Source of the DNA: an uncultured Prevotellaceae bacterium
Lineage (GTDB): Bacteria > Bacteroidota > Bacteroidia > Bacteroidales > Muribaculaceae
Reading direction: 5' to 3'
Length of the DNA: 64,000 nucleotides
Assembly (NCBI GenBank): GCA_900318335.1
Contig: ONKF01000019.1
Location: 1 to 64,000 of the forward strand
Each line of letters begins with the position of its first letter. The first letter of the stretch is position 1. The translations under genes were made by a program, and so were the position numbers. Below the pieces are notes generated by a model that did no database searches, was not told the DNA's origin, and saw nothing but the letters and a program-made list of their open reading frames with translations. Positions 1 to 64,000 of this stretch are shown in pieces.

Positions 1-591
1 AGCAATGAGACCCCTGTGAACCGCGTTCATCTGTCGAGCTATTTCATCGGCCAGACTGAGGTGACGCAAGCGCTGTGGCTCGAAGTGATGGGTGCCAATC
101 CCAGCCGCTTTTCAGGAAATCTCCAGCGTCCTGTGGAGCAGGTGAGCTGGAATGACTGCCAGACGTTTCTCGCTCGCCTGAACGAGCTGACGGGCAAGAA
201 TTTCCGTCTGTTGACCGAGGCGGAGTGGGAATTCGCTGCTCGTGGTGGCAACAAGAGCCTGGGTTACAAATATGCCGGCAGTGACACGATTGAGAATGTT
301 GCTTGGTACAGTGACAATGCCTACAGAACACCCCATCCAGTGGCCACCAAGGCTCCTAACGAGCTGGGCTTGTATGACATGAGCGGTAACGTCTGTGAGT
401 GGTGTCAAGACTGGTTCGACAGCTATACCAGTGAAGAGAAGACCAATCCGACAGGTCCTGCTACCGCCTCTTACCGCGTGTTCCGTGGTGGCGGCTGGTA
501 CCCCGGTGCCTCGTGCTGCCGCGTATCGTGGCGGAACCGCAACACGCCGGTGTTCACTGATGCCGACCTGGGGTTGCGCCTTGCCCTTTAA
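1..591 (+). CDS. Formylglycine-generating-enzyme-like (SUMF1 domain) protein, 5' truncated
   Basis: The reading frame is open from base 1 and ends in TAA at 589-591, so only the C-terminal ~196 residues are present and the start lies outside the window. The visible part is an FGE-sulfatase/SUMF1 fold: VTQALWLEVMG near the start, then LTEAEWEFAARGG, then GLYDMSGNVCEW, and finally VFRGGGWYP followed by CRVSWRNRN. Family members either convert a sulfatase cysteine to formylglycine or, in many Bacteroidota, are secreted or lipid-anchored proteins of unknown role, including gliding-motility GldK/J relatives. The paired cysteines of true formylglycine-generating enzymes cannot be judged here. The N-terminus, which would show any signal peptide or extra domain, is missing, so the exact role is open. 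Confidence 0.85.
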   Translation, partial: SNETPVNRVHLSSYFIGQTEVTQALWLEVMGANPSRFSGNLQRPVEQVSWNDCQTFLARLNELTGKNFRLLTEAEWEFAARGGNKSLGYKYAGSDTIENVAWYSDNAYRTPHPVATKAPNELGLYDMSGNVCEWCQDWFDSYTSEEKTNPTGPATASYRVFRGGGWYPGASCCRVSWRNRNTPVFTDADLGLRLAL

Positions 592-668
592 CTTGGCGTA
601 GCCAAAAGCACAAATTTCACAGACTAGCTGATGTAGCGAGACCGTCGTTTAATTTGTGAAATTCGTTG

Positions 669-1265
669 TTATGATATGATGCTGGTACCGTCTATGCCGG
701 CAAACTGCTCGCGCAATCCCGGTACCTTGTCGGCATCGGCCTCGATGGTCATGGAGCACACGTTGTCAAAGGCCTGCTCTATCACCTTCAGGTCGCTCTT
801 TTTCACCACTTTCATCACGTCGTTCATGCTCAGGTAAGGGAAGGTGAACGACAGCCTCGCCTGTTCATGGCATTCAAGGATTTCGCCCGCTTCAATGGCC
901 AGTTTCGCTGCTTCACGATAAGCCACTATGAGTCCCGAGGTACCCAGCTTGATGCCGCCAAAGTAGCGGATGACAACAATCACGATGTTGGTCAGCTCAA
1001 AGGAATTGATTTGTCCCAGGATGGGCTTGCCAGCGGTGCCGCTGGGCTCGCCGTTGTCGCTGCTCAGGTACTCGTTGCGCTCGGTGCCTATCATGTAGGC
1101 CCAGCAACAGTGCCGCGCGTCATGGTATTCGTTGGCATAGCGTTTAATTACGGCCCGCGCCTCCTCGGCGCTTGACACGGGTTCGGCAAACGCCAGGAAA
1201 CGTGACATCTTCTCGCGGTAGATGCCCTGCGAGACGCCCTTCACTGTCTTGTAGAAATCACTCAT
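669..1265 (-). CDS. yigZ: YigZ/IMPACT family protein
   Basis: This 198-residue protein matches the IMPACT/YigZ (UPF0029) family in length and motifs. DNGEPSGTAGKPIL lies at residues 70-83 and RYFGGIKLGTSGL at about 100-112; these are the signature stretches of the N-terminal domain. The C-terminal ~70 residues fit the second, EF-G-like ferredoxin-fold domain. Bacterial YigZ is cytosolic; its eukaryotic relative IMPACT regulates Gcn2, but the bacterial role is unsettled. The gene stands alone, divergent from the membrane-protein gene at 1338, and a TAAATTTG -7 element lies 13 bases upstream of its ATG, so the leader is very short. Confidence 0.9.
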   Translation of the reverse strand: MSDFYKTVKGVSQGIYREKMSRFLAFAEPVSSAEEARAVIKRYANEYHDARHCCWAYMIGTERNEYLSSDNGEPSGTAGKPILGQINSFELTNIVIVVIRYFGGIKLGTSGLIVAYREAAKLAIEAGEILECHEQARLSFTFPYLSMNDVMKVVKKSDLKVIEQAFDNVCSMTIEADADKVPGLREQFAGIDGTSIIS

Positions 1266-1278
1266 AATAAATGTGTCA

Positions 1279-1286
1279 CAAATTTA
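1279..1286 (-). promoter_or_regulatory. -7 promoter element of yigZ
   Basis: TAAATTTG on the minus strand matches the Bacteroidota -7 consensus TAnnTTTG. Transcription would begin about 6 bases downstream, giving a leader of under 10 nt. Confidence 0.5.
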
Positions 1287-1308
1287 GTCGTTTTTCTTGA
1301 ATTATACC

Positions 1309-1316
1309 TATATTTG
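1309..1316 (+). promoter_or_regulatory. -7 promoter element of the 1338 gene
   Basis: TATATTTG matches TAnnTTTG and sits back to back with the yigZ promoter. The short leader contains AGGAGA seven bases before the ATG at 1338, an unusually good Shine-Dalgarno sequence for this phylum. Confidence 0.5.
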
Positions 1317-1337
1317 TGCCAAAAATTAGGAGAAACT

Positions 1338-1877
1338 ATGGATAAGCAATTATTGGAGCAGACCAAGAAGGAATGTGCCCGAGGTCAAAAGCGGGGACTT
1401 CATTTTATCATGGCTTCGGTCATTATCTGGGCGATGGTGGCCATTGTGCATTTTACAGGACTCCCCATCGAGACCAAGAACCTGCTGACCTTCTGCTGCA
1501 CGTGCCCATTGATGCCACTGGCATGGCTCATCAGCAAGCCCCTGGGTATCACATTCAACGACAAGGAAAACCCGCTCACTTCATTAGGAATCATCCTCTC
1601 GTGTGCCCAACTGCCATATCTGCTCATCGTCATGTGGGTCTATGCCGCGGTGCCCGACAAGATGGTGATGACCCTTGCCATGGTTTTTGGTGCCCATCTG
1701 TTGCCCTTCGGCTGGCTCTATAACTCCCGGGCCTATTACATCATGGCTGGCATGGTAACGCTTGGCGCCCTTGTGGTGGGCTTGATGTATCCACCCCAAG
1801 TCTTGGCCCTATGCATGGTGGCGGCCGAGGTGGTCTTCTGCCTGTTGCTGATGGCCGAGAACAAAAAAGATAATTAA
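1338..1877 (+). CDS. Integral membrane protein of unknown function (DUF7010-like)
   Basis: A 179-residue polytopic inner-membrane protein. After a charged N-terminus (MDKQLLEQTKKE) come about six hydrophobic segments: around residues 22-38, 47-65, 78-97, 103-122, 132-148 and 152-170. The length and the MDK-LLEQTKKECARGQ opening resemble DUF7010 proteins, but I cannot confirm the family. I prefer the ATG at 1338 over the upstream TTG at 1314 because an AGGAGA ribosome-binding sequence stands seven bases before it and the TTG lies inside the -7 promoter element. The gene appears monocistronic, and no substrate or partner can be inferred from its neighbours. Confidence 0.8.
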   Translation: MDKQLLEQTKKECARGQKRGLHFIMASVIIWAMVAIVHFTGLPIETKNLLTFCCTCPLMPLAWLISKPLGITFNDKENPLTSLGIILSCAQLPYLLIVMWVYAAVPDKMVMTLAMVFGAHLLPFGWLYNSRAYYIMAGMVTLGALVVGLMYPPQVLALCMVAAEVVFCLLLMAENKKDN

Positions 1878-2283
1878 TTAAATAGCTGATTTTCAGACTA
1901 CTATTATTTGACGGCACATTTTTTTGATGTGCCGTTAAACCTTGTCCCGTTTGCTGCGTCAAATCCATCGCCAAATACCACCTCATCTTGAGCATTAAGA
2001 CAGATTTTTTAATGTTTTTATAGTACTTCTCATCCAAGACACCCGGTTGAATCTTGGATGCCTTGCTGTCTCTCGCCCGCAACAACCTGTAGCGAGAACA
2101 CACTCTCTCCACCGGAAAGCGTTCCTTGACATGATGACCCCACATGAATTGACTATATCGGCCTCATAGCTTGGCTGTGCGTTATCCCTTAATCGTGTCG
2201 TCAGGCGGTAACCAGTCCGTTCCTGGCGCGAAGCTGTTTCAATTCAATTAAATGTCTAATCATGATTAAAGTCTATTGAAAGT
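1878..2283. other. 406-base gap with a small hairpin and a 12-bp palindrome
   Basis: No convincing gene is present. An inverted repeat with arms ACGGCACAT and ATGTGCCGT around a T-rich loop lies at about 1910-1937 and could end transcription of the 1338 gene. A perfect palindrome, TAATCATGATTA, is at 2257-2268, 15 bases before the AAA-protein start, where an operator could be. The minus strand is open from about 2145 into the 1338 gene, but the translation is not recognisable; it may be a decayed gene or chance. Confidence 0.4.
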
Positions 2284-4425
2284 ATGCAGCATTTATCAAT
2301 CCAATTTTTGCCCGCAAGCGGCAACCATGAGTTCATGTACAACTATGGTGACATTGATGTCGTGGTCGTGTCAACCAAGAGTGTTAAACCTTCTCATCCC
2401 CATGCAATAGTAATCTATAACGAACAGTTGATGATGATGGCCGCTGTCTATTGCGGCAATTTGGCAGAGGAAGGGTCTCTGATGAAGTGCTCTGGCCGTT
2501 CAATCCATGTCAAGTTGAAAAACAAGAGCATCTGGATGCCAGGGAAGTACTTCCTGCTGGTGCGCAACTGCAAGACCGAGAAAGTATGCCGCTTTAATCT
2601 TATCATGGATGAGCATGGCGATATGCAGGTCACTGCTCGCAAGGAGTGCTCAAGGATGAGCGTCGAGGCTGCCCTCTGCGGTGAACTCTATTTAGAATCC
2701 TGGACCAGTTGGAGTGGATTATCAATCCGACCAGGCGTACTGCAGCTCCGGCGATGGGCCGTCATGAGGGCGCAGCAGAATATCCTGAACAATATGCGTT
2801 CCAACGGGGATGACTCCAGCAACAAGTTGTTGTTTAACAACAATATGCTGGTCGAGAAAGTGGGTAATGACCCCGGTGGCATGACGGTCAAGATGCTGGC
2901 AGGCATCATAGCTGCTGGCTACATGAGGAAGACGGTCAACTGTGAAGAACTTGATGACGTCACAGAAAACACTCCTAACCGTTATGACAAACTGAATGCC
3001 CTGTTTGAGAACACGAGCGATGTCCCTTGGGAAGATAATTCCGGCAAGAATACAATCTATGTCTTTTACAACATCGGAATCCTGGCTACTGCGAGCGGCA
3101 GGATCATCGTCAAGAAACTGCTCTCCCGCTGGCCCAACGAGTCCAACTGTGCCATCTTTTATGGCACGCGGGCCGAAATCGATGCCATGCTGGAGCAGAA
3201 CCCCTCGATGAAAGAAATCTTCCCGACTACCAACCGCGTGGCAACGGAACCACCCACGCTGGAAGAGCTCATAGAACTGTTCTGCACCGAGTTGCGGTAT
3301 GCCAAACTGAGCCTTTCGCCCGCTGCGACCGACAAATTGTGCCGTCTGGTTACCGAAGCCTATAATCAGGGCATCACAAAGCATTGGGATTCCAAGTCGG
3401 TAAGCCACTATGTCAACGATATCGTCAAGCCCGCCTATTGCCGGCATCTGATAGAGCGCTTGGTTGACAACCCCGACGGCAATGCTTGCGAGCAAGTCCA
3501 GCCAGGAGACATTGATGAGTCATTCTTCAGCACCACTCAAGTGACTACCGAGCAGCTGCTCGACGGTTTCAACGAGATTGTGGGCCTGGAGGAAATCAAG
3601 CGTAACATCATCACGCTCTCTAACAGGATGCGGTTTTATCAGCAGCGCCGACAGTTAGGACTCTACACCAGTGACGAGGCTGCTTTCCATGCCGTGTTCA
3701 TGGGCAATCCAGGAACCGGAAAGACAACTGTGGCCAAGATGTTAGGCAAGATTTACCATTCTCTGGGAATCCTCTCTCGTGGCGAAGTCATCTGTGTGGA
3801 CCGTTCCCTGATGGTCGGTGAGTTCATCGGGCAAACTGAGCAGAACATGAAGCAGATTCTTGCCGAGGCCCGTGGCAATGTGCTCTTTGTCGATGAGGCC
3901 TACACCCTTTACAAGGAGGACTGCAACAAGGATTTCGGACGCATTGCGGTGGAGTGTCTGCTGGATGTGCTGTCGCGCAAGAACCCGGACATGCTGATTA
4001 TCTTTGCGGGTTATGAGCAGGAAATGAAAAGGCTCTTGTCGATGAACCAAGGTCTTGACGGGCGCTTCCCTTACAAGTTCTACTTCCCCGACTGCACTGC
4101 CGAGCAATTGATGCAGATTGCGAAACTGATTCTCGCTAAGGATCAGTACATCCTCACTCCTGAGGCCGAATCGCTCCTGGAGAAATCCATCAGGGAGGCT
4201 GTTAGCCACAAGGACCGCACCTTTGGCAACGCTCGCTGGGTGGGACAATATGTTCGCAATGGTATCATTCCGGCAATGGCTGATAGACTCTCATCGATGG
4301 TGCATGCCTTCACGCCTGAGGTATATCAGACCATCGAGGCAGCAGACGTCAAGACAGCCCACGACCGTTACAACGCGGGCACACTGCAGCTGTCACAGCG
4401 CGGCATCGTCGGCTTCCGCGCCTGA
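2284..4425 (+). CDS. Tandem CbbX/SpoVK-type AAA+ protein, first module degenerate
   Basis: A 713-residue cytosolic protein. The C-terminal part (about 430-690) is a canonical CbbX/CfxQ/SpoVK-type AAA+ ATPase: Walker A GNPGTGKTT at 474-482 (K480), Walker B LFVDEAY (D537, E538), and the GYEQEMKRLL...DGRFP lid signature. The middle (about 185-420) aligns with the same pattern: VGNDPGGMT at 193-201 corresponds to Walker A with Met200 in place of the lysine, VFYNI at 260-264 replaces VDEAY, and YGTRAEIDAMLEQNP matches GYEQEMKRLLSMNQG. It therefore reads as an inactive AAA module followed by an active one. Residues 1-180 are an unrecognised, beta-rich domain. CbbX-type ATPases remodel partner proteins; the partner here is unknown and the neighbouring genes give no hint. 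Confidence 0.85.
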   Translation: MQHLSIQFLPASGNHEFMYNYGDIDVVVVSTKSVKPSHPHAIVIYNEQLMMMAAVYCGNLAEEGSLMKCSGRSIHVKLKNKSIWMPGKYFLLVRNCKTEKVCRFNLIMDEHGDMQVTARKECSRMSVEAALCGELYLESWTSWSGLSIRPGVLQLRRWAVMRAQQNILNNMRSNGDDSSNKLLFNNNMLVEKVGNDPGGMTVKMLAGIIAAGYMRKTVNCEELDDVTENTPNRYDKLNALFENTSDVPWEDNSGKNTIYVFYNIGILATASGRIIVKKLLSRWPNESNCAIFYGTRAEIDAMLEQNPSMKEIFPTTNRVATEPPTLEELIELFCTELRYAKLSLSPAATDKLCRLVTEAYNQGITKHWDSKSVSHYVNDIVKPAYCRHLIERLVDNPDGNACEQVQPGDIDESFFSTTQVTTEQLLDGFNEIVGLEEIKRNIITLSNRMRFYQQRRQLGLYTSDEAAFHAVFMGNPGTGKTTVAKMLGKIYHSLGILSRGEVICVDRSLMVGEFIGQTEQNMKQILAEARGNVLFVDEAYTLYKEDCNKDFGRIAVECLLDVLSRKNPDMLIIFAGYEQEMKRLLSMNQGLDGRFPYKFYFPDCTAEQLMQIAKLILAKDQYILTPEAESLLEKSIREAVSHKDRTFGNARWVGQYVRNGIIPAMADRLSSMVHAFTPEVYQTIEAADVKTAHDRYNAGTLQLSQRGIVGFRA

Positions 4426-4457
4426 TGTCTGAAGACGTGAAAAAAGTTCAGTGGTAG

Positions 4458-4907
4458 TTAATCGTCAGACTCGGCGATTTCGCATTGGCACATCTCGCGG
4501 TATTCTTCCCAATCGGGGTCTTCCTCGGCAAGAAACTCGAGCGGCATGGTATCAAAGCCAGCCAGGGCCTCGTTAAACTTGCGCTGGAAGATGTGCAGGC
4601 TGCGGGTATAGAAAACCCAGTTGCGCTGTCCGTCACCGGTATAGATGCCGGTGAGGATGGCGACCGGGTCGCGGTCAAAGCATGCCATCAGGGCATCGGT
4701 CACTTCTTCCATCAGTTTGGAGTCGGCATAGCGCGGTAATGCTTTCTCATCGCCCTCATATTGCCATGTGACCTCTACACGGTAGCGATAGATTCCTGAC
4801 TGTATGACGGGTTCCATCGCGCGCCGTCCAGTCACGAGAATCAGGTTGCCATTGTCCCCCTCGGCAGGTGCCGTCCACCAGTCGTTGCTTATTCTTAATT
4901 GTGCCAT
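4458..4907 (-). CDS. DUF695 domain protein
   Basis: A 149-residue soluble protein, almost entirely one DUF695 domain: DWWTAPAEGDNG at the start, RYRVEVTWQY in the middle, and AILTGIYTGDGQRNWVFYT around residues 83-101. The C-terminus is strongly acidic. The family is uncharacterised, though related domains occur in RNase E regulator B-type proteins. It has no signal peptide, so it should be cytosolic. The gene is convergent with the AAA gene, only 32 bases away, and is transcribed from its own TAACTTTGC promoter. The family call rests on remembered motifs. Confidence 0.75.
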   Translation of the reverse strand: MAQLRISNDWWTAPAEGDNGNLILVTGRRAMEPVIQSGIYRYRVEVTWQYEGDEKALPRYADSKLMEEVTDALMACFDRDPVAILTGIYTGDGQRNWVFYTRSLHIFQRKFNEALAGFDTMPLEFLAEEDPDWEEYREMCQCEIAESDD

Positions 4908-4934
4908 AGGTCTTGTGTTAGTCGTTTTCCAGAC

Positions 4935-4943
4935 GCAAAGTTA
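4935..4943 (-). promoter_or_regulatory. -7 promoter element of the DUF695 gene
   Basis: TAACTTTGC on the minus strand, about 27 bases upstream of the ATG at 4907, matches the Bacteroidota -7 consensus. Confidence 0.55.
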
Positions 4944-4963
4944 GTCAAATTTCTTATTTTGGC

Positions 4964-5002
4964 AATAAGTAAGCGCAACCTCGTGGGCTGCGCTCTCTTA
5001 TT
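4964..5002 (-). terminator. Hairpin downstream of the 5027 lipoprotein gene
   Basis: Arms AATAAG/CTTATT and AGCGCA/TGCGCT form a long, slightly interrupted stem directly after the lipoprotein stop codon. There is no good uridine run, so it may be a weak terminator or an mRNA end protector. Confidence 0.45.
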
Positions 5003-5026
5003 GTTCCTTCATGTGTGGGAAATTGA

Positions 5027-5485
5027 TCAGGGATAAACAAAGGTGATGGTCTCGCTCTTGAGATCGCGTCCTTGGCCCTGACCTCGGGTGACAAACACAT
5101 AGAATGTGCCGTTCACCTTCGGGGAGTCTCCATAGACTTTGTTATTCAATTTGCCCCTCATTTCTTCGAAATAGGCCTTCACCTTAGGCACAAATGCATT
5201 ATACTTCTGGACAGCCTCGGCATCCTGTTGGGTGAACTCCGAAGGTGCTCCCGTGGTATAATTGGCGGGGGTGTCATAGATGACCTGGTTATCCTTGACC
5301 CATGTCATGATATCACTCAAGAATGCGTCAGGACCTGAATAAGAGGTGTGGCCGACCGAAATCGTATAGGTGACATATTTGGGATAATCCGGCTCGGGAC
5401 TTGTGTCAAACTCACATGATGTGAGCGCTGTCATCGAGAGCAGGAAACATATCGTCAACAATGATAATCTATAAATCTTTTTCAT
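5027..5485 (-). CDS. Small lipoprotein of unknown function
   Basis: A 152-residue exported lipoprotein. MKKIYRLSLLTICFLLSM is a signal peptide and LTSC (Cys about residue 23) a lipobox, followed by acidic and proline-rich residues as usual for outer-membrane lipoproteins in this phylum. The mature part is rich in Tyr and Thr, with no motif I recognise. A longer in-frame start at 5518 would add 11 residues before MKK and spoil the signal peptide; the ATG at 5485, with a TAATTTTGC promoter 30 bases upstream, is preferred. It is transcribed alone, and the hairpin at 4964-5002 likely ends the message. Confidence 0.8.
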   Translation of the reverse strand: MKKIYRLSLLTICFLLSMTALTSCEFDTSPEPDYPKYVTYTISVGHTSYSGPDAFLSDIMTWVKDNQVIYDTPANYTTGAPSEFTQQDAEAVQKYNAFVPKVKAYFEEMRGKLNNKVYGDSPKVNGTFYVFVTRGQGQGRDLKSETITFVYP

Positions 5486-5514
5486 TACAGTTAAAAGGTT
5501 GTTTATTCCGAGGT

Positions 5515-5523
5515 GCAAAATTA
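5515..5523 (-). promoter_or_regulatory. -7 promoter element of the 5027 lipoprotein gene
   Basis: TAATTTTGC on the minus strand matches TAnnTTTG; the predicted leader is about 22 nt. Confidence 0.5.
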
Positions 5524-5674
5524 GTCAGTTTTTCCTGAATCACCAAGGATTTCATCAATATTTGTGCTTTTTAATCGAAATGTAATGATGCTTTATAAAC
5601 CATTCACAGCGATGGAATCGGGCCGAATTCATCTAAAAAATATGCAAAAAAGCACAAAATAAAGCCAAAATTAC

Positions 5675-5704
5675 TTGTTAATAACTTTTTTTGAGTACTT
5701 TTGC
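5675..5704 (+). promoter_or_regulatory. Promoter of the thioredoxin-like gene
   Basis: TTG at 5675-5677 and TACTTTTGC at 5696-5704 match the -33 and -7 elements of the Bacteroidota sigma factor with 18-base spacing. Transcription should start near 5709, leaving a leader of about 100 nt. Confidence 0.6.
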
Positions 5705-5811
5705 AGACCCTATCATTTACCGCTATGCGGTGATGGGTCGTCGAGAATCGACAAGGGCGTGTTGAGCGTTAACTTCAAGAGCCCTGAATTGTGAACCATA
5801 AAGAATAATGA
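5705..5811 (+). promoter_or_regulatory. Structured 5' leader of unknown class
   Basis: The 100-nt leader folds into at least two and perhaps three hairpins. The first pairs GACCC...GGGTC at about 5706-5739 and includes an inner ACCGC/GCGGT stem; a short GTCG/CGAC stem follows; a third pairs GGGC with GCCC at about 5755-5784. This is too ordered for a normal AT-rich Bacteroidales leader. No known riboswitch class is recognised. The rest of the gap, 5524-5674, is AT-rich and featureless. Confidence 0.5.
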
Positions 5812-6294
5812 ATGAATAAGGCATTATTGACAATTGCTACCGTAGGATTGCTGATCTTGTTCTCTTCGGCTTATTATTCGGCTCCTGCCGACAGCCGTAT
5901 CGGGTACAAGGCTCCGGGTCTCACATTGGATAACAGCAACGGCTTGTCACCCTTGCAGCAGCATTGTGGCGAGGTGGTGTTGCTCACCTTCTGGTCCTCG
6001 GCCGATGTGGAGTCGCGTTTGAGCAACAAGCACTATGACAGCTTGTCTCGTGTTGATGGAGCAGGTTTTATTCATGTGTCGGTCAACATGGACCGCAGCC
6101 AGAGTGTGTTTGACGCCATTGTCACCATCGATAACCTGAATCACTCTTCTCAATACAGCACTTCACACGGAGCTCAAGAGAAAATCATCAAGAGTTGGCG
6201 CCTTGATGAGGGTTACCACTCCTTCCTTCTCGACGTCAACGGCAAGATTGTCGCTGTTGACCCCGACGACCAGATGCTGGCACAAATCAAGTGA
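5812..6294 (+). CDS. Thioredoxin-like exported protein without a CxxC motif
   Basis: A 160-residue protein with an N-terminal hydrophobic segment (about residues 4-22) that serves as signal peptide or anchor. The body looks like a TlpA/thioredoxin fold: APGLTLDNSNG, then EVVLLTFWSSAD where the active site should be, a central HVSVNMD strand, and FLLDVNGKIVAVDP near the end. The usual WCxxC is replaced by WSSAD, and the only cysteine is in QQHCGE just before it, so it should not act as a dithiol oxidoreductase. It is preceded by a structured leader and followed by a strong terminator, so it is monocistronic. Fold call moderate, function unknown. Confidence 0.75.
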   Translation: MNKALLTIATVGLLILFSSAYYSAPADSRIGYKAPGLTLDNSNGLSPLQQHCGEVVLLTFWSSADVESRLSNKHYDSLSRVDGAGFIHVSVNMDRSQSVFDAIVTIDNLNHSSQYSTSHGAQEKIIKSWRLDEGYHSFLLDVNGKIVAVDPDDQMLAQIK

Positions 6295-6319
6295 AGCTGT
6301 AGCAATCAATAGAGATAAA

Positions 6320-6364
6320 AAAACATGAGGCATTCATCCCACGATGAGTGCCTCATGTTTTTAT
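6320..6364. terminator. Strong bidirectional terminator
   Basis: An 18-bp stem (AAACATGAGGCATTCATC paired with its near-perfect complement around CCAC), flanked by A and T runs on both sides. It separates the convergent thioredoxin-like gene from the acyltransferase operon. Confidence 0.85.
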
Positions 6365-6389
6365 GTTACTATAACCGTGATGTCTCCAT

Positions 6390-7367
6390 TCAAGCCTGAT
6401 TTTTACGCTCGGACATGAGACTTGGTTTGGTCAGCCAGCGTAATAACTTCACCTTGCTCAACGGTATCAGAATACCCAGGATGACTGCTGTGTAAATAAG
6501 GATGAACGGCAGGCTGCAAGGCAACGAGAAGTATTCTACTGCAGGCTCAATCAAGGCGATGAGGATAATGTAGTGGTACAGGTAATTAAACAGGCTGTCC
6601 TGGCCGATTGGGCGCAACAACTTGATGTCTGGCAGCAAGTTGAAAACAAGCAGCGAGATGACGGTAGAGCTGATAAGGATCATCACCTTCTGTGGCACCT
6701 CGGCAAGGGGATAATGGTCCGAACCGTTCAGGATGTAGCCGCACTTTGGGAATAGTATGAAGATGATGGGCAGCAAGATGACTGCAGTCACGATGTGCAG
6801 GATGTTGTTCTTCCACCACTTGTCGCTGATGCGCCCCTGGCGATAGTAGTAACCCAGCAGGAAGAACGGAAAGAAGTTGAGAGCTCGCTGGATAGACAGC
6901 AGTTTGCCCAATTCGGTCAATCCACTCAAGATGGAAATCAGGAATGCGATAGCGATGTAAATCACGGGTCGCTCCAGCAGGGCGCGTGGAGTGTAGTAAA
7001 CAGTCAATCTCCAGTAGATGAGGCTTAGCAGGTACCACAAGAGGCCATAGGGGAACTCCAGCAGGATTTGAATGGGGTCATCCCCTTTCAGGCTATACCT
7101 GAGGAACACCCAAACCAGATGGAAAAAGACGATTGTAACCATCATCCTGGCGATATTTTGCCAGAGTTTGCGCCCATCCTGTTCGTTGGCCGGACGGGTA
7201 AAGTAACCCGAAATCAAGATGAACAGGGGCATGTGGAATACATAGATCAACCCCATGACGGCATGATTGATAACATTGCTGTTGTCAAGGGCGGTGATGA
7301 CGTGTCCCACGATCACCAGCAGGATCAAAAATCCCTTCAATGAGTCAATCCGATGATTCCGTTCCAT
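6390..7367 (-). CDS. Acyltransferase 3 family membrane protein
   Basis: A 325-residue inner-membrane acyltransferase of the OafA/NolL type. The N-terminal RIDSLKGFLILLVIVGHV, with the histidine in the first membrane helix, is the family signature; HMPLFILISGYF follows. About ten hydrophobic segments span the protein. Such enzymes move acetyl or other acyl groups onto surface sugars or polysaccharides. It is the last gene of the yqgE-coaW-GT2-GNAT operon, 11 bases after the GNAT gene, next to a glycosyltransferase, which fits decoration of a cell-surface glycan. The acceptor is unknown. Confidence 0.88.
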   Translation of the reverse strand: MERNHRIDSLKGFLILLVIVGHVITALDNSNVINHAVMGLIYVFHMPLFILISGYFTRPANEQDGRKLWQNIARMMVTIVFFHLVWVFLRYSLKGDDPIQILLEFPYGLLWYLLSLIYWRLTVYYTPRALLERPVIYIAIAFLISILSGLTELGKLLSIQRALNFFPFFLLGYYYRQGRISDKWWKNNILHIVTAVILLPIIFILFPKCGYILNGSDHYPLAEVPQKVMILISSTVISLLVFNLLPDIKLLRPIGQDSLFNYLYHYIILIALIEPAVEYFSLPCSLPFILIYTAVILGILIPLSKVKLLRWLTKPSLMSERKNQA

Positions 7368-7378
7368 CGTCCACTTAC

Positions 7379-7903
7379 TTAGAAAATCATTTGCATTAAC
7401 ACCGCGTCATGATAGGTTGTGCCGCGTTTGACCCACGTCTGGAGCACGCCCACGCGTCGGTAACCGAAACTATCGAACAGGTTGAGGCATACCTCGTTGT
7501 TGAGCAGGATGTACACATACAGCTGCCGCAACCCGATGTGATTGACGGCATAGTCCGTGAGACGTTCCAGAGCCATACGTCCTAATCCCTTGCCGCGGTA
7601 CTCCTGGGCAATAAACAATCCCAATTCGGCTCGGTTATTCATGGGGTCAAAATTCAGGAAATCGATGGTTCCCACAGGGGTGCCATCATCGGCTAACGTG
7701 ATCATCAACCTCAATTGACGCTGGGCATAAATGTCACCAGTATAGGCTTCTAAATAGTCCCACAAGGCCTTACGGGAGTAGGGGGCCGGTGTGTCGCTCA
7801 CCGCCCATAGCTCGCTGTCGTTTTCCCAGGTGTACAGGGTGTTAAGGTCGGTGGGCTCAAGCGGCCGCAGCGATATGGTGTCGTTGCTTAATAACTGGCT
7901 CAT
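7379..7903 (-). CDS. GNAT-family N-acetyltransferase
   Basis: A 174-residue cytosolic acetyltransferase of the RimJ/RimL/SpeG branch. It opens with ISLRPLEPTDLNTLY, has GTIDFLNFDP in the middle, and an acetyl-CoA-binding stretch EYRGKGLGRMAL around residues 98-109, followed by YVYILLNNEVCLNLFDSFGY. The start codon overlaps the stop of the upstream glycosyltransferase gene (TAATG), showing translational coupling. RimJ/L-type enzymes acetylate protein N-termini, and SpeG-type enzymes acetylate polyamines; the substrate here cannot be told from sequence, though the neighbouring glycan genes allow an amino-sugar substrate. Confidence 0.88.
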   Translation of the reverse strand: MSQLLSNDTISLRPLEPTDLNTLYTWENDSELWAVSDTPAPYSRKALWDYLEAYTGDIYAQRQLRLMITLADDGTPVGTIDFLNFDPMNNRAELGLFIAQEYRGKGLGRMALERLTDYAVNHIGLRQLYVYILLNNEVCLNLFDSFGYRRVGVLQTWVKRGTTYHDAVLMQMIF

Positions 7904-9027
7904 TACTGTGACATTTTAGGGGAGATGATAATGCCGTGACGATGGGCAAAAATATGGAAAGCTATGTGCTCATAGTCGCTATGCTGCCTGATGTAGTCCA
8001 CAACCTGGGCACATGTGCGGCAACCGTCGTCGATGAGTACGTTATAGCAGCCTGTGGCTGGAATCTCGGTCTTGAACTCCCTGATGTCGCACTTGGAGGC
8101 AACAGCGGCGGCGTCATCGCTGATGATGACCCAAGGCAGGGTCTCGCGCACTGAGCGGGTCTTGATGGTAAACAACCGCTTGAGCAGCCGTTTGGCTATC
8201 GATAAGCCCGCGCGAACCAGCACGCCCAACTTGATGATGGGGTAGAAAATGACGCTGAATTGCGGGAAATGTTTGCGGTAGAATATGAGCATCGCATCAT
8301 AGAAAATCCTCACATAGCGGATTGAATCCTTGTGGGTGCTCTCGCCCTTGTAGTGTATCATCGGTGTCGGCAGGAACCAGTTTTCGTAGCCCGCCTTGAC
8401 AATGCGGTAACTTAGGTCTATGTCCTCGCCATACATGAAGAAATCTTCGTCAAAGCCCCCTAACTGCTGTAATAGTTGGGTGCGGCACAGCATGTAGGCA
8501 CCCGATAGGATGTCAATGTGCTGCGGCTCCAGGTCGCTCAGGTAGCGCAAATGGTACTTGGCAAACCAGCGCGAACGGGGGAATAGTTTAGACAAGCCGA
8601 ATATCTTGCAGAACGATACCCACGGGGTGGGAAAGGAGCGTTTGCTCTCGGGCAGGAAAACACCGTTCCCGTCCATCATACGGGCACCGATGGCTCCACA
8701 CTTGGGATGAGATTTCATCCAAGCAATGCCTTCCTGCAGGCATTGCGGGGTGATGATGGTGTCGGGGTTGAGGATGAGGGTGTATTCGCCTCGGGCTTGC
8801 ATGATCGCCTGGTTGTTGGCACGGGCAAAACCCACGTTTTCTTGATTCTCTATGTATGTGACCTGGGGGTGGTGCTCTCTGGAGAAGGCGATGCTGTCGT
8901 CGCCCGACAGGTTGTCCACGACGATGATCTCGCCCGTCATGCCCTGCATGGCTTGCTCAACTGAACGTAAAGTCTGTTCCAGCAGGTACTTCACGCGGTA
9001 GTTAACGATGACAACAGTCAGATCCAT
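7903..9027 (-). CDS. Family 2 glycosyltransferase (rhamnosyltransferase-like)
   Basis: A 374-residue GT2 enzyme. The GT-A motifs are clear: VVIVNYRVKYLLEQTL at the N-terminus, EIIVVDN, NVGFARANNQAI, LILNPDT (the DxD-type metal site) and GGFDEDFFMYGEDIDL near residue 200. This matches WbbL/RfbF-type rhamnosyltransferases. The C-terminal 100 residues include a stretch with a predicted membrane-associated helix, and a last domain, TLPWVIISDDAAAVASK onwards, that is unusual for the family. It sits between coaW and the GNAT gene in one operon and probably contributes to a surface polysaccharide. Confidence 0.9.
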   Translation of the reverse strand: MDLTVVIVNYRVKYLLEQTLRSVEQAMQGMTGEIIVVDNLSGDDSIAFSREHHPQVTYIENQENVGFARANNQAIMQARGEYTLILNPDTIITPQCLQEGIAWMKSHPKCGAIGARMMDGNGVFLPESKRSFPTPWVSFCKIFGLSKLFPRSRWFAKYHLRYLSDLEPQHIDILSGAYMLCRTQLLQQLGGFDEDFFMYGEDIDLSYRIVKAGYENWFLPTPMIHYKGESTHKDSIRYVRIFYDAMLIFYRKHFPQFSVIFYPIIKLGVLVRAGLSIAKRLLKRLFTIKTRSVRETLPWVIISDDAAAVASKCDIREFKTEIPATGCYNVLIDDGCRTCAQVVDYIRQHSDYEHIAFHIFAHRHGIIISPKMSQ

Positions 9028-9059
9028 TATTGATTTGGTTAACGTGGCATTAGTTCTGT

Positions 9060-9890
9060 TTATGTATGATTACTGTAGGACAATGCGGCACCCAGGGCAG
9101 TACAGTAGCGAGCATGGGCGGGAATATGGAACCGTACGCCATACAGGCTCTCCATCATCGGGAAGATAACCTGGCACTCAGGCAGTTGAGTCAAGTTTCC
9201 GATGAGGACAAAGTCCTTGAATCCGTCATTTACCTGTGAGAGTACCGCACATGACCCGATGGTTTCCAGTACCATGCAGATTAATCCCTTGGCTATATCG
9301 TTGTCGGTAGCGTTGCTGTCAATCGCCTTGCCGAACAGCGAGGCCGTGGCGTGCATGGGCAATCCCTCGATATCGCCCTTGCTGATATCCTTGATTTGCA
9401 GGTTGATGTGAGAAATGTCACCCTTAGACGCCATCTCCACAACTTCACTGATGTGGTTGGTCTTGAGCATCAGGCGTGACAAGCCTTGCAGCGTTCCGCC
9501 ACCCATCGAGATGCCTCCGATGTGCTTGATGTCATCTCCATCAACACGCACCAGAGTGGTGCCGGTGCCCATCGACACGACAATCAGCTGGTCCAAGCCG
9601 ATGTCAAAGCGAGCCCCTAGGCCGTCGGCCTGGAATTCATCAACATGGGTCGTGGGTAGTCCGTAGATGGGAGTTGTTACACCGCTTGCTCCCACGCCAG
9701 TGAGCATGACCTGTTGCACGTCATCGAGTGATATATCGTTGTCATACAGGTATTTGCCAAATGCGCCAAACAGGGAGGTAATTGGGTCGTTGGCCTTGAT
9801 GTTCATGGGCGACTTGATGGTGGTGCCGTTCTCGATGCCCACAATCTTGGTAGTGCTGCCGCCAACGTCTATGCCGATTACTAAACTCAT
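9060..9890 (-). CDS. coaW: Type II pantothenate kinase
   Basis: A 276-residue type II pantothenate kinase, which phosphorylates pantothenate in the first step of coenzyme A synthesis. The ASKHA phosphate-1 motif IGIDVGGSTTKIVGI is at the N-terminus; SMGTGTTLVRVDG and GGISMGGGTLQGLSRLML are in the middle, as in Staphylococcus aureus CoaW and eukaryotic PanK. Length is normal. Type II enzymes are generally resistant to CoA feedback, and many Bacteroidota instead carry the type III enzyme CoaX; whether this genome has both is not visible here. The gene lies 20 bases after yqgE in the same operon. Confidence 0.9.
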   Translation of the reverse strand: MSLVIGIDVGGSTTKIVGIENGTTIKSPMNIKANDPITSLFGAFGKYLYDNDISLDDVQQVMLTGVGASGVTTPIYGLPTTHVDEFQADGLGARFDIGLDQLIVVSMGTGTTLVRVDGDDIKHIGGISMGGGTLQGLSRLMLKTNHISEVVEMASKGDISHINLQIKDISKGDIEGLPMHATASLFGKAIDSNATDNDIAKGLICMVLETIGSCAVLSQVNDGFKDFVLIGNLTQLPECQVIFPMMESLYGVRFHIPAHARYCTALGAALSYSNHT

Positions 9891-9910
9891 GAATGTCAGT
9901 TTACTGATTT

Positions 9911-10516
9911 TTAATTACATGCCGGGTCACTGGGCAGATTGAGCCACAGGCGGTAACGGTCACCGAAACGAGACACGGCGTCACGCCACTGGTCATCATC
10001 GCCCTCGCCCATGAGCAAGTCTCGCCCTCCATTGTCGAGCACGGCCCAGTCATGACGGGCGATCTCGCCGGCCAGCTGTTCATGCTCCCAGCCGCTATAA
10101 CCCACGATGAACTTGATGCGGCCGTCGATGGGAGCGCCTAATTCCACATAGCGCTTAATGGCGTCAAATTGACCACCAAAATAAACTCCGTCCCCCACCT
10201 CAATGGACTCGGGGATGACATCGGGCCCTAACGTGTGCAAGTAGAACAGCATCTGGGTGCCAACAGGGCCACCCAGATACAGGGGAATCTCCTCCACACT
10301 CTCGATGTCGGGTATGATGTCGCGCAGATTGTAGCCCATGTAGTGGTTGACGATAACGCCCATTGATCCTTCGCCTTCATCAGGGTCCACAATGAGCACC
10401 AGCGACCGCTTGAAAAAGAAGTCGCCCACCGTGGGCTTGGCTACCAGTAACGAGCCGCGTCGTGGCTGCGGTTGCTCGTCGTTCAGGTGGTATATGTCCT
10501 GGTCCCATTCGTTCAT
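9911..10516 (-). CDS. yqgE: YqgE/AlgH family protein
   Basis: A 201-residue UPF0301 (YqgE/AlgH) protein: GSLLVAKPTVGDFFFKRSLVL at the N-terminus, GSMGVIVNHYMG around residue 50, LYLGGPVG, and the C-terminal GYSGWEHEQLAGEI, all standard. Its biochemical function is unknown; AlgH has been tied to regulation in Pseudomonas. It is the first gene of the leftward operon. The TAAATTTGC -7 element ends only four bases before the ATG, so the transcript should start at or next to the start codon, making it a likely leaderless mRNA. Confidence 0.93.
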   Translation of the reverse strand: MNEWDQDIYHLNDEQPQPRRGSLLVAKPTVGDFFFKRSLVLIVDPDEGEGSMGVIVNHYMGYNLRDIIPDIESVEEIPLYLGGPVGTQMLFYLHTLGPDVIPESIEVGDGVYFGGQFDAIKRYVELGAPIDGRIKFIVGYSGWEHEQLAGEIARHDWAVLDNGGRDLLMGEGDDDQWRDAVSRFGDRYRLWLNLPSDPACN

Positions 10517-10520
10517 CGTT

Positions 10521-10529
10521 GCAAATTTA
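10521..10529 (-). promoter_or_regulatory. -7 promoter element of the yqgE operon
   Basis: TAAATTTGC on the minus strand, with only four bases between it and the ATG at 10516. The predicted start site falls on the start codon. Confidence 0.6.
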
Positions 10530-10678
10530 ATAAAAAATGCGTTGCCATGGGCTATTTTGCGAAAAAAAAGAGGAGTTGACGGCTTTTTACTATCGGGCTT
10601 GGCGCAATAATTGCTGTGGAGTCTAATAAATCATGTTTTTTTACGTTATTTATAAAGATAGCAATAATACCAATCGCA

Positions 10679-11569
10679 ATGAAAGTCATGAAATTTGGAG
10701 GAACCTCGGTCGGTAGTGTCGAGAGTTTACTCAACCTCAGGGATATAGTTAATGCCGAGCAGAAACCGGTTATCGTGGTCGTGTCGGCAATGGGTGGTTT
10801 CACCAATCAGCTGCTGGCCATGTGCGAGCAGGCTCAACAACGAGATATCTCGTGTCTTGATATCCTTGAGACGGCGCGCCGTCTCCATCACGACGCTATC
10901 GATGGCGTGGTGGTCGAGTCGATGAAAAAGCAGGTCCATGATACCATCGACCGCTTCATCGACGAGAGCCTCAAGCCCTATTATCTGGCCCTTGCCACCA
11001 ATCCTCACATGCCTGTCGATGAGATTGAGCGCGTGTGTGACGCGATTGTGGCCCATGGCGAGATCCTGTCATCGGCGATTGTAACTGGCATGTTCGAGGA
11101 CGGAGTTCCCCACTTGTCTCTCAATTATATGCGCACTGTCCTCGATGGCCATGGCCGTGTGCTTGACTGGGAGGAGACCGGCAGGTTGGTCAAGGACGAT
11201 TTTGCCTCGATGGCGCTTGGCGTCCATGTGGCTCAGGGGTTTATCTCCCGTGATACGGCATCGGGCGATGTGACCAATCTGGGGCGTGGAGGCAGTGACT
11301 ACACTGCAGCCATTCTGGCCTCGTTGCTGGATGCCGAGGCTTTGGAGATATGGACTGACGTGGATGGCTTCATGACCGCCGATCCACGCACTCATCCCGA
11401 TGCCACCGTCATCCCCCAGATGACCTATGAGCAAGCGCAGCAAATGTGTGACGCGGGAGCAAAGGTAATCTATCCGCCCACCATTGCCCCTGTGGCTATG
11501 AAGCGCATTCCCGTTTGGGTCAAGAATACCTTCAATCCCAGTGCCCCAGGCACCGTTATTGTTGACTGA
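10679..11569 (+). CDS. Aspartate kinase, catalytic domain only (no ACT domains)
   Basis: A 296-residue aspartokinase that catalyses the first step of the aspartate-family pathway (Thr, Met, Lys). The nucleotide-binding VMKFGGTSVGS is at residues 3-13; LGRGGSDYTAA and TDVDGFMTADPR complete the active site, and the protein stops at NPSAPGTVIVD, exactly where the kinase domain normally gives way to paired ACT regulatory domains. It therefore lacks the usual allosteric part and any fused homoserine dehydrogenase, unlike the common ThrA of Bacteroides. The ATG at 10679 is chosen over the GTG at 10616, whose extra 21 residues are not part of the fold. It overlaps thrC by one base (TGATG), so the two are co-translated. 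Confidence 0.88.
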   Translation: MKVMKFGGTSVGSVESLLNLRDIVNAEQKPVIVVVSAMGGFTNQLLAMCEQAQQRDISCLDILETARRLHHDAIDGVVVESMKKQVHDTIDRFIDESLKPYYLALATNPHMPVDEIERVCDAIVAHGEILSSAIVTGMFEDGVPHLSLNYMRTVLDGHGRVLDWEETGRLVKDDFASMALGVHVAQGFISRDTASGDVTNLGRGGSDYTAAILASLLDAEALEIWTDVDGFMTADPRTHPDATVIPQMTYEQAQQMCDAGAKVIYPPTIAPVAMKRIPVWVKNTFNPSAPGTVIVD

Positions 11570-12876
11570 TGATATACTATAGCACTATTAACCGTCAAAA
11601 TAAGGCTTCGCTCGAACAGGCTGTCACCAAGGGGCTTGCTCCCGATGGTGGCCTGTACATGCCTGAAGCCCTGCCTCTTTTCCCTAAAGCTTTCCTGCGT
11701 AACATCAGCGCGATGACTCTGCCCGAGTTGGCCTATGCGGTTGTTTCGTTTGCACTCAAGGGGGATGTCCCTGCCGATGTGCTGCACGACATCGTGTTTG
11801 ATGCCTTCGACTTCGACATTCCGTTAGTCAAGACCTCAGGAGGCCGATATGTACTGGAATTGTTCCATGGCCCCACGATGGCGTTCAAGGATGTGGGCAC
11901 ACGCTTTATGGCTCGGTTGCTCAACTATTACCGCTCTTGCCATCCCGAATGGCGCGACTTGAATGTCCTGGTGCCTACAAGTGGCGACACGGGCAGTGCT
12001 GTGGCTAACAGTTTCTGGCAGATGCCAGGTGTGAAAGTATATGTGCTTTTCCCACGTGGCGCTGTGGGCAGAATTCAGAAATCCCAATTCGCGACCTTGG
12101 GAGGCAATGTGACCGCTATCGAGGTCAATGGCTCCTTTGACGACTGCAAGTCGCTGGTCGAGGAAGCCTTTATGGACACTGAGTTGAATGATAGCATGCG
12201 GCTCACGAGTGCCATGTCGATCAATTATGCCCGCATTATCCCGCAGATGGTCTATTACTTCTGGGCCTATGCTCAGCTGATGCGCCAGCAGGTGGATGTC
12301 AGCAACCTCGTGTTCGCTGTGCCGTGTTCCAACTTGGGCAACCTGGCCAGTGGTCTCATGGCATGGAGTATGGGGTTGCCTGTCAAGCGTTTTGTCAGTG
12401 TCGAGAACCAGAATAACATCTTCTATAACTACGTCATGACGGGTGAGTTCAAGCCCAAGCCCACTCAGTACAGTATCGCTCCCGCTCTGGATGCCGGTTG
12501 TCCCAATAACTTCGGGCGAATTGTCGAAATCTTGGGAGATCACGAGAATGTCTGTCGCCACATCCATGCCTACAGCTATGATGACAACCAGATTATCGAC
12601 ACCATTATGCACACCTATGACGACGAGGGCTACTTGCTGGACCCGCACAGCGCTGTGGCTTATCGGGCCCTGAACGAGGACTTGCAACCAGGGGAGATTG
12701 GCGTGGCTCTTGCTACGGCTCATCCTGCCAAACTGCAGCACATGATGGAGAATATCATCGAGGAGCCCGTTCCGATGCCTGACCAACTTACGCGTTTCAT
12801 GGGCGGTGAACTCCGTGTCAAGAAAATGAGCAACGGTTTCACGGCATTTAAGCGCCTGTTGCTCAGTAAAATGTAA
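11569..12876 (+). CDS. thrC: Threonine synthase
   Basis: A 435-residue PLP enzyme that converts O-phosphohomoserine to threonine. The N-terminal MIYYSTINR...APDGGLYMPE is typical of the ThrC class; FHGPTMAFKDVGTRF carries the PLP lysine at K107; VPTSGDTGSAVAN is the cofactor phosphate-binding loop; and DPHSAVAYRAL lies near the end. Length is normal for the Bacteroidota/E. coli type. The start codon overlaps the aspartokinase stop, coupling the first and last steps of threonine synthesis. Homoserine dehydrogenase and homoserine kinase, the middle steps, are not adjacent. Confidence 0.95.
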   Translation: MIYYSTINRQNKASLEQAVTKGLAPDGGLYMPEALPLFPKAFLRNISAMTLPELAYAVVSFALKGDVPADVLHDIVFDAFDFDIPLVKTSGGRYVLELFHGPTMAFKDVGTRFMARLLNYYRSCHPEWRDLNVLVPTSGDTGSAVANSFWQMPGVKVYVLFPRGAVGRIQKSQFATLGGNVTAIEVNGSFDDCKSLVEEAFMDTELNDSMRLTSAMSINYARIIPQMVYYFWAYAQLMRQQVDVSNLVFAVPCSNLGNLASGLMAWSMGLPVKRFVSVENQNNIFYNYVMTGEFKPKPTQYSIAPALDAGCPNNFGRIVEILGDHENVCRHIHAYSYDDNQIIDTIMHTYDDEGYLLDPHSAVAYRALNEDLQPGEIGVALATAHPAKLQHMMENIIEEPVPMPDQLTRFMGGELRVKKMSNGFTAFKRLLLSKM

Positions 12877-12951
12877 CTTTAGTAGAATTCTTTAGTCACA
12901 GATTCCCAAATAAATAAACATTTAGTTTTCTTTCTGCTGGTCATCAAGGAT

Positions 12952-13878
12952 TTACAGCAGGAAGAACAGGGATACGCCGATGACCGAGATGAGGGCACCC
13001 AGCAGGCTCTTCATCGTGATGGGTTGCTTGAACAGCCACCATGCGGGCAGGATGATGATGATGGGTGTCAGTGCCATCAGGGTGCTGGCGATACCCGCTG
13101 CAGTGTATTGAACGGCGAGCAACGAACAACCCACACCGACAAATGGCCCGAAAATGGTAGTTAATACGGCGGTCCACCGGCCCTTGCGGTCATGTAAGCC
13201 CTTCTTTAAGGGAGCGAATCCCTCTCTCAGCGCCATCAGCAACGTGAAGCCGATGACACCCGCAATGCATCTGAAAAAGTTGGCATGGAAAGGCAGTATC
13301 CAGGGTTGTAAGGTTGTGGTTAGAGAGGCTTCGTAATGGTTCATGCCTATTTTGCTCAGAACCAGTCCAACACCTTGACATATTGCAGCCCCGATGGCAA
13401 ACAACACTCCTGCCAATGGCAACTTGAGTGACAGTTTGTGGCCATCACCGCGACCGAGCACACTGATGGCGATACCCGCCAGCGTGACAATCATGGCAAG
13501 TATGGCAGTTGGACGTATCTCCTGGCCTAACGTGAACCAGGCCATGATAGCGGCGGTGATAGGCGCGAGTGTCATGAACAGTTGGCCAAACTTTGATCCG
13601 ATAATGATATAGCATTGGAATAGGCAGAAGTCACCGATGACATAGCCCACCAGGCCCGATAGCATCATCCACAGGTAAGCCTCGGTGCTGGCGCGGGCGG
13701 GCAGGGGAGTGCCGCCCATCACCCAGAACAGAATGCCCGAGAAGACGAGTGTAATGACCATGCGCATCAGGTTCAACGTCAAGTTGCCCATGCGCTTGCT
13801 CCCATACTCGCTCAGTAGCGCGGTCGCTGTCCACGAGAACGCCACTCCGATCGAAATCAGTTCACCAACGTATTGCAT
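12952..13878 (-). CDS. EamA-family (DMT) transporter
   Basis: A 308-residue inner-membrane protein with ten hydrophobic segments in two repeated EamA halves, as in drug/metabolite transporters such as RhaT- or YdcZ-like exporters. The first half starts with VGELISIGVAFSWTATALLSEYGSKRMG; the second starts around LAGVLFAIGAAICQGVGLVLSKIGM. The substrate cannot be predicted. The ATG at 13878 is preferred to a GTG two codons upstream because the TACTTTTG promoter element ends only five bases before it; the transcript is probably leaderless. It is convergent with thrC. Confidence 0.88.
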   Translation of the reverse strand: MQYVGELISIGVAFSWTATALLSEYGSKRMGNLTLNLMRMVITLVFSGILFWVMGGTPLPARASTEAYLWMMLSGLVGYVIGDFCLFQCYIIIGSKFGQLFMTLAPITAAIMAWFTLGQEIRPTAILAMIVTLAGIAISVLGRGDGHKLSLKLPLAGVLFAIGAAICQGVGLVLSKIGMNHYEASLTTTLQPWILPFHANFFRCIAGVIGFTLLMALREGFAPLKKGLHDRKGRWTAVLTTIFGPFVGVGCSLLAVQYTAAGIASTLMALTPIIIILPAWWLFKQPITMKSLLGALISVIGVSLFFLL

Positions 13879-13883
13879 GGGCA

Positions 13884-13891
13884 CAAAAGTA
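13884..13891 (-). promoter_or_regulatory. -7 promoter element of the EamA gene
   Basis: TACTTTTG on the minus strand lies five bases upstream of the ATG at 13878, predicting a transcript that begins at the start codon. Confidence 0.5.
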
Positions 13892-14049
13892 CTACTTTTT
13901 GGAGAATAGATGACAGGGAATGCATAATAGTTTCAGCCTGGCTGCCTTTGGCGAATCGCTTTTTACTGAAAAACAGGTGGGTTAAAGAAATCTTACTATC
14001 TGAGTACTAAATTCTGGAAACTGATAACCAAAAACTGAAATAATTTTTC

Positions 14050-14058
14050 TAAATTTGC
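14050..14058 (+). promoter_or_regulatory. -7 promoter element of the PBP1A gene
   Basis: TAAATTTGC matches the consensus; the leader would be about 78 nt. No clear -33 element is seen. Confidence 0.5.
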
Positions 14059-14141
14059 AGATTAATAAGTTCTGTTTTGCCTGTTGGATGAGTTCAATGG
14101 GTTGAACGATAATGAATTAATGTAAATAACTGAAACAAGAT

Positions 14142-16598
14142 ATGAGCGAAAAAACTAATGGAAAGAGGAAAAACAAGAGCCGTAGCATAGCCCGCAAGAT
14201 GTGGACGTGGTTTGCCATCTTTGTAGGTCTATTGGTACTGCTGTTTGTGTTGATTTACAATGGTGTGATTGGCTATATGCCACCCATCGACCAGCTGAAG
14301 AACCCCACCGACAAGTTCGCATCGACCATCTATAGTGCCGATGGCGTGGAGATGGGACGCTATTACCGTAGCCGCAGCAACCGCATCTATGTGGACTTTG
14401 ATGAGATGTCGCCCCACTTGACCGACGCCCTCATCGCTACCGAGGACTCCCGCTTCGACGAGCATTCCGGTATCGACGTCAAGGCCATCGGCCGCGCAAT
14501 CATCAAGCGCATCATCATGGGTCAGAAGAGCGCCGGTGGTGGCAGTACCATTACCCAGCAGTTGGCCAAGCAGTTGTATTCGCCTGAATCTCACAACATC
14601 TTTGAGCGTGCGCTCAAGAAGCCTGTCGAATGGGTAATCGCCGTCAAGCTCGAGCGTTATTATACCAAGGATGAGATCATCAAGATGTACTTCAACCAGT
14701 TTGACTTCCTGAACAATGCCGTGGGCGTCAAGATGGCAAGCCGTGTCTATTTTGACAAGGAGCCCAAGGACTTGAACATCCAGGAAGCCGCCACGCTGGT
14801 GGGTATGTGTAAGAATCCGTCTTACTACAATCCCGTACGTTACACCGAGCGCACACGCCAGCGCCGTAATGTGGTGTTCGAGCAGATGGTCAAGGCTGGT
14901 TACCTCAGCGAGACCGAGTGCGAGCAACTCAAGGCCTTGCCTCTCGTGTGCAAGTTCCAGAAACTTGACCACAACGATGGCCCCGCGCCCTACTTCCGCG
15001 AGGAACTGCGCCGTGTGATGACCGCCAAGAAGCCCAACCGCAAGGATTACCCCTCGTGGAATCAGCAGGCCTTTATCGACGACTCTGTCGCTTGGGCTGT
15101 CAATCCGTTGTTCGGCTGGTGTAACAAGAACACCAAGCCCGACGGTTCACATTATGATATCTATACCGATGGTTTGAAGATCTATACCACTATCGATTCC
15201 CGCATGCAGGATTATGCCGAGAAGGCGGTGCATAAGCACATGAGCAAGACCCTGCAACCGGCCTTCCTGCGTGAGCGTGGCGGAACCAAGAATCCTTACA
15301 CCAACAACAAGCAGGAGCTTTCCAGCGCTGGTAAGCAAGCGCTGATCAATGCTGCTATTCGTCATAGCGAGCGTTACCGTGTGCTCAAGAATCAAGGTTT
15401 GAGCGATGCCGAGATCATGGACAACTTCAAGAAGCCGATCCAGATGCACCTGTTCAATTACGAGGGCGGATTTGACGCCCAGATGTCGCCGCTCGACTCA
15501 TTATTATATACCAAGTCATTCCTGCGTTGCGCTATGATGTCGATGGATCCCGTCACGGGCTTTGTTAAGGCCTATGTCGGTGGTCCCAACTTCCGCTTCT
15601 TCAAGTATGACATGGTATCGACAGGTCGCCGCCAGATTGGTTCGACGGTGAAGCCGTTTGTGTATTCCCAGGCGATTGAGTTTGGTGGTTTGACCCCATG
15701 CTCGACCCGTCCCGGTGGTGCGCCCAATATCATCTGGCACAACGAGGTTTATAACCCTGCCAATGAGGGTAGCGGTGGCGGAATGACCTTGAAGCAGGCT
15801 TTGAAGTACTCCAAGAACTGGATTTCGGCTGGCTTCATGCGTGGCACCCGTGAGAACTGGATTGAGCGCAATGGATACTACACCATGACGCCTGACGAAT
15901 TGGCCAAATGGATGCACAGCTTCGGTATCACGAGCTATTTGGATCCCGTGCCCGCCTTGAGCCTCGGCTCATGTGAGATCACTCTGCGAGAGATGGTGGC
16001 AGCCTATTCCGCCTTTGCCAATGGTGGTATGCGCGTTGAGCCCGTATATGTTTCCCGCATCACCGACAACCGCGGTAATGTGGTTGCCGAGTTCACTGGT
16101 AGCCAGACCGAGATCATGAGCGAAGACACTTACTTGAAGATGCTCTCGATGCTTACCGAGGTCGTTGATGGCGGTACTGGTGCGCGTCTGCGTTACGCTT
16201 ATGGCATCACGGCCGAGATGGGAGGTAAAACCGGAACCACCAACTTCCACAGCGACGGTTGGTTCATGGGATTCACCCCCGAGCTCGTGACTGGTGTATG
16301 GGTTGGTGGCGAGGAGCGCTACATCCATTTCAACAGCATGGCTATGGGTCAGGGTGCCGAGGCTGCACTCCCCATCTTGGGTTACTACATGAAGTGGGTT
16401 TATGACGACAAGACACTGCCTTACAAGCAAAGCACAAAGTTTGAATTCCCCAAGAATTTCAACGCCTGTGGCGACGAACTCAGCGGCTACTACGGTGGCG
16501 GCGGTGGCGGCGGCTGGCACGGCGGTGGCGGTGGCGGCGGTGACGACGGCGGCGGTGGCGGCGGTGAAGCCGAAGCCGTAGAAGGCCTCTTCGACTAA
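14142..16598 (+). CDS. Penicillin-binding protein 1A (transglycosylase/transpeptidase)
   Basis: An 818-residue class A PBP that polymerises and cross-links peptidoglycan. A basic cytosolic tail and one membrane anchor (about residues 25-47) precede the GT51 domain with ATEDSRFDEHSGID (catalytic Glu near 100) and GGSTITQQLAKQL. The transpeptidase domain has STVK (Ser501, Lys504), a SKN motif around residue 566, and KTG at 696-698. The last ~40 residues are extraordinary: runs of six to seven glycines broken by WH, DD and an acidic EAEAVEGLFD end, encoded by GGCGGTGGC repeats at about 16492-16565. The gene has its own promoter and terminator. Confidence 0.95.
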   Translation: MSEKTNGKRKNKSRSIARKMWTWFAIFVGLLVLLFVLIYNGVIGYMPPIDQLKNPTDKFASTIYSADGVEMGRYYRSRSNRIYVDFDEMSPHLTDALIATEDSRFDEHSGIDVKAIGRAIIKRIIMGQKSAGGGSTITQQLAKQLYSPESHNIFERALKKPVEWVIAVKLERYYTKDEIIKMYFNQFDFLNNAVGVKMASRVYFDKEPKDLNIQEAATLVGMCKNPSYYNPVRYTERTRQRRNVVFEQMVKAGYLSETECEQLKALPLVCKFQKLDHNDGPAPYFREELRRVMTAKKPNRKDYPSWNQQAFIDDSVAWAVNPLFGWCNKNTKPDGSHYDIYTDGLKIYTTIDSRMQDYAEKAVHKHMSKTLQPAFLRERGGTKNPYTNNKQELSSAGKQALINAAIRHSERYRVLKNQGLSDAEIMDNFKKPIQMHLFNYEGGFDAQMSPLDSLLYTKSFLRCAMMSMDPVTGFVKAYVGGPNFRFFKYDMVSTGRRQIGSTVKPFVYSQAIEFGGLTPCSTRPGGAPNIIWHNEVYNPANEGSGGGMTLKQALKYSKNWISAGFMRGTRENWIERNGYYTMTPDELAKWMHSFGITSYLDPVPALSLGSCEITLREMVAAYSAFANGGMRVEPVYVSRITDNRGNVVAEFTGSQTEIMSEDTYLKMLSMLTEVVDGGTGARLRYAYGITAEMGGKTGTTNFHSDGWFMGFTPELVTGVWVGGEERYIHFNSMAMGQGAEAALPILGYYMKWVYDDKTLPYKQSTKFEFPKNFNACGDELSGYYGGGGGGGWHGGGGGGGDDGGGGGGEAEAVEGLFD
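16492..16567 (+). repeat. GGC/GGT triplet tract encoding a poly-glycine tail
   Basis: A glycine-codon microsatellite at the 3' end of the PBP1A gene, interrupted by short TGGCAC and GACGAC units. It could change length by slippage in steps of three without breaking the frame. Confidence 0.85.
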
Positions 16599-16619
16599 AC
16601 TCCCATCTGAGATATAAAA

Positions 16620-16653
16620 GAAACACCACGGGCATTTCGCTCGTGGTGTTTTA
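16620..16653. terminator. Bidirectional terminator between the PBP1A gene and folD
   Basis: Stem AACACCACG/CGTGGTGTT around an 11-base loop, with A-rich and T-rich flanks. It sits between two convergent genes. Confidence 0.8.
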
Positions 16654-16688
16654 TGATTGTTAATAGTGTAACTATTCTCTAATAACTA

Positions 16689-17570
16689 TTAACACTTATA
16701 GACTTCTTGTTTGGCGGCAGCAAGGGTGTTCTTCATCAGTGAGCAGATGGTCATGGGGCCAACGCCACCGGGAACGGGGGTGATGTACTCACATTTGGGA
16801 GCAACCTCGTCAAATTTCACATCACCATTCAGGCGGTAGCCTGTCTTGCTCTCAGGGTCGGCAACGCGGGTCGTACCAACGTCGATAACGATAGCGCCAT
16901 CCTTCACCATGTCGGCTGTGACAAAATTGGGACGGCCGATGGCGGCGATAATGATGTCAGCCTGTCGGCATTCCTCCTTCAGCGTGGCTGAGTGGCTGTG
17001 GCAAACGGTCACTGTGGCATCGCCATGCTGTTTTTGCAGCATGAGTTGCGCCATGGGCTTGCCCACGATGTTACTGCGGCCCAGCACCACGCACTTCTTG
17101 CCCGAAGTGGGGATGTTATAGCGTTGCAGTAGGGTGATGATGCCCAACGGTGTAGCCGAGATAAAGCAGGGCAGACCCAGTGCCATGCGGCCAGCGTTCA
17201 TCGGGTGGATGCCGTCAACGTCTTTACGGTAGTCGATGGCGTTAATCACCTTCTGCTCGTCGATATGCTTGGGCAACGGCAACTGCACGATAAAGCCGTC
17301 AACGTCGGCATCCTCGTTCAACTGGCGTATGCAGTCCAGCAGTTGCTCCTCGGTAGCATCCTCGTCCATACGGATGAGCGATGACTTGAAGCCACATTTT
17401 TCACATGCGATCACCTTGTTCTTCACGTAGGCTTCCGACCCGCCGTCATGTCCCACGAGCACGGCAGCCAGGTGCGGGCGCTTCATGCCCGCTGCTATCA
17501 TCTGGTCCACCTCGGCCTTGATTTCCTCCTTGATGGCCGCAGCAGTCATTTTTCCGTCTATCAGTTTCAT
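16689..17570 (-). CDS. folD: Methylenetetrahydrofolate dehydrogenase/cyclohydrolase
   Basis: A 293-residue bifunctional cytosolic enzyme that interconverts 5,10-methylene- and 10-formyl-tetrahydrofolate. [14 protein letters not shown] holds the catalytic tyrosine and lysine; [11 protein letters not shown] and the signature [10 protein letters not shown] near the C-terminus are intact; [14 protein letters not shown] marks the NADP-binding Rossmann part. Length is normal. The gene is monocistronic with its own TAATTTTG promoter and shares a bidirectional terminator with the PBP1A gene. Confidence 0.96.
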
Positions 17571-17631
17571 ATCTGTCTTATGTTTTGTCTTATATTTTTC
17601 AGTAATTTATCTTGTCCTTAAAAATCGGGCA

Positions 17632-17639
17632 CAAAATTA
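17632..17639 (-). promoter_or_regulatory. -7 promoter element of folD
   Basis: TAATTTTG on the minus strand; the predicted leader is about 56 nt. Confidence 0.5.
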
Positions 17640-17718
17640 CTGCAAAAAATTCAATTACAGGCACAATAAAGAAACTTTTCCTTAATCCTTTCGAGAAAAG
17701 CTTATCAACTGGACTGGG

Positions 17719-20181
17719 TTACATGGGGTCGACGTCGTAGTAGAGGCGCACGGTCTTCATGCGGGCATCGGCTGCGAGCATGCGTTCGTAGAGGTCGCGC
17801 AGGATGGCTTTTACCTTGGCCATCGAGGCCGCAGTCTCCATCTTGAGGGTCACTTGGCGGATGTACATGTTCTGCACCCTGGCAACAAAGGGCGCCATCG
17901 GACCAAGAACGCGTGTGCCGAAAACCTGCCGGAGCAACCCGCTATAGCGCACGGCCAGTTCACCCACGGTGGCATCGTCGCGGTGCTTGAGGTAGATGTT
18001 GATGACCTTGGTAAACGGTGGATAGCCAAATTGCTGTCTGTCTGCAAGTTCGTGTTCATAAAAGCCCTCGTAGTCATGGGCCTGAACATACTTGATGACG
18101 TCATGGTCGGGGTTGCTGGTCTGGATGATGACCTTACCCTGCTTGTGGGCTCGGCCAGCGCGTCCCGATACCTGTTCCAGCATATCAAAGGCCCGTTCGT
18201 GGCTGCGGAAGTCAGGGAAGTTGATCATGGTGTCGGCATTGAGGATGCCCACGATGCTTACCGCGTCAAAGTCCAGACCCTTGGTCACCATTTGTGTGCC
18301 CACCAGGATGTTGGTGCGGTGGTTGGAGAACTCATCAATGATGCGGTCATAGCTGTTCTTGCTGCGTGTCGTGTCCAGGTCCATGCGCGATATTTTCTCG
18401 CCGGGGAATACGGCGTCGATGTCGTCCTCGATGCGCTCGGTTCCGTATCCGATGATCTCTAAACCAGGCAGTTGGCAGGCTGGGCACAAGTCGGGCAGCG
18501 GGATGGTATAGCCGCAATAATGGCACACCAGGGTGTGGTTGTGCTTGTGGTATGTGAGCGATACGTCGCAGTTCTCGCACTTGGGCACGCTGCCGCATTC
18601 CTTGCAACGCACCATCGGAGAGTAGCCACGGCGGTTCTGGAACAGGATGACCTGTTCTCCATCTTTTAGTGCCCTGCGGCAATCGCTTATCAGTTCTGTG
18701 CTGAACAGGCCGCTCATCTCGCGGCGTTTGCGCGCGTCGATGGTGTCAATGACCTTGACCTCCGGCATCTTGATGTCGCCGTAGCGGGTCATCAGTTTGA
18801 CAAGTCCGTATCGCCCTTCAAGTGCCATGTGATAAACCTCGATGGCGGGAGTCGCCGAGCCTAATACGGTCTTGGCTCCGTGCATTTGCGCCAGCACCAG
18901 TGCAGCGTTACGTCCGTTGTAGCGCGGTGCGGGGTCCTGCTGCTTGTAACTGCTGTCATGTTCCTCGTCAACGATAATCAGGCCCAGGTTGGAGTAGGGG
19001 AGGAACACCGACGAGCGCACACCGATAATCACACAGGGGTCGCTCGTGTCTAACAGGTGCTTCCAGATGTCAACACGCTCGTTGTCACTGAACTTGGAGT
19101 GATAGATGAGCAGCTTGTCTCCGAAAACTCGCCTCAACCGCCTTGTCAACTGGGTGGTCAACGCAATCTCAGGCACGAGATAGAGTACCTGCTTACCCAG
19201 CTTTAAGGCATCAGCAATGAGATGAATATAGACCGAGGTCTTGCCGCTACTGGTAACACCATGCAGCAGTGTGATGGCATGCTGCCTCATGGACTGGTGG
19301 ATCTCTTTGTAGGCTCGTTGCTGCTCTTCGCTCAACGTTGGCGCTTCATCCAGTACGTTTCCTAATTCGGCAAAACGGTTGATTTCCTTCTTGTAAATCT
19401 CAAACAGTCCGCGCTTCACTGCCTCGTGCAGTACGGCACTGCTCACGCCGGCTCGTTTCAACAGGTTCTCCTTGCTCACCTCGCGCGTATCGCCACTCTG
19501 TAGCCACCGCGACATGTCCAGATAGGCGAGAAGCAGTGATTCCTGTTTGGGCGCACGTTTCAGCTGGTCAAAGTATTGATGCAGTTTTTCTTCGTCATCA
19601 CGGGCGATGGCAAGCCGCACACATGGCTCAGTCTTAGGACGATAGTTGTCTACAACGCGCTCACTCACGTGCAGGGCATCCATGTCCAACAAGTGGCTGA
19701 CATTTCGTTCTACGGTCTTAAATCCGGTTGCGTTTGCAATTTCGGCAATCTGAACGCGTCCACGCTGGGCGGTAAAGTCCAGAATCACCCGCTCCCTGTC
19801 GGTCAGTTGGCCCGGCTCGCTTTCCTCAAAGTCGGGGTTAACGCTGATGGTAGTCTCACTTTCCACCTTGAGTCCTGACGGTACAGCAGCCTTGTAGACC
19901 TCACCCATCGAGCAGAGGTAGTAATCCGAAATCCACTGCCAGAATTCTAATTGAGGATGCCGCAAGATAGGTTTCTCGTCGAGCGTTCCCAGGATTTCTT
20001 TTACATCATAACCCTTGGGTTCCATGTCGTGCAGCGAGGTGATGATGGCAGTGTAAATTTTCTTCCGGCCAAATGGGACCAGAACACGCATGCCAATCGA
20101 TAGCCGCATCCCCTCAGGGACACGGTAAGTATAGGTGCCAGGAATGGCAAGCGGCAGCAATGTTTCGGCAAATTTGGCCAT
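17719..20181 (-). CDS. priA: Primosomal replication restart helicase PriA
   Basis: An 820-residue 3'-5' superfamily 2 helicase that reloads the replisome at stalled forks. The N-terminal DNA-binding domain opens with FAETLLPLAIPGTYTY. Walker A TSSGKTSVY is near residue 310, the DEEH box follows, and VLGSATPAIE is motif III. The zinc-binding insert is complete, with paired cysteines in CKECGSVPKCENCD, CHYCG and CPAC. The C-terminus has VGTQMVTKGLDF and QVSGRAGRA. Length is normal. No promoter matching TAnnTTTG is obvious in the 180 AT-rich bases upstream (20182-20360), which lie between it and a co-oriented glycosyltransferase gene. Confidence 0.96.
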   Translation of the reverse strand: MAKFAETLLPLAIPGTYTYRVPEGMRLSIGMRVLVPFGRKKIYTAIITSLHDMEPKGYDVKEILGTLDEKPILRHPQLEFWQWISDYYLCSMGEVYKAAVPSGLKVESETTISVNPDFEESEPGQLTDRERVILDFTAQRGRVQIAEIANATGFKTVERNVSHLLDMDALHVSERVVDNYRPKTEPCVRLAIARDDEEKLHQYFDQLKRAPKQESLLLAYLDMSRWLQSGDTREVSKENLLKRAGVSSAVLHEAVKRGLFEIYKKEINRFAELGNVLDEAPTLSEEQQRAYKEIHQSMRQHAITLLHGVTSSGKTSVYIHLIADALKLGKQVLYLVPEIALTTQLTRRLRRVFGDKLLIYHSKFSDNERVDIWKHLLDTSDPCVIIGVRSSVFLPYSNLGLIIVDEEHDSSYKQQDPAPRYNGRNAALVLAQMHGAKTVLGSATPAIEVYHMALEGRYGLVKLMTRYGDIKMPEVKVIDTIDARKRREMSGLFSTELISDCRRALKDGEQVILFQNRRGYSPMVRCKECGSVPKCENCDVSLTYHKHNHTLVCHYCGYTIPLPDLCPACQLPGLEIIGYGTERIEDDIDAVFPGEKISRMDLDTTRSKNSYDRIIDEFSNHRTNILVGTQMVTKGLDFDAVSIVGILNADTMINFPDFRSHERAFDMLEQVSGRAGRAHKQGKVIIQTSNPDHDVIKYVQAHDYEGFYEHELADRQQFGYPPFTKVINIYLKHRDDATVGELAVRYSGLLRQVFGTRVLGPMAPFVARVQNMYIRQVTLKMETAASMAKVKAILRDLYERMLAADARMKTVRLYYDVDPM

Positions 20182-20360
20182 CAGATTGATGTACTTAAAT
20201 ATTTACTTTAAAATTACAATTTATCTAATATGATATTCAACTTATAAGATAAATGCAATGACAAATTCAAAGTAAAATTGTGACAATTTGTTTTGTGTTA
20301 AATTATCACTTTAATTTATGTATTATAAAATGTTGCAATATAGCTTTTTGTAAAAATGTG

Positions 20361-21533
20361 CTATAAATATTTGTGATAGATGTCGTTTTCCTTGATGGCG
20401 GTGGCTGTCCAGCTCACTTCGGGCGGCAATTTTTGCTCGATGTTGCCTTGCAACAGCTGCACTGCGCGATCGGTAAACCGGTCCACAAAATTGTCCCCGA
20501 GGTCGATGGCGTTTTCCCGTCCCACGGCTTCGGCAGTGCCTATGACGTTGGTGGCAACCACATGGGCGCCACATGAGAGGGCCTCTATCACTACAAGGGG
20601 CAGTCCTTCGAGGCTGCTGGGCAGTACGAGCAGATCCACGCAGTTGAGCAGGTCGGGAATCTCCTCGGGTGGCACCTTGCCGGTGAAGTGGCATCTTACA
20701 CCCTTGCTGGCCATTAATTGACGGGTTTCGTCGAGTTGAACTCCGTCTCCTATTGCCCAGAACGTCAGTTCTTTGCCATACTTAACTTCAATCTCTTTAT
20801 AGATGTCGGGCAATAGGGTGACATTCTTCACTGGTTCAAATCGGCCAACAAAAGCCACCACTTTTTTGCCGTCATTAACCCCATATTTTTGGCGCATAGC
20901 GGCGCGAGTGCTCTCGTCATATTGGCGGAATTGTTCGCTGGCTCCGTTGAGGAGGATTTCGGCGGGGAAGCCTGTGGTGAGTTCAGCGTGCGCCTTATCG
21001 AGCAGGCCCTGGCTGACAAAGAAGTTGCAGGTGGCTTCGTGCAACAGTTTGATGGTGAGGTCTTTGATCATGGGGTCTCGGGGTGGGTCGGTATAGATGC
21101 TGGCCCCGTGCCAGGTGATAAAGCAGGGAATGTGGAGTTTCTTGCTGGCAAACACTGCGGCGTGACCGACGATGCGGTCGTGGGCGCTGACTAGGTCGTG
21201 GCCACGCATTTCCCAACCCAGGCGGTGCAGGCGGCGCATCAGCAAGTGCGGTGGCTTGTGGAACAGGCGGTGCAGAATCGCATCAATCCAGCGGCGGCGA
21301 AACCATGTGATGTGGACTTTCACGCCGTCGGTGATGATTTCGTCTGGCCGGGAATCGACTTTCTTGCTGTGACGAATGTGACGCATCAGCCATCCGTCAT
21401 ACACTTGGAACATGTAGACATCTATCTTGTAATCAGCAACTTGCTGCAGGTGCTTAACGCGGTTGATGACCGCATTGAACACACCCAATCGCCTGTTGAT
21501 ATCGCCTTCAAAGAGTACCGCAATCTGTTTCAT
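20361..21533 (-). CDS. Family 4 glycosyltransferase
   Basis: A 390-residue GT-B glycosyltransferase. The N-terminal half has LFEGDINRRLGV and AVFASKKLHIPCFITWHG; the C-terminal half has KVVAFVGRFEPVKNVTLL (the donor-binding start of the second Rossmann domain) and LLVLPSSLEGLPLVVIEALSCG, the ExxxGLPxxxxEA-type motif of GT4 enzymes. It probably builds a surface glycan. The ATG at 21533 is preferred to the TTG at 21566 because the domain begins right after it and the TAAATTTGC promoter lies just upstream of both. It stands alone between priA and the initiator tRNA. Confidence 0.9.
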   Translation of the reverse strand: MKQIAVLFEGDINRRLGVFNAVINRVKHLQQVADYKIDVYMFQVYDGWLMRHIRHSKKVDSRPDEIITDGVKVHITWFRRRWIDAILHRLFHKPPHLLMRRLHRLGWEMRGHDLVSAHDRIVGHAAVFASKKLHIPCFITWHGASIYTDPPRDPMIKDLTIKLLHEATCNFFVSQGLLDKAHAELTTGFPAEILLNGASEQFRQYDESTRAAMRQKYGVNDGKKVVAFVGRFEPVKNVTLLPDIYKEIEVKYGKELTFWAIGDGVQLDETRQLMASKGVRCHFTGKVPPEEIPDLLNCVDLLVLPSSLEGLPLVVIEALSCGAHVVATNVIGTAEAVGRENAIDLGDNFVDRFTDRAVQLLQGNIEQKLPPEVSWTATAIKENDIYHKYL

Positions 21534-21566
21534 AGCCTGTAGGTCTTTAGGTTGGTGTTTAATCAA

Positions 21567-21575
21567 GCAAATTTA
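21567..21575 (-). promoter_or_regulatory. -7 promoter element of the GT4 gene
   Basis: TAAATTTGC on the minus strand; the leader to the ATG at 21533 would be about 28 nt. Confidence 0.5.
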
Positions 21576-21631
21576 CACAAATTTCTACATCCGTGCAATA
21601 CCATCAGTGTTTTTTCAATACAAACAGGTGT

Positions 21632-21665
21632 AAAAAAGAGGTCGAGCATAACGCTCAACCTCTTC
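21632..21665 (-). terminator. Terminator of the initiator tRNA
   Basis: On the minus strand, arms AGAGGTtGAGC and GCTCgACCTCT around GTTAT are followed by six T. It lies immediately 3' of the tRNA. Confidence 0.88.
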
Positions 21666-21670
21666 TCTTG

Positions 21671-21742
21671 TAGCGGGAGCCAGACTCGAACTGACGACCT
21701 TTGGGTTATGAGCCCAACGAGCTGCCACTGCTCCATCCCGCA
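21671..21742 (-). tRNA. Initiator tRNA-fMet (anticodon CAT)
   Basis: A complete 72-nt cloverleaf. Acceptor TGCGGGA/TCCCGCT leaves an unpaired T1-T72, D-stem GAGC/GCTC has A11-T24, the anticodon stem TTGGG/CCCAA has three consecutive G-C pairs next to the loop CTCATAA, and the T-stem is GTCAG/CTGGC. The mismatch at 1-72, A11-U24 and the three G-C pairs are the classical initiator hallmarks. The 3' CCA is not encoded (CAA follows), so it must be added enzymatically. A terminator follows at once, so it is a single-gene transcript. Confidence 0.95.
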
Positions 21743-21862
21743 ATTTGCGAGTGCAAAAGTAATGCTTTTTTGTGACGTGACAAGAGTTTTGAGGCAAAAA
21801 ATGTGCTATTTAACATATTTTTACCAAAAACAGTAGGGATTTGTGCTCAATTCCTAAAGAAT

Positions 21863-21901
21863 ATCGCCGCGTGACTCGGCTAAATCGGGTCGCGCGGCGA
21901 T
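21863..21901. terminator. GC-rich hairpin downstream of fumarase
   Basis: ATCGCCGCG pairs with CGCGGCGAT, continued inward by a weaker TGACTCG/CGGGTCG stem. It lies 40 bases after the fumarase stop codon with no uridine run, so a stabilising or factor-dependent 3' structure is as likely as a true terminator. Confidence 0.5.
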
Positions 21902-21939
21902 CTGTGAAATCGATTCAGGTTAATCGTTGTTATGCTCTT

Positions 21940-23565
21940 TTAAAGGCCGATTTTCTTGAAAAAGTCATTGCCCTTGTTGTCCACGAGGATGAATGCAGGG
22001 AAGTCAACGACGCGGATTTTCCACACGGCTTCCATGCCCAACTCGGGATACTCGACACACTCGATGCTCTTGATGCTCTCCTGTGAGAGGATGGCGGCGG
22101 GACCACCGATGCTGCCCAGGTAGAAACCTCCGTGTTTCTTGCAGGCGTCGGTCACCTCTTGGCTGCGGTTACCCTTAGCAATCATCACCATACTGCCGCC
22201 CAGGCTCTGGAACAGGTCAACATAGGGATCCATGCGGTTGGCGGTCGTCGGGCCCATTGAGCCACAAGGCATGCCCTTAGGCGTCTTGGCGGGACCGGCA
22301 TACAGCACGGGATGGTTCTTGATATACTCGGGGATGCCCTCGCCACGGTCATAGCGCTCTTTCCACTTAGCGTGGGCGATGTCGCGGCCCACGATGATGG
22401 TACCGCTCAGCGATACGCGGGTCGATACGGGATACTTGTCGAGGATGGCGAGCGTCTCGCTCATGGGACGGTCCAGGTCAATCTTGATGCCATCACCCTC
22501 GCCAGCTTGGCGCAACTCCTCGGGAATCAGCTCAGTAGGCTTGTCGTCGAGCTTCTCAATCCACACGCCGTCGGCGTTGATTTTGGCCTTGATATTGCGG
22601 TCGGCACTGCAGCTCACGCCCAGACCGATGGGGCAGGAAGCGCCGTGACGCGGCAGGCGGACGATGCGCACGTCATGAGCCATGTACTTGCCGCCAAACT
22701 GGGCGCCCAAGCCAATCTTGTAGGCCTCTTCGAGCACTTGCTTCTCGAGCTCCACGTCGCGGAAGGCGCGGCCGGTCTCGTCCCCCGTGGTGGGCAGGTT
22801 GTCATAGTAGTGGGTCGAAGCCAGCTTGACGGTCAGCAGGTTCTTCTCGGCACTGGTGCCGCCGATGACAAACGCAATGTGATAGGGCGGGCAAGCAGCC
22901 GTTCCCAGGGTGCGCATCTTGTCAACGAGGAATGGAACCAGCGTGCCGGGATTCAGCACGGCCTTGGTCATCTGGTACAGGTAAGTCTTGTTGGCGCTGC
23001 CGCCACCCTTGGTGACGCACAGGAAGCGGTACTCCATGCCCTCGGCGCACTCCAGGTCAATCTGGGCGGGCAGGTTGCAACGGGTATTCACCTCCTCATA
23101 CATGCTCAGCGGAGCATTCTGGGAGTAGCGTAGGTTCTCCTGGGTGTAGGTGTTGTACACACCGCGTGCCAAGGCTTCCTCGTCACAGAATCCTGTCCAC
23201 ACCTGTTGGCCCTTCTCGCCGTGGATGATGGCGGTGCCGGTGTCCTGGCACAGGGGTAACTGGCCCTTGGCGGCCACCTCGGCATTGCGCAGGAAGGTCA
23301 GTGCAACATACTTGTCGTTGTCGCTGGCATCAGGGTCGCGCAAGATCTTGGCCACCTGCTCGTTATGGGAGCGGCGCAGCAGGAAGTTAACGTCGCGGAA
23401 AGCCTGCTGGGCCAGCATGGTCAGGGCCTCGGGTTCGATTTTCAGGATGGGTTTTCCCTCAAACTCACCCACCGACACATAGTCGCTGGTCAATTTGTAG
23501 TATTCGGTGTCATCTTTGCCCAACTGGAACATGGGCGCATAGCGGAATTCAGGATTATTTGCCAT
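21940..23565 (-). CDS. Class I fumarate hydratase (iron-sulfur)
   Basis: A 541-residue oxygen-sensitive [4Fe-4S] fumarase that hydrates fumarate to malate in the reductive branch leading to succinate. It contains both parts in one chain: the alpha-like N-terminal region with [30 protein letters not shown] and the cluster cysteine region [12 protein letters not shown], and the beta-like C-terminal region from about residue 380 with [18 protein letters not shown] and [11 protein letters not shown]. Length equals that of E. coli FumA/FumB. It is monocistronic with a TACCTTTGC promoter 45 bases upstream. Confidence 0.95.
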
Positions 23566-23609
23566 AAGTTTCGATTAAAAGTTATGTTGTTAATAGTTGA
23601 TTCGTTGCT

Positions 23610-23618
23610 GCAAAGGTA
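23610..23618 (-). promoter_or_regulatory. -7 promoter element of the fumarase gene
   Basis: TACCTTTGC on the minus strand; the leader would be about 38 nt. Confidence 0.55.
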
Positions 23619-23657
23619 ACCATAATTCTTCAGAAAAACAAAACCACATGCAGTCTT

Positions 23658-24338
23658 TCAAGACTCGGAAACCTCTTCAAAGCCGAGACGCCTGAAATCG
23701 TCGGGCAGGGGAGCCGTGATGTCAATTTCCTTACCGCTAACCGGATGGGTGAATCGTATGCGGTGGGCCTGCAGCGAGATGCCACCGTCAGGATTGCTGC
23801 GCGGGGCACCATACTTGAGGTCGCCCTTGATGGGACACCCGATGGCAGATAACTGTGCGCGTATCTGGTGTTTACGGCCCGTGATGAGGTCCACCTCGAG
23901 CAGCCAGTAACGCTGGCTGGCTGCGATGACACGGTAGTTGAGGACGGCTTTCTGGTGCCCCTCGCGAGGGACGATGCTGACGTGGGTCTTGTTCCCCTGC
24001 TCGATGCTCTTGAGGTAGTGGGTCAGAGTGCCCTCGGGTTCGGGCGGCTGGTTGCCCACGACTGCCCAGTAGGTCTTGTGCACCTCGCCCTTGCGGAAGA
24101 GCTCGTTCATCCGCGACAATCCCTTGCTGGTCTTGGCCATGACCACCAGCCCGCACGTGGGGCGGTCAATGCGGTGGGTCACCCCCAGGAACACATTGCC
24201 CGGCTTATTGTATTTCTCCTTGATCCACGCCTTCACCGTGTCGATGAGCGTGGGGTCTCCAGTGCGGTCGCCCTGGACAAGTTCCCCGGCGCTCTTGTTG
24301 ACGATGATGATGTGGTTGTCGTCATATACGATTTCCAT
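23658..24338 (-). CDS. RluA-family pseudouridine synthase
   Basis: A 226-residue pseudouridine synthase of the RluA/RsuA superfamily. VGKSAG-type N-terminal IIIVNKSAGELVQGD is followed by the catalytic motif HRIDRPTCGLVV (Asp near residue 58) and LITGRKHQIRAQL, then GDLKYGAP. It lacks an S4 domain, as do RluA and the short YciL-independent branch. The target is likely a uridine in rRNA or tRNA but cannot be named. It has its own TAACTTTGC promoter about 30 bases upstream. Confidence 0.92.
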   Translation of the reverse strand: MEIVYDDNHIIIVNKSAGELVQGDRTGDPTLIDTVKAWIKEKYNKPGNVFLGVTHRIDRPTCGLVVMAKTSKGLSRMNELFRKGEVHKTYWAVVGNQPPEPEGTLTHYLKSIEQGNKTHVSIVPREGHQKAVLNYRVIAASQRYWLLEVDLITGRKHQIRAQLSAIGCPIKGDLKYGAPRSNPDGGISLQAHRIRFTHPVSGKEIDITAPLPDDFRRLGFEEVSES

Positions 24339-24365
24339 ATTCTTGCTCTCTAGCTTTGTGGCATT

Positions 24366-24374
24366 GCAAAGTTA
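24366..24374 (-). promoter_or_regulatory. -7 promoter element of the RluA-type gene
   Basis: TAACTTTGC on the minus strand; the leader would be about 21 nt. Confidence 0.55.
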
Positions 24375-24649
24375 GTTCATTTATCCCGAATATCGTCCAC
24401 GAGAAGCGAAAATGTGTCGGCGGTCCCCCAAAAACGTACTTTTACATATCTCCAGGCCAGTTGCTTGGAAAGTGTTAAAAATAGGGGATTGTTCAGCTAT
24501 TTTGTGTTTAATTAACTGAAAAACAGGACCCTAAAACCAGTTGTGTTGTAAGTCTTTGATTTTTAGGTGTTTATACGCAAAATCACTTGAAAAGAACAAA
24601 AAAAAGAAAAAAGTTTATCACATAATTACATTATTTTAAAAAAAAACAC

Positions 24650-24658
24650 TAACTTTGC
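24650..24658 (+). promoter_or_regulatory. -7 promoter element of the susC operon
   Basis: TAACTTTGC, preceded by a very A-rich stretch. The start site would be near 24664, about 200 bases before the susC ATG. The rest of the gap, 24375-24640, is AT-rich with no gene seen. Confidence 0.6.
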
Positions 24659-24661
24659 GTG

Positions 24662-24866
24662 CCTATCTTTTAAGATGTGGAGTTAAGAAACTGATTCGAT
24701 GTTGGTCTATCCATCTGTCGTAGTGAATGGAAGCTTGTAAGATAATACCTGAGTAAGAACAGTTCAGGCATGTGTTTAGTGAAGTTTTGAAGCCGTACAT
24801 GTGTTAGAAGGATAGGTAATAGAACGTAAACTTATAAAACATTAATAATTAATTAAACTAAAATTT
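24662..24866 (+). promoter_or_regulatory. Long structured leader of the susC operon
   Basis: About 200 nt of untranslated RNA. CCTATC near its 5' end can pair with GATAGG at about 24811-24816, closing a large domain; inside it CCTGA/TCAGG forms a hairpin around 24748-24769. The last 30 bases before the ATG are unstructured A/T, the usual ribosome entry region of this phylum. Confidence 0.45.
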
Positions 24867-27800
24867 ATGAGTCTTAAACATTTACTCTTGTTCCTTGTCA
24901 TGGCTCTTACCGCGATCGGGGTTTCGGCCCAGGTCAGTGGTACTGTGCTTGACGAGAACAACGAACCTGTCATCGGCGCTTCGGTCGTTCAGCAGAGCAA
25001 TCCTAAGAACGGCGTTGCTACCGACTTTGACGGTCACTTTTCCTTGAATGTGCCAGCAGGCACTAAGATTAAAGTCACTTATGTGGGTTATGAAGATGCT
25101 GTTGTTGCCGGTAAGGCTGGCATGACCATCGTCCTCAAGCCTAAGGGTGAGATGCTTAACGAGGTCGTTGTCACCGGTTACCAGAAGGTGGACAAGCGAC
25201 TCTTCACCGGTGCTACCCAGAGCGTTGATGCCGAGAAGACCAAGCTCTCTGGTGTCGCCGACGTCAGCCGTGGTCTTGAAGGCCGCGTCTCGGGTGTGCA
25301 GGTGCAGAACGTGTCGGGTACCTTCGGTACCGCTCCTAAGATCCGCGTGCGCGGTGCTACCTCAATCTACGGTAGCTCCAAGCCCCTGTGGGTTGTGGAC
25401 GGTGTGATTCTGGAGGATAACGTGGACATCAGCGCCGACGATCTCTCGTCTGGTGATGCTACCACCCTGATCGCCTCGGCTGTCGCCGGTCTTAATGCCG
25501 ACGATATCGAGAGCTTCCAGATCCTGAAGGACGGTTCGGCTACTTCTATCTATGGTGCTAAGGCAAATGCAGGTGTGATCGTTATCACCACCAAGACTGG
25601 TCGCAAGGGTTCTACCTCGATCAACTACACGGGTGAGTTCACCTATCGTTTGAAGCCCAACTACCGCGACTTCAACATCTGCAACTCTCAGGAGCAGATG
25701 AGTATTCTTCGCGAGATGGAGCAGAAGGGTTGGCTCGAGTATGCTAACCTGGTGAACAGCACTACTTCTGGTATCTATGGCCAGATGTACACCCTGATGG
25801 ATACTTATAACCCCGAGACTGGTACCTATGGTCTGCCCAACACTCAGAACGCACGCAACCAATATCTGCGTGAGGCTGAGATGCGTAACACTAACTGGTT
25901 CGACCTGTTGTTCAACAACAACGTGATGCAGAACCACGCTGTCAGCATTTCGGGCGGTACCGACAAGGGTTCGTTCTACACCTCGGCTTCGGTTATGACC
26001 GACCCGGGATGGTACAAGAGCAGCCGCGTCGAGCGCTACACCTTTAATGCTAATGCTATTTACAACATCACCGACAAAATCAAGGTGAAGATTCTGAACA
26101 GCAACAGCTACCGTGACCAGAAGGCTCCCGGTACCTTGAGCCAGAACGTGGACGTCGTTTACGGTGAAGTAAGGCGTGATTTCGATATCAACCCCTACAG
26201 CTTCGCGTTGAACACCGCCCGTACCCTTGATCCCAAGAGGCGTTATGTGCGCAATTACACAAACTTCAATATCTTTGATGAGTTGGAGTCCAACTTCATC
26301 AATGTGGACGTTACTGACCTCAAGTTCCAGGGCGAGCTGAACATCAAGCCCATCATCAAGCAGGACCAGAGTCTCGAGTTCAACATCCTGGGTTCGATGC
26401 GTTCGGTGAACTCTGAGCAGAACCACTACGTTCTCGAGTCCAGTAACCAGGCCAACGCTTACCGCGCTGGTATCATCCCCGAGAACGCTATCATCCGTTC
26501 GTCCAACTCCTACCTCTATACTGACATCGACGTGCCCAACGCACTTCCCGAGAGTGTCATGAAGGAGGGTGGTATGCTGTTCTTCTCCAAGAACAGCCTG
26601 AAGACCTTTGACTTCCGTGTCACTGGTCAGTACATGAAGGACTTCAACAACGGTAAGCACCTCATCAACCTGTACGCAGGTATGGAGGCCAGCCGTGTTG
26701 ACCGTTTCTACCAGAACTTCGAGGCTTGGGGTGTTGTTTATGACAACGGTAACCTGCCCTCGTTGAACTACAAGCTCTTCAAGCAGATGCAGGAGGAGAA
26801 TGGTGCTTATTACAGCCTGGGTAACACCCATCGCCGTAACATGGCTTACTTCGCTAATGCCAACTACGCTCTCCTGGGCCGTTACGTTATCAACGGTACT
26901 ATCCGCTATGAGGGTTCTAACTTGATGGGTCAGACCGACCAGAGCCGCTGGCTTCCCACCTGGAACGTATCGGCTGCATGGAACATCTATGACGAGCCCT
27001 TCTTCCAGAACACAAGCCTCTTCCAGAAGGGTGCCCTTTCCTATGCTAAGCTGCGTCTGAGCTACTCACTGACTGGTGAGAGTGGTCCTTCGGGCTATGC
27101 TAATGCCGAGGCTCTCTATTATCCCACTCGCCCCTGGCGTCAGGAGATTGACGCGATGGAGATGGGTCTGTACCTGGCTGGTCTGGGTAACAGCGAGCTG
27201 ACCTATGAGAAGAAGCACGAGTTCGACCTCGGTGTTGACCTCGGTTTCCTCTACAACCGCATCAACCTTGTGTTTGACTGGTACTTCCGTAACAACTTCG
27301 ACCTGATCGGTCTGATCCGCACCCAGGGTGTCGGTGGTATGACCACCAAGTATGGTAACGTGGCCGAGATGAAGTCGCATGGTGTTGAGTTCACCTTGTC
27401 TTCACGCAACATTGAGCCCAAGAGCGCTGGTGGCTTCGGTTGGAACACCGACTTCACCTTCTCCTATGCTGTAACCGAGATCAGCAAGCTGCAGTCTCGT
27501 TCGCGCGTCATCGACCTGGTTCGTGGTAGCGGTTTCCCCTTGGAGGGCTATCCCCACCGTGCAATCTTCTCGATTCCTTACGAGGGTCTTGACAGCCACG
27601 GTCTGCCCCTGGTTACCGACGAGAACGGCCAGATTTCTAACGTCGGTGTTAACTTCCAGGAGTATGAGAAGTTGGGCTTCCTCAAGTATGAGGGTCCCGT
27701 TGATCCCACCATCACTGGCGGTTTCGGCAACAACTTCGACTTCAAGGGCTTCCACCTGATGGTCTTCATGACCTATGCGTTTGGTAACAAGCTGCGTCTT

Positions 27801-28223
27801 GATCCTGTCTTCTCAGCATCTTACAGTGATCTGACCTCCTTTACCAAGGACTTCAAGAACCGTTGGGTACTCCCCGGTGATGAGATGATTGAGGGTGTTA
27901 TGCCCGCTATCGCTTCACGTCGTCAGGTTTACTCCAACTATGAGTTGAGTATGGCTTATAATGCCTATAACTATAGTACTGCACGCGTGGCCAATGGTGG
28001 TTTCATCCGCCTGAAAGAGGTTTCACTGACCTATGATATTCCCCGTTCAGTGATTTCTCACCTGCGTCTCAACACTGCTTCGATTAAGCTCGCTGCCACC
28101 AACATCTGTCTGCTCTATGCCGACAAGAAGCTCAATGGTCAGGATCCTGAGTTCTTCAACAGCGGTGGTGTGGCTTCGCCTAACCCCAAGCAGTTCACCT
28201 TGACTGTTCGTCTGGGTATGTAA
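24867..28223 (+). CDS. SusC/RagA-type TonB-dependent outer-membrane transporter
   Basis: An 1118-residue outer-membrane importer. A signal peptide ending in GVSAQ is followed by a carboxypeptidase-D-like domain (VSGTVLDENNEPVIGASV, about 23-100), the NEVVVTGYQ TonB-box region, the plug (VRGATSIYGSSKPLWVVDG, about 160-240) and a long beta-barrel ending in QFTLTVRLGM. Together with the downstream SusD lipoprotein it forms a pedal-bin transporter for a glycan, peptide or other large nutrient. No anti-sigma/ECF or hybrid two-component regulator is adjacent, and no polysaccharide-degrading enzyme lies in the operon, so the substrate is unclear; the metallohydrolase downstream hints at a peptide-related cargo. 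Confidence 0.96.
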   Translation: MSLKHLLLFLVMALTAIGVSAQVSGTVLDENNEPVIGASVVQQSNPKNGVATDFDGHFSLNVPAGTKIKVTYVGYEDAVVAGKAGMTIVLKPKGEMLNEVVVTGYQKVDKRLFTGATQSVDAEKTKLSGVADVSRGLEGRVSGVQVQNVSGTFGTAPKIRVRGATSIYGSSKPLWVVDGVILEDNVDISADDLSSGDATTLIASAVAGLNADDIESFQILKDGSATSIYGAKANAGVIVITTKTGRKGSTSINYTGEFTYRLKPNYRDFNICNSQEQMSILREMEQKGWLEYANLVNSTTSGIYGQMYTLMDTYNPETGTYGLPNTQNARNQYLREAEMRNTNWFDLLFNNNVMQNHAVSISGGTDKGSFYTSASVMTDPGWYKSSRVERYTFNANAIYNITDKIKVKILNSNSYRDQKAPGTLSQNVDVVYGEVRRDFDINPYSFALNTARTLDPKRRYVRNYTNFNIFDELESNFINVDVTDLKFQGELNIKPIIKQDQSLEFNILGSMRSVNSEQNHYVLESSNQANAYRAGIIPENAIIRSSNSYLYTDIDVPNALPESVMKEGGMLFFSKNSLKTFDFRVTGQYMKDFNNGKHLINLYAGMEASRVDRFYQNFEAWGVVYDNGNLPSLNYKLFKQMQEENGAYYSLGNTHRRNMAYFANANYALLGRYVINGTIRYEGSNLMGQTDQSRWLPTWNVSAAWNIYDEPFFQNTSLFQKGALSYAKLRLSYSLTGESGPSGYANAEALYYPTRPWRQEIDAMEMGLYLAGLGNSELTYEKKHEFDLGVDLGFLYNRINLVFDWYFRNNFDLIGLIRTQGVGGMTTKYGNVAEMKSHGVEFTLSSRNIEPKSAGGFGWNTDFTFSYAVTEISKLQSRSRVIDLVRGSGFPLEGYPHRAIFSIPYEGLDSHGLPLVTDENGQISNVGVNFQEYEKLGFLKYEGPVDPTITGGFGNNFDFKGFHLMVFMTYAFGNKLRLDPVFSASYSDLTSFTKDFKNRWVLPGDEMIEGVMPAIASRRQVYSNYELSMAYNAYNYSTARVANGGFIRLKEVSLTYDIPRSVISHLRLNTASIKLAATNICLLYADKKLNGQDPEFFNSGGVASPNPKQFTLTVRLGM

Positions 28224-28262
28224 TCCTTGAAGTTCCACATTATATATAATATATACACGACT

Positions 28263-30014
28263 ATGAAATTAAGATATAAAATATTATTCATTGCAGTGGC
28301 GCTCGTTGGTTTGAGCTCTTGTAAGGACTTCCTGGACAAGGTGCCCGATACCCGCGTCTATCTGGTGAACCTGGATCAGCTCCAGCAGCTGCTTGTCACA
28401 GGTTACATGGACTCCAACTATGCCCTTGTCGGTGAGCTCTCGAGCGATAACGTTATCGACAACAACTCGCCCAGTAAGGATGGTGTCCGTTATCACCTTT
28501 CATATTATGATCAGTCCGATGAGCAGGTTTATGCTTGGGACGATGTTGACCTGAATATCACCGACAGTGATTCACCCTCTGGCGTATGGAACTCTTGCTA
28601 TGGTGCTATTGCTGTTGCCAATGCCGTGCTGGAGAAGGGACTTCAATTTAAGTCAACCGGCATGATTGAAGATGAACCCATGACTCCCGCCGAGGAGGCT
28701 CGCCTTAACGCCATCCTGGGTGAGGCCTACATGATTCGTGCTTATCACCACTTCATCCTGGCTCAGATCTTCTGTATGCCTTACCGTGGTGATGCCATCA
28801 ATGCTACTCTGCCTGGCATTCCTTATTCTACCAAGACCGAGACCACGCTTGATCCCAAGTACGATCGTGGTACTTTGAAGCAGACCTATGACTCTATCGA
28901 GGCTGACCTGCTCAGGGGACTTCCCCTCATCACCGAGGAGTATTACCAGTCGCCCAAGTATCACTTCAACCTGGCTTCTTCTAACTCTTTCGCCGCCCGT
29001 TTCTACCTCGTAAAGCGTCAGTATGACAAGGTGGTTGAGTATGCCAACGCTGCATTCCGCGGTAATGATCCCGCATCGATGCTCAACGATGGCTGGTGGC
29101 AGGAAGACTTCTACTACATCAGCGACATCGGCCGCTACTTCACCAGTATCGATCGTCCCAGCAACTTCCAGCTCTTCACCAGCTACAGCACTTGGTGGCG
29201 TCGCTTCCTGGGCTATCGCTTTACCTGTAACCGTGACGCTAAGCGCGCTACCATTCAGGGTCCTGGTCCGTCCTGGAAACGTTGTCAGTACCAGAACACC
29301 AAGACTAAGGAGAAATTTGCGATGATGCCTTGCTTCAATGGTGTCTGTGGTAGTGCAGGTGGCCAGGAGTATGGTGCATACTATGCTGGTAACTGCTTCG
29401 AGCAGTTTGAGTACACCGACAAGATTTCGGGTATTGGTTATTGCCACGAGATCCGTCCTGAGTTCACGAGCGAGGAAACACTGCTCATGCGTGCCGAGGC
29501 TAACCTCTTCTTGGGCAACATTGACGCTGCCTTCGACGATCTGTACCTCTGGAACGAGGAGCACCTCTCGCCCAACGAGAATGACCGTTATAATCATGTA
29601 GAGTTGACCAAGGAGCAGATCATTGACTTCTATGGTTGCTATGATGACCCGGAGCGTATCGATCCCGGTTACGGTATCGTGATGAAGTTCAATATCGATG
29701 AGGTTTGCCCCAGCGACAAGTACAAACTGACCGATGAGATTGAGCCTTACCTGCAGTGCGTTCAGCACTTCCGTCGCATCCAGCTCGTTCACATGGGTAA
29801 CCGTTGGTTTGATATCAAGCGCTTCGGCTTCACTATCGAGCACAAGATGGGCATCAGCGATGTCTATACGCTTCAGGTTCTGGATCCCCGCTACGCTATC
29901 CAGATCCCGAGCGAGGTTATCGGTGCCGGTCTCGCTCCCAACCCACGTTCGACCAACGCACCTGTTCAGGCACCTCGCATCGGTCGTGACGAGAATGTTC
30001 GTGTTTCTGATTAA
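28263..30014 (+). CDS. SusD/RagB-type nutrient-binding lipoprotein
   Basis: A 583-residue surface lipoprotein that forms the lid of the SusC transporter. MKLRYKILFIAVALVGLSSC is a lipoprotein signal with Cys20, followed by KDFLDKVPD, the standard SusD opening. The TPR-containing N-terminal half includes AILGEAYMIRAYHHF; the C-terminal half has LLMRAEANLFLG and RWFDIKRFG. A start 12 codons earlier (28227) is possible, but the signal peptide begins at 28263. It follows susC by 39 bases. Confidence 0.95.
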   Translation: MKLRYKILFIAVALVGLSSCKDFLDKVPDTRVYLVNLDQLQQLLVTGYMDSNYALVGELSSDNVIDNNSPSKDGVRYHLSYYDQSDEQVYAWDDVDLNITDSDSPSGVWNSCYGAIAVANAVLEKGLQFKSTGMIEDEPMTPAEEARLNAILGEAYMIRAYHHFILAQIFCMPYRGDAINATLPGIPYSTKTETTLDPKYDRGTLKQTYDSIEADLLRGLPLITEEYYQSPKYHFNLASSNSFAARFYLVKRQYDKVVEYANAAFRGNDPASMLNDGWWQEDFYYISDIGRYFTSIDRPSNFQLFTSYSTWWRRFLGYRFTCNRDAKRATIQGPGPSWKRCQYQNTKTKEKFAMMPCFNGVCGSAGGQEYGAYYAGNCFEQFEYTDKISGIGYCHEIRPEFTSEETLLMRAEANLFLGNIDAAFDDLYLWNEEHLSPNENDRYNHVELTKEQIIDFYGCYDDPERIDPGYGIVMKFNIDEVCPSDKYKLTDEIEPYLQCVQHFRRIQLVHMGNRWFDIKRFGFTIEHKMGISDVYTLQVLDPRYAIQIPSEVIGAGLAPNPRSTNAPVQAPRIGRDENVRVSD

Positions 30015-30032
30015 TGCTCATCCTAATTCGAT

Positions 30033-31166
30033 ATGAAAAAGATTAAATTTTATATTTCAGCATTGCTGCTTGTAGCCGTGGGCGCCATGTCGCTCTCCTC
30101 TTGCAGTGAAGACAAGCTGGGTGAAACGATTTTCCCCGATGTTGACGAGTCGCTCGACCCCAGCTCATACACTTATCAACTCGATAAGTTCCTTATGGAG
30201 AACTATCTCAAAAAGTACAACTTGACGTTCCTCTATAAGATGCCGGACGTGAGCACCAATATGAACTACAACCTGGTGCCTGCTACCTATGAGAACTCCA
30301 TCGACCTGGCAGTTCTGTGTAAGCACTTGTGGTTTGACGTGTATGACAAGGTGGCTGGTGAGGACTTCCTCAAGACCTATGGTCCCCGCATCATTCTCTT
30401 GATTGGTTCTCCTGCTTATAACCCCACTTCGGGTACCGAGATCGTCGGTCTTGCCGAGGGTGGTATCAAGATCTCATTGTTCAAGGTCAATGCCATGCGC
30501 ATCAATGACTTCAACATGATGAACGAGTACTACTTCAAGACCATGCACCACGAGTTCGCTCACATCCTTCACCAGACCAAGACCTATCCCAATCAGTTCA
30601 ACACGATTTCGATTGGTCACTACGACAGCAACAACTGGCAGGACCGCAGCGAGGGCCAGGTGGCTTCGCTCGGTTTCGTGACCACCTATGCTTCGAGTGA
30701 GTTCCGTGAGGACTTTGCCGAGACCATTGCCAACTATATCGTTAAGACCGATGAGCAGTGGGAGCACATTCTCGACCTTGCAAGCCGCGGATGGGCCTCG
30801 GGTGACGAGGACGACGTGACCAGTCAGTTCTTCTGCTACTACTACTATCCCAATAACGATGTGACTCAGGATCTTGTTTACGTGAGCGAGTACAACGTCT
30901 TTATCGAGGAGGATGAGGAAGGCAACATTCACAAGTACTGGCGTAACAACGTTGATTCCGAGGGCAACCGCATTCTGGTCTATGATGTAGAGGATAAGGA
31001 TGGCATCGATGGCCGTCAGGCTATCCTTGACAAGGTGAACATCGCCCGCGAGTGGCTCAAGACCGACTGGAATGTCGATCTGGATGCCCTGCGCGACGAG
31101 GTTCAGACCCGCCAGCTGAACTATGACATCAACCAACTGCGCAAGCTGGTTACCGATATCAAGTAA
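30033..31166 (+). CDS. Substrate-import-associated zinc metallohydrolase lipoprotein
   Basis: A 377-residue lipoprotein with signal MKKIKFYISALLLVAVGA and lipobox SLSSC. The zinc motif HHEFAHILHQ at about residues 171-180 is a perfect HExxH, with an EDFAE segment about 60 residues on that may give the third ligand. This fits the family described as import-associated HExxH lipoproteins encoded beside SusC/SusD (TIGR04549). It is probably anchored in the outer membrane and processes the imported substrate, perhaps a peptide or glycopeptide. It lies 18 bases after susD, so it is in the same operon. Confidence 0.9.
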   Translation: MKKIKFYISALLLVAVGAMSLSSCSEDKLGETIFPDVDESLDPSSYTYQLDKFLMENYLKKYNLTFLYKMPDVSTNMNYNLVPATYENSIDLAVLCKHLWFDVYDKVAGEDFLKTYGPRIILLIGSPAYNPTSGTEIVGLAEGGIKISLFKVNAMRINDFNMMNEYYFKTMHHEFAHILHQTKTYPNQFNTISIGHYDSNNWQDRSEGQVASLGFVTTYASSEFREDFAETIANYIVKTDEQWEHILDLASRGWASGDEDDVTSQFFCYYYYPNNDVTQDLVYVSEYNVFIEEDEEGNIHKYWRNNVDSEGNRILVYDVEDKDGIDGRQAILDKVNIAREWLKTDWNVDLDALRDEVQTRQLNYDINQLRKLVTDIK

Positions 31167-31196
31167 TGTTTCACATTTTAACATGATGAAAAGAAA

Positions 31197-32540
31197 ATGA
31201 AAAAGTATTTTAATATCTTTTTACTGGCGCTCGTTGCGCTCTCATCGGTGACCCTGGTGTCTTGCAAAAATGAGACCGATGAAATCTTTGACGAGGACGC
31301 TATCACGCGTCTTGAGAATGCCAGAGATGATTTTGCTGATATTCTTACCGATAAGGGTGGAAAGTGGCAGATGGAGTATTATGCCAACAGCAATGAGCCT
31401 GGTTACGTCTATGTGATGACCTTTAAGGAAGACGGTTCGGTGACCATCGCCGGCAAGAATGAGTGGATCGGTTATGTCGAGGGTGAGTCCTTGAAGGTGC
31501 CCACCTTTGGCAGCCAGACCTCCCTCTGGGATGTGATTACCGACAACGGCCCCGTGCTCTCGTTCAACAGCTTCAATAAGTATTTCCACTTGTTTGCTGA
31601 TCCCGAGGATATCCCCAGCATGAGTGATGAGGATACCGACGAGACCGGTTACGGTCACGAGGGTGACTACGAGTTTGACCTGATGAAATACTCGGGCGAC
31701 ACGCTCTACATCACTGGTAAGAAGTATGGCATCGACATGATCATGACCCGCCTCGACGCTGGTATTGATGACCATGTTTACATGGACGAGGTTGTTGCCA
31801 TGGCCGACTCCTTCTTCAACGCCAAGATTCCTCAGGTTTATATGAACCTGCCGAATGGCACCCGCTGGATCATCAAGAACGGTGCTACCAGCCTGTTGAA
31901 GATGTTCCGTGAGGGTGATGATGAGATTTCGACTGCTGTGACCCACAACGTGATTATCACCCACGATGGTCTGTCATTCATGAATCCTCTCACGTTTGAT
32001 GGCTATACCGTTCAGCACTTCATCCGTCAGGCCGATGGTTCGCTCTTGTGCCGCAACCAGAATGATGGTCCCATCACCATCACTGCCGATAACCTGAACA
32101 ACGTGTTCACTATCCCGACCTTTACTTGGAAGGTTGACACTACCCAGGTTGGTGGTCAGATTGCCGCCCAGTTCAATACGCTCAAGACCGAGTTGAATGC
32201 TTATGGCAAGCGCAAACTCCAATCTGTACAGATTACTTACGATGCCACCTTGAATTGCTATTCGCTCATCTTCGGTTGCTTGTATCAGAAGAAGACCTTC
32301 TATCCCACCTTCTATTTCAAGGTTGAGAAGGTCGGTGAGGAGCAGATCAAGTTCAACTTCACTGGTGAGGGTAATGACGCAAGTACCGTTTATGCCGACA
32401 AGTGCCCCGCATTCCACGGGCTGATCAACGCCATGAATGGTGTGACATATAACCTGAGTACCAGTTCGCTGCTCGCTCCTGTAGATATGAAGTTTATCGA
32501 TAGCGGCACTTCTGCCAACTATTTCGTGTGCAGGTTATAA
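31197..32540 (+). CDS. DUF4302 lipoprotein
   Basis: A 447-residue lipoprotein: signal MKKYFNIFLLALVALSSVTL, then VSC lipobox, then KNETDEIFDEDAITRLENA. The N-terminal KWQMEYYANSNEPGYVYVMTFK and the long beta-rich body match DUF4302 proteins, which in Bacteroidota usually follow a SusC-SusD-HExxH set as here. Its role is unknown; position suggests an accessory surface subunit of the import complex. It begins 30 bases after the metallohydrolase gene, and a strong terminator follows, marking the end of the four-gene operon. Confidence 0.85.
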   Translation: MKKYFNIFLLALVALSSVTLVSCKNETDEIFDEDAITRLENARDDFADILTDKGGKWQMEYYANSNEPGYVYVMTFKEDGSVTIAGKNEWIGYVEGESLKVPTFGSQTSLWDVITDNGPVLSFNSFNKYFHLFADPEDIPSMSDEDTDETGYGHEGDYEFDLMKYSGDTLYITGKKYGIDMIMTRLDAGIDDHVYMDEVVAMADSFFNAKIPQVYMNLPNGTRWIIKNGATSLLKMFREGDDEISTAVTHNVIITHDGLSFMNPLTFDGYTVQHFIRQADGSLLCRNQNDGPITITADNLNNVFTIPTFTWKVDTTQVGGQIAAQFNTLKTELNAYGKRKLQSVQITYDATLNCYSLIFGCLYQKKTFYPTFYFKVEKVGEEQIKFNFTGEGNDASTVYADKCPAFHGLINAMNGVTYNLSTSSLLAPVDMKFIDSGTSANYFVCRL

Positions 32541-32551
32541 ACTCATGACAA

Positions 32552-32600
32552 GGACCGGGGCGTGACCCTCGGGTGTGATGCCCCGGTTCTTTCCCTTTTA
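32552..32600 (+). terminator. Terminator of the susC operon
   Basis: GACCGGGGC pairs with GCCCCGGTTC around a GC-rich loop and is followed by TTTCCCTTTT. Confidence 0.8.
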
Positions 32601-32645
32601 GATAATTATAGATTTTTATTAACATAACTTATTTTATTGATTTTT

Positions 32646-34505
32646 ATGAAAAAGGTTTTACTTTTAGCCGCAGCCGCACTCATGGTGACGTCTGCCAATG
32701 CGCAACTCAAGCGCTCTGAAACTACCCAGGTTCCTGCCTGTCCTCAGACGCAGCTGTTCAAACCTCAGGCTCAGATGAAGGAAATGCAGATGCGCACTCC
32801 CGGTACTCCCGTTGTCAAGGCCCCCAAGAAGGCTGGTCCCGTCAACATCTGGTATCGTCGTCCCGCTGGTGCTTTCGCAGCAAGTGTTGTAGTTGAGGAT
32901 GGTGCATACGCTGGTATGTACTATGCCCCCTTTATTGCTGTTAAGCCCTATACCGATTATAACTTTAAGGGCTACGTTGAGGGTCAGAGTGCTGATGCCA
33001 CCTATGAGTGGGATGTTCAGTATTGGGGCCTGAATGAAGATGCTACTGACGAGGTTCAGCAGTGGACTACCATCCCTGGTATGGATCTCGACTTCCAGTA
33101 TGGTTATGAGACCGACTCTGTGCCCGTATTCAGAGTAAATCAGGGCAACGGCAAGTTCTATCAGTGGTACATTCATGGTTACGAGATGGCCGGTACATCC
33201 GAGAAGCCCGAGATCGTTGCCGAGCACGCCGGTTCTATCCTGGCTGTTCCCAACACGATGGAGATTTGGGACCGTGACATCCTGAAGTCAAGTAAGACTT
33301 TCTGCTACGGTGGCCGCAATGGTGACCAGCGTTACCCCCTGACTTATTACAGTGGTGCCCTTCCTTACGGCCGCAACGAGAACGGCTGGTGGTTCGGTAA
33401 GAATGGTGGTACCAACGGTGGTGCCCGCATTGACGGTATCGCTCAGGCCTTTGAGAAGCCGACCGCTCCCTATCTGCTCAACCAGGTAGTTGTTGACTGC
33501 GCTGTTCTCGAGGTTACTGCTCCCGTTGACATGACCTGTAAGATCTACAAGCTCGATGAGATTCCTCCCTACGAGGACGAGGACGAGGCTGTTCTGCCCG
33601 ACGAGCCCGGTGAACTCATCGCTATGGGTCGTGCTTCCTTGACCCCCGAGACTGCTGACGTTACCGGTGACCTGATTTTCTTCACCCTCTACGGTGAGGA
33701 GGACGGTCTTGAGTATGACATCACCCCGACCATCGACTGCGCTATCCTCGTGGTTATCGATGGTTACAACGATCCCGAGATGGAGAACCTGAAAGACTTC
33801 TCTGCTCTGATCAGCAGCGATGATATGGTTGACGAGGGCTTCGGTGAGCTCGCTTACCTGAAGTATGGTGTTAACGATGAGGATGGTAACCTTGACCACT
33901 ATGTATGGGCTGGTCTGAACAACTTCTTCTCGAGCGGTGAGATGAAGACTGGTCTGAGCATCTTCCTGAGCACCGAGAACCCCTATCTGACCTTCAACTA
34001 CAATGATGAGGACGGTGAGTACACATTCCCCGCTGAAGGTGGTCTCATGGAGAAGCACTTCGGTAGCAATACTACCCGCAGTATCGAGTTCTGGTCATGG
34101 GTTCCCAGCGCTGATGACGCTTGGTTCATTTCCTGCAACGATGAGGACGTTCCCGATTGGTTGAGCATCGAGCTCACTGACCAGATGAAGGACGGTGAGT
34201 TCACTGGCCTGGTAAATGCTGAGGTTGTTGCTGAGCCCCTGCCCGCTGGCGTTGATTATCGTGAGGCTGTTGTTCGCTTTGAGTTCCCCGGTGCTTATGT
34301 AGATTATAAGTTCATGCAGGGCGAGGGCGTTCCCCCCGTTGTTGGTGACGTGAACGGTGACGGTGAGGTAAGTATTGCTGACGTTAATGCCGCTATCGAC
34401 ATGATTCTGACCGGTACTCAGGCTCCTAACGGTGACGTGAACGGCGACGGTGAGGTAAGTATTGCCGACGTTAACATGATCATCGACATCATCCTGAATA
34501 TGTAA
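32646..34505 (+). CDS. Secreted protein with duplicated dockerin-like C-terminus
   Basis: A 619-residue exported protein with signal peptide MKKVLLLAAAALMVTSANA. The body (about 60-560) is beta-rich and acidic, with no fold I recognise. The end carries two near-identical units, GDVNGDGEVSIADVN at about residues 567-581 and 597-611, each with the DxNxDGxxxxxD calcium-loop pattern of type I dockerin/EF-hand repeats. Such tails are common on secreted proteins of gut Bacteroidales, but no cohesin partner is seen here. The gene follows the susC-operon terminator and precedes its own, so it is a separate unit although it may act with the import system. ATG 32646 is chosen over TTG 32637. Confidence 0.85.
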   Translation: MKKVLLLAAAALMVTSANAQLKRSETTQVPACPQTQLFKPQAQMKEMQMRTPGTPVVKAPKKAGPVNIWYRRPAGAFAASVVVEDGAYAGMYYAPFIAVKPYTDYNFKGYVEGQSADATYEWDVQYWGLNEDATDEVQQWTTIPGMDLDFQYGYETDSVPVFRVNQGNGKFYQWYIHGYEMAGTSEKPEIVAEHAGSILAVPNTMEIWDRDILKSSKTFCYGGRNGDQRYPLTYYSGALPYGRNENGWWFGKNGGTNGGARIDGIAQAFEKPTAPYLLNQVVVDCAVLEVTAPVDMTCKIYKLDEIPPYEDEDEAVLPDEPGELIAMGRASLTPETADVTGDLIFFTLYGEEDGLEYDITPTIDCAILVVIDGYNDPEMENLKDFSALISSDDMVDEGFGELAYLKYGVNDEDGNLDHYVWAGLNNFFSSGEMKTGLSIFLSTENPYLTFNYNDEDGEYTFPAEGGLMEKHFGSNTTRSIEFWSWVPSADDAWFISCNDEDVPDWLSIELTDQMKDGEFTGLVNAEVVAEPLPAGVDYREAVVRFEFPGAYVDYKFMQGEGVPPVVGDVNGDGEVSIADVNAAIDMILTGTQAPNGDVNGDGEVSIADVNMIIDIILNM

Positions 34506-34571
34506 TCCATTTATGATGAAATCTGTTAAACTGATTATTACAGTTTCTTAACATATCATCTATTACCTGTA

Positions 34572-34614
34572 GAGACGGAGAGCCTGATAGAAGGTTTTCC
34601 GTCTCGTTTTTTTG
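34572..34614 (+). terminator. Terminator after the dockerin-tail gene
   Basis: GAGACGGA pairs with TCCGTCTC, followed by GTTTTTTT. Confidence 0.85.
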
Positions 34615-34645
34615 TACCCTGTACATTCGCCTGGCAATATTTGGA

Positions 34646-34678
34646 TTTGGGATTATGGGGGATTTTGTGTATCTTTGC
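34646..34678 (+). promoter_or_regulatory. Complete promoter of the TIGR04076 gene
   Basis: TTTG at 34646-34649 and TATCTTTGC at 34670-34678 with 20-base spacing match both Bacteroidota promoter elements. The start site would fall at about 34683, on or just inside the first ATG. Confidence 0.65.
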
Positions 34679-34681
34679 GCT

Positions 34682-35023
34682 ATGAATGATAATAACATAG
34701 TCATGCCGATGAAGCAGGTGCGCATCACAGCTATGCGGCAGACGGTCTATCGTGACCTCATGGCTCGCTACGAGAACCCGATTGAGCATACTTGCGACAT
34801 CAGGGTGGGGCAGACCTTTATTTCAACCCAAGGTCAACGGCCGCCAGGCCTGTGTGAGAGTGCATGGGAATCGATGCGACCCTTTGTCGAGGCGCTCGCC
34901 CGTGGCGAGGGCAACTTCTATGACGGTTGGATGCGTGACCCTTACTCGGCGATGATTTCCTGCAACGATGGCTTCAGGCCTGTCTCATTCTATCTGGAAG
35001 CGATTGAAACCGACAACCGATAA
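34682..35023 (+). CDS. TIGR04076-family protein
   Basis: A cytosolic protein of 113 residues (or 106 or 104 if it begins at the ATG 34703 or 34709). The pattern [26 protein letters not shown], then [19 protein letters not shown] and [18 protein letters not shown] matches the small TIGR04076 family of unknown function, which usually has conserved cysteines at these places. The promoter predicts transcription from about 34683, so either the mRNA is leaderless or the start is the second ATG, MPMKQVR. The last four residues (TDNR) come from a short ACCGACAACCGA duplication before engB. It is co-directional with engB, 13 bases apart. Confidence 0.8.
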
Positions 35024-35036
35024 CCGACAACCGAAT

Positions 35037-35642
35037 ATGAACATCAAATCAGCCGAATATCAAATCAGCAATAGCGATTACCGCAAGTGTCCCGACACCA
35101 AACTGCCCGAGTATGCCTTTATTGGGCGCAGTAACGTGGGCAAGTCTTCGCTCATCAACATGCTCACCGGCCGCAAGGCTCTGGCCAAGACCAGTGCGAC
35201 CCCCGGCAAGACCATGCTCATCAACCACTTCCTCATCAATGGCGAGTGGTACATCGTCGATCTGCCTGGCTATGGCTATGCCAAGCGCAGCAAGGAAAGC
35301 CGTGAGCAACTGTGGCGCATGATTCAGGGTTATGTCCTTGGTCGCGAACAGATGACCAATCTGTTTGTACTTGTAGACAGCCGCATCAAGCCCCAGAAGA
35401 TTGATCTCGAGTTCATGGAATGGCTCGGAGAGCACGGCGTGCCATTCTCCATTGTCTTCACCAAGATGGACAAACTCGGCAAGGTCGCTGGCCCTGCCGC
35501 CGTCGAGGACTATAAGAAGGTGCTGCGCAAGACCTGGGAGGAACTGCCTCCCGTATTCATGACATCGAGCGAGGATGCCCGTGGCCGTGACGAACTGTTG
35601 AACTACATTGATAACATTAACCAGGAATTAAAACAGCAATGA
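35037..35642 (+). CDS. engB: Ribosome-biogenesis GTP-binding protein EngB/YsxC
   Basis: A 201-residue essential GTPase needed for 50S subunit assembly. G1 is [10 protein letters not shown] at about residues 32-41, the switch region [13 protein letters not shown] is present, G3 is DLPGYG, G4 is TKMD and G5 SSED. Length is normal. The ATG at 35037 is chosen because the EngB fold begins with [15 protein letters not shown]; an upstream in-frame extension is not conserved. The gene overlaps the following GH2 gene by four bases (ATGA), an odd pairing of a ribosome factor with a secreted glycosidase. Confidence 0.95.
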
Positions 35643-38044
35643 AAAAGATAGTTATTCTGATGGCTGCCTTAGTAGCCATGACGACTGTAGCGCAGAGTCA
35701 CCGCGAGGTGACGTTGAGTGAAGGCTGGCAGTTCTCCCGTGATAAGGTACAGTGGCAATCGGTAACCGTGCCCCATGACTGGGCCATCGGTGGCCCGTTT
35801 GACAAGAAGTGGGACTTGCAAGTAGTCGCCATCAAGGAGAACGGCGAGGATGTGGCTACCGAGAAGTCGGGCCGCTCTGGCGCGCTGCCCTGGATTGGCA
35901 AGGGCTATTACAAGACCACGTTTACTGTGCCTCAGGGCTTTGGTAATGCAAAACTCATATTTGATGGCGCTATGGCAGACCCCTATGTCTATGTCAATGG
36001 CAAACTCGCGGGGCATTGGGCTTATGGTTACAATGCTTTTATTGTTGATGTCACCCCCTACATGAACACCGACGGCTCAGCCAACACGCTGGAAGTGAGC
36101 CTTGAGAACAAGGAGGAGAGCAACCGCTGGTATCCTGGCGGCGGCATCTATCGTCCCGTCAAGTTGGTGATGACAAGGGACAAGGTCGCCCTCGACACAT
36201 GGGGCTTGTATGTCCGCACACTCAACATCGATGGTGAAAAGGCGTCATTGCAGGTAGAACATCAATTGGATACTGATGCCATTATTGACAACGCTCTCGA
36301 ATTAGAAATCATGCTTACTGATGCTCATGGCGATATGGTGGCTAACACCAAGACACGTCCTGACGGTATGGGTCACTTTTCTTCCCGTTTAGAGGTTTAT
36401 GTGCCCTCGTTGTGGTCTCCCGAGCATCCATATCTCTATACAGTGACCTCTACGCTGCGCCACAAGGGCATCGAAGTGGATCGTCAAAGCACCAAGGTGG
36501 GTATCCGCACTGTCTCGTTCAGCAAGGAGGGTGGTTTCCAGCTCAATGGCATTCGTCGCAGCATCAAGGGCGTGTGTCTGCATCATGACCTTGGCCCGCT
36601 GGGTGCTGCCATCAACAAGACCGCGCTCATCCGCCAAATAGAGATGATGAAGGCCATGGGTGCCGATGCCATCCGCACCAGCCACAATATGCCCTCTACG
36701 ATGCAGATGGAGATTTGCGATAGCCTGGGCATGATGGTGATGGCCGAGAGTTTTGATGGCTGGAAGGAACCCAAGGTGCGCAATGGCTACGGCAGCTATT
36801 GGGACGAGTGGTGGCAGCAGGATATCCGCAACCTGGTGCTCAATCACCGCAACCACCCCAGCATCATCCTGTGGAGCGTGGGCAACGAGATTCCCGAGCA
36901 ATGGAAACCCGAGGGCGTGAAGCGCTACAAGGACCTGATTGCCCTGTGCCACCAGTATGACCCCAGCCGCATGGTGACTTGTGGCATGGACCAAGCCGAC
37001 GGCACCATCTGGTGCGGCTTTGCCCAAGTGGCTGATGTGCCGGGCTATAATTACCGCCTCCACAAGTATGAGGAGATGATTCAGCGCTTGCCGCAGGGCT
37101 TTATCCTGGGCAGCGAGACGGCATCGACCGTCAGCACTCGCGGCCACTACTGTTTCCCCGACACCGTGGCCACCAACAAGGCCTGGCCCGATGGACAGTG
37201 CTCGGGCTACGACGTGGAGTATTGCTGGTGGAGCAACGTGCCCGATGATGACTGGAAGATGCAGGACGACTTCGACTGGACTGTGGGTGAGTTCGTGTGG
37301 ACAGGTTATGACTACCTGGGCGAACCAACCCCCTATGACGAATACTGGCCCTCGCGCAGCAGCTACTTCGGCATCTGCGACTTGGCTGGCCTGCCTAAGG
37401 ACCGCTACTACCTCTACCGCAGCCACTGGAACAAGAATGAGCACACCATCCACCTGTTGCCGCACTGGACATGGCCCGACCGCAAGGGAAAGGTGACGCC
37501 CGTGTATTGTTATACCGACTATCCCAGCGCCGAACTCTTTGTCAACGGTAAGAGCCAGGGACGCATCACCAAGAATGATACTACTCGCTTGGACCGTTAC
37601 CGCCTGCGTTGGCGCAATGTCATCTATCAGCCCGGTGAGTTAAAAGTGGTAGTCTATGATGAAAACGGCAACAAGGCAGGGCAGCAGATTGTCCGCACAG
37701 CCGGCAAACCCAAACGCCTCGTGCTGGAGCCCGAACGCAAGACCATCAAGGCCGACGGCAATGACCTGGCTTATGTCACCGTAAGTCTCGTCGATAAGAA
37801 CGGCACCCTGTGCCCCGATGCTGCCAACCGCCTGCAATTCAGTGTGACAGGAGCAGGTGCCTACAAGGCAGCGTGCAACGGCGATGCCACCTCGCTGGAG
37901 CCGTTCACTCAGCCCCAGATGAGCCTCTTCCACGGCCAGTTGGTAGTCGTCTGCCAAGCCGGTAAAACCCCAGGCGTGATGACCCTCACCGTCAAGGATC
38001 CCGCCACCGGTATGAAATCCACCGTCAACATCAACGTCAAGTAA
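35639..38044 (+). CDS. Glycoside hydrolase family 2 (beta-galactosidase-like)
   Basis: An 801-residue exported glycosidase with signal peptide [20 protein letters not shown]. The order is: sugar-binding domain (about 25-200, with [11 protein letters not shown] and [11 protein letters not shown]), an immunoglobulin-like domain, the TIM barrel (about 300-590) with acid/base Glu417 in SVGNEIPEQ and nucleophile Glu551 in [15 protein letters not shown], a DUF4982-type domain ([12 protein letters not shown]) and a C-terminal bacterial Ig-like domain. It likely releases terminal beta-linked galactose or a related sugar in the periplasm. No SusC/SusD pair is in its operon; its start overlaps the engB stop. 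Confidence 0.94.
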
Positions 38045-38072
38045 AGACACCCGACAACAAATCAAGGAGATG

Positions 38073-38213
38073 TGTCATAATTCGCCTCAGGATTTTCAAT
38101 CGGCCTATCGGCCGAGAAATTAAACAAAATTATTAATAAAATTATAATAAATTATCGTATTGTATTTAATTTTTATACAAATTTTTGTTTAATTTCTCCG
38201 TGCGAAGCACGGA
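38073..38213. repeat. Hairpin-bounded AT-rich intergenic repeat, copy 1
   Basis: Left hairpin CGGCCTATCGGCCG (38101-38114), arm GAGAAATTAAACAAAA, about 55 AT-rich bases, the exactly inverted arm TTTTGTTTAATTTCTC, and right hairpin CCGTGCGAAGCACGG ending about 38212. The same layout recurs at 56361-56498. Here the unit is enclosed by a longer inverted repeat (38068-38084 and 38229-38245, one mismatch in 17). Confidence 0.8.
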
Positions 38214-38266
38214 CATTATTACAAGCTTGAATTATGACACACCTCTGTATTTGTGGTGTAGTCGTT

Positions 38267-39931
38267 TTACTCTTGACTCTTGATATAGTCGAGAAGGAAC
38301 AGGAGTTCGGTGTTCTTGTCAAAGTTGTAATGCTTGTAGTCCTCGTAGGTCGGCATCAGATCGGGTGTGAATTGATGGGCGCGAGGGTCTTCATTTGGCA
38401 TGAACAGTTGCAATGAATTAGAGATATTGCCTTTCAACTTGGTGCGCGGTAGCTCAAACGGAGTCGCTTCCATGTAGGTGTTTGGCGCTTGCTTGCTGGG
38501 CAGTCCTACAACTGTTGCACCCATTTTCCACAGGAAAAACGCATAGTGGAATGCAGCACTGTATGTGGTTGGGTTGATTAATACATACACGTGCTCAGGC
38601 GTATAGACGGGTTTGCCATGTTGTGCCATGATCTTATCTTTGACACTGCTTGCCATTTGCTCAATCATCCTGCCGCGGTACTCATCAGTGATTTCTTCGG
38701 GACTATAGTCATCTTCGCTAGTAGCGATATAGTCGCCCAAGATGAACCCAGAGTCTTGCATCTCGGCATTCATTTCTTCCATAGTGATGTTCATCTTTTT
38801 CATGTACAGGGGGGAGAATAACTGAATGAACTTGATGCCGAATCGAGGAGCCTCTTCGAGGTATTTGTCGCCCCACAACTGGTAAAGTGTGGGAAGGGTG
38901 ATGGGCGTGAAGCCACCGCTGTTGCCTTGTAGGTCGATAATCAGGTTTTTGCTCTTGTTCTTCTTCATTACCTGAAGCATCTTTCCAAATTCATCACTGA
39001 ATGATGGAATCTTGGCCAAGGCCTTATTCACATCGTTAGGCATTTCATCGTCGTTAAATTGCATATATGTCCTCTTGAGATACTGACCGACGTCCATGCC
39101 GAGACTGATCATAATTTCCAACGCATCACGGGATACGATCTGACTTGAGCGGAAGTACATCGTGTTTTTCTTGTCATCAACAAACAGGTAGGACAGATTC
39201 CCTTGGCTGGGGAATGGTTTGGTGTGTTCAACACTGGATAACTCGATATTAGAGCCAGAACCATATTTATTAATGAGAGGAAGAGTCAGATTCATTTGTT
39301 TGCCCTCGGGGGTTTGGAGCAGGAACGTGATGGAATCCTGGCGCATGTCGGGTATCGCTTTTCTTAATTCGTTTGGTGAGAGATCGCTGATAAAACAGAA
39401 GTTGGTAATGCGACCAATTTCGTTCTCGGCAGTATGATATTCTGCTAAATTTGTGCAAATTTCTTTGAGGGGGATGCCCTCGATAGCGATTAATCGACTG
39501 CCTATAAGGTCTTTATATTCTGTCGTGATGGAGCTGATGACAACACCGTCACTAATGGGCCAGAAACCGATGGAGGCCCCCATCTCGGGTTCCCTTTCTT
39601 CAAAAAATGAAGAGAATCCCATGTCAATATTGGTGTGGCCGTCCTCTAAGGGTACCAGGAATTTTGTGATGCGGCGTGCCAGTTCATCGGTGTTGGTTAC
39701 CGAATCCTCGATTAGGCCGAATCGGGTATCCATGGCTTCCAAACGGAAGAAGGGCTTACCGCCATAGTTGGTGTAGGGGTCGGGATGGGTTTCTTCCAGG
39801 AGTCTGATAAATTCGTTGAAGTCTGCCACGATTGAGTCCGTAGGAATCTGTGCGTTGGCGCTGTTAAAAGCCAGCACTGTTGCTAACACGCTGAGCAGGG
39901 ATGCTCGTTGGAAAAATGTTGTAAGTTTCAT
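38267..39931 (-). CDS. Exported S41-family peptidase
   Basis: A 554-residue protein with signal peptide MKLTTFFQRASLLSVLATVLAF ending at SANA. The N-terminal region (about 40-130) has FIRLLEETHPDPYTNYGG and GHTNIDMGF, a tail-protease helper domain; the C-terminal half has LIIDLQGNSGG and the catalytic-serine region PTTYSAAFHYAFFLW followed by ATVVGLPS. This fits the tricorn/C-terminal-processing S41 clan, without a recognisable PDZ domain. The substrate is unknown. The ATG at 39931 begins the signal peptide; the longer start at 39973 does not. It is monocistronic, with repeat copy 1 lying beyond its 3' end. Confidence 0.85.
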   Translation of the reverse strand: MKLTTFFQRASLLSVLATVLAFNSANAQIPTDSIVADFNEFIRLLEETHPDPYTNYGGKPFFRLEAMDTRFGLIEDSVTNTDELARRITKFLVPLEDGHTNIDMGFSSFFEEREPEMGASIGFWPISDGVVISSITTEYKDLIGSRLIAIEGIPLKEICTNLAEYHTAENEIGRITNFCFISDLSPNELRKAIPDMRQDSITFLLQTPEGKQMNLTLPLINKYGSGSNIELSSVEHTKPFPSQGNLSYLFVDDKKNTMYFRSSQIVSRDALEIMISLGMDVGQYLKRTYMQFNDDEMPNDVNKALAKIPSFSDEFGKMLQVMKKNKSKNLIIDLQGNSGGFTPITLPTLYQLWGDKYLEEAPRFGIKFIQLFSPLYMKKMNITMEEMNAEMQDSGFILGDYIATSEDDYSPEEITDEYRGRMIEQMASSVKDKIMAQHGKPVYTPEHVYVLINPTTYSAAFHYAFFLWKMGATVVGLPSKQAPNTYMEATPFELPRTKLKGNISNSLQLFMPNEDPRAHQFTPDLMPTYEDYKHYNFDKNTELLFLLDYIKSQE

Positions 39932-39970
39932 GATCTGTACCGTATTAGTGGTTAGTGGTTTTGATTGGCC

Positions 39971-39978
39971 CAAAATTA
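39971..39978 (-). promoter_or_regulatory. -7 promoter element of the S41 peptidase gene
   Basis: TAATTTTG on the minus strand; the leader would be about 34 nt. Confidence 0.45.
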
Positions 39979-40085
39979 ATGCATTTTATTGCTTCCCACA
40001 ATTTGTTTTTCCATAATCATCGCTGATTGACTGTTTTTTGTATAAAAGTGTCTAATCTTTTTACACTTTTCTGTCCAAAGATTGC

Positions 40086-40094
40086 TACCTTTGC
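40086..40094 (+). promoter_or_regulatory. -7 promoter element of the ATP-grasp-like gene
   Basis: TACCTTTGC ends seven bases before the ATG at 40101; the transcript should begin at or next to the start codon. The -33 element is poor. Confidence 0.55.
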
Positions 40095-40100
40095 ATTTAC

Positions 40101-41135
40101 ATGAAAGAAGTTTATCTTTTCAATCCGGAGCATGACTTGGCGTTGGCGCATGGGGCACACAATTACACCGCGCCTCCGTTTGCACGCCAGTTCCGTCATG
40201 ACCTGCGGCTGCTACCGTCGTGGGTGGCACCCGCTGGCTCCTATATCGCCATTCCTGACGATTGCCCGATTGACAAGGACCGCCGCCGGCTCCATGACCA
40301 TCATCTCGATATAACGCCAGTCCCCATTAGCCAAATCGCTGAATTGGGCCCATGCCGCATTCATCCGTGGGGCTGGGATGCCACATTGCGCCACCAGTTG
40401 TTGCAAGCGGGTGTTTCGCCCGACTATCTGCCCACCGATGAACAACTGGATTGGATACGTCGTTTGTCTCATCGTCGCATCAGCATTGCAATTCATCAAG
40501 CCTTGGGAAACGCTTTTTCGCCTTGCCCCGTGGAATTGACTACATTTGACGATGTGACCGCTTTCATGAGCAGCCACCCTGGCTGTTACTTGAAGATGCC
40601 GTGGTCGGGTAGTGGCAAGGGCATCTACCGCGTCATCGACCCGACGGGCGACAACCATGTGCCTCGCTGGATTGAAGGCGCCTTGCACCGTCAAGGCTCG
40701 CTCTTGTGTGAGGTGGGATTGAATAGGGTACAGGACTTTGCCATCGAATGCCTGTGCCGTGATGGCCATACGATGTTCATGGGCTATTCGGTCTTTGACA
40801 GCGACTTCCACAGCCAGTTCGGAGCGGGTAGGGTAGCCCCGATGGAAGAACTGCATGAGATGTTGCTGGGTATGTATCCTGATCTTGACCCAGTGATAGG
40901 TCAAGTCCTTGTGGCCATTGATGACCTTATTGCACCGCATTATGATGGCCCTGTAGGCATCGACATGATGCTCTATTGGGATGAAAACGGCAGGATCGCT
41001 CTGAATCCCTGCGTGGAAGTCAACCTGCGCATGACCATGGGCATGGTCACTGCCGCCATGGGCAGCCGTCATGACCTACACGGCAACTTCTCAATAGTCG
41101 CCGGCAAATCCGGTTATTCTCTAAAAATTACTTAG
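40101..41135 (+). CDS. ATP-grasp-like protein of unknown substrate
   Basis: A 344-residue cytosolic protein. The N-terminus MKEVYLFNPEHDLALAHG resembles a pre-ATP-grasp Rossmann-like region. The middle has CYLKMPWSGSGKGIYRV, fitting the ATP-grasp glycine-rich loop with a preceding lysine, then SLLCEVGLNRVQDFAIEC. The C-terminal part has GPVGIDMMLYWDENG and NPCVEVNLRMTMG, where E-x-N-x-R would bind metal and phosphate. I know no characterised member with this layout; it is probably a carboxylate-amine ligase or peptide-tailoring enzyme. It ends in a four-base convergent overlap with the VanY-like gene. The promoter implies a leaderless message. Confidence 0.75.
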   Translation: MKEVYLFNPEHDLALAHGAHNYTAPPFARQFRHDLRLLPSWVAPAGSYIAIPDDCPIDKDRRRLHDHHLDITPVPISQIAELGPCRIHPWGWDATLRHQLLQAGVSPDYLPTDEQLDWIRRLSHRRISIAIHQALGNAFSPCPVELTTFDDVTAFMSSHPGCYLKMPWSGSGKGIYRVIDPTGDNHVPRWIEGALHRQGSLLCEVGLNRVQDFAIECLCRDGHTMFMGYSVFDSDFHSQFGAGRVAPMEELHEMLLGMYPDLDPVIGQVLVAIDDLIAPHYDGPVGIDMMLYWDENGRIALNPCVEVNLRMTMGMVTAAMGSRHDLHGNFSIVAGKSGYSLKIT

Positions 41136-41160
41136 CGACTTTGCGTCTTAGCGTGAGAAC
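41127..41160. repeat. Degenerate GCAAAG/GCTAAG-type interspersed repeat at two gene ends
   Basis: Read on the minus strand, TTCTCACGCTAAGACGCAAA continues into GTCGCTAAG, a unit resembling short repeats scattered in many bacterial genomes. It supplies the last codons and stop of the VanY-like gene (tail HAKTQSR) and the stop region of the ATP-grasp-like gene. Confidence 0.5.
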
Positions 41161-42124
41161 TTTTGATGTAGTAAGCGTAGTATTCGTCAAAGGTAATATC
41201 CTCATCGTGAATACGTTTGGCGACCTCCTTGCCCACGTAGCGCAAGTGCCAAGGCTCGTAGGCGAAACCAAAGATCTGTGACTGCCTCTTGGGATAGCGC
41301 AGGATGAAGCCGTATTCATGGCAATGCTCCCGCATCCAAATGCCCTCAGCAGATGTATCAAAAGGCCATCTCATGGGATGCTGCCGTGACGTGACGTCGA
41401 TGGCAAAGCCCGTTTGATGCTCACTGCTTCCTGCCCGGGCGGCATATCCTTTGGGGTTGCGCTTGTAGGTCCCTATTTGATCCTGATAGGAGCGGTAGGC
41501 CGAGTTGACCATCAATTGAGCATCGGTCTGTTGCTTGCATGCCTCCTGCAATGCCATGAAAGCATCAACCACGACAGGCTTAGCCTTTTGCTCCTCATAG
41601 CAGTAGCTTTTGCTGAATGTCTTCAGGCTGTCAGGCTTGTAGTTCTCATCCAGATAATGGCGGCCATTGACCAGCATCAGTTGGCCTTTGCTGGTGTCGC
41701 AGGGCGCGGCACTTGATTCTCGGTCCTGGTCGGCCCCGATGTTGACCAGCGCAACGATGTTGGTGAGCGGTGCGCCCGTTGCGCCCTTCTTGTGGTAGGC
41801 GAGATAGCGGTTAAAGTTGTCGGCGATAAAGTAACGTTCGCCGAGTAATGGGATAGCGATCGTATCGTGTTCGTCACGAGCGATGAACGTGTCGGTCTCA
41901 GCTTTACTCAGCACCGATACAATTCTTCGGGCGTCCTCGATGGGGTAGCCCAGCCTGTATATTTTGCACTCGTCGCTATTATAATAGACGATACCCTGGC
42001 AACTCTTGACAAGCACCAGCAACACGAACAACGCTGCGATGGTGCAAGGAACCGATAACCAGCGGTTATCGCTATCCGTCCATCGCCTAATGAGTTTCTT
42101 GAATTGTTCAGTCGTGCGTTGCAT
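41132..42124 (-). CDS. VanY-type D-alanyl-D-alanine carboxypeptidase
   Basis: A 330-residue membrane-anchored M15B peptidase. One helix (WLSVPCTIAALFVLLVLVKS, about 20-39) anchors it, and the C-terminal domain contains the zinc motif SEHQTGFAIDVTS and the third ligand in EPWHLRYVG. VNSAYRSYQDQIGTY is the usual substrate-loop region. The N-terminal 170 residues, with a GERYFIADNFNRYLAYH stretch, are not recognised and may be a binding domain. It trims D-Ala from peptidoglycan stems. It lies six bases after msrA in one operon. The tail SSHAKTQSR comes from an interspersed repeat. Confidence 0.88.
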   Translation of the reverse strand: MQRTTEQFKKLIRRWTDSDNRWLSVPCTIAALFVLLVLVKSCQGIVYYNSDECKIYRLGYPIEDARRIVSVLSKAETDTFIARDEHDTIAIPLLGERYFIADNFNRYLAYHKKGATGAPLTNIVALVNIGADQDRESSAAPCDTSKGQLMLVNGRHYLDENYKPDSLKTFSKSYCYEEQKAKPVVVDAFMALQEACKQQTDAQLMVNSAYRSYQDQIGTYKRNPKGYAARAGSSEHQTGFAIDVTSRQHPMRWPFDTSAEGIWMREHCHEYGFILRYPKRQSQIFGFAYEPWHLRYVGKEVAKRIHDEDITFDEYYAYYIKSSHAKTQSR

Positions 42125-42130
42125 GAGGGC

Positions 42131-42634
42131 TTATCGGTTGGCGCGTTTAGCCATCTCAAACAGTTCTAACGGCAGGTGGCAGTAACCATCGGGATTCTTG
42201 TCAAGATAGTCCTGATGGTAATCCTCGGCAGTATAGAAATTCTTCAGCGGCAACAATTCCACCGCAAGCCTGAGTTTCACTTGTGCCTGGACCCGGTTAT
42301 ACACGGCCTGCAGGGTTGGCACATCGGCCTCATCGGTATAGTAAATGCCTGTTCGGTATTGTGTGCCCTTGTCATGGCCCTGCTGATTGACACTCGTCGG
42401 GTCGATGGCTTTGAAGTACATCTCGGTCAGGAACTCCAGCGAGATGACCTCAGGGTCATAGCCAATGCGCACGGTCTCGGCAAATCCGGTCTTGTCGGTA
42501 CAAACGTCCTGATAGGTGGGGTTCTCGGTGTGGCCGTTGGCATAGCCCACCTCGGTCTCGATGACTCCGTTCACCATCTTGAAGTAATGCTCTGTTCCCC
42601 AGAAGCATCCTCCCGCAAAGTAAATCTCTTTCAT
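42131..42634 (-). CDS. msrA: Peptide methionine-(S)-sulfoxide reductase MsrA
   Basis: A 167-residue cytosolic repair enzyme that reduces the S-form of methionine sulfoxide. The catalytic GGCFWGTEHYF is at residues 8-18, followed by VIETEVGYANGH, NQQGHDKGTQYRTGIYY and a C-terminal FYTAEDYHQDYL, all standard. There is no MsrB domain. It is the first gene of the operon with the VanY-type peptidase and has a TACCTTTGC promoter. Confidence 0.96.
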   Translation of the reverse strand: MKEIYFAGGCFWGTEHYFKMVNGVIETEVGYANGHTENPTYQDVCTDKTGFAETVRIGYDPEVISLEFLTEMYFKAIDPTSVNQQGHDKGTQYRTGIYYTDEADVPTLQAVYNRVQAQVKLRLAVELLPLKNFYTAEDYHQDYLDKNPDGYCHLPLELFEMAKRANR

Positions 42635-42656
42635 ATTACTTGATTTTGTTTGATTG

Positions 42657-42665
42657 GCAAAGGTA
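42657..42665 (-). promoter_or_regulatory. -7 promoter element of the msrA operon
   Basis: TACCTTTGC on the minus strand; the leader would be about 17 nt. Confidence 0.55.
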
Positions 42666-42789
42666 ATGCAACCCGTCGGCTTTCACAAGAAAAATGCTTA
42701 AACTTTCTTGACGATTGTGAGTCTTAAATCCAGAGATAGGGGTATTGAGCCCTCAGTATCAGCCTGCATTTCGACAAAATGCAAATAAA

Positions 42790-42822
42790 TTTGTTTTTGT
42801 TCTCTCCTTGCACTAATTTTGC
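42790..42822 (+). promoter_or_regulatory. Complete promoter of the DUF2520-maf gene run
   Basis: TTTG at 42790-42793 and TAATTTTGC at 42814-42822 with 20-base spacing. The start site would be about 42827, three bases before the ATG. Confidence 0.65.
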
Positions 42823-42829
42823 ATGAAAT

Positions 42830-43609
42830 ATGAAAAAAGTGGTAATCATCGGTTCGGGTAATGTGGCGACCAGCTTGGCACATGGTCTGTCAGGGCGTTG
42901 CCAGGTGGCTCAGATTTATAGCCGCACCCTTGTCCATGCCCAGTTGTTAGCCGATGCTGTGGGCTGTCCCCATGCGACAGACAACCTGCAGGCGCTCATC
43001 CCTGATGCCGATGCCTATATCATCGCTGTCAAGGATGACGCGATTGCCGATGTCATCACTTCGTTGCCCGACAACGGTGCCTTGTGGCTGCATACCTCGG
43101 GCAGCAAGCCGATAAGCCTGTTTGCTGGCCATCGCCAGCATTATGGCGTGTTGTGGCCCATGCAATCCTTCTCGCGCGAGGTTGTTGTGCCCCTCGACGA
43201 GGTTCATTTCTTTGCCGAGGCGAGCGATGACGATACGCTTGCCGAACTGATGTCATTGGGCCACATGATGTCCCGTCATGTTATAGAGGCCGACAGTGAC
43301 AAGCGCCGCCAACTGCACATTGCCTCGGTATTCTCGTGCAACTTTGCCAACCACATGTGGACGCTTGCAAGCGAAGTGCTGGACAATGCCGGCCTGCCTT
43401 TTGAGGCCATGCTGCCGCTCATCCGTACTACAGTGGCCAAGCTCGACCGCTTGTCGCCTGCCAAGTCCCAGACGGGTCCTGCTATACGTCACGATAATCA
43501 GGTGATAAACAGCCACTTGGAAATGCTCGATGGCGACAAGCGTGAGCTTTATCGCCTGCTTTCACAATCCATCATGAACCGTAACCCGCTTGACGATCAT
43601 GCTAAGTAA
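42830..43609 (+). CDS. Rossmann/DUF2520 oxidoreductase-like protein
   Basis: A 259-residue cytosolic protein. The N-terminal Rossmann domain has KKVVIIGSGNVATSLAHGL, a GxGxxA dinucleotide motif; AYIIAVKDDAIADV is the end of the fold. The C-terminal DUF2520 domain (about 125-250) has FSCNFANHMWTLASEVL and TGPAIRHDN. The arrangement resembles pyrroline-5-carboxylate or ketopantoate reductases, but the substrate is unknown. The 3' end overlaps maf by 11 bases, and the promoter predicts a nearly leaderless transcript. Confidence 0.9.
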   Translation: MKKVVIIGSGNVATSLAHGLSGRCQVAQIYSRTLVHAQLLADAVGCPHATDNLQALIPDADAYIIAVKDDAIADVITSLPDNGALWLHTSGSKPISLFAGHRQHYGVLWPMQSFSREVVVPLDEVHFFAEASDDDTLAELMSLGHMMSRHVIEADSDKRRQLHIASVFSCNFANHMWTLASEVLDNAGLPFEAMLPLIRTTVAKLDRLSPAKSQTGPAIRHDNQVINSHLEMLDGDKRELYRLLSQSIMNRNPLDDHAK

Positions 43610-44174
43610 TTTAGATAAATATGACGTGGTGCTGGGCAGCAATTCGCCCCGTCGCCGCGAACTGCTCAATGATATGGGTGTGCGCTTCCGTGTCGAGGCC
43701 ATCAAGGGCATCGACGAGACTTATCCTGCCAACCTGCCCGTTGAGGAAATCCCGGTTTATCTTGCCCGCATCAAGGCCGAGGGACATCCTCTGCTGCCCA
43801 ATGAACTGCTCATTACTGCCGATACTGTTGTTGTGCTCGATGAGGCTGTGCTGGGAAAGCCGATAAGTGAAAAGGATGCCCACCGCATGCTTCGTGCCCT
43901 CTCGGGTCGAGCCCACCGGGTCATCAGTGGCGTTTGCGTATCGACTAAGGAACGCGTCGAGTCGTTTGCCGACACGAGCATCGTCCACTTTGCTGAACTG
44001 ACCGACGAGGAGATAGATTATTATATTGAACACTACCGTCCTCTGGACAAAGCGGGTGCCTACGGCATTCAGGAATGGATAGGCAACATCGGAATCCAAG
44101 GCATTAATGGAGACTTCTACAATGTGATGGGACTGCCTACGCGTCGCCTCTATCAACTGTTGAAATCATTTTAG
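43599..44174 (+). CDS. maf: Maf-family nucleoside triphosphate pyrophosphatase
   Basis: A 191-residue Maf house-cleaning enzyme that hydrolyses non-canonical or free nucleoside triphosphates such as dTTP, UTP or m5UTP. GSNSPRRRELL near the N-terminus, ITADTVVVLDEAVLGKP in the middle and DKAGAYGIQEW toward the C-terminus are the family motifs; the QEW sequence points to the YhdE-like (dTTP/UTP) branch. ATG 43599 is preferred to TTG 43590. It overlaps the DUF2520 gene, a pairing widespread in Bacteroidota. Confidence 0.95.
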   Translation: MLSNLDKYDVVLGSNSPRRRELLNDMGVRFRVEAIKGIDETYPANLPVEEIPVYLARIKAEGHPLLPNELLITADTVVVLDEAVLGKPISEKDAHRMLRALSGRAHRVISGVCVSTKERVESFADTSIVHFAELTDEEIDYYIEHYRPLDKAGAYGIQEWIGNIGIQGINGDFYNVMGLPTRRLYQLLKSF

Positions 44175-44189
44175 AATCAAGGAAATAAG

Positions 44190-44831
44190 ATGAAAACCTA
44201 TCTTTCTAAAATCATAGCGATAGCCGCATTGCTCGTGGTCTCCTTGCCTCTATGTGCACAAGATGAAGCCAGTGACTCCGTCTATTTATATAAGACGTGG
44301 ACCCAAATGTTTGATTTGACACCCGAGGCTGTTGTCATTGAACCGCTCGTGCAGGTGAATAACCCGTATGAGGTCGAGATTCTGACTATGGATCCTGAAG
44401 TGAATGAGGCGATAATCAACAACTATGTGGCTGCCACGCTTAGCGACAGCATCTGGCTCGTCAGTAGCCAATACCTCAAGCGGAATTTCAAGGGTGACGC
44501 CAAGAATCTCTACGGCTTTGTCCCCCTGGTTTACAATGAAAAGGTGGCCTTTGCTGTATATGGGCTTACCAGCCTTTGGGATATGTCGGTAGTCGATTTC
44601 CTTTTTGGCGAATCTGAATCCAGTGGGGCTTCCGATGGTAGGAAAGAGTACTATTACATCGACTTCTTGAACCGCAAGGTGTTGAGGGTCACGCCCAAAG
44701 TGCTGAGTGGTTTGCTTGAAGATTATCATGACCTGCAGATGCGTTACGAGGGCATGAAGGACTACAAGAAATCCGAAATCATCGAGGATTACTTTTTGAA
44801 GTTCATCGAACGTGCCTCCGTGAAAGAATAA
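44190..44831 (+). CDS. Secreted protein of a tandem family, member A
   Basis: A 213-residue protein with signal peptide MKTYLSKIIAIAALLVVSLPLCAQ. The mature part is unrecognised but shares a layout with the next gene: KTWTQMF near the start, DSIWLVSSQYLKR in the middle, YNEKVAFAVYG, YYYIDFLNRKVLRV, and an end MRYEGMKDYKKSEIIEDYF. The last 100 coding bases (44721-44820) are identical to 45443-45542 inside the next gene. It starts 15 bases after maf and likely shares its transcript. Possibly a periplasmic or surface protein; no function is offered. Confidence 0.8.
   Translation: MKTYLSKIIAIAALLVVSLPLCAQDEASDSVYLYKTWTQMFDLTPEAVVIEPLVQVNNPYEVEILTMDPEVNEAIINNYVAATLSDSIWLVSSQYLKRNFKGDAKNLYGFVPLVYNEKVAFAVYGLTSLWDMSVVDFLFGESESSGASDGRKEYYYIDFLNRKVLRVTPKVLSGLLEDYHDLQMRYEGMKDYKKSEIIEDYFLKFIERASVKE
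44721..44820 (+). repeat. 100-bp direct repeat, copy 1
   Basis: Base-for-base identical to 45443-45542; both encode the DYHDLQMRYEGMKDYKKS region. A third, diverged copy is at about 46031-46125. Flanking sequence is far less similar, suggesting recent gene conversion. Confidence 0.95.
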
Positions 44832-44884
44832 TGTTTATCCTCTGGTAAATAGCTTCGACAAACAGATCTAATTGATAGTGCATT

Positions 44885-46171
44885 ATGGAAAAGAGTATTT
44901 TTTATAAGCTGATGGTGCTCGTGGTGACGATGTGTTCACTGCACTGTGGCGCTGTCGAACCAGAGGAGCACGACACGGCCTACTTCTTTAACACATGGGA
45001 GCAGATGTTATATTTTGAACCTGTGAGCATGTTGCGCGATCCGTTTATCTATGCTCAAACTCCGTTGCAAATATTTTTTGAGATTGAAGATGAGAAATGG
45101 AACAGTGTAATCGAGCACAACTTTTTGGGGGCATCAATGGGTGATAGCATCTGGTATGTTAACAGTAACTATCTAAAGAAACATTTTGATGGGGATGTCA
45201 ACTTCTTAAAAGGCTATATACCGCTGTATTTTAATGAGAAAGTGGCCTATTTCACATACGGAGGTTATCCCTATAGGGATTATTCTGAAGAGAACTTTTA
45301 TAATGGAAAGTTGCATTATAGTATGTCCAAAATTGGTCAACCACGGTCCCTTATCCAGATTAATTGGAATTACTATTACATTGATTTTGAGCACCACAAG
45401 GTCCTCAAGGTAAACCATACTGTGCTGAATGCATTGCTGCGTGATTATCATGACCTGCAGATGCGTTACGAGGGCATGAAGGACTACAAGAAATCCGAAA
45501 TCATCGAGGATTACTTTTTGAAGTTCATCGAACGTGCCTCCGAATTAATGATGAAGACTATGAAGAATTGGTTAAGCTATATGATTGCAATTGCCTTTCT
45601 GGCATCAATCCCGTTGCATGTTCAAGCTGTAGAGGAACAGCGTGATACCGTCTTTTTCTATAACACATGGGAACAGTTGCTCTACCATGAGCCTGATCTT
45701 ATGGTCTATGACCCGTATGTGTACGTCAATACCCCGTTTGATATATATTTGGGAGCCGAAGACAAAGTCCTGAACGACTCGATTCGTGACATATATATGG
45801 TGGCGGCATTCGGCGACAGCACTTACCTGATCAATAGCAAATACCTGAGACGGGAGTTTGGCGGAGATGCCGATCGCCTCCGTGGATATATGCCCTTTGC
45901 ATTCAATGAAAGGGTGGCTTATACTGGCAAATTGAATGTTACTGGCGATAAACTCGAGTATTACTATATCGATTTCGTGAACCGCGAGGTGCTCAGGGTC
46001 ACGCCCAAAGTTCTCAGCGACTTGCTGGAGGATTATCACGACCTGCAGATGCGATACGAGGGCATGAAGGACTACAAGAAATCCGAGATTATTGAGGATT
46101 ACTTCTTTAAGTATATCGATCGGGCAGTAAATGATGTCATGCGGCCAAGTGTTCTCGACTTGATGGAATGA
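44885..46171 (+). CDS. Fused two-module secreted protein, members B and C of the tandem family
   Basis: A 428-residue reading frame made of two copies of the member A module. Module B (about 1-220) has a signal peptide ending around CSLHCGAVEP; module C begins at MMKTMKNWLSYMIAIAFLASIPLHVQA, an internal signal peptide in mid-chain, then repeats FYNTWEQLLY, AFNERVAY, YYYIDFVNREVLRV and MRYEGMKDYKKSEIIEDYF. At the joint member A reads GCC TCC GTG AAA GAA TAA, whereas here GCC TCC GAA TTA ATG ATG continues; removing one T would give GAA TAA, an immediate stop, with module C starting at ATG 45548-45560. It may be two genes fused by a one-base change, or an assembly error. Confidence 0.75.
   Translation: MEKSIFYKLMVLVVTMCSLHCGAVEPEEHDTAYFFNTWEQMLYFEPVSMLRDPFIYAQTPLQIFFEIEDEKWNSVIEHNFLGASMGDSIWYVNSNYLKKHFDGDVNFLKGYIPLYFNEKVAYFTYGGYPYRDYSEENFYNGKLHYSMSKIGQPRSLIQINWNYYYIDFEHHKVLKVNHTVLNALLRDYHDLQMRYEGMKDYKKSEIIEDYFLKFIERASELMMKTMKNWLSYMIAIAFLASIPLHVQAVEEQRDTVFFYNTWEQLLYHEPDLMVYDPYVYVNTPFDIYLGAEDKVLNDSIRDIYMVAAFGDSTYLINSKYLRREFGGDADRLRGYMPFAFNERVAYTGKLNVTGDKLEYYYIDFVNREVLRVTPKVLSDLLEDYHDLQMRYEGMKDYKKSEIIEDYFFKYIDRAVNDVMRPSVLDLME
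45443..45542 (+). repeat. 100-bp direct repeat, copy 2
   Basis: Identical to 44721-44820. It ends exactly where the reading frame of member A and that of the fused gene part. Confidence 0.95.
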
Positions 46172-46181
46172 TCAACTGCAG

Positions 46182-47306
46182 ATGATGACAAAAAAACTTA
46201 GTTATATATTTTTAGCGGCTGCAATGCTGGTGCTGTCATCTTGTTTCAGGGGTGGCAACACTGCAGGCAAAGTGCTTGATGCACAAGACTCGATCATCAC
46301 AGCGGCCAAGCTGCTGTCGATGCAACGCACACCCCATTATACCCTCGTAACCGTGGGCGACCCGTGGAAGGGTGGGGTACTGCACCGCTATGTGCTGGTG
46401 CCCCGCGACTCTATGCTTCCCGATGACCTGCCAGAGGGCACTCTGGTGCGGACGCCCATCTCCCGGGCGCTGGTCTATTCGTCGGTGCACACGAGCCTTA
46501 TGCGTGAACTGGGTGCCCTTGATGCCGTGCGCGGTGTCGTAGACAGCCAGTACTTCAACGATTCAACCCTTGCTGCCGGTATCAAGGCCGGAACGATCGC
46601 TGACTGCGGTAACTCGATGAACCCCACTGTAGAGAAGGTCATCGACATGCAGCCCGATGCCATCCTTCTCTCCCCCTATCAGGATGCAAGCTATGGCCAA
46701 ATTGCCAAGTTGGACATTCCTCTTATCGAGTGTGCCGATTATCTGGAGTATGATCCGATAGGACGTGCTGAGTGGGTGAAGTTTTATGGTGAGCTGGTTG
46801 GCAAGCGGGCCGAGGCCGATAGTCTGTTTGATGCTGTCGTGACTGCCTATAATGATGTGAAGAAAAAGGCGGCTGGCGCCCAGACCCGTCCCACAGTTGT
46901 GACCGAGATGGTCATCAGTGGCGTGTGGAATGTGCCTGGCGGTCAGAGCTACATGGCCCGCATCCTGAATGATGCCGGAGGCAAATACCTCTGGGCCGAT
47001 GACCAGAATACGGGCTCGCTGGCGCTTGATTTCAATCAGGTCCTGGCCGTGGCCCAAGATGCCGACTACTGGTTCATCAAGTGGACCAATATCAACAGCC
47101 TGAGCGATTTGCAGGGCGCCAATGACCTGAACAAGGAGATGGCTGCGTTCAAGAACAAGCGCGTCTATGTCTGCGATACCGACAAGACCCGCTTCTTTGA
47201 CCGCATCCCGTTCCATCCCGAGTTGTTGCTGCGCGAGTTTGCCGCTATCATGCATCCCGAGTTATTCACTGATTACAAGAACCAGATGTACCACCACATT
47301 GACTGA
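46182..47306 (+). CDS. Iron-siderophore/cobalamin-type ABC substrate-binding lipoprotein
   Basis: A 374-residue lipoprotein: MTKKLSYIFLAAAMLVLSSC with the lipobox Cys near residue 21. Its two lobes are joined by a long helix as in BtuF/FecB-type cluster A binding proteins: RALVYSSVHTSLMRELGAL, NPTVEKVIDMQPDAILLSPYQD, then YMARILNDAGGKYLWADD and PFHPELLLREFAAI. It would deliver a siderophore, haem or corrinoid to the permease at 47314. The first codons are ATGATG (46182/46185); either is possible. It follows the tandem family by 10 bases. Confidence 0.93.
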   Translation: MMTKKLSYIFLAAAMLVLSSCFRGGNTAGKVLDAQDSIITAAKLLSMQRTPHYTLVTVGDPWKGGVLHRYVLVPRDSMLPDDLPEGTLVRTPISRALVYSSVHTSLMRELGALDAVRGVVDSQYFNDSTLAAGIKAGTIADCGNSMNPTVEKVIDMQPDAILLSPYQDASYGQIAKLDIPLIECADYLEYDPIGRAEWVKFYGELVGKRAEADSLFDAVVTAYNDVKKKAAGAQTRPTVVTEMVISGVWNVPGGQSYMARILNDAGGKYLWADDQNTGSLALDFNQVLAVAQDADYWFIKWTNINSLSDLQGANDLNKEMAAFKNKRVYVCDTDKTRFFDRIPFHPELLLREFAAIMHPELFTDYKNQMYHHID

Positions 47307-47313
47307 CGCTCCA

Positions 47314-48348
47314 ATGACATATCGCCGCTACACCGTCACGCTCATTGCGTTGACGCTGGCGTTGGTGCTCTTGGCATTGGCGTGCCTCGTGTTTGGCTCG
47401 GTGGACATCCCTGTGCGTAAAATAGTCGATATCCTTGCCGGCAACGGCAGCGGCAACAAGGCATGGGACATCATTATACTGCAATCGCGCATTCCCATGA
47501 TAGCCACTGCGGCATTGGCGGGTGCGGCGCTATCGATTTCAGGTCTGTTGTTGCAGACGACCTTCAACAATCCGCTTGCCGGTCCATCCATTCTGGGCGT
47601 TTCATCGGGTGCGGGATTGGGTGTCGCTATTGTCATTCTGGCCCTGGGTGGCTCCTTGGGAGGTCTGTTGGGCGAGAACGTGGGTAGTTACATGGCGATA
47701 TTGCTTGGTGCCCTGATGGGCGCTGGAGCGGTGCTGGTCGTGCTTATTGCGTTCTCGGCCATCGTGCGCAGTAACACCATGTTGCTCATCATCGGTATCC
47801 TTGTGAGCTATCTCACCTCGAGTATTGTGCAGCTGCTCAACTCGGTAGCAACCGAGGAAGGAGTGCACAACTATGTCTCGTGGGGATTCGGCAATTTCTC
47901 AGGCGTGAGCGCGGCCCAGATTCCTGTCTATGCTGGTGTCATCATCATGGCGCTCATCGGCGCCGCCTTGATGGTCAAGCCGCTCAATGCCCTCTTGCTG
48001 GGAGCACGCTATGCCCGCAACCTGGGCATCAACGTGTCCCGCACGCGTAACATCCTGCTCATCATCACGGGAGTGCTGACAGCTGTCGTGACGGCCTTCT
48101 GCGGACCCATCGGATTCATTGGACTGGTGGTGCCCCACATCGCCCGAATGTCACTCGGCACGAGCAACCACAGCCGCTTGGTGCCCGCTACCATCCTTGC
48201 AGGCGCCGACATCGCCCTGCTGTGCGCCTTGGTCAGCGTGAGCAACCCTCACGGCATCATCCCTATTAACGCCATCACGCCCATTATCGGCGTGCCCATC
48301 ATCCTATATATCATTCTCAACCGTCGGCGTATCCAGTACTTTAATTAA
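47314..48348 (+). CDS. FecCD-type ABC transporter permease
   Basis: A 344-residue inner-membrane permease with about ten helices. It has AALAGAALSISGLLLQTTFNNPLAGPSILGVSSGAG in overlapping segments, the family hallmark, and GPIGFIGLVVPHIARM near the C-terminus that couples to the ATPase. The ATG at 47314 is used because the longer upstream frame is out of register with known permeases and lies inside the binding-protein gene. It is seven bases after the binding-protein gene and eight bases before the ATPase gene. Confidence 0.95.
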   Translation: MTYRRYTVTLIALTLALVLLALACLVFGSVDIPVRKIVDILAGNGSGNKAWDIIILQSRIPMIATAALAGAALSISGLLLQTTFNNPLAGPSILGVSSGAGLGVAIVILALGGSLGGLLGENVGSYMAILLGALMGAGAVLVVLIAFSAIVRSNTMLLIIGILVSYLTSSIVQLLNSVATEEGVHNYVSWGFGNFSGVSAAQIPVYAGVIIMALIGAALMVKPLNALLLGARYARNLGINVSRTRNILLIITGVLTAVVTAFCGPIGFIGLVVPHIARMSLGTSNHSRLVPATILAGADIALLCALVSVSNPHGIIPINAITPIIGVPIILYIILNRRRIQYFN

Positions 48349-48356
48349 CAGCAACT

Positions 48357-49139
48357 ATGAACGACAACGCTTTTCTCACGACCCACGACCTCGCAGTGGG
48401 CTATCGCAATGGTAAACAGCAAGTGACTCTGCTCAAGGGACTGAATCTGACTCTGGACAGGGGCAAACTGGTGGCTCTGCTCGGCCAGAACGGTGCTGGC
48501 AAGTCAACCCTGCTGCGTGCCATAACCTGCGACGAGCGGCCCATAGCCGGCACCATCATGGTCGATGGCAAGAATCTGCTGGAACTGTCACAGCGGGAAC
48601 GCTCACGCATCCTCGGTCTGGTCTCTACCGAGCGCATCCAGGCGGGTGCTCTCACGGTCGAGGAACTGGTGGGCTTGGGACGACAGCCCCATACGGGTTT
48701 CCTGGGCCGCCTGGATGATGAGGATCACAGGATCGTGCGCGAAGCGATGGCCGATTCGGGCATTTCGTCCAAGGCTGGCGAGTATGTGGCCTCGTTGAGC
48801 GACGGTGAGCGCCAGAAGGCCATGATTGCCCGGGCGCTGGCCCAGCAGACGCCGCTCATCGTCCTGGATGAGCCAACGGCTTTTCTCGACGTGGCCAGCC
48901 GCATCGAGACCATGCGCCTGCTTCAGACCCTTGCCCACGACCGTGGCAAGACCGTGCTGCTTTCCAGTCATGATATTTCCCAATCACTGATGCTGGCCGA
49001 CGAATTGTGGCTCATCACAACCGACCGTCAAGTGCTTACTGGCACCACCCGACAACTGGTCGCCGACGGTGCCATGAACCGTCTTTTTACCAATCGGGAC
49101 ATCCATTTTAACCCCAATATCCTCGATTATTCCTTCTGA
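48357..49139 (+). CDS. FecE/BtuD-type ABC transporter ATPase
   Basis: A 260-residue cytosolic ATPase of the importer. Walker A is GQNGAGKSTLL at about residues 42-52, the ABC signature is SLSDGERQKAMIARAL, Walker B is PLIVLDEPTAFLD, and SSHDIS carries the switch histidine. It completes the three-gene importer; two permeases and two ATPases would form the working complex, energising uptake of the substrate that reaches the periplasm by a TonB-dependent receptor, which is not encoded nearby. Confidence 0.95.
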   Translation: MNDNAFLTTHDLAVGYRNGKQQVTLLKGLNLTLDRGKLVALLGQNGAGKSTLLRAITCDERPIAGTIMVDGKNLLELSQRERSRILGLVSTERIQAGALTVEELVGLGRQPHTGFLGRLDDEDHRIVREAMADSGISSKAGEYVASLSDGERQKAMIARALAQQTPLIVLDEPTAFLDVASRIETMRLLQTLAHDRGKTVLLSSHDISQSLMLADELWLITTDRQVLTGTTRQLVADGAMNRLFTNRDIHFNPNILDYSF

Positions 49140-49223
49140 CCCTCGATGCGCCTCAAAGCCCCGTCAATAGTGGGATTGACAGCATTTTACAGCATGAGCG
49201 AAAGGCATTTTGTTGGCCGAAAA

Positions 49224-49256
49224 TTTGGTCAGTTTAAATGATTTGACTACCTTTGC
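49224..49256 (+). promoter_or_regulatory. Complete promoter of the small secreted protein gene
   Basis: TTTG at 49224-49227 and TACCTTTGC at 49248-49256, 20-base spacing. Start site about 49261, leader about 20 nt. Confidence 0.65.
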
Positions 49257-49281
49257 ACTGCAAACCAATTACTAACAACTT

Positions 49282-49566
49282 ATGCTAAGACGATTTTTTT
49301 TAGCGCTTGCTGTTGTAATTGCTGTGTCTGCCGTGGGGCAGGATTTTAAACTGCATGCCACCAAATATCACCCTGGACAGGGTGGTGCTGGTTGGGTAAC
49401 AGCAAGCGGAGACCGAATCAATTATGATAAGTTGAAAAACTATCAGATTCGATGGGTCAAGGACAAGATGGGTCCGCGGTTGCGCAAACGCATCGATTTC
49501 CTCACTCCGCGTGGTGACAAGTACAACTTCCGCAACGGATCGGTCACTATTCGCAAGAAGAAATAG
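49282..49566 (+). CDS. Small basic secreted protein of unknown function
   Basis: A 94-residue protein with signal peptide MLRRFFLALAVVIAVSAVG. The mature ~75 residues are very basic, with KKK at the end and many Lys/Arg, and contain HATKYHPGQGGAGWVTASGD followed by IRWVKDKMGPRLRKRIDF. I recognise no family. Both a strong promoter and the downstream hairpin support it as a real single gene. A cationic secreted peptide could bind polysaccharide, nucleic acid or membrane; this is inference. Confidence 0.7.
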   Translation: MLRRFFLALAVVIAVSAVGQDFKLHATKYHPGQGGAGWVTASGDRINYDKLKNYQIRWVKDKMGPRLRKRIDFLTPRGDKYNFRNGSVTIRKKK

Positions 49567-49613
49567 ATTGACTCCCCCAGAGGGATGTCTTCTGATGATT
49601 AGTAGAGAAATGA

Positions 49614-49650
49614 ATGAGGACGGGACAGATCGCATCTGCCTCGTCCTCAT
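49614..49650. terminator. Hairpin between convergent genes
   Basis: ATGAGGACG pairs with CGTCCTCAT, with a further CAGAT/ATCTG stem inside. It can end transcription from both sides, although T runs are modest. Confidence 0.65.
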
Positions 49651-49669
49651 CACTTATGCCGTTTTAGTC

Positions 49670-51292
49670 TTATTCCTCTATCGGGAACGCGGCCTTGTGC
49701 TGATTCAGGGCATTCAAGGCAGCCAGAACAGTCTTGTCCTTGCGGTTGATGATGGGGTAGAAGGCTTTGTTGCCGTAGATGTCACGGGCGATGAGCGCCT
49801 TCAGATTGGTGACGATGGCATCACCTGACAGGTTGATGTAGTACCATCGCGGTGTAATGCCGTTGCGCTGGGCAAAATTGGCAAAATCGGTCAGCATCTC
49901 CTCGTCGCTCGGTGCAGTAGCGAGGAATTGCTCGTAGCCGTCCAGCTTGTTGAGAGAATTGCGGTGACGGTCACAGTAATTGAACGCGTAGCGTTGCAGC
50001 AGGCCGGCATTGGCCACCTCGATATAGTAGCTGGTGATACCGCTGGTGTCGCGGGCAACAAAGATGTCGGGTACGATGCCACCGCCGCCATACACCGTGC
50101 GGCCATACATCGTGGTGAATACCTGGTCCTTGTCAATCTTCATGCTGTCGCGGCTGTAGAGCTCGCCATTGATGTAGCGGTCCACAAGCTCTTTCTCGTA
50201 GTCGAGCATATCACCATGCTTATAGTCCTTCTGGATGCAGCGGCCGCTCGGGGTGTAATAGCGTGCTGTGGTCAGTCGGATGGCGCTGCTGTCGGGCAGG
50301 ACAAACTCCTTCTGCACCAATCCCTTACCGAATGAGCGGCAACCCACAATCAGGCCACGGTCATTGTCCTGTAGGGCCCCCGCCATGATTTCACTGGCAC
50401 TGGCGCTGAACTCGTCGATGAGCACTGCCACCTCGGCATTCTGGAAGGAACCGTTGCCGTCGCTCCACACCTCGCTGTTGTCGTGCTCATAGCGGCCTCG
50501 TGTGTACACGATGGGCTGGTCGGCTGGCAGGAACTCGTTGACCATGAGCACCGCCATCTCCATGAATCCGCCGCCGTTGCCGCGTAGGTCGATGATGTAG
50601 CGTTCGGCGCCTTCTTCCTGCAGGGAGGCCATCGCGGTGATGAACTCATCATAGGTGTGACGACCGAACTGGTTGACTTTGACATAGCCAGTGATATTGT
50701 CAATCATGTAGAAGGCATCCACGCTGTTGACGGGGATATCGCCGCGTGTGACGGTGAAGTTGAGCAGCTTCTTGCTGTTCTGGCGCTTGATGCCCAGTTT
50801 CACCTTGCTGCCCTTGGGGCCGCGTAGGCGCTTCATCACGGCACCGCTGGTCATCTTCTCTCCCGTGGCGATGGAGTCGTCAATCATCACGATGCGGTCT
50901 CCGGCCATCAGGCCCACTTTCTCACTGGGGCCTCCGGGAATGACCTCGACAACGCCGATGGTGTCGTCGGTCATCACAAACGAGATGCCGATGCCGCTGA
51001 ACGAGCCGTTCAGGTCATCGGTGGCGGCCTTGAGTTCCTCGGCAGAGAAGTAACTCGTGTGGGGGTCGAGATTGCCCAGTATCTCGGGTATGCTCATCTC
51101 GATAAGGTCCTTGAGGTTGGTCGTGTCCACATAGTCCTGGGCTATCAGGTTGAGGATAGCGTTGAGTTTGCGGTCGTTCTCGGCCACCTTGTTGTTGCTC
51201 GAGAACTGGCTGCCAAAGAATATGCCCGTCACCACCGCCACAGCGAGGGCGATGGGGATCCAGATGGGTTGACGTGTGGATTCAGGTTTCAT
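49670..51292 (-). CDS. Carboxy-terminal processing protease (S41), paralogue 2
   Basis: A 540-residue exported protease with an N-terminal anchor (WIPIALAVAVVTGIFFGSQF, about 11-30). A PDZ domain (about 90-175) with VEVIPGGPSEKVGLMAGDRI precedes the catalytic domain: YIIDLRGNGGGFMEMAV, the serine in DEFSASASEIMAGAL and the lysine in CRSFGKGLVQKEF. A C-terminal region of ~150 residues follows. The enzyme trims or degrades periplasmic proteins. It is 13 bases downstream of a close paralogue (51306), so it arose by tandem duplication. Confidence 0.94.
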   Translation of the reverse strand: MKPESTRQPIWIPIALAVAVVTGIFFGSQFSSNNKVAENDRKLNAILNLIAQDYVDTTNLKDLIEMSIPEILGNLDPHTSYFSAEELKAATDDLNGSFSGIGISFVMTDDTIGVVEVIPGGPSEKVGLMAGDRIVMIDDSIATGEKMTSGAVMKRLRGPKGSKVKLGIKRQNSKKLLNFTVTRGDIPVNSVDAFYMIDNITGYVKVNQFGRHTYDEFITAMASLQEEGAERYIIDLRGNGGGFMEMAVLMVNEFLPADQPIVYTRGRYEHDNSEVWSDGNGSFQNAEVAVLIDEFSASASEIMAGALQDNDRGLIVGCRSFGKGLVQKEFVLPDSSAIRLTTARYYTPSGRCIQKDYKHGDMLDYEKELVDRYINGELYSRDSMKIDKDQVFTTMYGRTVYGGGGIVPDIFVARDTSGITSYYIEVANAGLLQRYAFNYCDRHRNSLNKLDGYEQFLATAPSDEEMLTDFANFAQRNGITPRWYYINLSGDAIVTNLKALIARDIYGNKAFYPIINRKDKTVLAALNALNQHKAAFPIEE

Positions 51293-51305
51293 ATCTCAGG
51301 ACGGG

Positions 51306-53003
51306 TTATCTCTTGATGAATTGATACATGCGGCTTAACACGCCCGACTGCCTGCTCTGGGCAATGGACTTGAGGTCAAGGCTCTCGGTGATGGGAAATA
51401 CGGCCTTGTGCTTGTTCAGGGCCTTGAGCGCCTGTTGCACCGTCTTGTCGTTGCGGTTCAGGATAGGGTAGTAGGCTTGGCTGCCAAAGATATCCCTGGC
51501 AATCAGCGCCTTGAGCTCGGTGACAATCTTGTCGCGCGACACGTTGATGTAGTACCAGCGCGGGGCGATTCCGGCAACTTCGGCATAGTCCACAAACATG
51601 CCAATCAACTCGTCATCGTTGGGTGCCATGCGCAGGAACTGCTTGTAGTCGCTCATCTTGCTCAATGCGGTGCGGTTGTTGTTGCAGTAGTCAAATGTGA
51701 AACGCTGCAACAGGCCGGCGTTGTCCACCTCGATATAGTATCCGGTCACGCCACTGGTGTCGCGGGGCACAAAGATGTCGGGCACGATGCCACCGCCGCC
51801 ATACACCGTGCGGCCGTTGGCAGTGGTAAACATCTGGCTCTTGTCCACCTTGATGCTGTCACGGTTGTCCAACTCGCCACGCATGAAGCGTTCCACCAGT
51901 TCGTTGTCATAATCCTCGTTGGCTCCGCGCTTGTAATCCTTCTGTATGCAGCGTCCACTGGGCGTGTAGTAACGGGCTGTGGTCAAGCGGATGGCACTGC
52001 TGTCGGGCAGGATAAACTCCTTCTGAACGAGGGCTTTACCAAAGGAACGGCAACCCACAATCAGGCCACGGTCGTTATCTTGGAGCGCGCCGGCAAAGAT
52101 CTCGCTGGCGCTGGCGCTGAACTCGTCGATGAGCACAGCCACCTCGGCATCCTGGAACAGGCCCTTGCCAGTGCTCCACCACTCGCGGTCATCACGCTTG
52201 TAGCGTCCGTGGGTATAGACGATGAGGTCATCGGCGGGCATGAACTCGTTGACCATGCGCACCGCAATTTCCATGAAGCCGCCGCCGTTGCCGCGCAGGT
52301 CGATCATGTAACGCTTGGCACCGTCTTCCTTGAGCTTGGTCATGGCTTGCATGAACTCGCGGTAAGTGTTGCGGCCAAACTGGTTCACCTTGACGTAGCC
52401 GGTGTTCTTGTCGAGCATGTAGTGGGCGTCGACGGTGTTGACGGGGATCTTGCCGCGGGTGACGGTAAATGAGAGCGTCTTGGCGCTGTTATGGCGCTTG
52501 ATGCCGAGCTTGACCTTGCTGCCCTTGGGACCGCGCAGTCGCTTGGTGATGGACCCCTTGGTGATTTTTTCGCCCACGGTCGTGGTGTCGTCGATCGACA
52601 CGATGCGGTCACCCGCCATGAGTCCCACCCGGGCGGCTGGACCGCCAGGGATGACCTCGACGATACCCACGGTATCATTCATGAGTTCAAACTGGATACC
52701 GATGTCGCTCATCGTGCCGCTCATGCTCTCGGACGATGCCTTGAACTCCTCGGCACTCATGTAACTCGTGTGGGGGTCCAGGTTGCTCAAGATTTCGGGG
52801 ATGCTCATCTCGATGAGGTCCTTGAGGTTGGTCGAGTCCACATAGTCCTGATTGATGAGGCTCAGGATGGCGTTGACCTTACGGTCGCTGTCAACCGCAT
52901 AGCTGTTGGGCGAGATGCGGTTACCGATAAACAAGCCCACCACCACCGCTACTGCGATGGCGAGGGGTAACCAGATGGGTTGACGGGAAGATTGTTGTTT
53001 CAT
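51306..53003 (-). CDS. Carboxy-terminal processing protease (S41), paralogue 1
   Basis: A 565-residue enzyme collinear with the downstream paralogue, with an N-terminal anchor (WLPLAIAVAVVVGLFIGNRI), a PDZ domain with VEVIPGGPAARVGLMAGDRI, and the serine/lysine pair in DEFSASASEIFAGAL and CRSFGKALVQKEF. It has an extra ~25-residue basic tail (SLDLKSIAQSRQSGVLSRMY). Differences cluster in the PDZ loop (SDIGIQFELMNDT versus SGIGISFVMTDDT) and in the C-terminal domain, suggesting different substrates. It follows the deaminase gene by 44 bases. Confidence 0.94.
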   Translation of the reverse strand: MKQQSSRQPIWLPLAIAVAVVVGLFIGNRISPNSYAVDSDRKVNAILSLINQDYVDSTNLKDLIEMSIPEILSNLDPHTSYMSAEEFKASSESMSGTMSDIGIQFELMNDTVGIVEVIPGGPAARVGLMAGDRIVSIDDTTTVGEKITKGSITKRLRGPKGSKVKLGIKRHNSAKTLSFTVTRGKIPVNTVDAHYMLDKNTGYVKVNQFGRNTYREFMQAMTKLKEDGAKRYMIDLRGNGGGFMEIAVRMVNEFMPADDLIVYTHGRYKRDDREWWSTGKGLFQDAEVAVLIDEFSASASEIFAGALQDNDRGLIVGCRSFGKALVQKEFILPDSSAIRLTTARYYTPSGRCIQKDYKRGANEDYDNELVERFMRGELDNRDSIKVDKSQMFTTANGRTVYGGGGIVPDIFVPRDTSGVTGYYIEVDNAGLLQRFTFDYCNNNRTALSKMSDYKQFLRMAPNDDELIGMFVDYAEVAGIAPRWYYINVSRDKIVTELKALIARDIFGSQAYYPILNRNDKTVQQALKALNKHKAVFPITESLDLKSIAQSRQSGVLSRMYQFIKR

Positions 53004-53047
53004 CGGTTGGTGACTCTTGGAAATCGGTAAGCTTCTGTTCGTGTCGT

Positions 53048-53563
53048 TTAGTGTTGGGATGCGAGATACTGCTCCACTTCCTGATAGTGGGATCCGCTGT
53101 TGTCGCTGGTGATGGCCACGGGGTGGTATTCACCGTCACGTTCCCACAGGTGGATGACCTCGATGCCGGCGCGGCACAGCAGGTCCACTCCGTCATACAT
53201 GCGGTAATACTCACCAAACACTACGCGCCTGATACCGGCTTGGATGATGAGCTTGCTGCACTCCATGCAGGGTGACGTGGTGACATAGAGCGTGGCTCCG
53301 TCGCTGCTGTTGTTGCTGCGGGCCACCTTGGTGATGGCGTTGGCCTCGGCATGCAGGACGTAGGGCTTGGAGTGGTCATCCTCCTCACACACGTTCTCAA
53401 ATCCTGCAGGCGTGCCATTGTAGCCGTCACTGATGATCATTTTGTCCTTGACCAGCAGCGCCCCCACCTGGCGACGGCGGCAATAGGAATTCTCGGCCCA
53501 GATTTGCGTCATGCGCAGGTATCTGGAGTCGAGCAGCATCTGTTTTTTCTCGCGAGCGTCCAT
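53048..53563 (-). CDS. dCMP deaminase family protein
   Basis: A 171-residue zinc cytidine/deoxycytidylate deaminase. The first zinc ligand is in HAEANAI, with the catalytic Glu, and the other two are in TSPCMECSKLI. This matches the ComEB/dCMP deaminase group, which makes dUMP for thymidylate synthesis; a ComE-type role in competence is less likely here. It is the promoter-proximal gene of the leftward group with the two proteases, an arrangement common in Bacteroidales. Confidence 0.92.
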   Translation of the reverse strand: MDAREKKQMLLDSRYLRMTQIWAENSYCRRRQVGALLVKDKMIISDGYNGTPAGFENVCEEDDHSKPYVLHAEANAITKVARSNNSSDGATLYVTTSPCMECSKLIIQAGIRRVVFGEYYRMYDGVDLLCRAGIEVIHLWERDGEYHPVAITSDNSGSHYQEVEQYLASQH

Positions 53564-53581
53564 TAATGATAGTTTTAATCG

Positions 53582-53590
53582 GCAAAGTTA
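53582..53590 (-). promoter_or_regulatory. -7 promoter element of the deaminase-protease operon
   Basis: TAACTTTGC on the minus strand; the leader would be about 14 nt. Confidence 0.55.
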
Positions 53591-53830
53591 GTGATTTTTT
53601 TGTCCATAAAAGCAATCACAATACTTTTTCTCAGATAAAAGACGAATATTTTTTCTCTAATGCATCATTGCCGGCCATGATTGAGCTTCCAGAGTGTAAA
53701 AAAGTGTAAGAATTGACCGATTTTGGTTAAATCATTCAAACGGATGTAACATTTTCACGTTTTTTACGTCTAATTAGAGTAACATTCTTCCGGAGCCTGT
53801 ATCAGGGACCGGAGATAAATAGAGTTTAAT

Positions 53831-54685
53831 ATGAGAAAAAGTGTTTTGATGATGACCCTGCTGGCGGGTCTCCTGCTCGTGAGCAGCTGTGCCAGCAAGA
53901 AGGATCTTGAGGATTGCAGACAACGCAACCTGGGACTGTTGCAGTCTCACAAGGAGTTGAATATCAGCTATCAGGAAGCCAAGGAACAACTGGCTGCCGC
54001 CAACGTGCGTGTTGCTTCGCTACAAGAGCAGTTGGCCGAGTCCAAGGCTGCCTATGAGCGCCTGCAGCAATCGCTCGACAAGAGCCTTGTCAATTCCAGC
54101 CAGAGCAATGTCTCGATCGAGAAACTCGTGGACCAGATCAACGAGAGCAATCAGTATATACGTCACTTGACCGACCTGAAGTCCAAGAGCGACTCGCTCA
54201 ACATGGCCCTCACCAACAAGTTGACCCGCTCGCTCTCCAAGGAGGAACTCAAGGATGTGGATGTCCAGGTGCTCAAGGGCGTGGTCTATATCTCGCTGGC
54301 CGACAATATGCTCTACAAGAGCGGCTCCTATGAGATCAACGACCGTGCCGCCGAGACGCTGTCCAAGATTGCCAAGATCATCAATGACTATCAGGACTAT
54401 GACGTGCTCATCGAGGGTAATACCGACGATGTGCCCATCCGTCGCGAGAACATCCGCAACAACTGGGACCTCTCCTGTCTGCGTGCTTCCTCGGTGGTTC
54501 AAGCCCTGCAGAACGACTATGGTGTCAATCCCAAGCGCCTGACCGCTGGTGGCCGTGGCGAGTACAATCCCCTCGTAAGCAACAGCACCGCCATGGGCAA
54601 GCAGCGCAATCGCCGCACCCAGATTATCATCACGCCCAAGCTTGACGAGTTCCTCGAGCTCATCGACGAGGCCCCCGAGGATTAA
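53831..54685 (+). CDS. OmpA-family lipoprotein with a coiled coil
   Basis: A 284-residue outer-membrane lipoprotein: MRKSVLMMTLLAGLLLVSSC, then a coiled-coil region (about 27-125, with EAKEQLAAANVRVASLQEQL), then an OmpA/MotB peptidoglycan-binding domain (about 150-275). Conserved points are EGNTDDVPIR, NWDLSCLRASSVVQAL and GRGEYNPLVSN, and NRRTQIIITP at the end. It ties the outer membrane to the cell wall. The gene is transcribed alone; no TAnnTTTG promoter is evident just upstream, and a terminator follows. Confidence 0.93.
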   Translation: MRKSVLMMTLLAGLLLVSSCASKKDLEDCRQRNLGLLQSHKELNISYQEAKEQLAAANVRVASLQEQLAESKAAYERLQQSLDKSLVNSSQSNVSIEKLVDQINESNQYIRHLTDLKSKSDSLNMALTNKLTRSLSKEELKDVDVQVLKGVVYISLADNMLYKSGSYEINDRAAETLSKIAKIINDYQDYDVLIEGNTDDVPIRRENIRNNWDLSCLRASSVVQALQNDYGVNPKRLTAGGRGEYNPLVSNSTAMGKQRNRRTQIIITPKLDEFLELIDEAPED

Positions 54686-54723
54686 TCCCATCACCTCTCC
54701 CACGAGAAATCAACCACAAAATA

Positions 54724-54757
54724 AAACCACTACCGGTCCCCAGCCCGTAGTGGTTTT
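54724..54757 (+). terminator. Terminator of the OmpA-family gene
   Basis: AAAACCACTAC pairs with GTAGTGGTTTTT around a GC-rich loop. Confidence 0.85.
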
Positions 54758-54795
54758 TCTATTGCCCATCCCTGCAGCCACTCGGGTCCCTGTGG

Positions 54796-54814
54796 ACCGT
54801 GGCTAAGCCACGGT
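54796..54814. other. Perfect 19-bp palindrome
   Basis: ACCGTGGCTAAGCCACGGT, preceded by GGTCC/GGACC, forms a second hairpin between the OmpA terminator and the candidate small RNA. It could be a regulatory-protein site or part of a repeat; purpose unknown. Confidence 0.55.
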
Positions 54815-54911
54815 TTACTGGACATTGTCTCGGCACATTATCGAGGAGGCGGAAGTTATTGATGGTACCTGTTGTTCTTGCTGGCATCGTGGGTTGATTT
54901 TGGTGGGGTAT

Positions 54912-54953
54912 AAAAAAGCAAGTCCTTGACTCAACGTCAAGGGCTTGTTTTAA
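54912..54953. terminator. Terminator shared by both strands
   Basis: CAAGTCCTTGAC pairs with GTCAAGGGCTTG around TCAAC. On the minus strand it is followed by six T, on the plus strand by four. It ends the candidate minus-strand RNA. Confidence 0.85.
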
Positions 54954-55058
54954 CTAATTAACCTTCTAATACCATTAACATAAACCTTAAACTTGGAAAA
55001 TTTATCTGTCTCACGACATTCCATTTTCTGCAATTTTAAAAACTAATACCATGAAAAC
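54912..55058 (-). ncRNA. Candidate small RNA (~147 nt), no known class
   Basis: On the minus strand a full Bacteroidota promoter (TTTG at 55095-55092, 20 bases, TATATTTGC at 55071-55063) predicts a start near 55058, and an intrinsic terminator with six T ends at 54912. The only minus-strand frames inside are a 13-residue one and a 7-residue one, so it is best read as an untranslated RNA, or one with a tiny peptide. The 3' body before the terminator is A/T-rich, the kind of region used to pair with leaders. The rest of the gap, 55096-55261, shows nothing more. Confidence 0.55.
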
Positions 55059-55062
55059 CGAT

Positions 55063-55095
55063 GCAAATATAATGCCGTTTGTTTTTGACACCAAA
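55063..55095 (-). promoter_or_regulatory. Promoter of the candidate small RNA
   Basis: Minus-strand TTTG, 20-base spacer, TATATTTGC; among the best promoter matches in the window. Confidence 0.65.
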
Positions 55096-55261
55096 TTTTC
55101 AAGAAAAAAGTGATGATTTTTAACACAAATTAGCAGAAAACGGTAAATAATTGCCGATATGTCAGAAAAACGCACCGAAAAACTATCAACTGAAACCAAT
55201 AAAACGGCTAATGAAGCGAATTGATCAAATGGCATCCGCATTCAAGTCGTTATGGTGGCAG

Positions 55262-56317
55262 TTATTTGTCGGGAGTGTCGGTGGGGGTGAAGGCGTTCCA
55301 GCCCTGGGCGCGGATTTCCAGTTCCTGGTCATCGCGGGTCACCATATAGGCCCCCATTTCGGGTTTGGTGATGCGACCGATGAGGCGGGCGGTCTTCATG
55401 CGGGCTACCTTGTCGTGATCGGCAAGGGGTACGGTGAACAGCAGTTCGTAGTCCTCGCCGCCGTTCATGGCAGCGGTCACGAGGTTCATGTTCAGTTCCT
55501 CGGCCATGAGTGCCGTCTCATAGTCGATGGGGATACGGTCCTCGTATACACGGCAGCCGACGCCTGAATCCTTGCAGATGTGCAGGAGTTCGCTCGACAA
55601 GCCGTCGCTCACGTCCATCATCGCAGTGGGACGGATTCCCAGTTCCCGCAATTCCTCGATGACGTCGCGGCGGGCTTCGGGCTTGAGCTGGCGCTCGATG
55701 ATGTATTCCTTGCCCGAGAAGTCGGGCACGAAGTCCTTATCTTGCATCTGGGCGCTCACCTGGCGCTCGCGTTCCAGCAGCTGTAGTCCCATATAGGCTG
55801 CACCCAGGTTGCCGCTCACACAGATGAGGTCGGTGTCCTTGGCTCCCGTGCGATATACGATGTCCTCGCTTGCGGCTTCGCCCAGGCAGGTCACGCTGAT
55901 GATGAGTCCAGTGACCGAAGCACTCGTGTCACCGCCGACGAGATCCACGCCATAGTGCTCACAGGCGATGCGCATGCCCTCGTACAACTGCTCGATGTGC
56001 TCCAGCGTGAAACGCTTGCTGATGCCCAACGACACGGTCACCTGGCGCGGCGTGCCGTTCATGGCATACACGTCGCTCAGGTTGACCACAATGGCCTTGT
56101 AGCCCAGGTGCATGAGCGGCACATAGGTCAGGTCAAAGTGGATACCCTCGAGCAACAGGTCGGTGGTGACCAGGGTCTCGCGGTCCTTGCCATAGTTGAT
56201 TACAGCGCAGTCGTCGCCCACACCGCGGCGGGTGGAGTCGTTGCGCACAGGAAAAGAGCGGGTCAGGTGCTCAATGAGCCCGAACTCGCCCAGAGTAGAA
56301 ATTTCGGTTTCCTTCAT
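55262..56317 (-). CDS. thiL: Thiamine-monophosphate kinase
   Basis: A 351-residue enzyme that makes thiamine diphosphate from thiamine monophosphate. GVGDDCAVI near residue 35, VVNLSDVYAMNG, VGGDTSASVTGLIISVTCLG and TAMMDVSDGLSSELL are the ThiL/PurM-fold signatures. Length is usual. It belongs to the leftward group with punA, lpxK and sppA, although repeat copy 2 sits between its start and the punA stop; no separate promoter was identified. Confidence 0.94.
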   Translation of the reverse strand: MKETEISTLGEFGLIEHLTRSFPVRNDSTRRGVGDDCAVINYGKDRETLVTTDLLLEGIHFDLTYVPLMHLGYKAIVVNLSDVYAMNGTPRQVTVSLGISKRFTLEHIEQLYEGMRIACEHYGVDLVGGDTSASVTGLIISVTCLGEAASEDIVYRTGAKDTDLICVSGNLGAAYMGLQLLERERQVSAQMQDKDFVPDFSGKEYIIERQLKPEARRDVIEELRELGIRPTAMMDVSDGLSSELLHICKDSGVGCRVYEDRIPIDYETALMAEELNMNLVTAAMNGGEDYELLFTVPLADHDKVARMKTARLIGRITKPEMGAYMVTRDDQELEIRAQGWNAFTPTDTPDK

Positions 56318-56360
56318 GATGGTTCCGGTTGTCTGTTTTCAGTGTTCGTGTTCGCGGGCT

Positions 56361-56498
56361 TGTCAAAATAGGCCTCGTGGTTTTTAATCGGCCTGACGGC
56401 CGAGAAATTAAACAAAATTATAAATAAAATTAAAATAAAAATTTATTTGTTTAATTTTTATACAAATTTTTGCTCAATTTCTCCGTGCGAAGCACGGA
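56361..56498. repeat. Hairpin-bounded AT-rich intergenic repeat, copy 2
   Basis: Same unit as 38073-38213: hairpin CGGCCTGACGGCCG at 56389-56402, arm GAGAAATTAAACAAAA, AT spacer, slightly changed inverted arm ending CAATTTCTC, and hairpin TCCGTGCGAAGCACGGA ending 56498. The left hairpin loop differs (TGAC against TATC) with the stem kept. The outer inverted repeat of copy 1 is absent. Confidence 0.8.
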
Positions 56499-56544
56499 TA
56501 TAAAAACAGACGAGAGACATGGCAAGTCCTCAATATGTTGTGGG

Positions 56545-57387
56545 TTACAACTCGTCGAAGCGGTTGATCATCTCTTGAACGAGCATCGCCATGATGGGCT
56601 GGGCAGCGGCAGCAGCCTTCTGCACCTCCTCATGGGAAGCCCGCTCGACAGCACCCTCCACACCCAGGTCGGTGATGATGGAGATGCCGAATACCTCGAT
56701 GTCGCCATGACGTGCCACGATGACCTCGGGGACAGTGCTCATGCCCACGGCATCGCCACCGATGCGCCAGAAGTAGCGGTACTCGGCCGGAGTCTCGAAG
56801 GTCGGGCCCTGAGTGCCCACATAGACGCCTTCCATGAGGCGGATGCCTTTCTCCTTGGCAATGTCACGCGCCATCTGGATGAGTCGGGGACTATAGGCAT
56901 CGACCATGGCCGGGAAGCGGGGGCCAAGCTCATTGATGTTCTTGCCGTGCAGCGGATGCTCGGGAAAGACGTTGATATGGTCGGTGATAACCATCAGGTC
57001 GCCCACCTTGAAGGCGGGATTCATGCCGCCAGACGCGTTAGATACAAACAGAGTCTTGATGCCGATGGCTTTCATCACGCGCACGGGGAAAGTCACCTCC
57101 TGCATCGTGTAACCCTCGTAGTAGTGGAAACGGCCCTGCATGGCCATGATATACTTGTTGCCCAGGGTGCCGAATATCAGGCGTCCCTTGTGGCCCTCGA
57201 CGGTCGAGACGGGAAAGTTGGGAACCTCACCGTAGGGGATCTCGATCTCGATTTTGATATGGTCAACCACGGCGCCAAGGCCTGTGCCAAGAATAATGGC
57301 GATCTTGGGCAACTTGTTGTTCACGCGTTTCTTGATAAAGTCGCTGGTCTCTTGAATCTTATCCAGCCAGTTGATTTCTTGTGCCAT
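56545..57387 (-). CDS. punA: Purine-nucleoside phosphorylase
   Basis: A 280-residue class I (trimeric) PNP that cleaves inosine or guanosine with phosphate. ILGTGLGAVVDHI is the phosphate loop, QGRFHYYEGYT and FVSNASGGMNPAFKVGDLM carry the base- and sugar-binding residues, and GTQGPTFETPAEY and GGDAVGMSTVPE follow. Length is typical. It is 65 bases downstream of lpxK in the same orientation. Confidence 0.95.
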   Translation of the reverse strand: MAQEINWLDKIQETSDFIKKRVNNKLPKIAIILGTGLGAVVDHIKIEIEIPYGEVPNFPVSTVEGHKGRLIFGTLGNKYIMAMQGRFHYYEGYTMQEVTFPVRVMKAIGIKTLFVSNASGGMNPAFKVGDLMVITDHINVFPEHPLHGKNINELGPRFPAMVDAYSPRLIQMARDIAKEKGIRLMEGVYVGTQGPTFETPAEYRYFWRIGGDAVGMSTVPEVIVARHGDIEVFGISIITDLGVEGAVERASHEEVQKAAAAAQPIMAMLVQEMINRFDEL

Positions 57388-57452
57388 AAGCAGTCCTTTC
57401 TTCTTGATTAGAGTTTCTTGTTATGTATGAAGGTTGAGTTGGAAAGAGCCCA

Positions 57453-58568
57453 TTATTCCTCGGACTCGTCAATCTTGGCAACCAGATCTTCGATAAAGTT
57501 GGAGCCTTCCATCTCAAGGAATCCCACCTTCATGGGAATGTAGTAGATGCTGCTGCGCATTGTGGGAGGGTAGTAAGGATTGTTGAGGATGCGCACAGCG
57601 TCCTTCTCGGTTGTGATGATGAATTTGCGTTTGCCCTCAAGTTCGTTGTTGAAGACCTTGAAGATATCGGCGAAGTCCCTGCGGGTAAAGAAATGATGGT
57701 CGTCGAAGTGCATCACCTTGATGCGAGTCGAGAACTGGCGCAGGTAGCGCACCAGCGGTTTGGGCGTGGCGATACCCGTCAGGCACAGGATAGCGTCATC
57801 CTCGTGCAGCCATTGCAGCGACGTGAGCTGGGGCGACTGTACCGGGAATACCGGCACGGGGTCGGCATAACGGATGTTGCTGAAGTAGAGCCGCTGGGAG
57901 GGGAAGAGGTCCAGGTTCTTCTTCATCATCCTGATGTCCATTGCCGTGAGGTCGGTGGGGCATTTGGTCACCACGACCATATCGCAGCGCAGCAGGCGCT
58001 CGGCCGGCTCACGCAGCGTGCCCAGAGGCATGAGCTTGTCGTCATAGGGCGGACGGTTATAGTCTACCAGGACGACATTCACCTTGGGCTTGACGTAGCG
58101 GTGCTGGTAACCGTCATCCAGGAGGATGAGGTTGATGCTGGGGTCGATGCGCAGCAATTCACGGATGCCCTTGCGCCGCTTCTCGCAGACGGCCAGGGTG
58201 ATGAGCCCGCCATACTTGCGGTAGATCTGATAAGGCTCGTCACCGATGTCGCGGGGCGTCATGTTGTTGCTGGCCAGGATAAAGCCCTTGGTCTTGCGTT
58301 TGTAACCACGGCTGAGCACCGCCACATGGTAGCGGCTGTAGAGTTTCTCGATGATATATTCCACATGAGGTGTCTTGCCCGTGCCGCCCACGGTGATGTT
58401 TCCCACCGACACGACCGGCACGTCAAACTCCTCCTGCGGCAGCAGGCCCATGTTGAACGCCGAGTTGCGCAACCACACGCCGGCGCCATATCCCCAAGAG
58501 AATGGCGTCAGCATTGCGTTCATGATGGACTTGCGTTGGTCCTTATTGAGTATCTTGGACAGATCCAT
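57453..58568 (-). CDS. lpxK: Tetraacyldisaccharide 4'-kinase
   Basis: A 371-residue membrane-associated kinase that phosphorylates the 4'-position of the lipid A disaccharide. VGNITVGGTGKTPHVEYI holds the P-loop at about residues 61-68; ILLDDGYQHRYV is the second conserved segment, and DHHFFTRRDF and FIITTEKDAVRI are present. The N-terminal region has a weak membrane helix. It fits the sppA-lpxK-punA-thiL gene order common in Bacteroidales, 52 bases after sppA. Confidence 0.95.
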   Translation of the reverse strand: MDLSKILNKDQRKSIMNAMLTPFSWGYGAGVWLRNSAFNMGLLPQEEFDVPVVSVGNITVGGTGKTPHVEYIIEKLYSRYHVAVLSRGYKRKTKGFILASNNMTPRDIGDEPYQIYRKYGGLITLAVCEKRRKGIRELLRIDPSINLILLDDGYQHRYVKPKVNVVLVDYNRPPYDDKLMPLGTLREPAERLLRCDMVVVTKCPTDLTAMDIRMMKKNLDLFPSQRLYFSNIRYADPVPVFPVQSPQLTSLQWLHEDDAILCLTGIATPKPLVRYLRQFSTRIKVMHFDDHHFFTRRDFADIFKVFNNELEGKRKFIITTEKDAVRILNNPYYPPTMRSSIYYIPMKVGFLEMEGSNFIEDLVAKIDESEE

Positions 58569-58620
58569 TATCGGATTGATAGACCTATATTTGACGTTAG
58601 TTGATGGATAGATTTATTAC

Positions 58621-60423
58621 TTATAAACTGATTTCGGCTTCGGGCATGAGGCACAGAATGCGGTCACGGCCCATGATGCGCTGGAACTGCTTGTGCCAGT
58701 CATAGAGCATGCCCATCTCGCCTTGCAGGCGTGCCTCGTAGCGGGTCACCATATACTTGTCGAGGAGAGCCATGAACTGGTCTTCGAGACCGGGATAGTT
58801 CTGGGTCTTATAGTCCTTGCCCAGGTTGGCCTTCTTGGCTACCCATGCCACAGCCTCGCGGATGCCACCGAAGTCGTCCACCAGACCAATCTGCTTGGCG
58901 GTGATGGCGTCCCACACGCGGCCCTCGGCAATCTGCTTGATGGAGTCCTGGGTGAAGTGACGGCCGTCGGCGCAACGCTTGGTAAACAGCTCATAGCCCT
59001 GGTTGACCATATTCTGCAAGGCGGCGCGCTGTGCGGGAGTGAGTTTCAGACCCACAGCGCCCATGTCGCCGTTCTCGTTGGTTTTTACCGAGGCCATGTG
59101 AACGCCCAGCTTGTTCTCTATCAAGTCGTGGGGACAGGGAATCACGCCAAAGATGCCGATTGAACCGGTGATGGTCGTGCGCTCGGCAAAGATGCGGTCG
59201 GCGCCACAAGAGATATAATAGCCACCCGATGCGGCATAGTCACCCATCGACACGGCGACGGGTTTGCCCTTGGCCTTGAAGTCCTGGATGGCTTTCCACA
59301 GCTGCTCGCTGCCGAATGCGCTGCCACCAGGGGAATTGACCCTGAGCACCATGCCCTTGACGTTGTCGTCGTCCATGAGCTTGAGGATGGTCTTGCTCAA
59401 TTTCTCGCTATTGATGCCTTCCTCGCCAGCGCTCATGATACCGGCGCTGCCGTCAATCTCACCGACGGCATAGACCACAGCAATGTGGTCGCCGGTTGCG
59501 ATGTCCTCGAGTGATGAGGCCAGGGTCTCGGGACTGACGAATTTCAGGTCATCCTTCTTATCGACTTGGGTGCGGGCGCGCAGGATGTCTTCCATCTCGT
59601 TTTTATAGACCATCTTGTCCACCAGTTTGTTCTTGATGAGGTCCTTGACTTCGAGGGTGATGACAACGCTGTCACACAGGCTGTTCAGTGCGTCGGCCTG
59701 CATCTTGCGGTCGGCTGCGATGCTGTCGAGCATCTCTTTCCAGATGGCGCCCAGGTAGTGCTCCTGTTGCAGACGGTTGGCATCACTCATGTCCTCGAGC
59801 ATATAGGGCTCGACGGCGCTCTTGAATGTGCCCACGCGTACAACCTGCATCTCTACACCCACCTTGTCGAGGAATTTCTTCATGTAGGGCGTTACCTGTG
59901 CCAAACCGTGCAGATCAAGCGCACCCACGGGATTGATGTAGATGCTGTCGGCAGTGCTGGCTAGGTAATAGTCGCTCTGGGTGAAAGCCTCGTAACCGTA
60001 GGCGGCAATCCACTTACCGCTCTTCTTGAACTCCTTGAGTGCGCGACGAATGGTCTGCAATGTGGCTGGAGCGGCGCTCACGCCGTTGCACTCGAGATAG
60101 ATGCCTTCCACTTTATCGTCCTTGGCAGCGTTCTCGATGGCCGATACCACCGTGTTCAGACCCAGTGATGAGGGCAACTCTCTGTTCATCATCATCGACA
60201 TCATGTCGAGCGATCCTTGTCCGCCACGTTCCTGAATCTCGGTACCGAGGTCGATCTTCAGGATAGAGTGCTTGGAAACGGATGCCGAATTCTTGCTACC
60301 ACCCATGCTCATTGAGCCCATGATTGCAAAGCTCATGATCATTGCAGCAATCATGAAGAACATGAAAGCTAAGAATGCGCCCACAAACGAGCCGCACACG
60401 ATAAGGATAAATTTCTTCATCAT
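58621..60423 (-). CDS. sppA: Signal peptide peptidase SppA, 67-kDa type
   Basis: A 600-residue inner-membrane S49 peptidase that degrades leftover signal peptides. An N-terminal helix (about 3-35) anchors it. The first half holds the general-base lysine in a GKWIAAYGY-type segment (near residue 135); the second half has LRVNSPGGSAFGSEQLW and the serine in GDYAASGGYYISCGADRI, then TGSIGIFG and ITAKQIGLVDDFGG. Length fits the E. coli long type rather than the short Bacillus form. Its promoter is among the best in the window, with a leader of about 100 nt. First codons ATGATG; 60420 is an alternative start. Confidence 0.95.
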   Translation of the reverse strand: MMKKFILIVCGSFVGAFLAFMFFMIAAMIMSFAIMGSMSMGGSKNSASVSKHSILKIDLGTEIQERGGQGSLDMMSMMMNRELPSSLGLNTVVSAIENAAKDDKVEGIYLECNGVSAAPATLQTIRRALKEFKKSGKWIAAYGYEAFTQSDYYLASTADSIYINPVGALDLHGLAQVTPYMKKFLDKVGVEMQVVRVGTFKSAVEPYMLEDMSDANRLQQEHYLGAIWKEMLDSIAADRKMQADALNSLCDSVVITLEVKDLIKNKLVDKMVYKNEMEDILRARTQVDKKDDLKFVSPETLASSLEDIATGDHIAVVYAVGEIDGSAGIMSAGEEGINSEKLSKTILKLMDDDNVKGMVLRVNSPGGSAFGSEQLWKAIQDFKAKGKPVAVSMGDYAASGGYYISCGADRIFAERTTITGSIGIFGVIPCPHDLIENKLGVHMASVKTNENGDMGAVGLKLTPAQRAALQNMVNQGYELFTKRCADGRHFTQDSIKQIAEGRVWDAITAKQIGLVDDFGGIREAVAWVAKKANLGKDYKTQNYPGLEDQFMALLDKYMVTRYEARLQGEMGMLYDWHKQFQRIMGRDRILCLMPEAEISL

Positions 60424-60526
60424 AACTGTACAGTATTTAGTGATTTGTTATTCTAAGTTATTCAATATCAGACTTTTGCCTTCTAAAATGCGACATGGGG
60501 AAACCTGCGCATATTGCTCTAACCTA

Positions 60527-60557
60527 CAAAGATAGCTTATTTTCCCGACAAACAAAC
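60527..60557 (-). promoter_or_regulatory. Promoter of the sppA-lpxK-punA-thiL group
   Basis: On the minus strand, TTTG (60557-60554), 19-base spacer and TATCTTTG (60534-60527). Start site about 60521. Confidence 0.65.
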
Positions 60558-60612
60558 TATTTCACCACAATAATTTTCAATGATTTCACATCATTGTTGT
60601 TCTTAATGGGAA

Positions 60613-61506
60613 TCAGACAAGGGGCTCGTTGACAGTGTTGGGGCGGGTAAAATGGTGGTGGGACCAGATGGCGAGCGCTAAGCAGGCAATGAAGCTGATG
60701 AGGGCCATCCAGGGGAAACCGCCATCGGTAGGCAGACCGAGGTTGTCGCCGAAACCCTCGGGGACAACGCCGATATTGGATAAATAACTGAACACGACAA
60801 CCAGGCTGTTGTTAAGGGTGTGGGCAATGATGGGTACCCACAGGCTGCCGGTCCACACCATCAGGTAGCCCAACCACAGGCCAAGCACCATGCGGGGGAT
60901 AAAACCGTAGAACTGCATGTGGATGGCACTGAACACGATAGCCACTATCCAGACCACAGCATGGGTGCCCAGGCGGCTGTCCTGCATCGTGCGCAACATG
61001 GCGCCACGGAACAGCATTTCCTCGCTCAGTCCAGCCATGAAGCCGACAACAAACACACAGGCAATCAATTCCACGATTGAATGGATGTCGAGCAACTGCT
61101 TAGTGACGTCGGCAGCCTGGTCCTCACTGGCGCGCATCCACTGTTCGATGCCACTCATCCAGGAGGGCAGCGACATCGCCTCGTTGGCGTTTACAAGCCA
61201 GTTCATGGCGGGTAGCGAGAGGACAAAGAAGGCAATCACGACAGCTATTGCGGTCCAACTGGGGGCACGGTCAAGGCACATCACATGATGCGGCCTCTTG
61301 TAGAAGTAGGCCATCGCGGCAACCGCCGGGATGATGAAGGCGAGTAAGTCTTGCAGGGTAAGCATCGTCAGCATCCCCTGATCCGGATGGGGTAGTATGA
61401 TGTTTGCAATCAGGGCTACAATTGAGGCTACAATCAGTCCAGCCCCCATGAAGCAGAGCAATACGATCAAGCGGGTGCCTAATCTCATGTTAGTCTTTCT
61501 TTCCAT
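60613..61506 (-). CDS. CPBP-family intramembrane metalloprotease
   Basis: A 297-residue inner-membrane protein with about eight helices. The CPBP (CAAX/Abi) motifs are clear: GLSEEMLFRGAMLRTM (catalytic Glu pair and Arg, around residue 168), then FSAIHMQFYGFIPRMVLGLWLGYL, and IIAHTLNNSL with the third metal ligand. Such proteins process prenylated or other membrane substrates or act in bacteriocin self-protection; the substrate here is unknown. The start may also be the inner ATG (MRLGTRL) at 61488. Confidence 0.92.
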   Translation of the reverse strand: MERKTNMRLGTRLIVLLCFMGAGLIVASIVALIANIILPHPDQGMLTMLTLQDLLAFIIPAVAAMAYFYKRPHHVMCLDRAPSWTAIAVVIAFFVLSLPAMNWLVNANEAMSLPSWMSGIEQWMRASEDQAADVTKQLLDIHSIVELIACVFVVGFMAGLSEEMLFRGAMLRTMQDSRLGTHAVVWIVAIVFSAIHMQFYGFIPRMVLGLWLGYLMVWTGSLWVPIIAHTLNNSLVVVFSYLSNIGVVPEGFGDNLGLPTDGGFPWMALISFIACLALAIWSHHHFTRPNTVNEPLV

Positions 61507-61527
61507 TTCGCGGTGTTTTTTTAATTC

Positions 61528-61536
61528 GCAAAATTA
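61528..61536 (-). promoter_or_regulatory. -7 promoter element of the CPBP gene
   Basis: TAATTTTGC on the minus strand; the leader would be about 16 nt to the ATG at 61506. Confidence 0.5.
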
Positions 61537-61596
61537 AACATTTTTTTACTTGCTCGGTCTAATAGACATAAAATAATCACTTAAACATCCAGAATT

Positions 61597-62205
61597 ATGA
61601 AGAAGATATTATTAACCTTGGGCGCCTTGATTACTATGGGGTTGTGCGCTACGGCACAGACCAATGGCGAGGTGGAGATAGAAACTAGTGATAACGTGAA
61701 ATTGGAGATTATCACACCCGCTGAACCGGTCAAGGAAACCAAGCAAGAAATTAAGGAACGCGAGAAACGCCTGCGCGAGCTCAATGATGACGTGGCCTAT
61801 GCCAAGGCCTATAACTCGATGCGCCGGGGTTACTTTGTGCTCGTGGCCGACAATATCCAGATCGGCAATATGGGTTACAGGCACTATGATATCAACAGCA
61901 ACTCTAACTTTATCCTGGTTCAGGACAGTGACGGTATCATTCAGTTTGCGCTCAATACAGGGAATCCGGGTACCAATGGCCTGGGCGGATGGACAGGTAA
62001 GGGCACCGTTCGTGACAAGCGAATCGAAGTTAACGATAATGGCGACGTGTACATGCAGTTCAACGTCGTGAGCGGAACGGTCAATGCCGTAGTCAGCATC
62101 ACCCTGTTCCACAACGGTAAGCGTGCTGTGGCTGACATCAATGGAGACACCCGCATTACCATGTATGGCGAAATCCTGCCTTACCGCGACAAGAAGCACA
62201 GATGA
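61597..62205 (+). CDS. DUF4251 secreted protein
   Basis: A 202-residue exported protein with signal peptide MKKILLTLGALITMGLCATAQ. After a charged helical linker (about 45-70, EIKEREKRLRELNDD) comes a DUF4251 domain: RRGYFVLVADNIQIGNMGYRHYD, then SNFILVQDSDGIIQFALNTG and a GGWTGKGTV turn, then DINGDTRITMYGEI. The family is confined to Bacteroidota; structures known to me are lipocalin-like barrels that may bind small ligands. It has no linked genes and no strong promoter match. Confidence 0.88.
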   Translation: MKKILLTLGALITMGLCATAQTNGEVEIETSDNVKLEIITPAEPVKETKQEIKEREKRLRELNDDVAYAKAYNSMRRGYFVLVADNIQIGNMGYRHYDINSNSNFILVQDSDGIIQFALNTGNPGTNGLGGWTGKGTVRDKRIEVNDNGDVYMQFNVVSGTVNAVVSITLFHNGKRAVADINGDTRITMYGEILPYRDKKHR

Positions 62206-62268
62206 TCACAACATTAAGAAAATGAATTTTATAAATGACTGCCGGTAATAGATGATTTAAACAAAGCC

Positions 62269-62314
62269 GCGCCCCGCCAGTTGACCGGCAACATGGCGGG
62301 GCGCAATTCTTTTT
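62269..62314. terminator. Strong terminator between convergent genes
   Basis: GCGCCCCGCC pairs with GGCGGGGCGC; AATTCTTTTTT follows on the plus strand. Confidence 0.88.
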
Positions 62315-62934
62315 TATTGCTTGAATGGTTTGTTCTGCAACAAGGGCTTGAGTTCCTGCTCAAAGATTTCCCGCTTGATGATGCGGTAGTGGGGCGAGTA
62401 GGCCTCGCGATAGTCGGGGGAATGGCTGATGGCATACCTGCCCTGTGCGAGTACTTCCTCGATGAACTGCTTGTCTTGTTGCTGGTAAGGCAATTCCAGT
62501 CCCATCTTGTCAATGATGGCCACAATCCCGTGCCATCGTTCCGCCCAAGCCTCGGTGGTGGGGCGGTCGGGGTCATTGGCACTGCGCACAAAGGCATCGA
62601 GCAACACGTCGGCATCGATAATTCCTTCTTTGACTGCCCGCAGGCTCACGCGCACATAGTTGCCGTTGATTCCACATGGCTCATAATACCACGGCATCAG
62701 GTCATCAACGGCCGTGGTCGCTAATTCCTGTTCCAGATAGGCAGCAACCGATGCTTTGTCTCCAACGAGATGTTCAGCACCCATATAGTCCTGGAAACAG
62801 GACTTATAGATGTCAAGCACACGCGCTTGGGGATACTGGGCCAACATATCAGTTACCCATGATTCCACATCTTGGGCCAACGTGACAGATGCGCAGCATG
62901 TCGCCATCAATAACCAACTCATGATTCTTTTCAT
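62314..62934 (-). CDS. Secreted protein of unknown function (206 residues)
   Basis: Signal peptide MKRIMSWLLMATCCASVTLA, then a mostly helical mature domain of ~186 residues. Recognisable repeats of sequence are lacking; the stretches VLDIYKSCFQDYMGAEHLVGD, WYYEPCGINGNYVRVSL and HYRIIKREIFEQEL look conserved by composition, as seen in Bacteroidales hypothetical proteins, and the two Cys may form a disulfide. The gene precedes ligA's reverse end by six bases in the opposite transcription order (ligA is upstream), so it may be the last gene of a ligA message. Confidence 0.78.
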   Translation of the reverse strand: MKRIMSWLLMATCCASVTLAQDVESWVTDMLAQYPQARVLDIYKSCFQDYMGAEHLVGDKASVAAYLEQELATTAVDDLMPWYYEPCGINGNYVRVSLRAVKEGIIDADVLLDAFVRSANDPDRPTTEAWAERWHGIVAIIDKMGLELPYQQQDKQFIEEVLAQGRYAISHSPDYREAYSPHYRIIKREIFEQELKPLLQNKPFKQ

Positions 62935-62940
62935 GCCAGT

Positions 62941-64000
62941 TTAATTTATCATCTCTAAAAATTCCTCCTCGTTGATGATTTGGATACCTAATTTGCGGGC
63001 TTTTTCCAGCTTGGCGGGACCCATGTTCTCTCCGGCGAGGATGAAGCTTGTCGCACTCGAGATGCTGCTCACGTTCTTGCCGCCGTTCTGCTCGATCATG
63101 GCTTTGTATTCCTCGCGGGAATGCTTGGCAAACACGCCGCTGATAACGACTTTCTTGCCCATCAATTTATCGGTCTGGCCCGCCGTTTCCTCTTCGGTGA
63201 GCGACATTTGCAGGCCAGCGGTGCGCAGGCGCTCGACAATATCGCGGTTGCGAGCCTCGGCAAAGAAATCGACAATCGACTGGGCGATTTTGGGACCAAT
63301 TTCCGGAATGGCCGCCAATTGCTCGGCGGGCAGGCTCATCAGGGTGTCGATGTCGCGTGTGTGGCGTGCCAGCACCTTGCCAGTCGTCTCGCCCACAAAG
63401 GGTATGGACAGCGCAAAAATGACTCGAGCGTAAGGAACCTGCTTGCTGGCCTCGATGCCGCGCAGGATGCGTTGGGCGCTGCGTTCCTGGAAGCGGTCGA
63501 GAACCACGAGTTTCTCCTGAGTGAGGTCATAGAGGTCGGCCACGTCGTTGACCAGTCCGCTCTTGTTGAGGATGACGGCAACTTCCTCGCCGATGCCGTC
63601 GATATCCATCGCATGGCGCCCCACGAAGTGCTCGATGCGGCCACAGATCTGTGGTCCGCAATCCCACTTGTTGGGACATACCCATGCCGCCTCGCCCTCG
63701 ATGCGTTTCAACGGGGTGCCGCATGACGGGCAATGGGTGACAAATGAGACGGGCTGGCTGCCGGGCTGGCGCTGTTTCTCGTCAACACCCACAATCTTGG
63801 GTATGATTTCGCCGCCTTTTTCCACATATAGCATGTCCCCCTCGTGGATATCCAACTGCTCAATGATGTCGGCATTGTGGAGCGAGGCGCGCTTGACGAT
63901 TGTGCCGCTGAGCAGCACTGGGTCAAGGTTGGCGACCGGGGTGATGACTCCCGTGCGTCCCACTTCAAACGAAACGAACTGCAAGCGTGTGCATTCGCGC
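62941..64000 (-). CDS. ligA: NAD-dependent DNA ligase, 5' end outside the window
   Basis: The frame is open to base 64000, so the N-terminal adenylation domain is mostly missing; about 352 C-terminal residues remain of the ~670 expected. Present are the OB-fold ([18 protein letters not shown]), the zinc finger (CPSCGTPL with two further Cys in CPNKWDC), the helix-hairpin-helix repeats (YRQIP-like [16 protein letters not shown] and [16 protein letters not shown]) and the BRCT domain ([12 protein letters not shown] to the end). It seals nicks during replication and repair. Confidence 0.95.

Follow-up and report, generated by a model that had tools for sequence, protein, structure and literature searches.

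An element at positions 38067–38245 of the DNA stretch analysed here (64,000 nt of contig ONKF01000019.1, assembly GCA_900318335.1, from an uncultured Prevotellaceae bacterium; hereafter, the window) is very probably a non-autonomous MITE that carries the ends of an IS1182-family transposon and inserts by replacing a stem-loop, here a terminator-like hairpin. The segment has the attributes of a MITE: it is short, contains no transposase gene, is bounded by terminal repeats and has many dispersed intergenic copies. The original prediction, which was made from the letters of the window, had read it as a MITE, and this reading is borne out by the many copies with common ends, by elements of other genomes in the genus that carry a transposase between such ends, and by orthologous sites that are free of the element.

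Structure of the Focal Element

The inverted repeats, the GC hairpins, the perfect 16-bp arm and the AT-rich centre described in the original prediction are all present (Table 1), and the segment folds beyond chance on both strands (RNA folding z of −8.3 for the plus strand and −8.8 for the minus strand; none of 200 shuffles was equally stable on either strand). The outer inverted repeat (38067–38083 and 38229–38245) is real and 94% complementary over its 17 nt, as had been proposed, except that its left end lies at 38067 rather than 38068. The 140-base stretch that had been described as a separate unit nested within this second repeat is not a unit of its own; in the family copies, it is the outer repeat that forms both termini. 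A 41-nt inner inverted repeat (38114–38154 and 38158–38198) is present at 78%, together with the perfect 16-bp arm (38114–38129 and 38183–38198). When up to three mismatches were allowed, the inner arm was matched seven times in the window, compared with an expectation of 0.43; the outer arm alone gave a weaker signal, with two matches compared with 0.19 expected, a number that was reached by 3 of 100 shuffles. The names given earlier to the two neighbouring genes, GH2 and S41 peptidase, agree with Pfam, in which the S41 match of the 38267..39973 product is short (37.7 bits, residues 321–356).

Table 1. Features of the focal element, its flanks, its neighbouring genes and the second copy in the window.
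Feature	Position	Strand	Remarks
Focal MITE copy	38067-38245		179 bp; no transposase gene
Left terminal inverted repeat, GAGATGTGTCATAATTC	38067..38083	+	family consensus GAGGATGTGTCATAAT
Right terminal inverted repeat, GAATTATGACACACCTC	38229..38245	-	
GC hairpin 1, TCGGCC-tatc-GGCCGA	38100..38115	.	
Inner inverted-repeat arm, GAGAAATTAAACAAAA	38114..38129	+	
AT-rich centre	38130..38182	.	length variable; reduced or missing in some further copies
Inner inverted-repeat arm	38183..38198	-	perfect complement of the GAGAAATTAAACAAAA arm
GC hairpin 2, TCCGTGC-gaa-GCACGGA	38197..38213	.	
Left flank, AACAAATCAAG	38056..38066	.	common to four hairpin-bearing relatives
Right flank, TGTATTTGTG	38246..38255	.	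matches post-hairpin CTTATTTGTG of four relatives
Glycoside hydrolase family 2 (GH2) gene	35639..38044	+	stop codon 22 nt from element
S41-peptidase-like gene	38267..39973	-	convergent with GH2; stop codon 21 nt from element
Second family copy	56354..56531	+	85% identical over query 14-157

Copy Number, Distribution and Placement of the Family

A BLAST search of the 3.15 Mb draft genome (designated G000 in locus labels) located the element at 22 distinct places (E ≤ 2e-6, with the focal copy included and reverse matches at one place counted once), rather than at just the two copies that the original prediction had named as evidence against mobility. A paired-end search of the sampled loci of this genome identified 36 elements with paired terminal inverted repeats, which range from 30 to 353 bp and some of which are weak; together with the 10 of the 22 BLAST places that lie outside these 36, a total of 46 places was obtained. 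The sequence GAGGNTGTGTCANAAT was matched 73 times genome-wide at up to two mismatches (38 forward, 35 reverse), and its reversed control once. The second copy in the window is located between an AIR-synthase-like gene and a gene of the phosphorylase superfamily.

The family consensus runs from GAGGATGTGTCATAAT to ATTATGACACATCCTC and encloses two GC hairpins, inner GAAATTAAAC arms and an AT-rich centre; full-length copies are about 180 bp long with 16-bp ends, and some copies measure only 30–48 nt. Within one mismatch, the 16-bp end GAGGATGTGTCATAAT is found in 44 of 61 genomes of the genus, including this one (the control matches once overall), and the exact 24-base core occurs in 24 stretches of the named genome collection, all of which are titled uncultured Prevotellaceae or Bacteroidales. 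A distant-mode search of plasmid and phage collections returned no match to the element at E ≤ 0.001.

A stop codon faces the element at a distance of 50 nt or less in 28 of the 36 paired elements, compared with 18% of random points in the intergenic regions of the window; 11 of the 36 have convergent neighbours (null 20%) and 2 have divergent ones (null 27%), where the null was derived from the 35 intergenic gaps of the window only, with genes called by a purpose-written codon-usage script.

Replacement of Hairpins at Orthologous Sites

At the focal site, the relatives G083, G048, G019 and G024 read AACAAATCAAG-GAGGCAACCagaataagtatGGTTGCCTC-CTTATTTGTG and this genome reads AACAAATCAAG-[element]-TGTATTTGTG; in this alignment, the terminator-like hairpin of the four relatives is lost and the element stands in its place. 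The junction is near-exact: it is offset by one base (an A that faces a C in the outer stem), and its right edge carries two substitutions. Among the 29 non-self loci in the matches listed, these four showed both flanks and a short gap, and all four carry the hairpin; the others comprise G021 with a 657-nt gap, 23 loci in which the left flank alone aligned, and one in which neither flank did.

The same exchange was observed for transposase-bearing insertion sequences (ISs) with these ends. At L262, G037 reads ATTTTAAA-[IS]-TTTTTTAATTTTG, compared with ATTTTAAA-GCTTGGCTGatttaCAGCCAAGC-TTTATTAATTTTG in G036 (14 of 15 flank bases identical on each side), and at L263, G069 reads GACGACGGAC-[IS]-CTACATGTTACC, compared with GACGACGGAC-GGGCAGAATaaATTCTGCCC-CTACATGTTACC in G016 (15 of 15 on each side). 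Of the six IS copies inspected, these two show a two-sided swap, two show one swap edge only (L261, compared with a paralogous site of its own genome, and L256, compared with three genomes), and L255 and L257 were uninformative. The hairpin targeted at L256 falls within a 167-codon open reading frame, and thus the IS targets hairpins rather than terminators as such.

Two-flank swaps of the MITE were further identified at C10:1891 (against G083 and G048), C21:80464 (G048 and G024), L329 (G041, G094 and G097) and L325 (G068, G017, G007 and G009); at C50:7042, the left edge and the stem match, giving one edge. The swaps at L325 and L329 came from 15 queried MITE sites, six of which had loci to inspect; of these, L324 and L342 have the element in the relative as well, L327 gave one hairpin with poorer flanks, and L340 aligned on the left flank only. 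An automated edge search recovered the expected edges at the focal site, at C10 and at both IS sites, was one base off at L329 and at L325 (against G068), and gave poor edges at C50:7042 and at C21:80464. In the set of comparisons from which the C21:80464 swap came, many aligned on one flank only. Two-flank sequence comparison at two IS and five MITE sites indicates replacement of a stem-loop of the IS1272 type, without target site duplication. At C10:1891–2025, as well as in L177, L179 and L181, the core of the element is oriented one way in this genome and in G021 and the opposite way in G024 and G025, so that the element either entered one target more than once or was inverted between its ends.

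Target Site Duplications, Flanks and Lost Hairpins

The original prediction had anticipated target duplications, but direct repeats of at least 3 nt flank 2 of 53 elements, compared with 1.04 expected from re-paired flanks, and a hairpin is replaced instead; the target site duplication of a canonical MITE is absent in the family. The 53 elements comprise 34 from this genome, 15 from relatives and 4 ISs, after 2 of the 36 elements of this genome (300 bp or more) and 2 of the 17 from relatives had been left out. When the first six flank bases were compared side against side, 133 of 318 were complementary, compared with 105.6 (sd 7.1) in shuffles, none of 2000 of which reached this number; the complementary flanks are read as the foot of the lost hairpin.

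Orthologous sites were compared wherever both flanks scored above 75 and the gap measured 0–220 nt, with the first locus taken per site and genome. From 19 sites in addition to the focal one, 14 sites yielded 55 two-flank comparisons, in which a hairpin (at the lenient threshold of −10 kcal/mol or better) was present in 42, the element in 5 and neither in 8. Among the 50 element-free comparisons, shuffled gaps gave an expectation of 20.4 hairpins, as opposed to the 42 observed. The eight comparisons without a strong hairpin are both of those at C42:87920, two of eight at C30:143818, two at C53:21635, and one each at C34:66523 and C58:4127, and simple insertion may have occurred in these cases.

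The Probable IS1182-Family Partner and Its Remnants

The Pfam domain DUF772 (PF05598) was detected in 16 of 101 genomes of the genus, this genome not being among them. Of the 21 DUF772 loci, 12 have an end that differs from GAGGNTGTGTCATAAT by no more than one mismatch, and both ends with a transposase frame between them are present at four (L255, L261, L262 and L263), of which L261 has its transposase split over two frames. The transposases of L263 and L255 scored 456 and 451 bits, respectively, against the NCBIfam IS1182 model NF033551 (cut-off 270). Several IS copies have ends that are palindromes in their own right, of 30 nt on the left (GAGGGTGTGTCATAATTCTGGCACACCCTC in L263) and of 35 nt on the right (L255, L256 and L262). 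Another IS1182 element is L265 (324 bits), whose ends, GAGGGTGTTGCAAAAC, resemble those of a MITE in L126.

A search of this draft genome with NF033551 gave no match; a truncated IS remnant was found from C22:25111 to about 25412, which consists of the left palindrome and some 290 bp and is 73% identical over 79 residues to the start of the transposase. The ends of the MITE thus correspond to those of autonomous elements, namely the IS1182 elements of the same genus and the remnant in this genome. From the comparisons between genomes we infer that the family has been mobile; IS1182 itself is seen in this genome only as the truncated remnant. Draft assemblies lose IS1182 repeats, as exemplified by G003, which is outside the 16 DUF772-positive genomes and in which both stretches that were read end inside IS ends at contig edges.

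Several short elements resemble single IS ends: the 30-nt elements at C22:26723–26752 and C22:25111–25140 resemble the left-end palindrome, the latter being the end of the IS remnant, and the 35-nt elements at C21:83503–83537 and C27:105951–105985 resemble the right-end palindrome. Those at C22:26723–26752, C21:83503–83537 and C27:105951–105985 may be solo IS ends. A candidate autonomous copy within paired ends in G058 was rejected, as each span of 1.6–1.8 kb proved to consist of two separate short copies.

Alternative Explanations

It is very unlikely that no transposase is now involved and that palindromes with common short stems swap 3′ hairpins through recombination or template switching. 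Such a process would fit the outer stem bases that the element and a relative's hairpin sometimes share (at the focal site, GGAG..CTC), the GTGGA on the left that is common to C50:7042 and G021, and the covariation of the outer arms, which in 12 aligned copies amounts to 13 double-change cells compared with 5.3 in shuffles; however, the transposase-bearing ISs swap likewise, the stems that were lost (GCTTGGCTG and GGGCAGAAT) are unlike the IS ends, and conservation of the 16-bp end among the genomes of the genus fits binding by a transposase. The covariation, the strong folding of both strands and the position after stop codons would also suit a structured RNA or terminator family of non-mobile origin that is under selection, a view made extremely improbable by the presence or absence of the element and the opposite orientation of its core at orthologous sites, and by the ends that it has in common with transposase-bearing elements. 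Moreover, Rfam at the gathering threshold returned one tRNA only in the window and no match on the element, and the six matches of a permissive scan of 38000–38320, all below gathering (four microRNA families, Yfr11 and MicA), are taken as chance. Selection for RNA pairing as the sole cause of the arm covariation is weakened, since the outer stem bases and flanks can derive from the replaced host hairpin; the covariation may reflect in part inherited host stems and in part upkeep of the stem.

REP/BIME elements, which are associated with RAYTs, are extragenic palindromes, as are the members of this family. Movement of a REP/BIME-like element by a REP-associated tyrosine transposase, which the original prediction had offered as an alternative together with a transposase search, would agree with the palindromic structure, with the location at gene 3′ ends and with the copies of 30–48 nt, and this genome has five Y1_Tnp (PF01797) matches. 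We nevertheless give this origin almost no credence: full copies are about 180 bp long, and the REP/BIME reading is unsupported because the 16-bp ends belong to an IS1182-family transposon. Canonical insertion of an IS1182 element or MITE that creates a target duplication, after which the duplicate and the hairpin are deleted, is in turn highly improbable. In its favour, direct repeats are described for MITEPye1, an IS1182-type MITE of Paracoccus yeei, in the available text (PMC11578231), but duplications do not exceed chance among the 53 elements of the present family, and the edges fall at or near hairpin edges at the two IS and five MITE sites.

Proposed Mechanism of Stem-Loop Replacement

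For the preferred reading, a MITE with IS1182 ends that replaces stem-loops, an IS1182 transposase acting in trans would recognise both the ends of the MITE and a target stem-loop. The element would then be joined at the feet of the stem-loop, which is lost; this outcome is seen in the site comparisons, and the chemistry is presumed to follow the IS1272 model. Insertion gives rise to no target duplication. Copies lie mostly just after stop codons, so that the element would stand in for a terminator-like hairpin. At the focal site, it would provide the two convergent genes with a putative bidirectional terminator or 3′-end hairpin, composed of its own 16-bp outer stem and the host flanking tracts, which are kept, and it probably still works in this way; a terminator scan of the window did not include the focal element in its output. 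That the element alters how the GH2 and S41 mRNAs end is plausible, because it lies exactly at the site of the terminator-like hairpin of the relatives. Later internal deletions would shorten the copies, as the length variants suggest, and some short copies align to single IS-end palindromes.

A broader proposal, to which we give slightly less than even credence, is that the family is a terminator-swapping parasite whose hairpin-forming body replaces 3′-end hairpins and shrinks to a bare hairpin, renewing terminators rather than destroying them. If so, IS1182-type transposition would drive much of the rapid turnover of 3′-end hairpins between species of the genus. The results are also a warning that conserved, covarying 3′ hairpins can be mobile DNA and not selected RNA families.

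Relationship to Known Systems

Stem-loop-replacing transposition in the IS1182 family is already known from IS1272 in Staphylococcus, according to the available text of two studies (PMC5678879; PMC4923244). IS1272 has 16-bp ends and replaces stem-loops without duplication, some of its targets are not inverted repeats, and it has been proposed to be joined to the 3′ feet of a cruciform, whose stem-loops are then removed (Wan et al., 2017, PMC5678879, as far as the text is available). The present family resembles it in its 16-bp ends (their model A), in the lack of duplication, in the replacement of a stem-loop and in targets that are unrelated in sequence, and differs in that IS1272 is a full IS of Staphylococcus with some non-hairpin targets, whereas the elements here are non-autonomous, about 30–200 bp long, and found in Bacteroidales beside IS copies with palindromic ends (PMC5678879, available text). 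TnSha1/IS1272 was described as targeting hairpins, several of which are terminators, and as deleting the stem-loop bluntly; a single target received insertions in either orientation, and one target lies in a coding region (Furi et al., 2016, PMC4923244, in the portion available); the hairpin targets and deleted stem-loops are as in the present family, but TnSha1 is a gene-carrying Staphylococcus element, not a MITE. MITEPye1 is similar to the family in its IS1182-like ends, its mostly intergenic location and a long predicted RNA stem-loop, but reportedly has 1–3 chromosomal copies and carries its direct repeats at the borders (PMC11578231, available text).

Porphyromonas is another genus of the Bacteroidales. 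Its element BrickBuilt, in P. gingivalis, is likewise a MITE, intergenic and in some cases near predicted terminators, but has other ends, internal 23-nt tandem repeats and target duplications in three of four two-ended copies (PMC4596501, in the portion available). The word IS1182 is absent from the available text of a review of prokaryotic MITEs (PMC10969869), and no report of a stem-loop-replacing MITE, or of such transposition in Bacteroidales, was found among the matches listed, with ISfinder and most subscription papers lying outside the coverage. A populous family of stem-loop-replacing MITEs, in Bacteroidales, looks new. The IS1272-type outcome is seen here in Bacteroidales, where IS copies occur alongside the numerous MITEs and several sites are known in their pre-insertion state, which makes both the swapping of hairpins by a DDE transposase without duplication and the possible mobile supply of new transcription terminators to bacterial genes directly testable.

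Further Palindromes and Repeats

L126 and L178 contain a similar core (GC hairpin, GAAATTAAA arms and AT-rich centre) within quite different outer ends, and the core seems to be shared between MITE families with differing termini. Another class of 3′-end palindromes, with TTAGGTTTTAGG-like repeats, occurs at orthologous sites of relatives in L196, L200 and L207. In L243 (G089 C4:50540–51000), which is orthologous to C42:87920, a palindrome GGGGGACGGTGTCATCATTA...TAATGATGACACAGTCCCC resembles the ends of the family yet is distinct from them. In the window, two 44-nt direct repeats (95%) at 34344–34474, at the end of the 32637–34505 gene, presumably encode dockerin-like repeats. Finally, positions 48–1516 of L040 (G000 C27:104470–107485) hold a CRISPR array in which GTCGCACCCCCCGTGGGTGCGTGGATTGAAAC is repeated at least 22 times; a palindrome of 35 nt that is similar to the right end of IS1182 starts 34 nt past the last repeat, at the expected start of the next CRISPR repeat, which is itself a hairpin.
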